Below are positions 1-64,000 of a stretch of 64,000 nt of DNA, one piece after another. The notes beneath the pieces are model-generated. The model was not told the DNA's origin. It saw only the letters and a program-made list of their open reading frames with translations, and did not search any database. The DNA is from Phytoseiulus persimilis (taxonomy: Eukaryota; Arthropoda; Arachnida; Mesostigmata; Phytoseiidae): contig CM075102.1 in the NCBI GenBank assembly GCA_037576195.1, positions 22,502,745 through 22,566,744 on the forward strand, given 5' to 3'. The stretch's first letter is position 1. Every line of letters begins with the position of its first letter. The position numbers and the translations under genes were made by a program.

Positions 1-750
1 CGGACCTGGATCTCTTCCCAGCGAACCTAGCCGACCTAACGTTGTACGCGGTTTGCTCGGGTGCCCACTCGTCAGATGCCCTCAAAGCCCTTCTTGTATG
101 TCAGGGGCAGATTCAGGAATGAATAGAAGTGTAAGAGGAAAATACTTCCCCACGGAGTGTAAATTAAATTTCACTCTGTTATTATTAATTTCGTATACAT
201 TCCCCACTGGTGCTGTGACGAAATCTATATGGAGCACGATTCTCTCCCCCGTGAACGGAAACAGCCGTTTCATGGGTTCACCGCACTGATTTGACCGGGT
301 TTTGGAGGAACAGCAGTTGCACCCATCAGACAGGTTCCACTGTACTCCATTGTTTCTCGAAGTTGGCTCTCCTGAAAGTGCCCAGCTGGGGGTAAGACAA
401 ACTGAGTCATTTGTTCTTATGGCTCAAGATCTTACGGCTCGGGCGGGATCTTGGAGATTTTTAGACCAGAGACCCGAAGAAATGTAAATTTTGGCAACTT
501 AAAACTCTGAACTCGCCGGGTCGACACGGAATCAGAACATAACCGCTTGGCAACGTCGCCTCACCGCTGGACGGAAGAATTTATGTTCGGGATGAGGAGA
601 TCGTAGAGATTCTATCCTGCCGTGTCTTCTCCGGGAGAGATCCACGGAAAATGCACGGCTCGGTTTAAGGAGAAACGGTGGAGCTCACTGGGCGAACTGA
701 CTTGCGGGAATCGTCTCAGCGTTGACTACAACTGATCATCAATGTTTCCG
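1..750. other. No gene recognised
   Basis: I see no convincing coding exon, RNA gene or repeat here. Short open frames exist on both strands but lack splice-site support or family resemblance. The stretch lies just beyond the 3' side of the degenerate copia element and could hold further decayed parts of it, such as reverse transcriptase, but I could not recognise any reverse-transcriptase motif. Confidence 0.4.
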
Positions 751-759
751 TTTCGCATC

Positions 760-2150
760 AGCAGATGCACACTCAACATCGGATGGATTCACACTTGTTC
801 GACCCCGGAGAGAGGACAAGTTTGGCTTCTTTCCAGACCACGCTCCTTCCGGGCACACGCGCTCAACGCGGAGGACGGACTCACATCTTTCAGTTTACAT
901 GCTCTGCTCACAGCTTCGACCCAGAAGCTCTGCTCCAAAGATTCGTTCGATAATATGGGCCTTGCCTTCTCAACGAGTGTTCTCTGAGCTCTCTCGATAA
1001 CTCTTTTTGCTCTGGGCAGTATGTGACCGAAGTCTCATGACGAACTCCGTGGTGCTTCAAGAATCCTGACACTCTCCGATACAAGTATTCGGTTACGTTG
1101 TCAGTTCTCGGAGTGTTCAACTGTGTTCCTGGGGCTCGCTCCGCGTATCTCACGAACTCTCCGAGATGTTCCTCCCCGCTGTTTCCCGTCAGCACAGGGC
1201 CCGCACAGCGACACCAGCTCTGGGATGACCTCCTGTGCCAGAGATCGTAGTTTTCACGCAGCGGACATCCCCTTGTACTCCCCTGAATCAAGCGAATACT
1301 GGGCTGCTGTAACCCCGTTGTGTAACCCGTCCATCGTTGATGAGCGAGACGAACATGTTCTTCTCTCCAGTAATGAGTGCGGTCATCTGATCGTTGAGCG
1401 CATTCCAAAACGCGCTCGAACTGCGTGAAATGAACATCAGGGACCTCTCCATGCTACTTGGCGTCAGACACTTCGGCAAGATTCCCTTGGGCTGAAGGAA
1501 CTCTGCAGTCTTGTTTCCCGTGACCAAACATTCCACATCTGGAGCAGACGCCTTGGAATCAGGGTCTTCCAGAGGCGTCATTTCTGAAACGGTGTTTGCG
1601 ATAGTAGCTTCCTCTGCTGTTCCCTTCACGACGACGGGAACGATCTCTGTCGAATGGCTCATTCTTCGGGAAATTCTTCGGACTGTCTGCTCGAACGCTG
1701 ACCACTGCTGACGCCTGCTTCCGAGTGGCTTGCCTCTCAGCCTCACTCAACAAGCGTCCCGTGACAAACTCAGCAGTGATGTTCTCAGTCTGCGGCGAGA
1801 TACTTTGGATCAGGGGTGTATACTGGTGGGGCAGTTTCGTGAAAATTAACCCGGCCGAAAGTCCGTTACCTATCTCGCTGTTTCTCGCCCCGAGACTCTG
1901 AGCAGCGTTGACAACCCTGTCGATATAATCCCCTATATCCGGGCAATACCTGTAGCGAATGCTGGTCAGTTCTCCAAGCAACCTTACGGTACAGACCCCG
2001 CGGCTGGTGGAGCTTTTTGAGACGATTCCAAATTTCGTTACCCGACGTCGAGTCGCGAATCGCTGAGGATAGATGAGAGTTCACACCAGATATGATAGCT
2101 CCTCGAGCTCTCTTGTCCTGTCGGTCGTTGTCTTTGGAACCGTCCACGTA
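760..2150 (-). mobile_element. Degenerate Ty1/copia-type LTR retrotransposon (gag to integrase remnant)
   Basis: Reading on the minus strand from about 2150 down to 760, fragments in shifting frames match the copia order. Gag comes first (about 2147-1560), with IWNRLKKLHQPRG, then a frameshift, then QTENITAEFVTGRLLSEAER, typical of the UBN2-type gag domain. A stretch near 1400-1340 contains MTALITGEKNMF, which resembles the protease/pre-integrase region. LWHRR follows. The integrase core is near 1110-1020 (TDNVTEYLYRRVSGFLKHHG, then HETSVTYCPEQK). Its C-terminal part near 950-800 has FWVEAVSRACKLKDVSPSSA and WSGKKPNLSSLRG, matching the conserved copia FW-x-EAV and W-x-GKKP-x-LS-x-LR segments. 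At least three frame changes are needed, so this is a dead copy. I could not place the LTRs or reverse transcriptase. Family assignment is firm; the element's ends are not. Confidence 0.85.
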
Positions 2151-3183
2151 ATCTCAAAGATCGCAGTTGGAGAGGTAAGCTTCCATGGCGAAGGGCCTAT
2201 CACCGTCGCCTCAGTGTGCATAACCTATTGAAACCATGCACATCTCGAAGGACCACATGAGTTCGCATTCAGACCAAACGAGGAGGAGAAAGTTTTATGC
2301 CCGTGCGTTCCGGAACTACTCGCTCATTTCTGTTGCTTAAGGGAGCGAAGTCAGCGGCCCTGGTCATGCGCGAACTTCGTACAACTTCATACCGAGGAAA
2401 ACTTTCCTTTCTCGGTATAACTCAACGCTGGATTTGGATGACATGGCCTGCTTCTTAGTCTGCCAATCCTCTCCTTGATTAGAGAATTGAAGGCGCTCAG
2501 AGCTGGGTACCGGGTGCTCTCCAGCTGTGTAGTCAACCTCGATTTCCTCGCGGTCGTATCGCAGTCTTCACCAGGTCCGTTTGTATTCCATGCAGTTCCA
2601 ATTGGGAATGGGGTTAGGATGGCTAGGGACTATTTTTCCCCGGGGCATTGATCCTCTCCATATGTCTGAGGGTGTTCTCCCGCGCAGGGCTTGAAGACCA
2701 ATCAACCGCGGTGAACGAGAGGTGACGGTATCCCGAACGTAACAAATGAATATCTCCGTCGTCGTGCGTACCATACTACCGGAAATCAGTAGATACTCGA
2801 AAATCGTCGATAGCGGCTCAAGCTTTTCCCCCGCCTTGTGATGTCACACTCACATCTTTCAAAACTTGCGTCCCAGACACGCCATCTCTGCAACCACTGT
2901 GTCGTTGTTTACATCCGGCACCGTAGAGCTTCATCACCAGAGGAGAGACTGGCTATCCGCGCTGTGGGATTCCATCCTTATTTTTTCGTCTGAGCCAGAG
3001 TTTTCCATAGGTGTGAGGCCCGTCAGTATGTCATTTTGCACAACTTGGATGAAATCTGCCTTCAGGTACTTCAGCGTTGTTCTCATCCAACTGAGCTGAT
3101 TTCGGTCACTCTCGATCGCCACTCGATTGCGGAGAAGTCGCAGAGAAGCGTGCGGATATCAATATCGGACTCGTTGATTGCAG
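2151..3183. other. Gap between copia remnant and mRpL14; should contain mRpL14 5' exon
   Basis: No recognisable domain. The upstream end probably includes the missing 5' LTR or leader of the copia remnant. The first exon of mRpL14, carrying the mitochondrial targeting sequence, must lie here if the gene is intact, because the frame of its second exon has no ATG upstream. An ATG-initiated stretch near 2841 (MSHSHLSKLASQTRHL) is basic and could be part of such an exon, but I could not match a donor in the required phase. Confidence 0.4.
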
Positions 3184-3734
3184 CACCTCAAATCATCTCC
3201 GGCTAATACAGAAATGCACCCGGCTGAGAGTTGTGGACAATTCCAAGATCGGCAAGCAAGCCATGGAAGAAGGAAAACCACCGAAGGTAACTTCTGAGCC
3301 CTTCAAAGAATCATAGAGCTCATAGGGCCTTGGTGGTCCCCACGGTGTTTTCTTCTCTTGATCCGCAATACCTGCGTAGCTCAATCAGCGAACTCCGAAG
3401 CTCACGTATCCTTCGTCAACCCATTCTGATTCGCTCGGCATGATCATCGGTTACTTTTCAGGTTATCCATGTTTATCACAAAAGAAATAAGGCAGAACTT
3501 GGCGATCGTGTTCTGTTGGCGGTCAAAGGAGAGAAGCGAAAAGGTGTCTTAGTGGGCGCAAAACACCGGCGCCAGGAAGCTTTCAGACCACGATTCGACT
3601 CCAACAACGTAGTCTTGATAGATGAGGCTGGTAATCCCTTGGGGAATCGTATTTACGTTCCAATACCCATGAGTCTGAGGGCGAAGAAAGACCAGTTCAA
3701 CAAACTCATATCTATTGCGACTCGGTTTGTATAG
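3184..3734 (+). CDS. mRpL14: Mitochondrial 39S ribosomal protein L14 (uL14m), 5' exon not found
   Basis: This is a structural protein of the mitochondrial large ribosomal subunit, of the uL14 family. Two exons are visible. Exon 3184-3286 follows a ttgcag acceptor and encodes LIQKCTRLRVVDNSKIG, ending at AAG/GTAACT. Exon 3462-3734 follows ttttcag and starts VIHVYHKRNKAELGDRVLLA. The VVDNS motif, the RFDSNNVVLIDEAGNPLGNR segment and the C-terminal IPMSLR...A-x-x-FV are family signatures and line up with vertebrate MRPL14. The two exons join in phase 0. Translation stops at 3732-3734 and a polyadenylation signal follows. The amino terminus with the import signal is missing: the frame upstream of 3184 is open for a while but has no ATG, so a further 5' exon in phase 2 is expected. 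The gene converges tail-to-tail with the DDX19 gene. Function is certain by homology; only the start is unresolved. Confidence 0.93.
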
Positions 3735-3771
3735 TTCGTCTGGGGGATGATAGTAGATGTTATGGATGGTG

Positions 3772-3777
3772 AATAAA
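3772..3777 (+). terminator. Polyadenylation signal AATAAA of mRpL14
   Basis: A canonical AATAAA lies about 38 bases after the mRpL14 stop codon on the same strand. The 3' UTR would therefore be very short. Confidence 0.75.
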
Positions 3778-3899
3778 TCTGAGCAAAACCCAAACTGTAG
3801 CGATTTTCTCCCTCGCGATCCAGAACGCACGTGTCCTTTCATCCAACATCGTTGGACATACAAGATTCCTGAAACTCACTTCGAGGAACGAGGAATTGG

Positions 3900-4346
3900 C
3901 CGAGAGAGAATTCATATTTATTGACCGCATCTCGGAGTGGGGGAAGAGTGGAAACTAGCAGAGTTCTGCTCCTGACAACAAGTTTCCACTTCTCAATCGA
4001 CACTTCTTCGCATGAACGACTGGAATCGACAGTGTTTCTTTCTGAGCTCCTGGAACGCCATAGTTTTCTGCAGCGCTCATCCTTCCAAAGCTGCTTGCTG
4101 GTCGCCATTTGAAGTATTCAGGAAATGCTTGAGACCATCTTCAAGCTCGACGGAATATGGTACCACGTCCATGTGGTTCCACGAGGAACAGCACACTTTG
4201 CTTTCCACAGAATGAAGGGCTTCTCCTCCGATCAACGGATATCGGAGACTTCACCGCCATAGTTTTCTTCAACACTCATTCTTCTTCATGTAGTTACGGA
4301 TATAGTACCAACAAAATGAGGGAGTGATTGAGATGAATCGTTGAGC
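3900..4346 (-). other. Probable 3' UTR of the DDX19 gene
   Basis: Downstream of the DDX19 stop (4347) the minus strand runs about 425 bases to an AATAAA (plus-strand TTTATT at 3917-3922). Small open frames occur inside, the longest ATG-started one being 4108 to 3839 (minus). They show no family resemblance, so I read the stretch as untranslated. The mRpL14 transcript should end about 100 bases away, so the two genes are convergent and nearly touching. Confidence 0.6.
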
Positions 4347-6094
4347 TCAGTTGGATGGCTCCATAGAGATCACGGATTCGAAGGAGTCATGATCAATGAA
4401 TTGATGCTCGATTTGCAACTCCCTCCGGATCTGATCCAACGCAGTGACTTCGAGAGTGTTCGAAGGATCCAGGAAATCTACGGCTGTTCCTCGGCGTCCG
4501 AATCTACCAGTCCGGCCCACACGATGATAGTAGGTTTCTAGGTCCGCTTGTCCGTCTTGAGTCAGAGGCAGATCGAAATTGATAACGAGAGTCACCTGCA
4601 AGATATCGATTCCTCGCGAGCAAACGTTTGTGGTGGTCAGAACTTTTTGAAGACCATTTCGAAAACCTTCGATGGCCGCGAGTCTCTCAGCCGGCGTGAG
4701 CTCGCCGTGTAAACTCGCAACGTTCTGTCCCAGGTCTCGCATTAACTTCGCGATTCGTGATGCAGAGGCTCTCGTTCTGCAGAATATTATGGCCTGGCCA
4801 ATGCTATGCATTTGATAGAGATTCGATATCGCCCTCAACTTCTCTTCCTCGTTACGCGTGTACATGTAGTAATGGCTTATATTGCCCAATGCGAGCTCCT
4901 CAGTTTGCAAAGTGATCTTCACGAAGGGTTCTCTGATGATCGCATCGGCCAGGGTGATGACGGAGGCGTCGAACGTGGCCGAGAACAGCAGCATCTGACA
5001 ATGATCTGCGTCCAGTCTTCGATGGATTTCAATACATGCAACATAATGCCCCCTCTCAGACATCATCACATCAGCCTCGTCGAGAACAAATACTCGAATC
5101 TTCTTGATGTCGAAGTGCTCCTGTCGGAGGGCCCAGTCGGCGAGTTTCCCTGGGGTTCCGATCACGACTTGTTCCTTCAGCTTCAGCTGTCGAGGGAGAA
5201 CCTCACCTGCAACAGCGACGATGAGAGTGGGCTCAAAGAATGATCATTTCCGTGAGGACAGATATGTGTGTTTGCCCACGTGGCGAAAATAAGATCCGCC
5301 GCTTGCTCGACGGATCAGTGTTTCCTATACCATCGTATCCACGACATCGATGTCACGAGAGCGTTGGAATCGGAGGCTGACTCAGGAACAAAAAAACAAC
5401 GGGGCCTACTGCACTCGTTCCGAATGCGAGATATCAAATTTCCCAACCCAGAAGCACTCGAGGGCAAGCGTTGAGCTTTTGCTCGGAGGTTTCCGGATCA
5501 CATAGGGAGGAGGGAATCTCGGGGAGAGCAGACGAAGCGCATCACGGAAAAGCGATCGCTGCACGAGTTATAGGAATAGCGTGGGAAACTGTTTATCGTT
5601 GAACGAACAAATAAAACTCATACTTTTCGAAACCACGTCGAAAAACCACGTGGTGGGTTCTCTCCAAACTCACCCCGTACGGCGTGACGGACTCCGATCC
5701 CTTGAGTGAATTGCAACATCTGACGACACTGAGAAGAGATTTGCTCCGAAAGCTCCAGAGTCGGCAAAATGATCAAGACCTGCGGCCATTTGTTTTCCGG
5801 CTTAACCCTGGTCAGAGCCGCGAGCAGAAACGCCGCAGTTTTCCCTGTTCCGGATTGAGACTGCGCCATCATGTTCGTCGGGGGGTTTTCCATTAGGAGT
5901 GGCAGGGCGGTCTCTTGGATTCGCGACGGGTGACTGAACCCCATTTTACAAATCGCTCGGTACAATGCGTCGTTCAAGCCCAGATGAGAAAAATCCGTCA
6001 ATGTCTGAATGGGTGAACAAACCGTTCCCGCGGATCGTTTCACATCGTAGGCCCCCGACTGCAGAGCGCTCCTTAACGTACGCACAGTATCCAT
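4347..6094 (-). CDS. ATP-dependent RNA helicase DDX19/Dbp5 (mRNA export)
   Basis: This is a DEAD-box RNA helicase of the Dbp5/DDX19/DDX25 group, which remodels mRNPs at the cytoplasmic face of the nuclear pore. Exons are 6094-5674 and 5206-4347, joined as GTACGG-G/gtgagt ... ttgcag/GTGAGG in phase 1, giving 426 residues. Motifs run in order: Q-motif region near 53-60 (GFSHPSRIQE), Walker A SGTGKT at 81-86, PTLELSEQ (motif Ia), GTPGKL at 157-162, DEAD at 183-186, SAT at 216-218, AIIFC, then TTNVCSRGID and HRVGRTGRFG. The phrases NPPTNMMAQSQSGTGKT and FVLDEADVM are specific to the DDX19 group rather than to other DEAD-box families. Start: ATG at 6094 is the first in frame. The frame stays open upstream to about 6200, so a short 5' exon joined at an acceptor near 6137 is possible, and family members usually have a somewhat longer N-terminus. 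Motif Ia is divergent from the usual PTRELA. Confidence 0.93.
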
Positions 6095-6199
6095 GCTGGT
6101 ATTGTATCGACCAAGGGAGCCGAGGGGATCCACACTGGAAGCACCTGAACGTGGAACACCAAAATATTTCCTCGTCGGCTTTTGGCTGCGTATGTCTCA

Positions 6200-9100
6200 A
6201 AACAACGAGCGGACGTAGTGCAGAATGAAAGGCATGCCCGAGTTGGTTCGCGCGCGCGCGTCATCCCTAAGTTGATATTCCTAGCATCCAGGGAAACGCA
6301 CGATCGGGAGGGAAAGGGCTTAGGATCCTCTCATAGCGCGTCTCAGATCGCTCAGGACGATGTGAAATGGTGAGAAATGTTCGGAAACGGTGGAACTATA
6401 CCAAAATCTTCAGAGGGTGTCCCATGAGCGGAAATTGCTGGAATCAAGTTTCTGCTTACTTCCGCTCTCGGTCAGACGACAGCTTCCATCCGATATTGAG
6501 AAGAACGAAGCTCTGTGAGGGGGACCTGTTCCTCTGGAAGGAAACTTATCGGTTCAGAGGGCCACATTGAATCTCAGCGAAAAATACGAGTTTATTCTGG
6601 ATGTGGCGACTTGAAAGAGTCCTCCTCCGTTTGTCATTGAACCGCCAAAGGTTCAAATACCCTTCCCCGTGTAGCGCATGTCATGTTTCTCTTTCTCTCC
6701 GACTCTCCCAAAGAATTCGCCTCTTTCTCCCTGGGCGGTCAGATGAGCCGTGTGTTGTGTACAAACTTCAGAGCTAGGTCCTCTCTCCATGTTCAGGTGT
6801 TAGAGTGTGCGCTTCATCTTCTCCTCATGCTTCTCGGTGGAGTTGCGGCAGGAACCAATTCTCTCTGAGCCGACTATTGGAGGCGATCAAGACAATTTGT
6901 TTGACGACCGCATGCCCGACTCGGGAGAAAGGAACCCGCCAAGGTTCGTAATCGCCTGTTGCTCACCCACTCTGGAAACCCTAGGTCTTTCACGCATCGT
7001 CAGCCGGTCGGTCAGCGAATGGTTCATCTCCCAGCGGCCATCGCTCTGGCTCTTCCCAAGAACTGGGGAGGAAGGCGGACGCGAAATGTGAAACCGAAAG
7101 CCAAACATGCTGAAGTTTTCCGCTCAAGTGACACGCGAAACCATATAAGGAGTGAAGAGCGACAGCATATGCGCACTTTCTGGATTTGTGTGTTTTTCGA
7201 AGCTCAGTCGGCGGACTTCGGTGAGTTCTTCTTGAACTCGAGAGCGCAGATCTTCCTGACCATCGGCGAGGTTTTAAAATCTTTTGCATGGAAAATGGTC
7301 AGCTTATCTGTCGCTCCATGCGAGCACGCGTGTGCGGGGACTCGCACGTGCGCACGGGTGCTCCGTGAGCAAAGTCGATGTGTAATGCGTGGGTACGCGA
7401 GGAGAACTAGCAGCTCTCACGCGTTCCGGTCAAACTGATACTGTACTTGGATTGGTCTGCGGAATCGCTTGGCTCCGTTGGTGTGGAGCTTCTCAGCGTT
7501 GGTGCTCACATCATTCTGTCATCACGTCGCTCGGAGGGGCAGCGGGCGGTACACTCGTTTAGAAGCTGATTCAGAGGAAGAGAAGGCCGGGTTGGTTACT
7601 GGCTGTCTGGGTGGCTGAGTCGCCGGCTGGGAGGAAGAGAAGGGGAGCCCGGGAAGTTGTTGGGTGGAGTTGACGCTCATAGCTCAGCAGTTAGGAGCCG
7701 GTCGCTTCTAATTGAAGTTTGGCATTTTCTCTTTCACAACGTCGTCTTCGCCACGATCCCACCGAAACGCGGGGGAAACTCTAAGGGCCGGGCTGCCCCA
7801 GAAGAGGCTGACCTTTCACTCTGAGCACGAACTCTCTGTGAGCCGTCTCTCAGAGCCGGTTGATTGAGACTTCCCCAGGGTCAGAGCGCCCTAGCATCGG
7901 TCTCGAGGGCTGTGTCCTGCCTTGGGAGACATCCTGAGCGAGCGATCTACGAGAACCTGAAGCCGATCGAGCCCGGGCAACAGAAGGAAGGAACAGGTCG
8001 AAGAACAACGACTTCCACTGGTTTTGATTCACGCGTGCTTCGCAGTGTTTGGTTGTCCGATCTCACAGAGCCAGAATTACTTCCCATGCCATTCGAGCGC
8101 GTCTCTGTATATTTTGACACGTCCGACCTCGCGGTGCGTGAGATACTTGAGTCTAGTTGAAAATAACACTGTTCGTTTATACTTTCGGATGCTTGGGATC
8201 AATCTCCATCCGAGATCCAGAGTGGAGAACGTTTGACCGCTGCTGGTTGTAAAAGCCGCGTCGTGTGTGCTGGAGTGCTTTCGTTCGTTCTGTTCCATGG
8301 GCGGAAGCTGTGCCCGACTCGATGAATCCCGAACTCTCACGCATGGAATTCAGGCAATCGTCACACGACCCACGATGCACGTGGTCGGTTACAACAATAA
8401 TGTATCATTGATGAAAAAATAATTATGTACACGCATAGAGATATTTACCACCCAGAGACTGCAATCGAATTTTCCTGTTTCCCGTTTCGACGGCCGAAAT
8501 TCGCTTTGCGATGAAGCGTTCCTAGTTCGTGATTCAGCGACGGAAGAATGAGAGGCTCGGTCGCTGGTGTATTAGTTCGATTTTCTTTCCGATCCTGAGT
8601 GAGATGACCTTGTCGATCGTGTGAGACTCTTCCAAGGAGAAGCGGTAGCGGACATGATCCCAGCATATTGGTGCCCATATTTTACGTGTATTCGGAGGAA
8701 CCGATTCAGCACGCAACTCGCCCTTCGCGAATATTCCCCATACACCCCTCCGCCTCTGCCCACTAATGAGAATAGGGAGGACTCCGACAGCAGAAATCGA
8801 GTTTTTCGGGATTGGAGAAGCGGGCCTGTAGCCGAACATGACTTGAGCTCTCCTCTCTTGTTATGATTTCGAACTGAAGAATCTTTCTAGAAACTCTGGC
8901 TGAACCGTTCTTCCGAAGAGTCGCGATGATCGGAAGCCGCTTGTAGAAGTGAGTGTTATCCTCGAAAACTCCACCCTGTCGACCGTCGTTGACTACAAGT
9001 TGAGACCACCTGCAAACGTGTGCCAGACCCTTGCGTCCTGTCGCTCACATATTAGCCCGAGTCCTGGAGAATTCGAAATCTCCAGTCGGATGCTGGCTGA

Positions 9101-12100
9101 AATCTCTCCATCGTGCGAATGCAGCTCCCATCGGCGCTCTCAATGCTCGGCCAAATGTGTTCGGTGATTTTCCGTCAAGAACTCGCTGCTCAGCATGATC
9201 GCTACTTTTGAAGAAAGGCAATTAACGAATAGTTCCTCGAGCGGTGTGACGTGAAACTAATCCTAGTAGACTGCTGTAGAATTTTCGAGCAGACTCCGAA
9301 GGTTGCGCTGCTTCACGCCGCGAGCAATAAGAGTGATGGTGGTGATCTCCCTCTGAGCCCCCGTAATTGATTTAGTGCGGTTTCAAAGTTTCAAGATTGT
9401 CATAAGCTGACTCCTGCGACTCGAGGGTGGATTTCCAGTGGTAAGATCTCGGGGAACGTTGGTCCGGATCCAAAACCCGATGTCCCGGAAATCCTATGTT
9501 CTGCTTACGATGAGCTCCGAATATTCCGCCGGTGTGGAATCGTTGTGAGCGCCGATCTCTGTCCAGACTCCGGACCCAGAGGCCACACATGTGTTGCAGA
9601 AGGAGTTTCCACACGCTGACAGTCATACCTAGGGCACTCTGGATCTCCGTTTTGTAATTTTGTGGACCGAGCGTTTCAGAGTAGCCAATCGCTCAGTCGG
9701 GCGAGCGAGAACGAGCTGTCATTGGAGTAGATCGATTGCGACGGCTTTCGGGAGAATAATGATGGGCTGCACCGCTCCCCTTTCATGCCTCTGCGTTCCT
9801 TCAGTTGTCTGATAATAGCCTAAGTTTGTCGTGAGCAAACATCGAGAAACCAACAAACTCCCCTAGCAGCTCTCCTGTTCGCCGGGAGCGATCAGATGCT
9901 CGTCTCTTCCGGATCGACCGATTTTTCTGGATGAATGAGCTCAGACTGGGAAGCCCCTCTTCGGATGGCTTGATGCGTCAGCACCGCGCTGGGTGCTTGC
10001 CTGCTCACAGTCCGCTCGCACGATCCTCCTTCCATCTGTTAACTCAGTAGGCTAGTTTCTAGGCAGCGCGGGCGCGTTGGTGGAACTTTCGGGTGACGTC
10101 AAAGGACCTGCTGATTCCAGAATAGAGAAATACCGCAGAGAAGACGGAAACCCTTCGCTGCAGCTGTTCCAGCGCTGTGATCTTTGCGCACTCCTCTCGG
10201 CCACCCTCCAGCTGATGACAGACTGCATCGAATCGTGACGGGCCGACTCGTGAGCTCTGTTGGCGGCGAAATTCATTACGCTAATCCGAACTGCTGTCTT
10301 CATGCGGCCTAACGCTGGGATGTCACGGTGTCACTCCGCCGCCGCGTGCCGTGCCGTGCTGTGGCATTGTTGCTCTCCCGTTCGGCGTCAGTGGTGACAG
10401 CACCGTGAACGTCGAGCACGGGCGAGTTCGAGACAGCGTCTGAGGCGGGAATGTCGTCTGTCGGGGCTTGGAATTCTGGCTCTTCCCACCGAAAACTCGC
10501 ACGGTTGCCTCGATCGAGTAGCTCACTGATTTGACGCTCCCGTCGGCCGGAAAGTGAACGCTGGATATTCAAGGACCCGGAGGTGAGAAATCGCTTGAGA
10601 ACTCTCGTTGAGGAGGCTGCGGACCGCCGTCCAGGGGGCCGTTCCATCCATGGCGGTGTTCCGTTGTGGTCCGAACGAAGCGTCGGTTTGTTCTAGCTCA
10701 TTGTAGGTAGCGAAGGAGATGAGGAGCGAGGATGATAGGTAACCGTCCAGCACGTGAGCGATGCCACGAACGGGGCCTCTTCGAAAATTCGTTTGATTTC
10801 GTGTTGCGTCATCACCGGCGCTGGTTCCATCATTCGTCGTGGGCCCGTCAGAATTGTGCGCAGACAGACGAGAGAAGAAGCATCCGAAACGAGGTTCCAA
10901 CGACGAAATCTCATCTTATAGTCAATAGTTGCCTCATGTCCTATCATCATGCAACACGACCGAAGTGGAAGCCTTCAAACGTGACGAATTCGTTCAGGAG
11001 CTCCTCGCCTAATCACCGGAGCCCTGGAACTGCTCTTAAGCATCACCGATCGGGGAGCTGGCACGACCTCACTGGAAGTCACAATCACACCGACGTTACG
11101 TCGGATCTATCACAGCGAAAATCGCTGACTTTCATGATAGTTGAGGAATCGGACAGTTCCCCCGGGACATTCCGCATGAGTTTCAGTAGAGTTGGTTTGT
11201 GCAGCGCGGCACGTGGCCCTCGCTCCTCATTGACCCAATATAGAGTATTGGATAAAAGAACACCGGATTCTCGGTTTGAAAATACCACGCGATTTCGGCG
11301 GTCGGGGTCATTGACTCCCTACAGGGCTGCGGTATGAGCCCTGTACGGCGACCGCTCCACCGAGCCAATCAGAGCTCCGTAATGAGTAGAAACCGATGCG
11401 CTCGTCCCTTACGGACAAGCGGGCTGAGCCATCATGCAGGCAGAAAAACGTTCACTGATCGCGTGCTGTGTACGAAAACACCGGGCACTGTGTGGATTTC
11501 CGGTGCTGATAGCCCTCTGAGTCGAATCGTGTTGACCTTTCCGCGGGGCTACGGCTGCGCTTTCGTACTCTGGCTGAAGCTGGGTACATGAGGCTCGGCG
11601 AATATCGTCGCGAATTCAACTGTCTGGCCCACGATCCTCGGTGCCGTGAGTATCGAACAGATTCGGAACAAAAGTCAACCCTTGCCTGCATTGTATGGTG
11701 CGAATGCAGCTTGCCCTATGCCGCCAGCGTCCGACCGGTAAGCGATCGGTTGCTGACGTGCGAGGGAATGTACGATCTGAGCCCGAAAACAAGGGACGTT
11801 AGGAGGTGAGCGAGAAGGAAAGAAAGGAGCTTGAAATGTCAAACTGTCATGTCGTGGTCAGGGTGGGGCTAAATATGGATGCAGGCATATTCTAATCTTG
11901 GCCAAAGGTCGGCAAACCACACAGCGGAGAGAGACAGACTCGTGTTCTAGGGCGAGGCCGGCTCCCGTTTTTAGAACTGGCCCGCTCGACACTGTGTCAT
12001 ATTTCGCTCGAAACGCCCCTCTCCACTGTGAGCCAGGTCGCATCCGAGCAGCGGTGCCTTGAACTACCGTGAGCCGAGGAGAAGGCCGAGGTATTCCTTC

Positions 12101-15100
12101 AGTCAGCGAGATCCTCCAAGTGGTGTCGGAACGAGAAACGAAACTCATCTGAGCTGAATACCGGAGCGCGCAGACGGAATCGAGCGTCTTTCGAAGCGAT
12201 GATGATTCAGGAGCTCCTCGTTCTCCGAGTTCACAACTGCTCGCATTGGGTGATCTCAGCCGCGAACGTTCCCCATTGCTTAAGTAGGGATAATGGCTCA
12301 TCATTTTGAGGGATGCTTTGGATATTTAATCGAGTGTTCCTCGTTGGCTTCGAGGCTGCCAGTTTAGTCCGCAGCCCGCTCTGGGCTTTCCGTTGCGAAG
12401 CTCGCCAACGATCCTTCATCAGATTCACCGATGTTGTTTCACTACCATTGAATACTCAACCGAGTTGCCGATCAGCTCTCTAGGTCAAAAAAGTAGCCGT
12501 ATCCGAATTCAGGATCCACTTCCCTCGTCGGAAGCGCGTGGCGTGCTTCCAAGTACAGAGCGTGGAGGACGAAGTCCGCGTGAATAGTTTTCCTCTACAG
12601 GTAACGATCAGAAATTCTACATTCTCGAACCGAGTTTGTAGAGCGGCGTTTGTAACGGCGTTGGGAACAAGAGCAACAGATCATGCAAAATTCCGGACGA
12701 TGCACCCATTTTGATTCAGGTGGAGGATCAAGGCCTGGTAACAGCGTATAGCGCGGCAGCAGAGAACGAGACGCATGAATCTCGACCGAGAGCAGATGGA
12801 AGGAGTCGTATTTTTAGTACTGAACTCAACTCCTACACTCAATTAGCCGGAATGGCGCAGAGCATTCATCGGACGCCGACAAGCTGATAATAAATCATTT
12901 TGCATTCTCGTAAGCGAAATCTCGATCGCCAACTAATCGACCGATCACTCTTCTTCGATCTTGCGCGTGGGCGAAGTGTTTCGATTGAAGCGCATGAGTG
13001 AGCGGGTTCGACTGTTTGAAGCTCGATTTTTGTGTGGGTTCTCGGATCTTAGGACCTACTCGTCTCTCAGGTATCATCTGAAGGGAGGCTCCGGGAATTG
13101 GTTCTGATTTCCACTCGAGTCTCGACGAAGTCTGGTTCCATTCTGTAGTTCCACGGTTAGTATCCCTCATGCGAGCTTACCTCGGCTGCGCTACCTGAAG
13201 CTCGCGATTCCCCAGAATCAGCCGACGAATCTCTCCCGGGAGAGGAAACGCGACCATCAGTAATGTCCTCCGGGCCCCGAGGTTGAGGGAGACGTTTTCT
13301 AATGTATCTCCAACGTTATCAGTGATATTAATGGAATGTCAATGTCACTGGTCGACACTGAGAGAGGGAAACGAAAGCAGTGTTCGTTTTGGCTTTGGCC
13401 TGAGAAATAGTCGAGTTTAGTGCTAAAATCGCCGCCGGAGCCCAAAGAGGACGAAGGAGCTCATCGCAGGATAACTACTATCCACATAGTGAACTTGTAT
13501 TCAGGTTGCCGGGCAAGGGAGCGGTGAAACGCTGAATATATTCACCGATCAAACTGGGGCGCTCAACTCTAAACTTTGGAGACCGCCGCGAGAATGAGTC
13601 GTAGGCGATTTGATTTACGATCTTCCTGTTTGGGCGCAATGATTTCGAACCACGCCACGGCGCCTGAATAACCTTGATTTTAGCTGCACTCATGACTCCG
13701 TGCAATCAATGGTGTGATACGTTTCAATATGGCCCGACGGATGAGAGGAACGCTCACAGAGGCCGCCCGCCCGGCTCTATTATCTGGAGTTTTTATGGAG
13801 CCTACTTCCTCCCTTTTTAGGCAACGGCTCGAGAGCAAAGCGATCGAAATCCGTTTATGTGGAGTTGGACCATTTCGTTAGATGCCGCCGGTGGAACTTC
13901 TTGTGATTTTTCGGAGCAAACAACATTTCTTAACGTTTCATGTCTTTGAGGATTCCCAAGGAGTGAAAGGTGAGCACGACTTGCTCTGAATAGCTCCAGC
14001 ATCTCAACATGAGATCGCTTTTCTTCGGTTCCCGGCTCTTCTGGAAATGAATGCAAGGCGTTCGGGAAACGTCATACTTTGGCTACGACGGAGAACTGGG
14101 CGTGCGTGCACGGGCCACATATCGGCACGGGAGTCAGAGCGCGAGAATCGAACTCGGGATGTGCCGCTGACTCACGCGTACAAGCTCTACGAGATTAAAT
14201 TTCTGTTTCATGATGGGGCACAAGGAGCGTGACCGAGGCGTCGGAGTATTGCAACACGAGGCAGAATTTCGCGTGACCAATCGCTTTCGCCTATCTATGG
14301 TTGGTTGTGCGTTTCCCGTGGAAGCTCTCTTTGTTGGTGCAGCCAGAATAGTTCGTCTCCTCAAATTCAGATCATACACGCAAAACTCCGACGGCCGCTG
14401 CTCTCCTTTTCTGTCTCTGCCTGAATCCACTGTCTTCTGAGAAGTGGTGTCACTAGTTGAAGCCTCCCAGCATCGGTCGGAAATGATCTCCATTATTCTC
14501 ATACGCGCATCATCTGGAAACGTTGAGGGCCGGGAACTAGCTATCAGTTTTGAGGCTCTGTTCTCCAATGAGGAGAGCTCAATCGAAAGAAAATTACGCT
14601 CGAATCTGGTCGCTCATCGTGCCCTGTTCCTCATCCGCTGCAGCATCTCCACCCCGCCAAGCGTCCAGTCTTCCTGGCAACGAGGGGAGTTCCACATGGC
14701 GCGCCTCCTGCCATCTGTGCAGCATAAGGAAATCAGGGCCCGACGATTTTCTCCTATAGCTACCAAAGGTCCGAATCGGACCAAATCCTAACCGGTTGTG
14801 GAGAACCTATTTTTTCGGAAGGCTGAAAACGGGTGGTCAGTCAAGGTTTTCCGGCGAACTGGGGAGTGAAGTTACTTGAACAGCAGAAGTATTGGCCGCC
14901 TATTCTCCACTCCAGTGAGCTTATCCGGAGGTACGTCCCCTCATCTTCGCCCCCACGCGATCCATTCGTAGTTATCTTACGATCGGCACCGACCACTGCT
15001 AATAGCCGCGCAGTCGGTCTCAATCCCTGGCACCCAGCGTAGACAAGCTTGCAGCTGTCTCACGTAAACTGAGGATGAGCCGCGCAGGTTACACTGCGTG

Positions 15101-15900
15101 TTGGACATTCAGGCCGAGCATCAAACGATTGATCAGAGAATCAACCGTGATGCGCGCAGAGCATCGCGGATCTCGATTCATACGAAGGCATCGTAGCGAT
15201 TCGTTGGAAGCGACATTTGCGGACGTATTGTTGACATTCACCTCATACCGCAACCGCTGTCTGTCAATAACAGAGATCCCTGAACGACCATCAATTCGAA
15301 CAGCGGAGCGAGTAATGGTTTCGACTTGAGCGCGTATTCCACGTCAGAGCTTCACGCTATAGAGAAGAATCCGAACAAACAGACAGAGCGGGCAGGCAAA
15401 AAGCAAACGGACGAACGAACCCCGCATCTTGCTCTCTGGAGTGAAACCATGGATCCATCACGGGTCCCAGATGGGATGTATATTTTTGATTGAAGGGGCT
15501 GAATGGGGAGACTGCAAATAATAAGGATTGTCTGGGCCACCCTTTCTCCAAATCGATTCCTGAAGGAATCGAGTTCGGAGCGAATGTGCCGGCTCACCAT
15601 TGAATCGAGGAACAATCGATCCGTTCGGAAGGAAATGTCATTCGGTATCGTTATCCATTCGCGCGTTTGACCTTGAGAGTGTCGAAGTCGTGAGCGCCTC
15701 AATGTCAACAAAATTCTGACGAGACTTGTTTCCAACGATTCAGCGCACGACACGTGGGGTTGATTCCGCTTCGGAGAGCTTCTGCTAATCGGAACTTGGA
15801 TGGGTGGAGCTAATCATGCCTTGCTGGGAAGGCGGAACACTGATTTCTACGTTTGATTCCAGGGGAGCGTGCCCCAAGCAGCTTGATGCCAGGTGAAGCA
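6200..15900. other. Long stretch without a supportable gene
   Basis: Nothing between the DDX19 5' end and the ceramide phosphoethanolamine synthase start shows recognisable domain motifs or a phase-consistent exon chain. Notable texture: alternating CG near 6250, and a GC-rich patch near 7600-7650 with repeated GGCTG. ORF clusters on both strands at 10.05-10.95 kb and 11.86-12.30 kb overlap each other. A tRNA-like promoter box sits near 14.15 kb. Introns, regulatory sequence, fast-evolving genes or decayed transposons could all be here. Confidence 0.35.
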
Positions 15901-15912
15901 CGCGGGCGAAGC

Positions 15913-17984
15913 ATGAAGGTTTCCGAACATCGAACGACCTTCATGGTCACGCTGGGGCTCCTACTCTATTTCCTGTGGATGGACGTCGCCCTTTATTATC
16001 GCGTTCAAAGTTTACCCCCTCCGTCGGCGCAGGAAACGCCACCCCCGTCTGTAGGGGTCGAACCTCAAGCTGAGCCTCCCAAACTGTTCTCACCATTCAC
16101 AGGTAACGAATGTCATCGGTATGCCACTGAATAAAGTTTCAAATCGCTGTCGCACGACTCGTTTTGCTGCGATGGTTTGCGATATTCTCAGAACTTCAGC
16201 GACACGAATTATTCTGCGATCGATTCAAGATAAATTCCGCTCGAGTCAAAACAGCTCCGGAGTCGGGTACCTCATGGAGTGGTGGTTCGAACTAGAATGG
16301 AAGGCTATTTTAAGTCAATTAAGTCGAACATTTCGATTCAAGGTCTATCGATAAAAATGATGATGCTGGATCAAGTCAACAATTACATACACACACCTCT
16401 GGCGAACATTTTCAATAGGGTAACGAATTTCTCCGAAGTATTCTCGTTCATCTCGCCAAATATGGTCTCATTCGCGGGCTTCCTGTCGGCGTGCGCCGCT
16501 GCGAGACTCGTGATGGTGAGTGTCAATAATCGAGTATGTATTCACCAACGGTTTCTCCCTCGCGTTGCTCTGAGAGCGGTTGATTCAGAGTTCCTCTCGT
16601 ACCTCAGAGCTCGCATTGTCTAGATCCAGGAGATACGTCAAAGGTTCCTGTGGTGTTGGAGCCAGCTTAGCTAAGCCATTCAGTATGAAGGGGCAGTAGA
16701 GCTCCCTTAAGTGACCTTTCCCTGGAGAAGCTTGCGGTGTTTTCTACACAATCGAAAAGCTCTGCATCAGAAGATGAAACTCGAGTTCGAGACACCCGAG
16801 TCCATCAATAACGCCCTCAGTGAGCATCTTGGATCAAAGACTCAAAGCTTTACACGCCTAGCCTTTCGCGATCTACATGCAGTGGGGAGGTGCCAGGTCC
16901 TGCCGTTCGGCATCGCTGTTTGACGCATGCTCACAACGCGAAGAATATCTTCGGAGAGCGTGCCATGATTATTCTCGTCGCTGCATGAGTCATTAAATGC
17001 TTCCTGAGCTGGAGTAAAGAGAGGATCAACGACTCAATCAGAATATTATTCTCCACAGCACGATTCGTTACCTATGCATCGATTAGCTGTTTTCATGTTT
17101 TGCCTGAGGACCTGGTTCGATGCTTTGGACGGTCTGATAGCTCGAGAAAGACGTCACACGGTCCAGTTCGTATCCCTGAGGAATACTTCAGGCTATGTCG
17201 TTGATGGAGTGGCTGATGCCTGCGGCTTTACTGTGTTCCTGATCGGTGAGTCAAAAACGGGTTCTCGGTTGCTCCACAACTGGAAGAAGCCCCCCCCCCA
17301 CTTTGGTCGGTGGAGAACAAGTTCCTATTCGAACAATTCCTAAGGACGCTGTGTCCCGAAACCTCCAAATACTCGACCGTTTCTCTAGAAACATCCAATT
17401 TTTTCAGGTTGTTTTTTCTATTTGAGGCGTAAACTCCCGACGTGTAAATTGTATTTGCCGATGTTCCATCATGAAAAGAGCAAAGCCTCGAACTATATGC
17501 CATACTCGCCAAAGCGAATCGCTGCAGTTGTCGGCTGCTTTGGACTGCAGCTGGCAGTCAGCTGCGTATTCTGGGACCACTACATCAGTGAATATCACGA
17601 ACTCCTCGAAGTTCACTCACCGCACATAAATCCTCATGACCAGTCTGAAGTGCTGAGGTCCTCGTTGATGTGGATCATACTGTGGTTTTGGAGAGTGTCG
17701 AACGCCCACTCATTGATGCACTTCTTCTTGTTCTTCGTTTTCACGGATCACATGTGGGACTTCTTGCTGTGGATTCAGTATATAGGTCTGGCGAACATCG
17801 CTGTACTGGTAGCGTTCACAGAGCTCCATCTCAGAAGCGTAAGTTATCCAGTTATATGAAGGCACAAAATCTTATTTTCGAGCCTTTGTCGTAACTCTCC
17901 CAAATCCCCAGATCTCGTTCCAAACTAGGAAGGCTTTGCTTAGAGGCCATCTTTGTTTTGCAGGTCAAAAGCTATCTGCTCTGA
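15913..17984 (+). CDS. Ceramide phosphoethanolamine synthase (CDP-alcohol phosphatidyltransferase family)
   Basis: Predicted to transfer phosphoethanolamine from CDP-ethanolamine to ceramide in the Golgi lumen, making the main arthropod sphingophospholipid. Exons: 15913-16102, 16343-16515, 17059-17245, 17408-17838, 17964-17984. All four junctions keep phase, giving 333 residues. A first membrane segment lies near residues 9-28 (FMVTLGLLLYFLWMDVALYY), followed by a Pro-rich stretch. The catalytic signature D-x2-D-G-x2-A-R is at 142-150 (DALDGLIAR) and the second half G-x3-D-x3-D is at 166-174 (GYVVDGVAD). The 15-residue spacer between the halves, instead of the usual 8, sets it apart from most CDP-alcohol transferases. 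Further hydrophobic segments follow (IAAVVGCFGLQLAVSCVF; MHFFLFFVFTDHMWDFLLW). The last exon adds only VKSYLL before the stop. An ATG at 15886 in the same frame, or an upstream exon, could extend the start. The acceptor at 16342 (ttcaag) is weak but is in the right phase. The assignment to this enzyme rather than another family member rests on architecture and recall. Confidence 0.82.
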
Positions 17985-18085
17985 GCGCGTCTCAAGTCTC
18001 GGACAAGCCAAACTCATTGTCAAAATCTGAATAGTCAACTCGAAGGGAGTATACTCTTTACGAGTCCCTGGTCTGAAAAACTGTA

Positions 18086-18091
18086 AATAAA
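18086..18091 (+). terminator. Polyadenylation signal AATAAA of the synthase gene
   Basis: AATAAA lies about 100 bases past the stop codon of the ceramide phosphoethanolamine synthase gene, on the same strand. This supports the very short last exon as the true end. Confidence 0.6.
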
Positions 18092-18559
18092 GAAAAGTCG
18101 CCGTGCGACGAGTTACCCTGGTGTCTCCTTCCATGTGCCACGGGTCTCTCCACCGGGTCCTGAAATTCTCTAGCAAAGGGTTTCATTCGTGCTCTCTAAT
18201 GCTCCAGAACGGACGTAGTCGGCGTTGACTCGAACCCGACGAGTCTAGCACCACGCAACACTTATGTACTCGTTCGATAACAACTGTGAGCGGTGCATGG
18301 CGTCTCCCCTGCTGACGTAGATGTTCGAAACCAGAATTTTGAGCATGACCCGAAAGCATGCGGTGAGCACCTCGACTTCTCATCGATTGTGCAGGCACCG
18401 TTCAGCAAGAACGCCTGCCCCTCGAGCCCAGGTGAGCAGGTCCTGCCCGGATCAGTGTGCCGTTTCGGGAGCTTCAGTCCAGAGTTGGGCAAAATCATAA
18501 TAATGATTATGATTAAAATTTCGACCTCCTATGATCATGATTGTAATCATGGCTGAAAC

Positions 18560-18925
18560 GTAGTCGGGGGTCGCTGAGCACGACCAAGGCGTCAGTTTCA
18601 CTCTATCTATCCATCATGACGTTGAATTCGTTGAGGAGGCTAGATTCATGATACTGATCTCGGCGTCGTCATCCGACATTCTTGAAAACCAAGACTCTGG
18701 AGGCGGTTGGCACATTGTAGGGGTATTCGGGGTCGCTGACCAAGATGCAGGCGGAATTCGTTGAGGAGGTCAAATTCATGATGGTGATCTCGGCGTCGTC
18801 ATCCGACTTTCTGGAAAACCACGATTGTGGGGGCGGTCGACGCGTTGTAGGGGGTTCTCGAGGTCGCTGAGTACGATGGAGGTGTCAGTCACTATATCTT
18901 TCCATCCTGGCGCGGAATTCATTAC
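18560..18925. repeat. Degenerate tandem repeat, about 130-160 bp period, two to three copies
   Basis: The phrase GAATTCGTTGAGGAGG starts at 18624 and again at 18754. It is followed each time by a TTCATGAT block, then CTCGGCGTCGTCATCCGAC and a GGTCGCTGA block. A third partial start (GAATTC) is at 18914. The block CACTATATCTTTCCATC near 18891 matches CACTCTATCTATCCATC near 18599 but is absent from the middle copy. So the period is about 160 in the full units, with a 30-bp deletion in one. Frame shifts between copies argue against coding. Confidence 0.8.
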
Positions 18926-20004
18926 CCCGAAGCAGTTCGGATATTAATCCGTGTATCTTCGATCTTTCTGTGTTCCTAGCATCATATTTCTCGGTAGCGT
19001 AGGGACAGAGTTGAGAGTCGAATAACCACGACATAATCAAAGGCTCCCTTATCACTTATTCAAGGCTGAACATTGACTCGGATCGGTTATAAAATCTTGT
19101 GGTCAAATGCTCGCAAGATCGTTTCGCCGACATTATGTGGTTCTTATCTATGGCTACAAAACAACACAACCTTTGCGTCGCTAGCGCCGGATCACATTGT
19201 TTTAGGGCTGATCCAAGTCTGCGTTTTTCGAAGTCGACATCTTTTCTCTCTGGTCTCCAGAGAGTGTTCAACTAACTCCGCTGCGATTCAGCCGGATTCC
19301 CGATCGTCACTCCTCGGGCATTTCGCAACAGTGCAGAAAACGCTGCGGGCAGTTGATGTTGAACCGACCTGAAGCTGATCTGTCCAGGCTCCTCCGTGAG
19401 AAGAACTTGATGTCTGATCAGAAGTGAATGGAGCCTGTTTTTCTTTTCACGGTAGTCGGCGTCAACCGCTCCTGTCCAACGCGAAGCAGACGTCGGAATC
19501 TGCATCCTGTAGAACTTTCGTTTCTTTGCTCGCCCTTTGTGACCGAACATCCGAGCAGTCGGAATCTTGGCCACGTTCCCTGCCTACGGATAATGGTTGG
19601 CGGATAGAGGAAAATTCACGGTTGCGTAACGGGGAATTTCATGGAATTTTCGCTGTTACTCATGCAACAGTCGAGCCATACGGAGATGGTGCCTTGGAAC
19701 CACGAGGGAAAAAAACAATTGGGGGTACCAAGCGAGGAAAACCAGCCTATTCATTAGGGAGGAACGCGGGAAAATAATTCTGACTCCGTTCGATGGGTTC
19801 AATTATTGTTTTGTAGGTCGAGTTCGTGGTTGATTAGAGATATGTTTTTCTCCAATATCCGGAAGTAGCTGTCCATGGACGCGACGGCCTCGTGGGGTTT
19901 TGCTGATTCAGATCCATCCGCTTTCACAGCCTGAAAATTTCGAAATACAATGAATAGCGCGTATCGCGGCTGTGGAATGAGGTACGAATAATTATCGATG
20001 GAGG
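18926..20004. other. No gene recognised
   Basis: This lies between the tandem repeat and the 3' end of the coiled-coil gene. A minus-strand open frame at 19574-19272 is basic at its start (FGHKGRAKKRKFYRMQ) but has no splice support or family likeness. The nearer part probably includes the 3' UTR of the coiled-coil gene, although I found no canonical AATAAA on the minus strand. Confidence 0.4.
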
Positions 20005-21427
20005 CTATCCGATATGCATCATATCGTAGAGCATAGGATCGAAGTCAGCGGATGAAGCGCCTAGGTAACGAACCTCTTTGAGACGACCCACAACGTCGCT
20101 GTAATCTCTGCTCCCACGGAGCTCTTGCCCATCCTGAAGTGCGGCTTTCACTTCTCTCAACATTTCGATGAGTTTGAGATCATCCTCCCGTTGAGTTGAA
20201 CTCGAATTGTGTTGAGGTGAGAACATTTTCAGGGAAGAGTCCTGCAGTCTTGACGACGATAGCTTCTCGAGTTCATTTATTGTTTTTTTGTCCTTCGCGT
20301 GTTTCCTTCAAGAACACAACGAGACTGAATGCCTTCTGCCTTCCAATGATCATATCGTTTTGGATTGGAGTACTCGCTTCGCACTCTTCATAAATGTGAT
20401 TCGAACCTTTTGAGCTTGTCCAGCTCTTCCCGAAGTTGTTGAACTTCATTCCGAAGCTTGTCGTTCTCTCGTAGCATATCGTTCTTTTCTTTAGAGACCT
20501 GCGTAACGTACTCATGGCCGGACAACAACTTGTTCAACGTCGATATGAGATCATTGAACATGGGATAGGAGGGGTAGTAATGCGGCTGGAGAGGCGAGTA
20601 AAATTTAAGTTCCATCGACGAACTCACTTCCTCGGCGATGCCAGCAGAAATTGCTGGCATGAGCAACTCGAATGATCTCGAAGTAAGGCTCGCACTGACC
20701 ATTGTTTTCGCTGTGTGTTCCAAACCGTCGAGTTGGGTCCTGATGAGCCTGCATTGTAACTCAGCTCTCTCGAAATCTTTCCCGCCGATAGACTCCAACC
20801 GCGCAAGCAGTTCTCGGAGCATTCGGAGATTGACCGAGGCTTCTTCCACCTCTTTCTGAACTCGAGACACTTTTTCAGACATGTGGCCGATTTCCCCGTG
20901 GAAACGTTCTAGTTGTTCCTCGAACGTACTTCGACCCAGAGAAGTCCGAGGTGTCGACCCTGGAGATTTCCTTTCAATTTTAACGAAATGAGTCTGACGG
21001 GGCCCTTGTAGAACAACTTGGATTAGGAAAGTTCTGCGGAGGGCGTAATTTCTAGTGGAGCGGGTAAAAAGCTCATTGTAGCGTTTTTCATTGAGCATCA
21101 GGTAGTGAACTGATAAGAGCGTTTCCCAATGAGCATCACGAGGAAGAATCATACGTCATATGTAGAGCCTGGAAGTTCAGGTGTATTTCCGAAATTGTCC
21201 CATCAATCGCCTGTGATGGATCCCTAGCGACGAGCAGATATTTTCGAAAAGTTATCTCAACTTCCTGGCTCTAGATATATCGTTGACCTCATACCCTGAC
21301 TGGCGCGGAGCGGGCACCGGGAGGAGAGCTCCCCCGACTTGAGGGGGCTCGAACGATGCGATTCTTTTTGTGACCGACGTCGATCATCCTCCGCAACGCT
21401 CGTCGATGGCTTCTTCGACGGCTGCAT
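20005..21427 (-). CDS. Coiled-coil protein of unknown family, three exons
   Basis: I do not recognise the family. Three exons join in phase: 21427-21295 (MQPSKKPSTSVAEDD..., polar and basic), 21109-20407, and 20305-20005, giving 378 residues. Junctions: CAGG/gtatga ... cttatcag/TTCAC, then AAAAG/gttcga ... cttgaag/GAAAC. The second donor and acceptor are weak but are the only in-phase pair I found. The second exon holds two probable coiled coils: FEEQLERFHGEIGHMSEKVS, continuing through an EVEEA-type stretch, and MLRENDKLRNEVQQLREELD. These flank a non-helical Pro/Tyr-rich segment (YSPLQPHYYPSYPMF). The third exon continues the helix (KDKKTINELEKL) and ends FDPMLYDMMHIG. No signal peptide or membrane segment is seen, so it is probably cytoplasmic or nuclear. 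A 5' UTR intron is suggested by a cctcttcag acceptor 12 bases before the ATG. The first intron carries a MITE. The coding call is good; function is unknown. Confidence 0.7.
21163..21273. mobile_element. hAT-like MITE copy A (111 bp) in an intron
   Basis: Terminal inverted repeats begin TAGAGCCTGGAAGTT and end CTTCCTGGCTCTA. The terminus fits the hAT rule YARNG (TAGAG). The left arm matches the inverted right arm of copy B at 48291-48396 for roughly 45 bases. The 8-bp flanks GTCATATG and GATATATC match only in part, so the insertion is old. It sits inside the first intron of the coiled-coil gene and has no coding capacity. Confidence 0.85.
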
Positions 21428-21439
21428 TTTCGTGCTTGC

Positions 21440-24400
21440 CTGAAGAGGAAGGGTGAAACGAGTCAGAAAATGACCCCACTTGAGCTCGAACGGTTCGACT
21501 TCACATGTATAGTTTCGCAGTGTTCCACGCCACTCATGGGTTGAGGAGCTCCCGAGACTTCCGACAACTTTTATTATTTCCAAATCCTGAATGGAGAGAG
21601 CAGAGGGGTTTCGGCCCTCATGACTTACGTGATGAGAATTTCGTGAGCCAGCGGGAACGAACGGTCCAACGGTCGCTCCTCTGGAATTGGTGAATCAGAT
21701 TCAAATTCAATTCCCTCGAAAACGATCACCGAGCATGCGATGATTGATATGATGTCGAAATCAGACATGTCAAAGCTATATGACTTCGCATTGAGGTGAG
21801 TTATTCTTCAACTCGACTCATGCTTGCAAAATACGTTGATGTCTCGAAAACTCACACCATGTTACTACGAGCGTCACCAGCCGCTCTGAATCTGAATAAC
21901 AGCAATCAGGTCTACGGGTCTGCTTGAAATTTACAGCTGATTGATGAGCAGTGTCATCTGTTGGAACTAATGTAAACCTCCAAGGAGAATGCGAGTTCCC
22001 CGCCCGTTTCCAGCGCGGGTTCCGGACGTAAACAAGAAAGGCTGAGGAAGGGAGACAGAGCGCCCCGGCGGAAAGGGCTGCAGGAACAGGCGCGCGATTT
22101 CGAAACCCTCCTGTCAGACAAAGCTGCTTCCGTTTGAAAAACCTCAAAGAAAAGCAACAATTCTTGGTTGACTCTCAGCTGGCTAACACTTTAATGGGTC
22201 TTTGAGTTTCTCTCGAGATGGGGAGCGAGCCGGCCTCATCCGTCGCAAGCTCCGTCTCTGAGATACTAGATTTTCTGTATTCGCAGAGTAGCCGATAGAG
22301 CCTTTTTTTTTTTTTTTCGTTGTGGGGGTTTCGGTGAATGCCTGGTGCACATGCACTGCTGTGACCATGCAGCTAGTGTGAGACTTGCAAACTCACTAAA
22401 CACCGTATTCCCCCCGTCCCTCTTCGGGTCGGAAACCTGCCGAGCAATTACTTCGAAGTCCGAAGAGGGGGGCACCGGGTTCATTCAGTCACTGCAAGTT
22501 GCTCTGGATTCCAGAGATTCTTCATCCGCGTGGCGTGAATGTTCCCGAACCGAAGGCGGCCTACTCGGCAGGCTGTTCGTCATCCCCGAAGAGCGACGCG
22601 CCAAGACCTGAGAAAACATACGGGGACTATTGGTCACTAGAACCCATTCCTCCCTCCGTCCCGTCCTGGCTGGCCTGACGGGCCATCTGTGACACCAAAG
22701 CCTTCCGCCTGGAATCCTCCAACCTTTTTTTTGCGCGCATTATTCTATTGAGGTACCCATCCCTTCGTTCCAGGCGGCGACAGAGCCCAACATATATCCA
22801 AGTAACTCCCTCACTTGCAGGCCTCCGACTTCGGCTGAACTCACGTTCTGGGCCTCCTGCAGGGCGGAACAACAAGCCGATAGAGCCTTACAAGCATCCC
22901 ACTTATTCGCCTATAATTCAGCAGCCTTCGAACTGGATCTCGCAAGACCAGCTGTGTCCGCTCACAAATGATGAAAGCTGCGAGAAAGCAAAAACTCCAT
23001 GGCTTTGGGTTTTTGGCCATACGATTCGTCGCTTTATTCCATATCTCGCTGTACAGGAGTAACAGTTGAATTTGTTTGATTTCTTCCGGCCCGTACCGCC
23101 ACCTTTCGGAAGAACAACTAACTAGAGGATAATTGAGTACACAATACAGCTCCACTTGAAATTCGGTCGATCCCATCGTAGCTACCTACGCATTGCTGGC
23201 GGATCCCGGCTTGTCCTTTCCTGAGGCCTGACACAATACGTCGGGTTGAGTTCCCGTCCAACTTAGAGAATAGCTAAAATACGTTCCACTTTCGGTTCCA
23301 GTTCTTCGCAAATCTAGCCACAATGCATTTTCATTTCATCAGGTAAGTTATTCTTCCCGGAAATGGTGAGGAAGAGTACACTCTTCCCAAATCAGCGTTC
23401 TAGATTATTGGTGATCTCCTCCGTTCAAACTGTACTCGTTTCTCACGAATCCCGGCATTGGATCGTTTATCCCATGAACACTTTGTTGATTCGAGCTCAA
23501 GGACGAGATAACTTGTACAAAACTAAAAATCTAACTCGCTCCCACGCGTCGGCCGAAAGCGGAGTCTTTTGCTCCAGCCATGTTTCCTTTTGGTCTCTCC
23601 GGTTCTCCATCCAGCTTTCCGATTCGGGATAAGAGTCGTTGATCGGCCGACGCGTGTTTCTCCATACTTCCACAGATCGTTATGCACCCTACATGCAACT
23701 TCAGAACCGTCGGGTTTTCGTCGGTGTGTGTCGAGGGTTTGCAGATGCTCGATTGCGAGAAGCCCCGCCAGCTCGAAGGAGAGGAAAAATGAAGATTTCA
23801 AGGCTTCCGACAATCTTGACCCCGACTCGGATCCAGCAAAGTCGACGCCGAACTCCCCAGCCTGCTTTCATGCTGCCGGAGTTCGGTCACGAGTTGCTGT
23901 CTCGAGACGCTGTCGGATCGTAATCGAAAGAAGACTGACGGAGTATGTCTGAAACCGAAAGCTCTGATGAGTCTATGGAAGGGTGACGCCATCAATTACC
24001 AGCGACCCATCACACATGAAGCTCTCCTAGCTCGGAAAATCTTGGTCAAAAATCACCTGCTCTAGCGTCATAGTTTCTGTATTTACGGTGGGTTTTCAAT
24101 GTAGTCGTTCGACAGTGAGACGCCTTTGGAACCCGCTCTGAACTAATGCAGATACCTGTTTACAGGGGAACGGAGGTGGATGGGGGATCGAGCGAACTAG
24201 CGAAAAATCATAAATTGAAAGACTCGGAGACGGAGCCTGAGATAAAAGTGGAACACAGATTCAGTCTGAGCCCTTCAACGCCGCCGGATCTCGGCTTCCC
24301 GGTAGCCTCAACTCTTGTCGGGAGCGATGACGGTAATCGAGGAGTGGGTATAAAGACGAGTCAAACTGAGGAAATGGCTGGCGGAGCGACCGGGGAGGGA

Positions 24401-25770
24401 AAAGTGTAAAGGGAGTAGCACCAGGAACGGCGATCAAAGCTCATGCACCGAATCAATCGTTTCCGCCAACGCCGCTGTAACGAAAGGCCACTTGGAGTCA
24501 CGCATGAGTAGTATATTGTTCAATCACTTGTATATCGCTAGAATCATTCATCAATAATCGAAGAATACGTAGTCGACAATGAAGAGGAAGAACTCAGATT
24601 GAGAAGCACGGAAGTGGAATATCTCCTCTGTGATCTGAACGCTACGAGGCTTTCGTTGGATGTCTCTCTCAACCGTCCCGAGTGTCGCGTTCTTTCACTT
24701 GTTTTCCAAGTCGTCGATTCTTGGAAAATCTGAACTGGAGATCTGGAGATTTGAGATCCGCGAGCATCCAATGTGTGGTTTCTTGATTCCGCCCCCTCAA
24801 TCGACAGACTCAGTCCGACCAATTCTGTGTATTGTTATTCTGCTCCCTCTCCTGGTTCACTAGCGCGCTTGAAGGTAGCTTTTATCATGATGCTTATCAT
24901 CATCGACATCGTATTCATCATCATCATCGTCATCATCTCAATATTGAATCCAGAAATTCTAAAGACTGCAAAATAGACAGATACAAGTTGTGTGTACGCG
25001 TGTATACAGAAAGTCTCCCGTTAAGAAGGAGTAGGGCAGTAGTTGTCTTCGTGTGGCATCCTCTATTCCTCGACAGTCTTTCAGTCGTCAACGTGACTCG
25101 AACCAACCGCAAAAAAAAAAACCGAGCCGACCAAATCCCGACCGGATCTGATCGAAGCCACTGAGTTCATCTCAACGAATCCCATCTGAACCCTGAGGCG
25201 ACTGTGAAGATTCGAGAGAATACGCTCGCGATGCATTCTATCAACGGCGTGCGCCTCCATCTCTTGGTTCGATTGATCGTGTGTAAGTTCGTCGTGCAGC
25301 ACCTTCCAACCTATCTAGCTCGGGAAAATAAACCTCCAACCCCTCGCACCGATATCGAATTATTCGTCGAGAATTCCTCGCCATGATTTCCTCGCCGAAT
25401 TGGCGGTCGCAAATGGTGCTTATGAGAAGAGCGGTTGACGGTTTTCAGCCTGCGTTGAAACCCCTTGTCGCGTACATACAAATATGGAGCCTAGCGTCTC
25501 ACCAATAGCCGTTCCCTTTCACCGCTACGGAACGCGACGTCCCAACGGAAACCATCAACGCGTGCGCATTTCGCGAACCTTAGTTGTTGTTGAGTCTAAA
25601 CTATCTCATTTGAGACTTGGGATCTCCGTCTCGCTCTGTCTTTCTTCTCGCGCATTTCTGGCTGCACCATCACTCTTCGATCGTCTCCTTCCCGATTAAT
25701 TGCAGGCCTGCTCTGTTTGTCCTCAACTGATGTGTGGGATCGAAAACAAATGTACAAATTGATTAAAAAT
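21440..25770. other. Mostly unassigned; several competing candidate exons
   Basis: No family could be recognised. Open stretches that look protein-like occur on both strands and cannot be ranked by eye. They are 23176-22745 (minus: EEIKQIQLLLLYSEIWNKA, then VRELLGYMLGSVAAWNEG), 23755-24065 (plus, with one frame change: NEDFKASDNLDPDSDPAKS, then GDAINYQRPITHEALLARK) and 24541-24731 (plus: EEYVVDNEEEELRLRSTEVE). A poly-T run lies near 22303-22318 and a CAT/ATC microsatellite near 24889-24945. Transcript data would decide which, if any, are exons. Confidence 0.35.
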
Positions 25771-27241
25771 CTACTCGTTCGGGGCAGAAGATGGTCCGTG
25801 GCCGGATTTGGCAGAGGGGAAACCACTGGCCCCCAGGCCTCCAACTGCTCCCAATGTGAGAGCTTCAGCTCCCATCAGGATCCCCTCACCGACTGGACCG
25901 AGGGTTTGGCCAGTAGCATCAGAATTTTCAGCGTTTGGAGTATCGGCCGAACTCGATGAAAGTCCCCTCGCGGCGTCCATTTTCGTCACAAATTCGCCGA
26001 ACATGTCGCGGAATTTCGGCCACGACTTTTCGGGAAGTGTAATTGCTGCCCTGAAGTTGTTCTTCACCTAAATTGACGGAAACCTCTTAATATGAGCTTT
26101 CACCTCTCTGATGCGAGGACCTTCTTCCGGCATGGAACAGAGACCACAACTTCAGCGGAACTACTTGGACCCCAACTCACCTCAGAAACCCTCATGTAGA
26201 TGCCGCGGCTATTTTGACCGATGTCGAAGTAGAAAATTTTGTCCTCGATTCGCATGTGGCGGCCTTCAGGAAGTTCACCTTTGAAGCCACCGTCGTCTGT
26301 GCCGTATTCGATCAAAAGGTCGGTCAGACAGTCTCGGAACTCGATCAAACCTTGCGCTGGTATCGCGATCTGAGTTCGTGGGCCTGTTCTCATGGCGATT
26401 GTCGCTGTGGAGAAGGAGTATCGGTTTAAGTTCACATGATCACACTCTGATCATCGTTTCGGAGTATTTTTCTCGGAAAAAATCGAAGCTGCGTCAGGCA
26501 TCGGACCGAATGGCTCGGAGATGGATGCGGATACTGATATGGAGGCGAAACACTAACCGATTGTCTGCGATACTCGAAGGAAGCGACCGCGGGAGTTCTC
26601 CTTGAGATCTAAGTAATATCGCCGATTGTCTTTTATGATGACCTCGCTTTTCAGTTTGCCGTCTTCCGGGGCATTATGTGGGTGCGGGGGTCCGAGTTTT
26701 GCGTAGAGTTCAGAGAAGTGGGTGAGATGATCGCGGAATTCCGCTGCCGTCGACATGGCCAGCAGAAGGCGTGACTTGCGGCCCGCCACGCCTACTTCGG
26801 CCACCTACATCAACAAAAACGGAGTGCGTTGAAAACGTTCCTAACTTTGCAGAATTTTTCCCTTATCGTGTCTGAGCCTCTCGAAATAGGCAACTTTGTT
26901 CGCGGTCGAAGCTCTCTAGAAGACACTGAGGATGGGTCGATATGAGCTTTGGTGAATGATGCTTCGTCGGTGAGATCGGGAAGGCTATTTTGACCTCGAC
27001 CGTTGCATTTTTCCTTCTCAGTTGTGTTATTCGGAGAGGTGCTCCAATATGCCTACATAACACGTCCAATGACGCCATGCTTTTCAGAGAGAGAATATGT
27101 AACCAAAACTGATGCTGACCTTGATGAAACGACCTCTGCGGTTTTGTTTGACGTCGAGGTAGAACCTCTTACTCTGGATCTGTAGCATCTTCGTCGCAAG
27201 TTCCTTCTCTGCTCCTCCGCCTCCACCGTCCGTGACCCCAT
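25771..27241 (-). CDS. Pur-alpha-type single-strand DNA/RNA-binding protein, 5' exon not found
   Basis: Pur-alpha binds purine-rich single-stranded DNA and RNA and acts in transcription and neuronal mRNA transport. Four exons join in phase: 27241-27120, 26804-26558, 26404-26181, 26067-25771. All PUR repeat segments are present. Repeat I starts [20 protein letters not shown] and continues [20 protein letters not shown]. Repeat II has [20 protein letters not shown] and then [20 protein letters not shown]. Repeat III has [20 protein letters not shown] and then [20 protein letters not shown]. The tail is unusual: instead of the glutamate-rich end of vertebrate Pur-alpha it is rich in Gly, Ala and Ser ([20 protein letters not shown]). 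The first visible exon opens in phase 1 with a Gly run ([14 protein letters not shown]) like the family's N-terminal Gly-rich region. The start codon must lie in an exon further upstream that I could not place. Homology is certain. Confidence 0.95.
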
Positions 27242-30239
27242 CTGGAAGGTGATTGTAATAGTTTGAATAGGGCTTCCTGGATGATCACCAGGGATGACAC
27301 TCGCAAGACTCGAAGAATCGTCCTCAGATCGTGTCCAGGACCCGTGTCGTTGAGTTATCGATGTTTTGCATCATTCGGACCTGAGGCAGGTACATGAACT
27401 GCCTTCATTAGGAGCGAATTTCCTTGATGAGTCCATATCCGGGTGTTTCGCAGTGCTGAGAGGCAGATTCCGCGAATCGTAGATCCAGAATCTCCGGAGA
27501 GAAGCGGGAAGGCACTCTTGCTTGTTCTCATTTCGATTTTCATTGCGATCATCCGAGTGTCAGAGAGCCGCTCCAAATTTCAATGTGGGGAACTAGAGTT
27601 GTAACTCGCACGTGCGATGACGAGCTTCTCGAGAGGACATCGCGAAACTCAAGCGGTTCCTGGCTGGCCGAATTGTGATAAAATTAAGGTCAGGATTTAC
27701 GGGTGGGATTAGCCATGGCGACGGCTGTCACCTCGTCGGAAGCGTAGTTCCGACCACGACCTTCTTGGAGGCTTGGAGGCAAACCGTGAGCTTTGGAAGG
27801 GCTCTGTGTGTCCTTATTCAAGACGAAGAGAAGAAGTTACTTCGGGCCAGCCAAGTGCGTTAAGCTACCCCAGAGACGAACCTGCATTTCTGATTCCAAA
27901 AACATTGCCTCACGGTCTCTTCACGGGATCCCGGAATCATCCAGAAACGGGGATTCCAGGGGAATCGAATTCGGTGTCTTCGGAAATGAATCATACCTCC
28001 CACGACAACAAGAGGCTGGCGGGAGCTAATGCAATCGTTAACTTTATCGCTATTCATTCTCATTGAAGTAGACATATGAAAACGGGCTACAGCAACGACT
28101 TCATCCACATTCCCCGAAACCCTCATTACCCGGAATCGAACGACTCACTTCGCATTGATGGAAAGCTATGTCGCAGCGTGAAGTCTCTGAACTGAAAGCC
28201 ATTGTGCTTCCCGATAAGAGGTTACTCGGTCGGAGAGAATGTTGATAAACTCGATGACTGTCAAGGTTTACCACCTTGATTAGCGACTCTCGCTCCCCGT
28301 ATAAGTGAGAGCAACTCTTATCGCTCATCCTGAATTCATGCTGACATCGAAACGGCACTTCGCCTAAAACTTTCTCAAACGAAGTTGAATTGTCTTATTC
28401 TTTGCATGTCAATATATCAGACCAGGTTCGATGTCTGGGGCGTTTCCTCTAGGGAAGGGGGCGGAAAACCTCGAACGAGCCGGACGACTTTCGCTCAGGC
28501 GGAATCCCATGCAGACAAGGATGGAGTACGGTCGGTGAAGCTCGGGAAGCAACGAATGTGCACTTCGAAACGTAGAATATGCGTACGAAGGCCCCGATGT
28601 TGGAAACAGTTTGAAGTCTCTCGGCATGCGTTCACCGCGAACGCTAGTTCATCTTTCATCGCATCAGGGAATTCAGGAATCTATTTTTCAGTTGGATTCC
28701 GACGCTCGGACCAACAAGACGGTGGCACATATTGAGGCAAGGGCGTCATGAGACGCGGGCTCCTCGGGCGCGTCATCTCGCACATCAAAATGAGCATATT
28801 GTGGTGTGCGAAGATACGCATACGTATCTTTTTCAATCTTGTATGAAATTCCAGACACCGGAGCGTCTGGTGCTGGGACTCCGAGCAGCGTGCCCGCTCG
28901 GCTCTCTCCGCGTTCCCTTTCTCAGACGGGTTCAACGAACTCGAGTCTCTCCTCGAACAAAGAAGCACGAGAGCGTGGAGCGGGTCCGGATCTCTGATCA
29001 CCGCATTGGGGGTTCCGTCTGTCTGGCCTCACTGTGCCCACGTGCCGACTTCTTCCGAAGGCCTAAACCGCGTCCGACGGCATCGGGGCAATGACCGACT
29101 TCTGCTCTTGTTCGCTAATCTCAGTCTGCCTGCAATAACGGCTTTGAAGAGCAGTGCGGAGGCACCGCCGTTCGCTCCTCCGGCAGCCGAGGGAGGAGAC
29201 CGCAGTGCGTGCCACTGTCTCCGAGACCGGGTTCAAGGCCGTTCACCGTCTGACTAGCGATCGATGTCTCTCCCCCAGCTCCCTCGTTCTCCTGCCAGAC
29301 GACTCCCCCTTCCCACGCACGGTATCAGCGTTCCAACCTGGAAGCGAACGGATTAGAGGCGTTTCCATTTTTTCTGTTCCCTCAAAGCCGCCACAACGGC
29401 CATTGCGGGCTCCGCTGAGGGCACCATCAACACGTCTTGACCAAAATGCAGGCACCCCTTCTAAGACCACACTTGGCCGAGAACAAGGGCGTTCGGACGA
29501 ATGTGCCTCGTCCTCGCGCTCATCGTCCTGTCTCTTGGATGCCTCAGAGGTTGGGGGAACATCTCTTCGGGGACCTGTCCGTAATGAGTATTTAGAGCGG
29601 AACCGCCGAGTAGTCCGACGGCAGGACGCCGATTTCGTTGACGGGGCCAGTCCAGGAATTACTTGGGGTTTCGTCCCGTAGAGCGCGCATCCGCGCTGCG
29701 CAAAGGCTTTAAAGCCGGCGCACGTTCTCAAGCAGCACAACCGCAAGCTCAGAATTTGAGCCCGAGAGAAACTCGACCGCGAGCTTCCGAAACCAGCGAC
29801 AGACAGGGCTTGGAGACCGAGACATGACAAGGTGGTACAGCATCGCGATTATTCGATAGTTGGTAGCAGCTCCCACGACGCATCTCTCGTGTTCCTCGAA
29901 TCTCTGCTCATGAGAATGCTCGTGATTATCGAGACTTTCCCCGGAAGTGTCGCGCATCCGCTGAGAACTGAGCTCGAGTTCAGCAACGGAAAACTGCGCG
30001 ACTGACTGACTGCCAATCGATTCGGCTCCAAAATAGTCGATTCTGAGCTCGCAGCCTTCTTCAGGTGAGCGCAACGACCGGACTAGATGATGACGACGAG
30101 AGCCGTTCCGGGTGGTGAATGAACTGACGGCAACAGTTCTGAGTCGTCATTGGGTCAGCAGACATGTCTGGTCTGTGACGTTCAGACACAACACGACCGC
30201 CACCGCCGCGCCGCCAGACCCAGACGGTCATCGACCCTG

Positions 30240-30268
30240 ACTGACTGACTGGCTGGCTGGCGGGCGGT
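30240..30268. repeat. CTGA/CTGG tetranucleotide microsatellite
   Basis: A run of CTGACTGACTGG followed by CTGGCTGGCGGGCGG. It is a short simple repeat in a GC-rich region. Confidence 0.75.
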
Positions 30269-31777
30269 TTGAGTGGATGCAGGGCCCGAGGACTAGCTGG
30301 TAGACTGTAAGCTGGCGACTGCCGTGGCCCGATCCATAAGTTCAGCTGAAGCGGCAACACCTGAGACAAACGGTAAGAGATCGCTCAAAGGAACGAGCTC
30401 GCGGCGTTCTCTCGGTCCGGGGAAATAAAACAGCCACCGAGCCTTCTACTTTCGTTTTTTCTCCTCGCGATCGGATGAGCGATCGGATAGGTTGATATCA
30501 TTCCCAGTGCCGATCGCCGACCGCGTCGTTGAACCTATAATGTTACAATAAACAGTTGTGTCCGCCAGAATCCAGCGTCGAGTTCAACGACCTCGTTCGG
30601 AGAATTTAGAATTCATTACCGGCTTCCATTTCCGATGGCAAGGTCGGCGTTCCGTCGAACGCTGGAACGCTCTCCGGCAGGCTGCGGCTTCAAGCTCTCC
30701 CGTCAAGATGTTTCCCAGTTAACGGCATCGACCGTATCAGATATACAAAAGTTCCACGAAAGACGCAAGCGGGAAGAACTTGTTCCCGACGATTCTGGAC
30801 TACGAGACGACACTCCGGCTCGTTCTTCATGCACGACTTCAAGCATTACTCCCCGATTTTCTTCCGGCTATCCGGGCCAGAGGCTCGAGATTCGTCTCGG
30901 CGTTCTGGCTGCTCCGAGGAACTGCCCGAATTTGGACACCGAGAGCAGCAATCTGTTGAGCCTGGCATGGTTTGTTCTGCGGAGAAAAACCCCGCCGAAG
31001 GCTTTCGTGTCTCTCGTAGCCGGAGGGCCTCGGCGTGGCTGGCGGGCGGGCGACCGGCAGACGACGGTTGCGAATTCCGAACGGCCCACCCGCTCCCTCA
31101 TCTCCTGAAGGCCGCACTCGGGGCATTGACCCGGCGGGCTCGAGTCGGAGGCTCGAGTCAAAACACTGCAGCCGAATTTCCTCGATGCTTGTCTGGCAGC
31201 CAGTCCGTCTCCTCGTCTCGCTGGCTGTCCGGCCGATTGGTTGCCGACAGTCTGGAAGTTCAAGCTGGGCGGACCCACCGACAGATCGGGACGGAGACGG
31301 AACGACGGACCGAATGACTAGCTTGTTGGCTCACAGTCTAGCTCAGTGACCGGCTTTCTTCGTTGCAGACACGTCCTCTTTCCAGACCAGTCTGGCGCTC
31401 GGTTCAATGCCACTCTAGATGCCGTTACCACAGAAGCGGACAGAAACCGTGTCAATTCCAGTACAGTATCGCTCGACAACGGATACTGGTGTTCCGAATC
31501 TGAATGCTGAAGCGGAACCGTGCAGCGAGCCTTCGATGTCGCCAACGATAGATTCTCATGCTTGTCGACTAGTTCTCGACGACGAAACCTACTGGAAATG
31601 AGAGCGACTGGAGACGGCGTCTCTGCATTCCATCGATCCGGAGCTCTCAAAGATATCTTGAGAAGCTCCCAGAAACTCCCCTGAGAGAGAGACGACGGCT
31701 GAGGTTCTGAAGCCTCAGCGGGCTCTGCCACTGGCATGCCAGCTCGGTAGAAAAGCTTGCTGGCGGCCAGGCGGACT

Positions 31778-31812
31778 GGATGGCTGTCGGTCTGGCTGGC
31801 TGGCTGGCTGAG
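31778..31812. repeat. CTGG tetranucleotide microsatellite
   Basis: Four to five consecutive CTGG units after a TGTCGGTCTGG lead-in. It is similar in kind to the runs near 30.24 and 62.3 kb. Confidence 0.75.
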
Positions 31813-34800
31813 GGAGCCCGGTCGTTGAACTTCTCGGGCCCTGTCTAGACAGGGGACGGGAACGTTTGGGGGTGGCCCCGGACAGATGGCGATGAATGGC
31901 GAATGAATGAAGCATGCCAGCTACCCAGTTTGCTTGCTCAGTCGGTGCGGTGGCTGATGTTGCCGAAAATATGCCTCGATAAAATGCCGGATCGAGGCGG
32001 GATCGATTCAAATCACGGACGGTTGTCACTAATTGAGCGAAAGATACGGAATGTCAGCCGAGGAAACGACACCCTTTACGTCAGTGAAAGGTGCCGATTC
32101 TCCCTTTGCTCCCACAGCGATTTCGTCTCGGAGTCGGGAGCCCAGATCTCGCAGAGCAGTGTGGAAAATCGGGGAGGAATCAAAACTACTCAAGTTCAAG
32201 GTTGGGTTTCCTTAAAAAAGAGGATGGTTATTGAGTCGAACATGAGTCGAATATCACTTCTTCAGATACCATTCAACATATTGTGGAACTTGAATAGGAC
32301 CAGCCTTGCCCGAATATCGTGGAGCCCTGTCGTGGGGTCCTTGTTTGGAATATCATTCAAAACCTGCTACCCGACCGGCATGGAACGAGCCTCATCTCAA
32401 TGTGGGAAGCAGGTTTTCGCCGCGGAGCGAAACGGTGAAGTTTCGAGGACCGAGCTCCGAGTAGATCTGAACCCCAGCGTATCGGAAGCGGCGCGTTGCG
32501 AATAACTCCACTACTTTGGATATCTAAAGGGGGCCCTCGAATGGAACATCCAGGAGTATTGCTTCCGGAATCCAAACATTCGAGGAACACATCTCTGTGC
32601 ACAGCATACAATTCACAGTACGTGACCGGACACGATCCTATTTGTTGATTCTGTTGAGTTGGGATCGCAACGAGAGCTGTCCTCGCGCGAGCTCCGAACA
32701 GATCGCCTCACGTTCACATGTTGGTAAATACCACTGTGGTGCAGCATACACGAATCAGGTGAATATATGCAGATCAATGGATCTGATACCGCTGATTCCG
32801 GTCCCCTCAGTGACCGAGTCGTGGATTGGGAGCATGTGAAAAATTGCAGGTTGGGATCACGAGTGGCAAACTCGAAACAGCGCGGCGGCGGCAGCTTCGT
32901 ACTATCGAATGGCTTATTGCGGCGTTTCCGAAACTGCTGTGAGAGCGAGCAAAGACAGGACGCGCGCTCGCTCGTATTCAAATGACGCTGACGCTCTTGC
33001 CGATAACCCAGTTACATGCGGCCAACCGGCCGACCGGCCAGATAGATCGAGCGAGCCGGCGAATGACAGACCGACGAAAGTAGGCAGACAAACAGACAGA
33101 GCGACCTGCCGACCAAACTGATCCCAGCAACTCGAGCAAAGAGCATGGTTGTTGCAGAGAACGCCACGGGAATATGCTAATCTGCCACGAGATACTATGA
33201 GTATCGCTCGCGCTGCACTCTACGGTCCTACCGAAGCGTCTCCGATTCGGGTATCGTGTCGAAGTTTGCGATTGAAACTCTTCGATCCCTTGTCGTCGAT
33301 ATCGTCACAGTTAATCCAGTGATTTGCGAGCTTGGATTTTCTCCTGTTTCGCCTGAAATCAGATTCTGCATGTCCTGGATGCTTTTTCTTTTCCTTGACC
33401 CAATTCTGGCCGGCAGCGGCGGGCAGAGAGGCAACAACAGTCCGTCTGGCCTCCGCCTCCGACGTTCAAACCCCCCTGGGTGGTAAGTTGCCCGCAGCCC
33501 TGATTGACCTGACTAGAACAGCGGTCCAGCAAGGTTCTCCATCTGCGCATGCGTTCCTTCTAGCCCGCCCTTCAGCGGCGGTCGTCGTTTCACAATCAAC
33601 GGCTACTAGAACTAAGCCTAACCATCGACCACCATACTACCCGCCATCTTGATTCTGTATTCTGACCAACATCTCGTTTTCTTTCAATAAAATCATTCCT
33701 CGAAGCCTTGGTTGTTGGATTTGGGTTCCCAGGAGTACGAGTTTGCAGTGACCGCATTTCAGGACAGTGTCAGGGCTAACTAGCCAAGCTTGCAACTTTC
33801 TGAACTTCGGACCGATGCATGCTTGCGCAATATGCGGCAATTCCCTGACAACCGCACTCTGAGGGACACGTTGAACCGTTTGTTCACAACCTCGGTTTCT
33901 CTCGGCACTTTAAGGGGCGATCGCGGTGGATTCGCAAACCACAGGACACTTGTTGACGCAATGCCATTCCAGGTTTCCGCTCGGGCATCTCGTCGTCGCG
34001 GGGAATCACTTCGTCGTATGTAGAGTGTTCCCTAGTCTCGGTTTCCTCGAGTGACCGAGGGAAGGGTGCGAATCAGGGAGCGTCGTCGAAACTTCTCGCT
34101 TGATGCTCAAAGAAACAAGGAATTCCAGACTTCGGTCGAGCAAGACGCCATTGCTGGAATCTAGTTCGCCGGTAAAACATGGTTGCCAGGCCGCTTCTGT
34201 TAACCCTAATCGCACATGCCGTTCGGAACGAGGATTTCTGAGACGGCTGATGCGAGGGGTTTCCGCCGATGTTCCACATGTTTACACTGATTTTGCAACG
34301 TTCACTGGGTTCCGGCGATTCTTGGATAGCCTCGGCATGGCGTTCTCTAGCTTAGCTAGTTTCGGTATCTCTGCCTGGTCAGCGGCCAGAAACAACCTCA
34401 GATCGGACAACGAGGTCCGAGACGACGGTTGCGTTTCTTCCGAGACCTTGCAGCTTCCCACAGGGTCTAGAAACTGCGGAAACCGGAAATAGAAGCTCAG
34501 GGGGTGACGTGGCGCTGCAGTCGCGAGGAACACCTCAGACGTCTAGACTGAGTCTAGCCTGAGTCCCTTCACACTCTGCCGGCTGACCCACTTCATTTCT
34601 CGGATACCGGAAAAACTATTGAAATTTCCGGGACAATAGTTTATCGTCGGAAATTCAATGAACCGTCTATCCATGTTCAGCACAGATATCGAGATTGTCG
34701 TTCACGAGTCCCTGGAAGGCACCCGAGTCGTTGCTTGCAAACCCCACGCTTTCTGAAGCGAGCGCACAGAACGGACTCCACTCATCGAAGCCGAGAACGA

Positions 34801-35044
34801 ACAACCCAAGTTCACTTTCACCGAAACACGTCGTTGTAGCGAAGAATCACACTTCATAGCAGAACAACCACTGAGAACACTTCTGAAAACTGGAACCGGA
34901 CTAGTTGCCATGGGGTCGAATTCGATGAGAGGTGGTCCCTTAACCTCAACACGGGCCGGCGTGGCGAACTCACGATCTCCAGCTTGATTACAATTTGCCG
35001 AGTGAAAATTCAAACCCAGAAATCGATTAAAGAAGCAAGCTTCT

Positions 35045-35378
35045 AACTACTCACCGTCGGATAAGTCGGTGTCGTCCAGATCGTCCACCACATTCTCTCG
35101 ATTCAACTCAGCGGATTCGAGCGAATCCATTTCCTTGGGCATGACACCCTCAGAAAGTTTCTGGCTGTTCAAGTCAGCCTCGTCATGCAGCCGGTACCGC
35201 AAGTTGTCTGAGCACCCGCTGATAGCTTTGAGCAGGTCTTCAAATTGTTTGGTGTCCTCGTCGTCGTCAATTTTGATCTGCTTCAAGAGGATCCGGATGT
35301 TCTGGAGCTGGTTATCGGTGTCTGCTGCCGTCGATGAATCCACTTTTCCTGATTCTGGACGCTGACACAGTATGGCTA
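35045..35378 (-). CDS. Candidate exon of an acidic, partly helical protein
   Basis: I do not recognise the family. The exon begins after a gttgttctgcag acceptor (35379-35384) and stays open for about 110 codons. The composition is strongly protein-like: LQNIRILLKQIKIDDDEDTK, then FEDLLKAISGCSDNLRYRLH, ending DDLDDTDLSDGE. It either stops at TAG (35045-35047) or is spliced at the perfect donor G/GTGAGT that overlaps the last codons. The second reading makes it an internal exon of a longer minus-strand gene whose other parts I could not link. No signal peptide or membrane segment is visible. Confidence 0.45.
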
Positions 35379-37432
35379 CTGCAGAACAACTTTCTCGAAG
35401 CGAACACACCGGGGGAGGGGGAGGCTATTGGCTAACTTAGAGCCAGAGAATGGTTGCTGCTGTTCAGGCGGACGCGCCAAACTCTGGAACCCTCCTCCTT
35501 CGAACGAACGTTTCGCGGTTCTCCTGAGCACTCTCTCCTATACGTCCGCTCAACATACTCTGGAGGCTTCTACTGACAGCCGGCTTCAGCTAGCGCTCCG
35601 CAAAAGAGCCCTTTCCCGGGCCCTTGCCAAGCGCTCTTTCTCACGCCTAGTTCAACTATCGTCGGACTGGAACGCGTAGAAAGTGACCACCAGACATGGC
35701 ATCGGCGCGACAGATTCTCTGGCCTACTCTTGATCACTGTACCCAGAAAACGCCACTTGCTCATATGGATGTTTCCGAAACTTGGAAACCATCCTCCAGA
35801 CACTCCATAGGAGCTCGGAGGACGGCACAACGGCTGCCGCGCTACTCGTTCAACGTTCCGTGGAAAGGGTAATCGCTGGTAGCGCGGGGAAGGTGGGGTG
35901 GTGGAATCCAGTGCCGAGGAGACCCTCACAAAAGAATGTGGGTAGGGGGATCCCAAGGGGTCTCTGGGCCAGTGAAGGAGGGGTATAAACGTTGGAAGAG
36001 GCTCCCGGTATGAAAGAGAAGGTAGCAGCTCGCATCTGAAAGATTGCGAGTGATAACAGGCTGCTTGTGAGCGAGCGTTGCGCGAAAAACCGAAAAGGGA
36101 CTCCAATATCCTTCCCGGTTATCCCACATGTGGCTCCGTCAACTACGAAGGAAAACGGCTTTCCAGACTCCAAATTCGTTTGGAGTTCACGGGCCGGAAT
36201 TGTTTTCTGGGTTCTGGGTGACCGACAAAATATTTCAGCAAAAAATACTGCCGAGGTCGTTGACCCCAACTCTTTTCATCATGCAGCACGCTGACTTTCT
36301 CTCGGGTATCAGCAACCACACTGCATGACATCACGACTCTTTTGCAGATAGGAGTGGGCTCTGTGAGTTGGACAAACTGGAGGAAAATATCGGTTCCTCA
36401 GTTGTCACAATTTCGGCTTCTCACGGGTAGCCGAGAAGTCCCCTCCCCGCTGTTGCAACATCTCAGCTGGAGCGGGTGCTTCACTCTTTCGCTCTCCACC
36501 GAAGGAGGGTAAAAGCGTCTGCTTCAGGGATCTCTTCCGGAACGGCGGAACAAGCTGGTAGAGTCGCTGCCCCAGGAGCCGCTGTAGTTCCACTCATTAT
36601 GGGAGCGATCCGAGAATCACGGTTCGGAATTCTTGTTATGTTGTTGTTTGTGGTCCCGAGAGCTCAGCGTAACGAATAGTTTCAGACCCTAACCGTTTTT
36701 GCCGCGAAAGTTGACCTTGAAAGGGAGGCCCGATTGTATTTCTCGTTATTCGTTGAGCTCGCGCCGAAACAATCGAATGCTGACTGAAAAATTCGAGCCT
36801 TGAGTCATCGGAAAATGAGTACTTCAGGCTGACAGGGGATTCTCGAGCTATGGAATGTACCCGAATTTCTGGCGTATAACGGACTACTTTGACTGAAAAC
36901 ATCACTTTTCTTGTATGTACAAGTTGCAAGATGCTGGTTGCGTCCCCGGCCTCACAGAGCAGGCATGTGAAATCCGATAATTTCAAACGATGTGGCAACG
37001 CTTCGTCTATAACTCAAAAATGCCAGATCTCGGAAATTGCATCGATCACAGCGAATTCTGGTTGGATTCATGGTTGAAGAGTAGTCTCTCATACACCAGA
37101 CTTGAAGGTAGTTTGAATACGACGGAGAAGGGATCACGGAGGAGCGGGTCAAGGCGTTCGGATTCCGTGTCAATAGTGGAACGGCAAGTGTTTGAATCTC
37201 GGGGTGAATCCGACGAAGAGACAGAGGGGGCGCCAAGGCTTCTGAAGTTCGAATTTACCGAACCGTGACGATTTTGCGGGTGTGAGTGCGCAGCGTTTGA
37301 CAGAACAAGTTTGGCGATTGATTTTTTGCGATCGCAGAGCGTGAGCTTCACGGCGAGTGTTGTTTATCGTGTTATGAGGTAAGAATGAATGGATCGAATA
37401 ATCAAAACATTCAGTGATTGACGGATTGGTAT

Positions 37433-38305
37433 TCATCCAGCTTCTGATTTGAAACATATTTTCCTTCTTTCAGCAACGGTGCGAGAGCACAGCTGGCGGA
37501 AGTCGAGTTGGTCATCCTTCGAAAACGTGGAGGCAGAAACCTGTGATCCGGTGTCCCACACAAACGTTCCCCAGACGCCCAGCGGAGCAATGGTCGTGCT
37601 GAAACTTTTAAGAGTGACGCATGCGAGTTTTGAGGACGTTCCGATCGACGCGCAGTTCCGACTGTAGAGTACCAAGAATATCGGAGATCTCACCTCACCA
37701 CATTCACAAGAAGTTCCCGCTGTCAGCGCATAGTAATTTCTCTCGAGCCGATCGACTCTTCTTCTCCTTCCGACCCCCTTCCGAAAAAGTCAGCAAGCTG
37801 GAGAGATTGATATCCGATTCATGAACCCCTGGCATATGAATTGCACTCCACACAGGCTCATCACTCACGTTGCTGAACAGTGCTTTCATCGAGCCTCTGT
37901 ACTAGACAACCGCATCTCCGCTGTTCCCGGTGGTATGAATCAAAATCCAGTTTCACAAACTTTCGTACGTCAACCGTATTTTGTTTCCAGATTCGGCTTT
38001 TCTCATCAGAGATCGAGTCGAACTCTGAGCTCCTGTTGGGAGTAATACGAGCTGCGAATGTCTCCGTTTCGCTTCGAGCACTTTCCCCCCTTCATCTTTG
38101 AAAGGCCGAAAGTAGACGGCTAAAAATGTTACGTTACCGGAATCAACTTCTGCCCACTCAGCAGCTCCTAATGAGCCTTCCATCGAACGCTTCAGATAAA
38201 GGGAAAACTCGCGAGTTGGTATCTTTGCCCCTCCGTGCAGCCCCGTGTTTCTTAGTGGTCGATGCTGTTGTTGCTGCCACAGCTCAGCTCCAAGATCCTG
38301 ACTCT
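37433..38305 (-). CDS. Candidate three-exon coding chain, unknown protein
   Basis: I do not recognise the family and give this with caution. On the minus strand an exon opening after a tattgtcag acceptor near 38305 encodes REFSLYLKRSMEGSLGAAEW, then NVTFLAVYFRPFKDEGGKVL, to a donor at AC/gtacga. It joins in phase to a segment after ctagtacag (MKALFSNVSDEPVWSAIHMP to EKLLCADSGNF). That in turn joins in phase to a segment after ctctacag (CASIGTSSKLACVTLKSFST, then GVWGTFVWDTGSQ), which runs to a stop near 37433. Two phase-correct junctions are some evidence, but the opposite strand also has open frames with splice-like sites here. Codon composition alone does not settle it. Confidence 0.25.
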
Positions 38306-38309
38306 CCCT

Positions 38310-39370
38310 ATCTGACAATAAGAGAATTCATCATGAAGATTGATGAAAGTTCCTTTGATGGCGTATCTGGACCACAGCTGGTTTCGATGTCCCTACAACC
38401 TGATTTCACTCATCCAACTCTTCCCTCAGTTAGTTCTTGATAAGTTGATGAAGCATAATTTCCTCGAGCCTGCGCTAAATTCGTTCGTTAGAAATCGTCG
38501 ATTCCTCCGTATCGTCATCGACAAATTCGTTTGTGTGCCCCGGACGGACAGCTCGGAATACAGAGGGCTGATGCTGATCCGGTCGAAACAGACATACGTA
38601 GAATCAGAGAACAGCTCAGTGAGTCCCTGAGTGAAATTCAGTAGTACCGACGGATACACGGTTTGACGTCGGGAATGCCCGAAGAAGCAAGCGTGGCATT
38701 CGAAAGCCAATAGGGGAAAACCATAAAACTTCACCTGAGAGGCAAGCATTGGCATCATCGGGAGGACTTCGGGAGGAGTTAAACACAAGGTCGATACCGC
38801 GCTGTGACGACCATCCGCGAAACTCTCGGGACGACTCCTGTGTTGTTGCGAAGGATGTCGCGGAACAACGGTGCGAGCCCTCAAGGAAGTTTCCATGACT
38901 CCCTCCAGATGAACGCGCGGCTGCATCCACTCACCGCTAGTCACCGTTTCACGGCTGGTAGTTGGACGAATGGTTGTATCCAACACATGTCGGCTGCATC
39001 CCCTGATCACACAATGAAGTTCCCGCGTAAGTGGGAAGTACTTCCTCCGGTAAAGCTTTGGGCCTGGACAGGGTCCATTCCTTATCCTTACAGGGGAGGT
39101 TTATCACCCTGGCGAAGGCTCTGAGGAACACAACTGAGTACCAGGAACTCGTCGTCTTATTCCAGACATTGCTGATGATTCTCAGCCACGTCACGCTCTT
39201 CCGGAGAGACCACCGAGAAATTCGAATCGGATGGAGATCTCGAGGTATCTCCTCGATGGGATAGCTGAGGTGAGTTTCAATCCTGGTCCCAAGCAAATTA
39301 TCAGATACCAGCCGGCCGCGCTGTGCGCGGTTGGACGGCGTTCCTTGGCATCGAAGCACTTTTCACTCTC
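38310..39370. other. Ambiguous open frames on both strands
   Basis: A 194-codon minus frame (39010-38426) overlaps plus-strand frames (38340-38630 and 39031-39264). The plus frames read protein-like, for example FLEPALNSFVRNRRFLRIVI and ALRNTTEYQELVVLFQTLLM, the latter after a ccttacag acceptor. No family is recognisable and I cannot choose a strand. Confidence 0.3.
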
Positions 39371-39404
39371 TTCACTGGGTCAGCATCATGGTTTTGAAAA
39401 GTAA

Positions 39405-41285
39405 GGTTAGATTGGTCTCGTGATCACCTCTCCAGACTTGGGAAGTAGTGTTCAGATTGCTCCCGGAATCACCCCTCCAGACTTGGAAAGTAGTGTTCAG
39501 ATTGCTCCCGGAATCACCCCTCCAGAGTTGGAAAGTTATGGCCAGATTGGTCCCGGAATCACCCCTCCAGAGCTGGAAAGTAATGCTCAGATTGGTCCCG
39601 GAATCACCCCTCCAGGCTTGGGAAGTAGTGCTCAGACTGGTCCCGGAATCACCCCTCCAGAGTTGGAAAGTAATGGCCAGATTGGTCCCGGGATCACCCC
39701 TCCAGAATTGGAGAGTATTGGTCAGATTGGTCCCGGAATCACCCCTCCAGGCTTGGGAAGTAATGGTCAGATTGGTCTCGGAATCACCCCTCCAGAATTG
39801 GAGAGTAATGGTCAGATTGGTCCCGGAATCACCCCTCCAGAGTTGGAAAGTAATGGTCAGATTGGTCTGTGAATCACCCCTCCAATGTTGGAAAGTAATG
39901 GCCAGATTGGTCCCGGAATCACTCCTCCAGAGTTGGAAAGTAATGGCATGATTGGTCCCGGAATCACCCCTCCAGAATTGGAGAGTAATGGTCAGATTGG
40001 TCCCGGAATCACCCCTCCAGGCTTGGGAAGTAATGGTCAGATTGGTCCCGGAATCACCCCTCCAGAGTTGGAAAGTAATGGTCAGATTGGTCCCGGAATC
40101 ACCCCTCCAGAATTGGAGAGTAATGGCCAGATTGGTCCCGGAATCACCCCTCCAGAATTGGAGAGTAATGGTCAGATTGGTCCCGGAATCACCCCTCCAG
40201 GCTTGGGAAGTAATGGTCAGATTGGTCCCGGAATCACCCCTCCAGAGTTGGAAAGTAATGGTCAGATTGGTCCCGGAATCACCCCCCCAGGCTTGGGAAG
40301 TAATGGTCAGATTGGTCCCGGAATCACCCCTCCAGGCTTGGGAAGTAATGGTCAGATTGGTCTCGGAATCACCCCTCCAGAATTGGAGAGTAATGGTCAG
40401 ATTGGTCCCGGAATTACCCCTCCAGAGTTGGAAAGTAATGGTCAGACTGGTCCTGGAATCACCCCTCCAGAGTTGGAAAGTAATGGCCAGATTGGTCCTG
40501 GAATCACCCCTCCAGAGTTGGAAAGTAATGGCCAGATTGGTCCCGGAATCACCCCTCCAGAGTTGGAAAGTAATGGTCAGATTGGTCCCGGAATCACCCC
40601 TCCAGAATTGGAGAGTAATGGTCAGATTGGTCCCGGAATCACTCCTCCAGAGTTGGAAAGTAATGCTCAGATTGGTCCCGGAATCACCCCTCCAGAGTTG
40701 GAAAGTAATGGTCAGATTGGTCCCGGAATCACCCCTCCAGAGTTGGAAAGTAATGGCCAGATTGGTCCCGGAATCACCCCTCCAGAGTTGCAGAGTAATG
40801 GTCAGATTGGTCCCGGAATCACTCCTCCAGAGTTGGAAAGTAATGCTCAGATTGGTACCGGAATCACCTCTCCAGAATTGGAGAGTAATGGTCAGATTGG
40901 TCTCGGAATCACCCCTCCAGAATTGGAGAGTAATGCTCAGATTGGTACCGGAATCACCCCTCCAGAGTTGGAAAGTAATGGTCAGACTGGTCCCGGAATC
41001 ACCCCTCCAGAGTTGGAAAGTAATGGCCAGATTGGTCCCGGAATCACCCCTCCAGAGTTGGAAAGTAATGGTTAGACTGGTCCCGGAACCAACCCTCCGG
41101 GCTTGAAAAGTAATGGTCAGATCGGTTCCGGAATCACCCGTCCACGTTTTTAGAAGTATGGTCAGATTGGTTCCGGAATCACCCCTCCAGCTTTCGAAAA
41201 GTATAGTCAGACTCGTACCGGAATCACCTCTCCAGACTCGGGAGAGTATGTCCAGATTGGTCCCGGAATCACCCACATATGTTCC
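39405..41285 (+). repeat. 45-bp minisatellite array, about 41 copies
   Basis: The monomer runs GGAATCACCCCTCCAGAGTT, then GGAAAGTAATGGTCAGATTG, then GTCCC, which is 45 bases. The array is continuous from about 39405 to 41285, with the most diverged copies at both ends. Because 45 is a multiple of three, it holds long open frames in three registers. On plus these are GPGITPPELESNGQI (several hundred codons, broken by stops near 39870, 41074 and 41152) and RLVPESPLQSWKVMV. On minus it is WRGDSGTNLTITFQL, within an uninterrupted 634-codon frame from 41276 to 39372. Variant monomers are interspersed (GAATTGGAGAG and GGCTTGGGAAG versions). The array ends in a tail (GACAAACTGAC ... GACGAAGCCGAT ... 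TAGTAAGGAT, to about 41365) that recurs after the array at 44.43-44.77 kb. Confidence 0.97.
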
Positions 41286-41365
41286 AGAAAAAGTGCGGAC
41301 AAACTGACAAACTTACAAACTGACAAACTTACAGACGAAGCCGATTATATATAGTAAGGATAAGG

Positions 41366-43160
41366 GTCGATGATCGGCAGAACGTGTCTCAACGGCTTCT
41401 CCTTCATTCGGAGGCTAGTTGGGACACCGAAATCAATACACCATGGCCGTTCCCCTCTGCGATAGTCCATAACGAATTAGCGTACCGTGTCCAGTCATTT
41501 CCCGAAGCAGAAAGAAGACACAAGAACTCTATCTTGATGCTGGGGACGGGGAGTCCCCGTGTGCGAGCGAAGAAGAGAACAAACTCTGGGCCGAGTCTTC
41601 GGGCTCTGCAGCGGTGATGCAAACATCGATCTCGGTTTCACGATTGTGTGACAACAAGACCGGTTAAGGGACTCTGCGAGACCTTCAACGATGTCAAGCT
41701 ACAAGCAGACTGTTCAGAGACAACCGAATAAAAATTCAACGTCCGATTCCAGAAGTCAAAGCACCATTCAGGTCAAGGGTTCCAGGAACAGCCGTTGGAG
41801 GAGTTTAGTGTAGGTGGATTCGAGAAACTTGAGTGCAATTCAATGATTCCACCGTTCAACTCACACATTTCGATCAATAACGAGCAAATTGAAATACTGA
41901 AAAGCAACAACGCGTACCTACGATCCGGGTGGAATGTGGGGAAAAAAATCGAAATGAACGCACGCCCGGCGTTGACACATAATGAAGAATGAAAATTTGC
42001 CCTAATTCCAGCAACCGCGCGAAGCAGCCGCGGCCGACTGCCCGCTGCATGAAACTTCCAGAATGTACACGGTATGCGCTAGGCATTGGGAACCGACGAC
42101 GCAAAGTGGCAAAAAAAGGTTCTGGGTTGACAAAAATATATAAGACTCATGTCCGACTATTTTGAGCTCCCGGACTCATTTCCGAACGTCAAAAATTGGG
42201 TTAGAGTGTTCATCTCGCGCTCGCCGGATATTCGCGACCCTCCGTCGAATCCAGTGATTTTAACCAGTGTCAGCAAATATGGATATGGCCTGAATAGGCC
42301 TGAGGGGGAAGAATACATTCCAGCAAACGCGACCACGTCCGTCAGGATAGGTGGTCTTCGATGGAAGGGTCTCGGCCATTAGTGGCCCCGTGGATTTTGC
42401 ACTACTCCTGACAAAACTTGGTCAACTTCAAAGGCTCATATCTCGGCTCCCAGATGGGTTACAGCGCCGATCGAGTTATTTTTGGAAAGCTAAAGAAGAG
42501 AGCTATCGAATGGCATACATGCTGATCGGATCGAAGATGGACGCATACCTTTGAAATCGATGAATTCGAGACCAATGCGAAAATAGATAGCGTCGAGTGC
42601 ACACTCTGGAGTTGAGCTGAATCGAAAGGTCACTGAGAGTCGAAAGTTTTGCGAAAAAAAAATCCAAAAAAGAAGAGGCGTTTTTTCTCCGCCAAGAATA
42701 TTTTTTTATCCGGTCGACCCTCCGATTTTTTTGGACCCCCCCTCCCTGAGCTGTCTAGTGATGAAGTCGGAGCTCAAAACATGCATACATGTTAGGCTCG
42801 AGCACCTGCGCATAGCTGACCGCCCAGGCACAACGGCTGTAAGCCGCGGGGGGAAGGCAGAGTCAAAGGAAAAAAAACAGGAACGGTTCATCCACGGGTT
42901 GAACCGGGGCGCAGAAATGCGAACAACCTAGCGTCAAGCCGGGATACAGACAAAATTCGTCGATAAATGAATTGGAATGTACGGTGGATTGGCTTTGAAA
43001 CACCTACAAAAAAACGAGAGCGGGGGGTGTCCCAACCTTTCGAGAGGGGAAAATGCTTCAGCAATGTTGAGATTTCTCATCAATGGCGGTGGCATGTGTC
43101 CAAAATTTCTCGAGTGCTTCCGCCCAAAGCCCCCCTCAATTTGTTTTCGACGGTCCTATC
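41366..43160. other. Unassigned, A/T-homopolymer-rich; probably transposon-derived
   Basis: Poly-A and poly-T runs lie near 42653-42710, with a C run near 42737. A TATA-like AAAATATATAAG at 42132-42143 precedes an ATG at 42149 opening 77 codons (MSDYFELPDSFPNVKNWVRV). The position between satellite arrays and next to an endonuclease remnant suggests dispersed-repeat sequence. No further domain is recognisable. Confidence 0.35.
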
Positions 43161-43161
43161 T

Positions 43162-43520
43162 TCAGTGCTCCGGAGTGCCTCCCGAGGATATGATATCGAT
43201 GCATGTTCGGCAACGTGTTGTCAATATCTCAGGATCGGTTATAAGTTCAAGATTTTCGAATTGATTTCGCATAAATTCGATATTGTTTTCCTTTTTGAGG
43301 GGGTCTTTCAGGTTCCAATTGAAATCACCGCATAGAAACGGTGAAGTTCTCTTGTTTTGTATACCAGGGGACAGAACATGGTCATATTTCGGTAGGAACT
43401 CTTCAATGAGTTCGAACGATTCATATATACAGTCGCAAGGACGGTTGGTTGGGTACGTAGGAGTATTTTACAGGCATGAATGTCACCAGGATCTTCATCA
43501 ATGAGATCTGGTGTAATTGT
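43162..43520 (-). pseudogene. Endonuclease/exonuclease/phosphatase domain remnant of a transposable element
   Basis: On the minus strand the frame running down to a stop at 43162 encodes YESFELIEEFLPKYDHV, then SPFLCGDFNWNLKDPLKKEN, then FENLELITDPEILTTRCRTC, then IDIISS. The GDFN-x-NL motif and the later TT-x4-TCIDII segment match the apurinic-type endonuclease (EEP) domain found in LINE retrotransposons and some Helitrons. Upstream the homology continues only after a frame change (MKILVTFMPVKYSYVPNQPS), and a stop precedes the main frame, so the copy is broken. The catalytic Asp-Asn of GDFN is intact. Which element class it came from cannot be told from this fragment. Confidence 0.7.
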
Positions 43521-43639
43521 GGGAGTTGCTTGCGTAGGTGCTCCTCTGCGTTCGTGGAAAGCAACTCCACCTGTCTACCACGGGGTCAACCGTTGACCCC
43601 CTGAGCGACTTCGTTGAAGTATATGGACTGCCGTGCCCC

Positions 43640-43833
43640 AGGGGGTCAATCACCGACCATCTATTTCTTGGAGCGATTCCGGGACCAATCTGACCTTCAC
43701 TTTTCAAGTCTGGAGGGGTGATTCCGGGACCGATCTGACCATTACTTTCCGAGGCCTGGAGGGTGATTCCGGGACCGATCTGACCATTACTCCCCAAGTC
43801 TGGAGAGGTGACTCCGGGACTAGACATCATTTT
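43640..43833 (-). repeat. 45-bp satellite family, short array (minus orientation)
   Basis: About four diverged monomers of the 39.4-kb family occur in reverse orientation, for example GATTCCGGGACCGATCTGAC repeated with CCAAGTCTGGAG blocks. On the minus strand an ATGATG at 43833-43828 opens a 110-codon frame beginning MMSSPGVTSPDLGSNGQIGP, the same register as GPGITPPELESNGQI in the main array. The array ends at one arm of an inverted repeat. Confidence 0.88.
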
Positions 43834-43854
43834 ACGTAGTACGTCAAATGAATT
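43826..43854. repeat. Inverted-repeat arm, left
   Basis: AGACATCATTTTACGTAGTA followed by CGTCAAATG. Its reverse complement recurs at about 44858-44891 with a few extra bases (CATTTGACGTACTCCGTACT, then ACGGAAAATGATGTCT). The two arms are about 1 kb apart and each borders a satellite array. Confidence 0.75.
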
Positions 43855-43904
43855 CTCTTATAAGAATTCAAATGTACGGCAATAGTACGGCAAATGAATT
43901 CGGT

Positions 43905-44030
43905 TATATTCCGGGACCAATCTGAACATACTCTTCGGAGTCCGAATTGGTTAGTCCAGGATCGACCTGACCATACTTTTTAGACTCTGAGGAGGTAATT
44001 CCGGAGTCCATCTGACCATAACAGCACGTA
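43905..44030 (-). repeat. Highly diverged satellite monomers
   Basis: Three decayed units are recognisable by CCGGGACCAATCTGAACATA, GGATCGACCTGACCATAC and GAGTCCATCTGACCATAA, spaced close to 45 bases. They are the most degenerate members of the family in the window. Confidence 0.65.
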
Positions 44031-44429
44031 CCAATCAACCGAATGAGAAGATAGAATCAGAGAAAAGTGTCTCGTGAGCTGGTAGCCGGATAATATAACG
44101 ATCACAGTGGCCACATGTGTATTATGCGCTGGCGGTGAAACAAGTTGTGACCGTCTTCAAAACGTCCCTTTCTTCCGCTGCCCTAGCGTCCAAGGTGGAC
44201 TAAGCATCCAGCCCCCGCTCCCAGTTGTGTCCGAGTAAGTTCGTCTTCTTACTCCGTGAGTCGTAGCTCCTTCGTCACCCAGATCTTAAGAAGTCACCTA
44301 GTGCGAGCTTTGGCAGACAGCGGTAACCTTTGTTACAGTATTGTCAGAGAACAGAGGTATAGTCACAATACCGAACGGAGCGAGAATCAGGTATCGACTG
44401 CTCTCTGATCCAGCTTTCGGCTCTCCAAA

Positions 44430-44800
44430 CTCGGCAAAATATTGTCAGATTGGTCCTGGAATCAACCCACCAGACTCAGAAAAGTATGCTCAGATTGGTC
44501 CCAGAATCACTCCTCCAGACTCGGAAAAATATGCTCAGGCTGGTGCCGGAATCACTCCTCCAGACTCAGCAAAATGTTGTCATATGCGTCCTGGAATCAA
44601 CCCACCAGACTCAGAAAAGTATGCTCGGATTGGTCCCGGAATCACCCCTCCAGACTCGGAAGAATATTGTCGGATTAGCCCCAGAATCACCCGTACACAC
44701 TCGAAAAGTGAAGGTCAGATTGGTGCCGGAATCACCCCCATGTATTCCAGGAGGAACGAGGACAAACTGACAGACGAAGCCGATCATAAGTAGTAAGGAT
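44430..44800 (+). repeat. 45-bp satellite family, second plus-strand array with shared tail
   Basis: About seven diverged monomers (AATCACTCCTCCAGACTCGG, then AAAAATATGCTCAG, and so on). Read in the GPGITPP register they give GPRITPPDSEKYAQ-type units inside a 150-codon open frame, 44341-44793. The array ends CCGGAATCACCCCCATGTAT and then the tail GACAAACTGACAGACGAAGC, CGATCATAAGTAGTAAGGAT, which matches the tail after the main array. Confidence 0.9.
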
Positions 44801-44857
44801 CCTCGGGTCCGGGGAACGAAAAATGAATTTCCGTAACGGAGTGGTACGTAAATACAT

Positions 44858-44891
44858 TTGACGTACTCCGTACTACGGAAAATGATGTCTA
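44858..44891. repeat. Inverted-repeat arm, right
   Basis: This is the counterpart of the arm at 43826-43854. It ends AAAATGATGTCT and is immediately followed by minus-orientation satellite sequence, whereas the left arm's equivalent end is joined to the satellite read in the opposite sense. Confidence 0.7.
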
Positions 44892-45155
44892 TCCGGCACC
44901 AATCTGACCATTACTTCCCAAGTCTGGAGGGGTGATTCCGGGACCAATCTGACTTTCACATTTCGAGGCTGGAGGGGTGATTCCGGGACCGATCTCGTCA
45001 TTACTTTCCCAGGTCTAAGAGGCGATTCCGGGACCAATCTGACCATTACTCCCCAAGTCTGAAGGGGTGATTCCGGGACCGATCTGACCATTACTTTCCA
45101 AGTCTCGAGGGGTGATTCCGGCACCGATCTGAACATTACTTCACCTACGATCACT
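44892..45155 (-). repeat. 45-bp satellite family, minus-oriented array
   Basis: About six monomers read GGTGATTCCGGGACCAATCT followed by GAC(C/T) and TTCC(C/A)AAGTCT blocks. In the register that is open in the neighbouring arrays this one is interrupted by a stop, so it looks non-coding. Confidence 0.9.
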
Positions 45156-47070
45156 TCATTGTCATTGACCTATGACAAGACACCAAGATTCACCACATGA
45201 AATTCAACTTGAATTCAAATTTCCCTCGCTCCGGGAAAAATCTTAAAGGCCCCCCGCTGCGATTTTTTCGTTCCCATTTTTTCGTTCCACTCCCAGTTAC
45301 AACCCAGTAAACACGCCCGAAGAGAAGCGCATTTCTGCGCTAAAAAAAAAATCATCAGAATCTTCAACGCGAAACAGCGTTAGAATCCGAGTCTTGCCGG
45401 CAGCATATAAGGATTGATCAGAGTAGTTCAACCGCAATGTCAGTTCATTATATGGAATCCGAGCATCGAATTCCCGAATGGTATTCTCAGACTCGGTCAA
45501 AAATGTTGCATCAACCGGAGTAATGATCCGATTCACCTCAGACAAGATCCTAGTTACCTGGGTTATTCCAACGGAGAGGATCGAGGGATTAGATTTTCGG
45601 TTCGAATAATCGGTTGATCCGATTGTCCGACTCTTCGATCGACAGGGGCTCACTTCAAAGACGCTTTTCGTTCAACAACCTCAACTGACAGCTCCACAGC
45701 TGAGTGATTCTGGCATAGTTCGTCCGTATACCGAGCTCCCGACATGGATTGATGGAGGTTGAAACATGACTGATACCTAAACTTTTAGGCTGTCGGAACG
45801 ACTCTGCCTGCGATCGCCCAGCTCCCCTGCTGAGGAGAAAGAGTCCTACGAAAGCAACGAGATCGGAATTCGCGACGAATACGGTCAGAGTGATATTCAT
45901 GAAAGATAATGCTAGGCGAGACTGAGCTTGAACTGAAGAGGAAAAAAGTACCTAAGCGTTTGGTGAAGCCATCCCGGGCGAGCTCATAGGTGCTATCGAG
46001 GTGAGAGAGAAGGACACACGCTTGAGATAATAAAAAAACGAGAGCAGAGTGGGAAAATATTGAAATCCTCTGATACCCGATGTGTACCCGAAAAGCTTCG
46101 ACTCCAGGAACGATTTCCGCATGAAATGAGACGACAGAGTGGGTATGGGGAGGTCCATTTCCACGCCTACCTCAGCCAGGGTTCCTGGCATCGATAACTA
46201 TCACCATTCCCTCATGGCTTCCCACATTTATGATTGTTAGAGAGGAAATTCGTCTTCAGTGGCACACTAGCTAGAGGGCTCCGTGCACAGGCAGATTCAC
46301 CTCGCGGACACTGATACGGTAGCAAGGAGAAGACAGTACGGCGTATAGATGAACAGTAGTTCATTCGGGTGTGGAGTATGGTTATATGGGATGTGATTGG
46401 GAGAGTGAGAGTTGTTGAGTTGAGTCTTCGGGGAGTACTTCGAGGGTGTTAGTAATTACGGCACTAAGCCGGGGTTCTAAGGTTTTCTGATGAAAGGATT
46501 GATTACTTTGGCGCCTTGAGTGGCGTGGGTTCTAGTACGAACCGAGTCTGCTGAATCTAGATTCGGATGCATCCGCTTTCGCGTGTTGCATCTCAACAAT
46601 GATGATAATTGTTTGGTGGACCATAATGTGCGCTAAGAGCTTCTCGAAGGGGCTCCGGAAAAACACGATCAAGCAGAGTCGCCACATAAGCCACGACCTC
46701 GATTGGGACCCGATTCATCATGCTGACCCCTGGTGGTGCCCGATCGTACCTACTGCTCTGAGGGGTCCTTTGAGCAGCCCGCCACTACGGGGGCGCCCTC
46801 TAGAGGACTGTCTCTCGATCCACAGAAGGAGACTACTCCGCGATATGATTTGTTTAAAGCAATGCAAGCAGGCTGAGGACCCTCTACACGGAACGTGAGA
46901 GAGGAGATGTTTCGCTGATTGGCGCTCGAAGCGACGCTCACTTTTATCGTGACTGGACTAACTGGCGGTATTCACTATAAAACATTCGTTCGCGACATTT
47001 CCCCATGACAAAACTGGGACAATCTCAGTTCTGATCAGCTGATAGAGACGCGCATACCGTAGTGGGGAAC
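45156..47070. other. Unassigned; two minus-strand frames of possible interest
   Basis: A minus ATG at 45900 opens 81 codons with a hydrophobic start (MNITLTVFVANSDLVAFVGL, FLLS) and lies just after a ttcctcttcag acceptor, so it could be a small secreted protein. A longer minus frame (45653-45297: PVDATFLTESENTIREFDAR, ARIPYNELTLRLNYSDQSLY) follows, but I could not splice the two in phase. No family is recognisable. The promoter of the cystine-knot gene should lie at the right end. Confidence 0.3.
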
Positions 47071-48033
47071 ATGGCGCGGGTTTACATCTTCGCAATGCTG
47101 AGGTTAGTAGGAACAGCTCCAGCCTGATCAGAAGAACACCGGGAGTTTCATCTCGAAGCTCTGCGAGGACTGTTTTTCATTCGGGAATCTCCACATACAG
47201 ATCCCCGATTCGGCAGCCATCGGGGAAGAGAACAACCACCCCTCGGGGAAGCACTGCGGCCTTAGATCCAACCAGGGTTGATAACTAACGATACTTGACT
47301 GCAGTACATAGGCTATCCCATAGTTCGCTTTCGTTTTCTTCATGGTGAAGGGTCGCTTCAAACTCTCTTTTCCGAGATCACTCATTCTCCTGGAAGCTCA
47401 AAATTACGTTCTTTTCTTCACCAGTTTGTTGTTGTCAGCTCACATGATGGATTTCGTTGAACGTGAGTACCAACCTTTGATTCATCTTCTGCGGATCGAG
47501 AGGCCGGTCTTTCCTTAACGGCCATCGATCTTGAGTGGATATATTGTCCTCTTTTCGTACTCCGGCCTCACTCATCTGGGAACCTAGCATCGCTTTCAGC
47601 GTGCCGAGTCAAAATGCTCCCGGGTCATGGAACAAGACGCTACTTTCGGATGCAAATTAACGGTGAGCGATGCTTCAATCCGGACGCCGTTGTTGGAGTG
47701 TCGGAATGCCATGGAGGCTGTGAATCAACATCAATGTACACTCCAGGTGAGAGGCAGATTTCAAGGCGATCTCCGCGAACCCTTTGGCAAAACGGGTTGC
47801 TGGAAGGTGTGCTATGGACGCTTACAATGCGTTGTACTCTTGCAGGCAATTCAACAATCGATCGCCGATGCAGTTGTTGCATCCCAACTGGGAAACCGAA
47901 TAAGATCGAGGTGGTGATCGAATGCCCGTCTGGTGCGACTTTCAAGCGATTCATGCTCGTTCCTTCAGACTGTGTCTGTGACCCATGTGAAACTCTGACT
48001 AATATCAATGCTGACATACCGATTCCGAAGTGA
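47071..48033 (+). CDS. Small secreted cystine-knot (CTCK-type) protein, bursicon/norrin-like
   Basis: Likely a secreted signalling or structural protein with a C-terminal cystine-knot fold. Four exons: 47071-47102, 47425-47462, 47600-47746, 47846-48033. All junctions have GT-AG sites and consistent phase (2, 1, 1), giving 134 residues. A signal peptide occupies about residues 1-16 (MARVYIFAMLSLLLSA). The rest is one domain with 11 cysteines at 25, 48, 60, 64, 81, 83, 84, 99, 115, 117 and 120. These include C-x-G-G-C (ECHGGC), C-x-C-C (CSCC) and the final C-x-C-x2-C (CVCDPC), the pattern shared by bursicon subunits, norrin and mucin/VWF C-terminal knots. One N-glycosylation site, NST, is at 74-76. 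Sequence between cysteines does not closely resemble bursicon alpha or beta as I know them, and the spacing of cysteines 2 and 3 is longer, so I call the superfamily only. An alternative start within the second exon's frame (ATG 47342) would give a poorer signal sequence. Confidence 0.8.
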
Positions 48034-48290
48034 GACTCCTGCTGCCTCACAAAAAGTTGTACATTGTGAAGAGAGGTCGAGTCGTAGCGTTGAGAAAGCA
48101 TTCCCGAGACTCGGAATGATTGCTCATCAACAATGTGAAGGATATCTCATATCGAGTCCGGGACCTGTCGCATGAGTGACCTCCCTCTGCTCATGCATGC
48201 AGATCCCTGTCAAGCTTTGCTCCGAAGTAATACTCCGATAGCCCTGAGAGGGAATTCATCGTCTTCGATGTATCCTGGTTGTGTTATAAG

Positions 48291-48396
48291 TAGAGCCTGG
48301 AAGGTGATTTTTCGAAATTATCCCCTCGTCGCAATGCATCGATGCCGGGCGATTGATCGGATAATTTCGAAAATTCACCTAAACTTCCAGGCTCTA
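48291..48396. mobile_element. hAT-like MITE copy B (106 bp) with perfect 8-bp target-site duplication
   Basis: Terminal inverted repeats TAGAGCCTGGAAG and CTTCCAGGCTCTA extend as a near-palindrome through TTTTCGAAATTATC. The element is flanked on both sides by GTTATAAG (48283-48290 and 48397-48404), which fits the hAT target consensus nTnnnnAn. The TAGAG terminus fits YARNG. It is homologous to copy A in inverted orientation. It lies about 260 bases past the cystine-knot stop and may sit in that gene's 3' UTR. Confidence 0.93.
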
Positions 48397-48404
48397 GTTA
48401 TAAG

Positions 48405-50720
48405 TTCCCAGCCGAGCACATTGATCGTCAGCCGCAGGTCGACGCACAGTTTGCATACAAGGGACCGCCCGTTGTCTGCTTAATACTGCGGACGAGAGTG
48501 AGGGTGAATCGAGTGCCCCAAAATAATTCTTGCCATCAGTAATCGATACAACGCAACTATATTTGTGAGATAATTGCGACTTGCGCTAGTTTCAAGTAGA
48601 TCGATTGTGTTTGTGCCGATATCCCGCGACGATCCACACTGACTGAGCTCGTCGGAATAAAATATGGAATTTTCCAACGCGCCATTTGGAGCATTGCTTG
48701 ATTCGCTACATGTTTTATCAGAATCTCAGGAATTGCAGGAGGCCGTCTATTCGTAGCATCCAGCGTCGATTCTCCCATCGAGCCAGAAGCGATTGGACGG
48801 ATTTTCGATCGAAGCCGGGGTTCAGTACACAGCCGGAATCGAGGGAGACTCTCTTATCTCACGTACAATCGTCAGATAACAGTATCACGTATCAGACTAC
48901 GGCGGGAGAGAGCTTTGTCGCAGCTTCAGGCTCTTCGGGAACGAAAAGTTCCTTATACGCGGGGCTTCGAGACGGTTTCACCCCGTTCGATCGGTTCAGT
49001 CGCAGACAACGCTTTCTGCCGATGGAATCTCCCGCATTCGAAATATTTTACATTATCTGACGGTTAGCGCTCCAATCTAGAACAAATCTTCATCCTGCTC
49101 TCCGAAACAGAGGTCGATGACCTATACGCATGGGCGCTGCCCGATGTGGAGTTCTCTCTCCGGAGCGATAGCGCATGTTTTCGAATGCACCACTCGCCAG
49201 CAATCACCTGTCACCCATGATCATCTTTTGCGCGAGTCTTGGATTCTGAGCTGTTCCACAGTGCTACTGAGGTTGTGACGTTGCAATCCCGTTGGGTCCT
49301 CGAAAGGTCCTCCATCGTTGTGGTAACGTTGATTGGAACAACCCCCGCAGTGGATCGAGAATTGGAGGGTACAGAAGAAGTCCACGAATGGAAGCGTATG
49401 GAGGGGCCTGAGTCGCCGGGCGGTCCGCCGCAGTTATGAGCATTAGGGCTCAAGGGGCAATCGGATCAGCGGCGTACCCAGATATTCTTTGGGGTGGGGG
49501 CGGCAAGGGATGTGATACTGATCATCATCATCGTCGCCAGCTTTCCATGACGCAATCAACCCAGTTTTCAAACCTCTTAGGATATTCCTGATGAGACGAA
49601 ATCTTTTGGGGTAACTTTAATACATCAAAGTAGAATACAATCCACCCTTCCCAGTATGATCGAAGAGATTTTGGGGAGGGGCATGGGCCCCGTGGAGAAC
49701 ACGCATCAAGTTCAATATGTCGTAGCCTTTTTCTCCCGTGGCACCCCGCTCCCGTTCTCCTTCGCAACCCACCGACTCGCTTGCATAGAGCTCAGCTTAA
49801 CATGTTAGATTGCAGTCGAGCTTCGACGGCCCATGTAGACCTGGTTGAGGATCACTGATCTATTATACATAGAGCTTCCCATTAGGGCTTCGGTATCGTG
49901 TTTCTTCGTGAAGGAAAGCAGTTGATTTTCTTCAAAACATGGCACGACTCTCCCATCTGAGTGTGAATATCTCCCGTTCCCCATCGGAGATGCCGGAGTT
50001 GAGAAGAGGAAGGGACCAAGGCCTCGATACTCATTTAGAGCATCAGAAAAATGCTTCGCCGCTGGAACAGCCTGAAGCGTGCGGTACATGGACGGAAGTT
50101 GAGAACACATCATTCCTCCATCGAACGATGTCTACTCCGTATTCAGTTTCCTCGCAAGACTTGGAATCCAGGGAGAGATATAGAATCCACCTTCCGAGAA
50201 AGCGACGAGAGGATCGGATGACAGAGAGGAGAAGTCCCCTGATTCGCGGGTGCCCGACGTGAGAGGCCAAGAGGGGCAAGATATCAGGCGAAAAATTCAC
50301 CGCTACAGATCATTGGATATCCATTCGCACGATTCTTATAATGAGAAAACCGTCGGAGTGCACCAGTCGAAGAGCTCCCGCTTCGATACACTAGTCGGAT
50401 GAGGCTGAAAGAGTGGAGTATCCTGCAGATGCGTCGCCTCGGGTGGTCGGAGACAATGGAAGTAGTTACTCGAGGGTGCAATCAGAATGTTTGCGACGAT
50501 AAGAAGATCCTCCATCGATAATCGCCGGAACAGCAATGCTCCGAATGGCAATGCTGGCATAGCCGGGGAGGGAAAGAGGTCAAACCACACTGGATGGTGA
50601 GTCTCGTTGAGCTTTCGGGCGGACCTGACCAGCTCTCGGTGATTTCATCCACTGAGATGCTCGATTCGTTCCTGGTGATTGTCGATATGAAGAGATACGT
50701 TTGTGACAATAAATTGAATA
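48405..50720. other. No gene recognised
   Basis: Short open frames on both strands, none with a recognisable domain. AATAAA at 48656-48661 (plus) could end a long 3' UTR of the cystine-knot gene. The right end is the 3' flank of the bHLH gene. Confidence 0.4.
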
Positions 50721-50730
50721 GTTTGACAAT

Positions 50731-50736
50731 TTATTC
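50731..50736 (-). terminator. Polyadenylation signal of the bHLH gene
   Basis: Plus-strand TTTATT reads AATAAA on the minus strand, about 150 bases past the bHLH stop codon. This supports the proposed last exon. Confidence 0.6.
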
Positions 50737-50888
50737 TTCGGAATTGCTTTACGTGTTCCCTAGTGAAAGCACGGCACGAACTAGCATTGCGTGTTTTTGG
50801 GTTTCGTATCTCTCCCACGCGTGTTGTTCTATTGTCTCAGTATTTACAAAATATGGAATGTATTGCACTTGGAGCTAGATCGGTTTGT

Positions 50889-53800
50889 TTATCTATTCTG
50901 CTTCCTCGGTTTTTTCGCCTTCAGGAGGTAAGACGGCACGTTCCGTTGACGTTCACAGGGATGTGGGATCGAATCCGCCGGCGGAGGCAGAGACAGGGGT
51001 CGCCCGGTCGAGCGGATTTCGGTGTTGTTCGCTAGAAGTCTCACCACGTCACGCATGTCAGTCGTCTCGAGGTCAATCGGCATTCCTGCGGGTATCGAAA
51101 AAAACAGTTGTCAGCCACAAGCGGATTCAGCGGCGGATTCGTCAGAAACGGCCCGGGTCGTCCTCACATGATGAAGAAGACGAATAGCAAAACAACAACG
51201 ACAAGAGGGAAGAAGAACAGCCACCTGCTAACAGCAGCCATTACGAGAGCTGGGCAAAAGGGATCCGGCTCCGCTCGAGTCACGATTTCGTGAAGTCAGA
51301 ATTGAAGCCGAGCTCGAACCGAATGAGTCGATCAGCAATGAACCGAAAAGTCCATCCAACGACGTACCTTGCAGAGACGGGGGCAAACCACGTTCAGTAA
51401 ACTTGTTCCGCAGGGCCTCGTGCAGGTGGTCGATGTATTTGATAGCTTCCTCGATCACGGTCACCTGGAACAGGGGAAACCACGGTCAGATCACAAACGT
51501 TCGATCTCGTCGTGCGCTTCAAGTTATTCCGTCAGAATGATTTGCATGGGAGAAGAACAACTGAAAAATATGGCGATGCGGCGTTCTCTACCAGATTCGG
51601 ATGAAAAATCTCGTGGTCGTGACGTTCTGGAGGGTTTCACTGTGAAGTAGTCCGACCGAATTCCTAACAACCAGACTAATCTTGATGCTCGGGAATTCCT
51701 TTAGAATTGCGGAGGCGTTGCCTTCAGAGCAGCTGTTGCTGTCGAATGCAGCGAGCGAACTCAAAAAGCCGCCTGCTATATCTCTGTAGTCATCGAGACA
51801 TTCCCAAACAGGGCCCACACCTGAGATTCTCTAGTGGATGAAAGCAGATGTGTTGGCGTGGTCCAATGATGCGAGGGAGGAAAGGTAAGGAGCTAGCGAT
51901 CTGGTCATTCAGTCAGCCGACCGGGTTCGTACGGACATCGAGGGCTAACGAATAGATGGATGAAAGCTCTCAAGATTAAGCGGCCGCTCGAGCATGTCGC
52001 ATTCCTCCTTTCTACAAAAGCTCTTTCATCACCAGCTTAGGACGAGCCTTCATCGCCTCCATCTTCGACGGTGCCGAACACTTTTGTTACGCGAATGTAC
52101 CCGTTTTTCTGCCTCCAGTGCCTCTCCTGTATTATCCGGTGAAGTTGCCGGACCTACGCGTCATCGTTTCATTGTCTCAGACTTTCCTCCCCATTCCGAC
52201 CGGCGAGGCATTGAGAATATTTTCGATCCTCCCAATTCTATGACTCAAGCCTCAGGCTTCCACGGTCACCATCCCGCTCTTAGAGGATAAAGGAACAGGG
52301 TATTAAAAGGATAAACCCGACTCGGAACAAGCCACTACCTATTATATTCGTCAGGAAGTAGCTTTCCCGGTGGGTATGTCTCCCCGTGTCGAGCGGACTT
52401 TCTGTCAGCGGACGGCCTGTCTTATCAAGCATGCGGTGATAATGATAATCTCCAAAATGACTCGCTCAGAGAGGAAGCCAGAGAGCGAAGAGGAAGCACG
52501 AAAGGTTGGAGAGCGGTGGCTTCTGATATAGTCTGCATGCTGTCTGTCCCCAGTTCCGAATCGGCGAGTCCCACGCTAGTCCCCGGGGGCTCTCCCTGCT
52601 CGGCTCTTGTATGGGAAACGCAAACACGAGCCTGTCACGTGAGTGTCACAATGAGAAGACCGAGGGTGGCTGGTGACTAAGACGCTCGCGGCTCCACTAC
52701 ATTCCCATCGAAACTTTCTGCCGCTCTGAATCGACAGTTCATCACTGCGTACGAATCAGCTTTCGATCAGCGAGGCGATGCAATCTTTCGAACACGATTC
52801 TACCGATACAGGGATTCCGCGAGCTTCGCTAGTTTCGAGCCATAAAGACTCCAGGAGTATCGCCGATTTTCTCAACGCTCGCTGGCGGATTTTTCCTCAA
52901 TTTAGGAACGAGAAAGATGTCAAATAATTTTAGTGGAATTCTGTACTCAAAATTTATCGATCGCAGCAGCAACGGACAGCCATGTAATAAAGCGGTTTTC
53001 TGAAAAATAAGCCGTTCCCGCCGAGAACGGATGACGTTCTTACGATGCGCATGCAGCGGCGCCGTCGAAGGCCGAAACGACTAGAAATGTTGTGATGTAC
53101 GCCGAGAGCTACCTCAACCACAGCGGCAGCCCCGACGACAGGAGAATCAGCGATCGCCGAACATCAAACAGAGTCCGCATCTTCAAAAACATATGGCCTC
53201 CGCGGTCTGTTGATGTGTTATTGAGAGTGTGTGACAGAACTCGTTAAATTCACGAACGCTTCAGACGACATGAAACGAGCATAATGGGGGAAAGCTCGAG
53301 TGAGCAGTCATCTTGGTTTCTGCTGGTGCCGGTCCGATCGGCGTCGCCGTTGCATTCTGACTGGGTTTTGTGAACTCCTCATGCCGAGCCCCGAGGAGAA
53401 TCGGCGGCTAGCTTTGTGTAGCTATGGCATCACAACCACCGTCTCCGCCACCGCCCATGTCTCAACGTGTTTGGTGACAACAGATGGTCGGTCATTGATG
53501 GCTGCCGGTTCTCACCTTTTCGATTACTGCTCGGATAACAATGAGGAGATACGATAACACGTTTCGTGCCCTCCCACGGCAACGAATGTCCATATTAGTG
53601 TCCGAGATACCTGATTTCCGAACTCTACTTCTGGGCGGTTTCGACCGTCTCTCGCTACCGCCGCATCTGGGTTCGTCGATCACTCCCCTCGAAGCTTCGC
53701 ACATAATTTACTGATCTGGAGTTTCCAAGTAAAAGGTACTTGGTACTCCAGTCATCAGCGGCGGTTCCAGGAGAAAGAACTTGTACCGATCGTTCGGGAG

Positions 53801-56800
53801 CCGCATGCCGGTCGCCCGCAGGAGTCGGAGACGAAGATGATAAGTCCGGTTATTTCAATTTTTCCGTGTAGTACTTCTCCGGCGGAGCCGCTTTCGGCTT
53901 GTGCTACAAAGAACGGAGCGTGGGAAAGCAGCTGGATCGAGAGGAGGAGGACACAACAGTCAAGTAGCCAGCGTCACCGAAGAAGCAATTTTCGCCCGTC
54001 GGGCGTCTAACGGTGAGGTAGGCAGTCTTCGATTGAAGACGCTGTCGCGAGCCGTGATCTCTGTTTCCTGATCTCTTTCGATTTTCACATCCAACGGAAC
54101 TCTGACCCAACAAGCTCAGCCTCCCTCTGCGTTGCGACGCGGGCGACGATCCTCCGAACGCCGCAGAAGAAGGAGCAGTCGAGTCCGGAGCGAAGCACGA
54201 CCCCCATCAGAAGGGCCTGTATACGGTCAATGAAGAGCGCTCATACAATAAGAAAGTGCAGCTATCTCATTAGGGCTCATCTGCCGTTATCTTGATTCGC
54301 CGTTACTTAAGGAGCTCTTCTCCTCTGGCAGTGATTTGTGTGCGTGAGTGCGAGCGCGCGGTTCCTATACCTCGGTCGGTGTCTCCCTCCGAATACCAGA
54401 AAAACGTTGCCAGGTGAACGTCGCACCTGTCCAATATGTCGGGGGTTCGGCTTCGAGATCTATCTTGAACGCCTCGAACTAATTTTGAGCGGCATATGGT
54501 TGCTTGGTAGGCGGGCGAGCCGACCGCTGGAACGGCCAGCCGGTGAACAGGTAGGCTCGTTCAGTTCGAACTATGGCCCCCGTTGGCTGATACCGTTTGT
54601 TGGCGGGGCCGAGTTGGAATGCACTTATACGATGAGCACATGAGTCACGGTTGCCTCTGACGAACGCTATGCACCCACTCGCATGGACTCTCTGTATTCA
54701 ACGCAGCAGGCACAACAGATTGTGCGGCGCAATGTAGCCGAATACCTCATCTGGCTACCTGCTCGACTGCGGATCGGACTGCAGTGAGTGAAACAGCCTG
54801 TCCGCCTCCACCCTGGAGACCATCTGGCCCTGAATTCCTCGGGGGGCAACACAGCCGCCGCCACCGACAGCACCGTTACTATCCTAAGGATAGCTGCGAC
54901 AAACGGGAGCGCCGTGCGAAGAAGGCCAAACTCTCCGCTCATTCAGCGTCTCGTCCGGAATGCCCGACCCACCGGATCCCCACCGTCGGTGATTTATTAT
55001 CGGCCAGGGACATAACGAGACGAAGGACTGAGGAAAACTGGGCAGAAAATGCTCAAGAACTGTATTTTCTTCCGATTCGGAAACTCGAGTAGAACGGACG
55101 AGCAGCGCCAGGATTCACGACCTCACTTCATAGCGGGTTGCCTGTCTCATAGATCTCGCGACGAGACAACAGGCGTCCCTTGAACGGAAAGTCTCAAGAC
55201 AGATCCAAGATGTCGAGATGTTTTAGTGTTCACTCCAGAAAGAAAGTAGGACCATGAGACGAACAGCCACAAACACGAGCTGGAGGCGAGCAGCGAGGCA
55301 AAACGGCCTCTCTACGTGTTTTCGTAGTCGATCCGACTCTTAGATGCTCGATATGTTGAACGAACGACAGAGACCGACTACGACTGCAATGGACCCCCCG
55401 CCTGAGGACAGGCGATGAACGTTTATTGGAGCCCCGACACACGATCCGTGTGTGTTTTCGAAAATGGGTCCAATGAGTGAGCACGAACGAGCAATGAACG
55501 CCGTCACGAACAGCGGAGGAGTTCTTCTCGCAGCGAAAGTTCTCTCGACGACGAGTTCGATCCAGTACCGGCGATCGGATCATTCGACTGCGCAAAGCTG
55601 AGTCGACATATTTTCCAACAGCTCTCGTACTCAGATATTCCGAGTCCCAGAGACGCAGAAGTAGCTCCGTAGTTCGAGTGCTCGAGTCGACCTCATTCCA
55701 AGACATTGACTCCGTGTCCGTTTTCACGCCCGAACGATCAGCTGGCTCGCTAGTTCCCCGATCCAGGGGCCGCGTTATCCCTCCGGACGAACTCCACACA
55801 GTACAACGGACGGACTCGGGTCACTATGAGTCAACACGACCGTTGCAGATCGACGCTCTCCTTGTCAAGCTATAGACGAACTTGCACGTGTTTCGTTATG
55901 ACCGAGTGCAGTGGTGCTTCGTCGTAGCTTCCAGCGCGCGAGCTCCCGATTGGCTTCCTCGATATGAGGACTTGTGATGAAGCGTCTTCGTCTCCACAGA
56001 AACATACACAGCATACTCAGTCGAGCACACTGGACGATGCTCTACCTCGTGATCAATCGCCAGAGCCTCAACCAATCGACTCGTTATGGAACTTTCTCCG
56101 GGGCCAACCACTCCGTGTGACACCTCGCAAGCGAGAAACTGGTCGCGGGATCGTCCATGGTCGGATTTGTGAAGTCCGTCACGCGTTCTGGAGATTCCCT
56201 GTCCTGCTCAAGTGCCTGCTAGGTGGCTTCGAAAGATCCGAAATCTCACCCTCGGTCAACCATCCGAGAAAAGGTTGGAGTAATTTTCGACTATCAACCT
56301 CCCTCCCGTGAGTGGGTCACGGTTTCTCTATTGTGGTTCGGGGTGGTGCGGGGCATCCACAGGTCTTTTCGACGATCGGTCAGCTCGTCGCACCATCTGC
56401 CACCGGCGGCGTGGGGGGTAGTCGATGACAGTACTCTTTAGGAGACTGTGCCACGGCTTACGCCTCTTGATGATCGCAACCAGCGTGATGATTCCATGAA
56501 CCCGCTCGGAACTAGGAGGTGAACATTGAACGTCATTATTTTCCTCACGCAGAAACTGAGTTTCTGGAGTTTTCCGGCCCAGATTGGAACGTTCGGAAGC
56601 CCGCGGCAGACCCGCCCGTTGCTGCCCTCTCTCCGAAACACATATGGTTTGACTAGTCGTCGTCGTCGCAATGAGAGTTAACATGCTCCGAAACGGGGCT
56701 GGCTGAAGAGGCTCGCATTTGCAGAAACCAGCACCACCATCAGGACCACGAATAACAAGCCATACACTCCGCGCCATATGGCGCCCATGTATGCCGCCAC

Positions 56801-57575
56801 CACCACGGCCGCAGCTGCTACTGCCGGACAACTTAACGAAGAGAAACACTTTGAATACAAAGCTCCGATGCCACTAGCGACCTCCGCCCGAGTCTGTCCG
56901 CGAGCAACTTGAAGATTTGCTATCTCGACTAAGCATCGGCGGAGACATAATGGCCACAATACAATCGGTTTCACTTGATCGGGTAGAGTATTTTTCTCCA
57001 CTCGGCCTTCGATGGCAAAATACACCGATCCGAAACGGAGTTAGCGAGCATGCAATGTTGACTTGTGATCAACTTCGGGAGAGATTTGGCGACCCAGCCT
57101 CTTCCCTGCCGTGCGCTAGAGTGCGGGCAATGTGCATGTAGCCACGAGGAGTAACCTGCTACCAGATGGCTTATCGCTGTCTCTTTGCGACTGCGTTAAG
57201 TTGGCCTGGTCGATCCTTTGTGCGGCTCAATCGCGGAGCGCAATCACACCGCCATTCTATTCGCCAGTCCAGTGACAAAATATTGTATCGACCGCAGATG
57301 AGACCGCATCGCTCAAGGAAAACCCACTCACTCACCTTATCGACGTTGGGCGTTTGCGCAATCGTGGGCACCATCGATCGGAGTCGATGGAATTCCTGGA
57401 GTCGCAGGATCCTCTGACGGTTGCGTCGCTCACGACGGGCTAGCCGTGCCCTCAAAGCAGCGGATCTCTGGAGCGCGGGGTCTGCTCGGAGCTTCGCCCA
57501 CCGCGCACTCAGAGCGGATACGCCGGCTACTCCCGGTGCCTGGTTTGGCATGGGCGACTCGTTTGAGGTAACCAT
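50889..57575 (-). CDS. Basic helix-loop-helix transcription factor, family unassigned
   Basis: A DNA-binding dimerising transcription factor. Exons 57575-57336, 51464-51368 and 51085-50889 join in phase (0, then 1), giving 177 residues. The first exon carries the basic region and helix 1 at about 47-70 (ARRERRNRQRILRLQEFHRL, RSMVP), with the E-box-contacting Glu (49) and Arg (50) in place. The loop (TIAQTPNVDK) ends exactly at the donor AAG/GTGAGT. The second exon opens with helix 2, VTVIEEAIKYIDHLHEALRN, after ttccag. The third exon is a Pro-containing tail (NNTEIRSTGRPLSLPPPADS). Splitting the domain at the loop is common in bHLH genes, and the halves match perfectly across a 5.9-kb intron. 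ATG 57575 directly follows a cttgcttgcag acceptor, so a 5' exon exists that may be non-coding. I could not place it in a named bHLH family. The third exon is the least certain. Confidence 0.78.
51465..57335. other. Long intron of the bHLH gene
   Basis: 5.87 kb, GC-rich toward its left-hand (higher coordinate) end. I see no transposon termini. One minus-strand stretch, 56788-56678, would encode a textbook signal peptide (MGAIWRGVYGLLFVVLMVVL, VSANA) followed by SLFSQPRFGAC and a stop, with a weak donor GTTAAC just before the stop. It could be a nested first exon of a secreted peptide or chance. Other open frames overlap on both strands and are not supported. Confidence 0.5.
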
Positions 57576-60500
57576 CTGCAAGCAACAAGAACGAACGTTG
57601 ATGACAAACGCGCACGCTTAATCTTATCACAAAAAAGCGCAAATCGATGACAGCCCCTCGTCGAACCAGTCACCCATAACAGTGAGGAGTAGCGATCAGA
57701 AGAGGTGTGTGTAATCGAGTCGAGACGCAGTCCTGATATCGCATTCCTCGACATCACAGAAAATGTCACGCACCGAAGGTAACTGGAGGATCTCGCCTTC
57801 TTGTTCCCTTCGTCTTACCCAGCGAAGAGATTCGAAGGTGAGAAATACAAATTTTCACACGCCTTTGAAACACCTGCGCTTAGACGTCTGTGCGAGCGTC
57901 AACGGAGACGCCGGTGTCGTCGTCGGCGGCCGCCGCTGACGCCGGGGACGTCCGCGGAGTTCTCTTCTACCCGGATCTTGCCGCGGGTCGATTTTAAATT
58001 CGACGTATCAATGTTCTAGTCCAGGAATGCATCGCTGAACACTTTGCTCAGTCTGCCAGATGTTGTTTCTGTTTTGATGATAATCTATTGACCAAAAATA
58101 CCCCGCTCCGGCGTGTGGGCTAGCCGATGGATGACCGAGAGGAAAGATAGATGCGATCCGATGCGGCGCGTCGCCTCGTCTTGCCTCGCGATACGTCGAC
58201 GAAAAGGAACGCACCTGGTGCGCGGCCTATGCTATACTTTGATCCCAGTTCGATGTCTGGAAGTCGTTTGGGTAAGAACCGGTCCTCGCCACGGACCAGC
58301 AAAGAGATCAATGCACGAAAATTGCAAACGCGGAATAGTCATGGAGCGCAAACTTCATCGTTGACGATTGACGAACTCTCTAGAGAGCCCGATCGCCGGC
58401 TGTCACCTGCGCAGCGAAGGAAACTTTTTCAAGGTAGAACGTTCGGATGTTAGTGTTCCAAGACAGAGGCAAGAGCGAGTAGTGCTCACTTTGACCTTCG
58501 ACGCGTGTTTTCATTCGCCATTTTCCGGGACGGCTGAAACCGTTTTCGTTCGGCCGACGAATCAATCGGATGAAATCGAGCGGAAGAGAAACTTTACAAA
58601 AAGAGAGACGCCCTCGAAAACGTGCGACTCAACAACCACTGCTGAACGAAGGCAGCGCGAAAATCCCGTGATGATCAGTTTCAGAGGAAACGTTGGATGC
58701 TGATAAGAACTCGAGGGCCGCGTTTACCTCCGCGACTCGCGCGCAGTGCCGAACACTCCAAGGGACTGTTGGTGAGCTGGCGCTTGGCCGTTGTTTTCCG
58801 CCCAAGCGCGTTGGGTTTCGGAGAAATCCGAGAAGGGGTATTCGCGAAACGATTCTTCTCGTTCCGACGTCCGCCGAAACAGCAGCGCTTCGGCTTCGAT
58901 CGGAATTGAACGAGACTGCCGAGCGTGACAGGAGACAAGCGGAGATAAACCCGCAGTCGTCTGAGAATGACCTAAAAATGAAAGAATGCGGACTCGCCGG
59001 CGTCATGTCAAGTCGCTGCAGTCAACGAGAGATGTCCGAAACGTTCATTCTGTCGTCTGTAATGTCGCCAGGGAGTAGGGAGCCCCCTAACGACTCTGAT
59101 CGATCCCCAGACCAGAATCATTCAGTGTAGCAGCGACGACGGCGGCGTCGGCAAGTGCTTCTCGACTCGCCTGCCGTTCTGCCTTTTCCTCGCTCGGCTT
59201 CTCGAAGATTTCCTCTACTTTTTTTGTCCGGCTCACTCTCTCCCGCGCTGGGCTGGTGCGGGCCGAGCCCTGAGCATTGAAAGACACGGGAGCGCGTAAG
59301 AGAGCAACAGAATAGCGGCCGAAGAAGAAACTTCTGAGAGCTGCCGCTTCAGATACATCACCGCCGGCCGCCTTCATCACCATGGCCTTCCCCTTCGCTG
59401 TTCCCTCTCGCTTTTTTTGACGTTTTTCCTGACGGAATCGTGATTCTTCACTCTGATATCTGTTCGGGCTGATCTGCGGTGATAACCAACGGAAAACTCC
59501 GCAGCAAAAACTCATTCGTTCACCGGCGAGGCGCACTCTGTCCTCGCGGGCAACTTTTCGACAGTGCGGATCAGGCTTGGACGCTTGGTTGCGCGTGTGC
59601 TCGCAATGAGCTTCGGGTGAGCACTATTCGTCCGCAAGTGCTGGGTTTCAATTCCATCCGCAGTCGTCGGGGCGAGGAAAAATGGAGCGAGACAGACTGC
59701 AGCACGAGGTCGCCGTGATGAAAACCTGTCGTGCGCCGCTGGTGTCGAAAAATTTGAATAATTCGTCGATTTCAAATATTGGTCGTCGTCTGACACAGAA
59801 TACCGTGCCGCGGACGAGGAACCTTTCGATGCTCCGTCCCCATCGTACGAGACTTCGGAAGACGACGACTATCTCGCTAAGGGAGTGCGTCGACTTTCGA
59901 AGCGCTGACAAGTCGCCTTGGAGAGGTAGTGAAGTTTCTTGAGAACTTGACCGCCGAATTCGCGAGGTTCGCCCGGGATTTGCGAAGGCTCAAAGTCGGA
60001 TTCGGCGAATTCGCGAGGCCGATGGCGGAAAAAGCACAGCTGCGATGTGTAAATGTCTGTTAGTGCATTCGACATCGTCAACAAGGAATCGGCCTTGACG
60101 ATGATGCCATTCAGTTAGATATAGACACATCCGTGAACGAGCTAGCAACAGAGTAAGTACGGCCGGGCTTTCTCGATATTTCTCGTCGAAGCCTCGCTAT
60201 GAGGAAGATTCCCAGGAATTTCACGCGGGGGTCGCCTCCGTTTGCCCACGAGCGTGATCAAACTCGACCGTATTGAGTGCGAGAGAGAAAAGTACAACTT
60301 TGATGAGAGCGTACGACGGGATCGGCGCTGCGGCGACGGCTCGTAATCCTCGAAGTAAAACAGCTTCTTAGAACATTCTTGATGAGCCAGTAACGGCCGG
60401 TCACCGGCTTAGCGACATCGTCAGCTAACGGGCAGTCCATTGTGAGCAGGATTCAGTGGCCCCCTCGACGTTTTTTCTCCGTGTGTGTTCTCGATTTAGC

Positions 60501-60656
60501 TCTTCGCTTTTCTGCTCCTACTTCCCTGTCGATCGGTGTCCTCTCCTGCATGCCCCTTCCTTCTGTCTCGGTCCGGGGAAAACTGCCGTAATTCAAAATC
60601 AGCCTCTCATGCGTACGAGGAGTCATCGCCGAAGTCGTTATAGTGCCGCTGTTACC

Positions 60657-60675
60657 GCACACACACACACACACG
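60657..60675. repeat. AC dinucleotide microsatellite
   Basis: About nine CA units in a row. It lies in a GC-rich flank without a supported gene. Confidence 0.85.
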
Positions 60676-62292
60676 CTTAAGATAGGATTCGACTAAATTT
60701 GTTTGTTCTCTATGTTCTACAAAACACTCGTCGAAGCATTCGCTAGCCCGCGGATAGCCTTGAGTGTCTTCCAAGATTTTCGTATGAGGCAGATGACAAA
60801 CAAGTTGCTTGTTCCGACTTTCGGCTCCAGTGAGGGACCGCCACCTTCGCAGAGAAACTTCATGCGGGGTAGAATGCCAATCGCCGGACGGAACAGAATG
60901 ATTCGAACTGGAGCTGGACTTCTTCGTGGTCTCAGTCGACAATCTGTTGCCATTCACAGAGCTTGACCGCGTATCGTTTCGCTGGAAGGTCCGTCTCGGC
61001 CAGCATGCACTCATGTCGAACACAAGTCGAAATAGGCGAAGCGGACTCGACCCGTTCGCGATATTGAGTTTCCGGAACCATAAAAAGCCGCATTCAGTGC
61101 GATACAAGCCTCGTTTCAACAACAAGTCGATGAGCTCCATACACACTGAAACCCAAACACACAGTTCAGGACGAGAGGCGCCAGAACTGTCGTTGAGTTC
61201 GAGCTCATCTCGCAGTGTTGCTGTCGTAATTCCATCAGCGTTTGTGGTCCGCTATTCTTTTGTGTATATTCCTCGCTCTGAGCCAACCCCCCACCCCCCT
61301 TCGCCGTTTCTCAGATCATTCCCCGCACATCGACCATCGTTCGCCGAAACCAAACAGCACCATTGTTGGAACACGAAACCATCGGCGACAGCCCGATCAA
61401 CTCATTGAGCTAAATTACATCAACCCAAGCGGTCGCTGTGCTTGCAGCCGAGGATCTCGTTCCGTGGTTTGACGGTTTCAGACCCTGAACAGTCTGTTAT
61501 TCGCGCAGTGTTCCGTCTGTCGGTTCGGTCGTTCGTTCGTTTAGCAACAGGCAGAGGGGGCGGCGGCGGGCGTTGGCAGAGTTGACTTCCTCCACCGGAA
61601 CCAGAGCCATGTGAACACACCTGACTGACGGTTTCCGGCGACTTTTTTCCTTCTTCTCTTTGCTCACTTGACTACAACATCATCGCGATCGTGGCCGTCG
61701 TTTAAGCCAGGTACTCAGTTTAGCGTTGCTTGTCGTCGTCGCTGCGACAGTGGCAGAGCAAGAGGGAAGAGCATCTCACCTGCACAGCCGAGAGCCAACG
61801 ATCGCTTGGATAGCAAGCGTTCAGTTTCCTTCAAGATCTTCCTGCTCCGAAGTTGGTCGCGCCGAGGCCGCACTACAGCGCCGGCAAGCATAATAGTTGG
61901 CTGGGCAGTAGTCGGCCGTTCGTTCAGCGATCATTGACTCTGCGATTCGGACGCTCTTTCATTCAGCTCGAGTGAGCTTGGTCGGATCAGCTTGCCATGC
62001 TTGAGAGTCTCCGGGCGCAGCGCCGATGCAGAGTACTCGTACATCGGTCACAACTCCAGTTCGCCGATCGGATGACGCCAACGGCTGCCGAGTCACCACG
62101 CACGTTGTACATATTTGGCCATGCAGCACGCCAATTACGAGTATTTTTCCCAGACCGATATGACGAGCATCCTCCGCTCCATCCCATCTTTGTTGTTCTA
62201 TCGACTTTGGCTTCTTCGTTTTCCAGCGGTGGCCCGGAAAGCTCACTACCAGAAAATCAAGGTCGGTGTGCAGGTGCGTCGGGCTTGACTGG

Positions 62293-62390
62293 ATGCTTGC
62301 CTGCCTGTCTGTCTGGCTGGTCCGTCGGCACGGCGGTTGGACGCTTGCTTGGTCGGTCGGCCGGGCGGGCGGGCTAGCGGGCGGGCGGCA
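62293..62390. repeat. Degenerate CTGC/CTGG/GGTC/GGGC tetranucleotide tract
   Basis: TGCCTGCCTGTCTGTCTGGC leads into GGTCGGTCGGCCGGGCGGGC and further GGGC units. It is a decayed simple repeat similar to those in the 30-33 kb region. Confidence 0.75.
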
Positions 62391-64000
62391 CACGACGATT
62401 CTCTGCGCAAACCACAAGGGGATAGAAACTTGTGCCGCTCAGATCCGGTCGGTGAGAAACCCGGTCTGATTGTGCCTTTGAGAGATTTTTCGGGGCCGCA
62501 GTCACTGAAGAAATCCGACTGCGATGAGAAGCACTCCTTTCAACAATGGAGACCAAGGCTTCCGTGAGTGAGCGTAACCTGCCGTCGTATTTCACTTCAT
62601 TTCAGACGGTCGAAGCCAGTCTTACTCTTCATGAGTCGCGTAGCGCGCAGTTCGGTGACTCGAACGATGAAGAAAAGGAAAAACTCCAGAAACAGGGCGC
62701 TACGTAATTGGTCCCGTGGCAATTCGGTTTTTTCTTCATTCCGGCAAGCCGTTTCTGCCGGTGCGGCCGTCGCTACGCCATTGTGGATCGTGTTGAAGTT
62801 AGGCTCGATTCACGCACCTGTGCTTCTTGCAAATCATTCCTACAACCGTCACCCAACAAAACTCGGTTCTAGGAGCCATATTTATGTCCACGGAGGCGGT
62901 TGTTCCGCGCCGGTTCGGCAGAGGGTTCACTTCGTCCGCCTCTCGATCCTGGGTCGAAGCGGGTTGCCGTTCTTGCTCCGTAACCTGGTTCCCGAGAGGA
63001 AATTCGGCCTGAAGACGTTGCCTCGAGGGAATCGGTGAGACGGGCGACTCACCGGTCGCCTACCTTCCGCGAGCTTAGCTTTTCGGTTCGATGCCGGGTA
63101 TCGTCGCAAACGTTCGCGGCAACAGTTTGCGAAAGTTAGAAGATGGCCAAGTGACTGATTGGTCAGTTGGCTGGCATCGATCGCCACCGGTGCCGTGGAA
63201 TGCAGCGGTGGCGGCAGAAGCGGCGGCAACGACGACGAAGTCCTTTGTTTCGCGGTCAGTGACTCCAGGTGTGTCGTTCCCCATTGCTGTCTTCGCTGCT
63301 CCTGCTGGCAATGGGCAACTCCGCGAGTGCTGCTCCTGCGCCTACTATGAACTACTACCAGCGCACCATTCCAAGGGCTCAAAGCAAGCAAGCGAGCGAG
63401 CTACTGACTAAGCGGTCCGCTAGGTCGACACCTGCTCTGAAACCTGCTACACACATTCATGGCCCTCCGAGTGTTGTTTAGTGCTCCGAGCACCTGACAC
63501 ACTCCTCATCTGGGAATACACCCTGACCTTTGAATTTGGGCCCGTGTGTGAAAGAGACTTTCGGCCGGTAGCAACTCGGACCACGAACACTGTTACACCG
63601 TCACTGACCGTTGCGTCTCCGTGAGACCATTCGTTGGTTAAGAACAACGACGGCGGCGGCGGCCAGCGTTACGCCAGCTGGTCTTTGGCAAAGTCAAGAA
63701 GAAGCCCCTGTGTTTCGCGGCAATGCATCAAACAGTCGTCCTCGTTAAGTTCCAACGAACGAATCTCAAGATTTACTCTCCGGCGGTGGCTCCACTGCCG
63801 GACCTTCTGAACGAATCGGTTCGGAGTCCGCTCGATGGGGAGTCATCGTTATCAGCTCACTGTACACGACGAGTCAGATCTCTAGGAGTCGAACATCGTC
63901 TGACAAGAAAGTCACAAGCGCGAATTATTCTGCTCAGAGTACTGACCAGGTGGCTCTTCGACGGGCATTGCTGTTGCCTGTGCTGTACTATATGCATGCG

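Follow-up and report, generated by a model that had tools for sequence, protein, structure and literature searches.

The window, a 64,000-nt stretch of the Phytoseiulus persimilis genome, contains a small four-exon gene that we consider likely to encode a hemolectin/von Willebrand factor (VWF)-type C-terminal cystine knot (CTCK) which was freed from a long protein, duplicated, and is secreted as a disulfide-linked dimer. The gene structure, the knot family, the cysteine set and the paralogs could be read from the DNA itself, and each is described below together with the comparisons that support it. The window lies on C2, the 52.0-Mb member of the four contigs (54.7, 52.0, 38.9 and 28.1 Mb) that hold most of the genome (181 Mb, 127 contigs).

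The gene is located on the + strand, and its exons of 32, 38, 147 and 188 nt sum to 405 nt in frame, corresponding to 134 codons and a stop, with GT-AG ends at all three introns (phases 2, 1 and 1); this agrees with the sequence-only reading, which had described a four-exon gene of 134 residues with consistent phases. Exon 1 (47071..47102) carries the ATG and the first part of the signal peptide in 10 codons plus 2 nt. In the joined translation, exon 2 (47425..47462) supplies the remaining signal peptide and a short linker, exon 3 (47600..47746) the first half of the knot with C25, C48, C60 and C64, and exon 4 (47846..48033) the sequon NST at residue 74, C81-x-C83-C84, C99, C115-x-C117-x2-C120, the tail and the stop. 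Intron 1 spans 47103..47424 (322 nt, phase 2), intron 2 (47463..47599, 137 nt, phase 1) lies immediately 5’ of the knot, and intron 3 (47747..47845, 99 nt, phase 1) is in frame and free of stops. A TATAAAA at 46976..46982 (+), with 88 bases from there to the ATG, may be the core promoter, and an AATAAA at 48656..48661 (+), the sole AATAAA or ATTAAA from the stop to position 49200, may be the poly(A) signal. Directly 3’ of the gene, at 48284-48403, there are two nested inverted repeats, which may form a hairpin or be what is left of a small mobile element. Elsewhere in the window, on the - strand, we noted the remains of a copia-type LTR element at 911-2080 (gag PF14223, E 3.4e-7, with an integrase match under the cut-off) and a DEAD-box helicase gene of at least two frames at 4350-6196.

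The encoded protein has eleven cysteines (residues 25, 48, 60, 64, 81, 83, 84, 99, 115, 117 and 120), among which the motifs C-x-G-G-C, C-x-C-C and C-x-C-x2-C were all located, and Pfam Cys_knot matched it with 28 bits (cut-off 24, E 2.8e-6), so that the full cysteine set first noticed from the sequence alone was borne out. A hydrophobic run at about residues 4-16 resembles a signal peptide, as judged by eye; a cut after residue 16 would leave a mature chain of 13.1 kDa. The single N-glycosylation sequon, N74, is common to a paralog on C3 (N73). In-frame stops precede the ATG by 12 codons in the window gene and by 13 codons in the C3 copy, which is itself a complete short frame. The signal-peptide-like start, the stop before the ATG and the complete paralog together uphold the earlier view of a secreted, stand-alone protein with a single knot.

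The C3 paralog (C3:14,088,084-14,088,521, - strand) is an intronless and intact frame of 146 residues with no internal stop, 53% identical to the window protein over residues 1-121 of the latter (E 1.7e-37), and starts at the methionine that matches the start of the window protein. It reads straight through the positions of all three introns, which supports exon joins 2 and 3 well. Since intron 3 is in frame and stop-free and could be read through, the absence of the corresponding insert from the C3 paralog counts most at that join. The evidence for join 1, within the signal peptide, is weaker: the two sequences differ much there and align weakly over exon 1, with lengths one residue apart and common ends (M-x-R-V-Y and F-V-E/D-P-C). 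Over 98 ungapped codons, the window gene and the C3 copy are identical at 71%, 76% and 47% of first, second and third positions, respectively, and dN/dS was 0.15 (NG86) or 0.34 (YN00) with dS near saturation. The pair is thus under purifying selection, averaged over its two members. At the level of sequence, these comparisons confirmed the gene model as that of a real gene beyond chance. The C3 copy differs in its C-terminal tail and no longer has C117, one of the predicted knot cysteines; going by norrin, C117 of the window protein would pair with C64.

Searching the genome with the window protein gave seven matches, namely two stretches of the gene, the C3 copy, C2 at 16.89 Mb, C2 at 1.45 Mb and two weak matches (E 0.98 and 2.8) that we rejected as family members because the frames listed held no knot. 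Searches from the C3 and C2 paralogs recovered the same set plus one weak match each (C4:5.345M, E 0.85; C2:33.33M, E 9.9), and a weak Cys_knot match at C2:18.45M (E 5.2) was not accepted as a member either. These protein searches ignore introns and may miss short exons, and the family count is therefore a lower bound. As the genome contains a hemolectin-like tail knot and two or more stand-alone paralogs of the gene, the label “orphan” that had been given to it is not supported. Identity among the paralogs of this one genome is about 32-53%, and the C3 and C2 paralogs score 23.3 and 16.4 bits with Pfam Cys_knot, both under the cut-off of 24. Of the contigs outside animals that were searched, the bacterial and archaeal ones gave 32 pattern-matching stretches and the viral ones seven, none of which was confirmed as a relative; for an animal gene, this outcome is no surprise.

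The second paralog, on the - strand of C2 at about 16.8935-16.8940 Mb (E 7.1e-7), is in our view the most interesting feature of the family. It keeps eight of the eleven cysteines and has Ala, Leu and Ile in place of C81, C83 and C120, and its alignment with the window protein is ungapped across C64-C84 and C115-C120. A random loss of three cysteines out of eleven would hit exactly this set with a chance of 1/165 by arithmetic. An acceptor at the same place and phase (1) as intron 2 of the window gene lies just 5’ of its knot; a search for its 5’ exons, including a signal-peptide exon, gave no convincing candidate.

The three cysteines missing from the C2 paralog are those that, by alignment and spacing, match the inter-chain cysteines of norrin. 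In the norrin dimer, Cys93-Cys95, Cys95-Cys93 and Cys131-Cys131 bridges link the two chains, each of which has four further disulfides of its own (PMC4497409). The window protein, having C81, C83 and C120, should by analogy form a covalent dimer through its C-x-C motif and last cysteine, and the C2 protein, lacking exactly the equivalents of these residues, would be expected to stay monomeric or to associate only weakly. The inter-chain bridges of norrin and the window protein are probably alike. Norrin, 133 residues long, is likewise a stand-alone secreted knot with the same eleven cysteine types, the first of which lay outside the fragment that we compared. The two differ in the gap between C64 and C81 (16 residues in the window protein against 23) and in a low pair score given below, and it is VWF rather than norrin that scores better with the window protein.

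The nearest long-protein relative in the genome is at C2 about 1.450-1.463 Mb, where a knot (E 2.3e-5) closes a run of cysteine-rich frames on the same strand. Pfam searches of 10 of the 29 frames in this run gave TIL in four, C8 in three (one under the cut-off, in a frame whose VWD match was likewise too low), CBM_14 with Mucin2_WxxW in one, and nothing at E 0.01 in two. In our reading, the cysteine-rich frames make up a single gene of the hemolectin or gel-forming mucin kind, its unity being suggested by their order and strand. Its tail knot has the same eleven cysteines as the window protein with near-equal gaps (21,11,3,15,1,0,13,15,1,2 against 22,11,3,16,1,0,14,15,1,2) and 34% identity over 98 columns, and in both genes a phase-1 intron lies immediately 5’ of the knot. 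They differ in that the hemolectin-like knot follows TIL, C8, VWD (weak), WxxW and chitin-binding frames and has its inner intron elsewhere. The stop before the ATG and the complete short paralog indicate that the window gene would have no VWD-C8-TIL series upstream of the knot in the same protein.

Comparison with solved structures pointed in the same direction. The window protein alone matched the VWF knot (PDB 4nt5 and 9qrv) at E 1.2e-6 and no other knot up to E 10, with cysteine gaps that differ by at most one residue in the part compared, and a profile of four relatives reached VWF at E 5.3e-11, norrin at 4.6e-4, gremlin-1 at 1.5e-3 and bursicon at 8.7e-3. The window protein shows the CTCK pattern of the VWF/hemolectin type, that is, C-x-G-x-C, C-x-C-C and C-x-C with matching spacing. 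VWF is a very large plasma protein and has its last cysteine placed differently. BLASTP scores against the window protein were 62.8 bits for the C2 paralog, 48.1 for the hemolectin tail, 28.5 for bursicon alpha and 23.9 for bursicon beta. In a shuffle test, in which one partner was shuffled 300 times with its cysteines fixed and VWF, norrin and gremlin-2 were represented by fragments, the window protein gave z values of 26.2 with the C3 paralog, 21.1 with the C2 paralog, 8.0 with hemolectin and 7.9 with VWF, followed by bursicon alpha and the mite gremlin-like knot (4.2 each), bursicon beta and gremlin-2 (3.1 each), gremlin-1 (2.3) and norrin (2.0; 14 of the 300 shuffles scored as high). The window protein is thus nearer to the VWF/hemolectin knots than to the other knots compared. 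The picture is less sharp for its relatives, and this lowers our confidence slightly: with the C2 paralog, norrin (z 6.7) and gremlin-1 (5.9) both outscored VWF (5.2), and with the hemolectin knot itself gremlin-2 (8.4) came out about level with VWF (8.1). Pfam did not divide the groups sharply either: the knot of hemolectin exceeded the cut-offs of DAN and Cys_knot alike, bursicon alpha that of DAN, and bursicon beta none. In a tree of eleven short domains, one of the eight inner branches, that of the gremlins, was supported, and constraining the family with the VWF-type knots, bursicon or norrin gave p-AU values of 0.481, 0.375 and 0.259, so that none of these placements was rejected.

Two neighboring genes on C4, at about 17.0446-17.0481 Mb, are in our reading bursicon alpha and beta; they are on opposite strands, with their matched stretches 1.4 kb apart. 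The alpha gene (17.0464-17.0481 Mb, +) was identified by its likeness to bursicon alpha sequence, by a DAN match (24.9 bits; 27.4 bits joined) and by its place beside beta, and the beta gene (17.0446-17.0450 Mb, -) by a bursicon beta query (E 1.1e-11 and 2.4e-9), and both names are presumptive. Against solved structures, gremlins and DAN were listed for alpha and bursicon was absent, and beta gave a weak match (E 0.064) to a chain from a bursicon entry and nothing in Pfam. The beta query had other weak matches at C3:33.69M (E 0.08) and C3:8.78M (E 0.13). A gremlin/DAN-like knot gene (DAN 84.3 bits, 295-codon open frame) was found at C2:41.114 Mb (-). In the alpha, beta and gremlin-like genes, the first cysteine lies in one open frame with the stretch that precedes it.

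The window gene is neither of the two genes read as bursicon, and the proposal that it is a bursicon subunit or paralog seems to us barely credible. It has eleven cysteines and the three motifs (C-x-G-x-C, C-x-C-C and C-x-C-x2-C) in common with both subunits, and the tree leaves such a kinship at p-AU 0.375; against this stand the alpha and beta genes already read side by side on C4 and differences in sequence, pair scores, intron positions and cysteine spacing (13,9,3,17,1,0,13,17,1,2 in bursicon alpha). The sequence-only reading had seen little likeness to bursicon, and these differences bear it out. We give just as little credence to the idea, also raised there, of a larger mucin or hemolectin gene with the four exons as its C-terminal tail. 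The domain type is indeed that of mucin and VWF tails, and a repeat of 45 bp, or 15 codons, forms an array 6-8 kb upstream (39394-41274); however, the in-frame stop 12 codons 5’ of the ATG and the intronless paralog, complete from the matching methionine, make a longer protein improbable, and the array was ruled out as a mucin repeat region because it is a dispersed repeat. A 507-base piece of it had 251 genome matches, of which those listed fell on contigs C1 to C4 and on both strands. This 45-bp minisatellite occupies 39394-41274 and 43675-45141, with 41.8 copies in the main array, and is open in several frames; a codon-position test, a weak one, gave observed/expected N:S of 0.79 in the best + frame and 0.80 to 2.16 in the others.

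More weight attaches to a true signaling ligand, that is, a dimeric hormone-like knot that would, like bursicon and norrin, bind a receptor of the LGR or Frizzled type, although we regard this as unlikely. A stand-alone build with the full eleven-cysteine set is the anatomy of norrin; the four-relative profile reaches norrin, the C2 paralog scores well with it, and the eleven-domain tree does not reject kinship with norrin or bursicon. The window protein itself is nevertheless nearer to the hemolectin/VWF knots than to either, and the paralogs, about 32-53% identical and losing cysteines, have changed faster than expected for a conserved hormone. Two identities had first been suggested, an undescribed ligand and a short mucin-type knot. 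The sequence agrees better with the latter, since the closest kin found are hemolectin/VWF knots, although the tree does not decide the matter. Another candidate role is that of a hemolectin partner or regulator, which would use its inter-chain cysteines to pair with the tail knot of hemolectin and so cap or tune hemolectin dimers. In its favor, the two knots of one genome have eleven cysteines and near-equal spacing in common; CTCK knots studied so far are mostly homodimers, and we consider this role rather improbable. At longer odds still, a hemolectin tail knot cut loose may have become a norrin-like ligand of the mite lineage, whose sister lost exactly the three inter-chain cysteines, giving a two-armed ligand and a one-armed competitor at the same receptor.

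Returning to the hemolectin/VWF-type knot as a freed and dimeric secreted protein, we propose the following for its origin, secretion, disulfide pairing, dimer and role. A tail-knot exon would have moved behind a signal-peptide exon, and the resulting stand-alone gene would then have been duplicated; the placing of a phase-1 intron directly before the knot, common to the window gene and the hemolectin-like gene and matched by the acceptor of the C2 paralog, fits such an exon movement but is no proof of it. Intra-chain disulfides C25-C84, C48-C99, C60-C115 and C64-C117 would build the knot, C81 and C83 would pair crosswise with those of a second chain, and C120 would pair with C120. The product would be a head-to-tail dimer of about 2 x 13 kDa, linked covalently and probably carrying a glycan at N74, which would be released into an extracellular fluid such as hemolymph, saliva, reproductive fluid or mucus and may act there as a scaffold or binding protein. 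A protein of extracellular fluids or secretions is favored by the sequences because the paralog identity of about 32-53%, the intronless copy and the cysteine losses amount to fast change for a hormone; conserved hormones are expected to change more slowly.

A single secreted CTCK knot with eleven cysteines is a build already seen in norrin, and hemolectin and VWF contain knots of this domain type. Among the open-licence papers listed, none described a stand-alone VWF-type knot in mites in its title or the beginning of its abstract. Here, what appears to be the tail knot of a clotting or mucus protein has been turned into a family of small secreted proteins within one genome. The family is also a warning that eleven-cysteine knots in arthropod genomes should not be taken as bursicon by default. 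If expressed, it would provide a natural test of how covalent dimerization matters for CTCK proteins.
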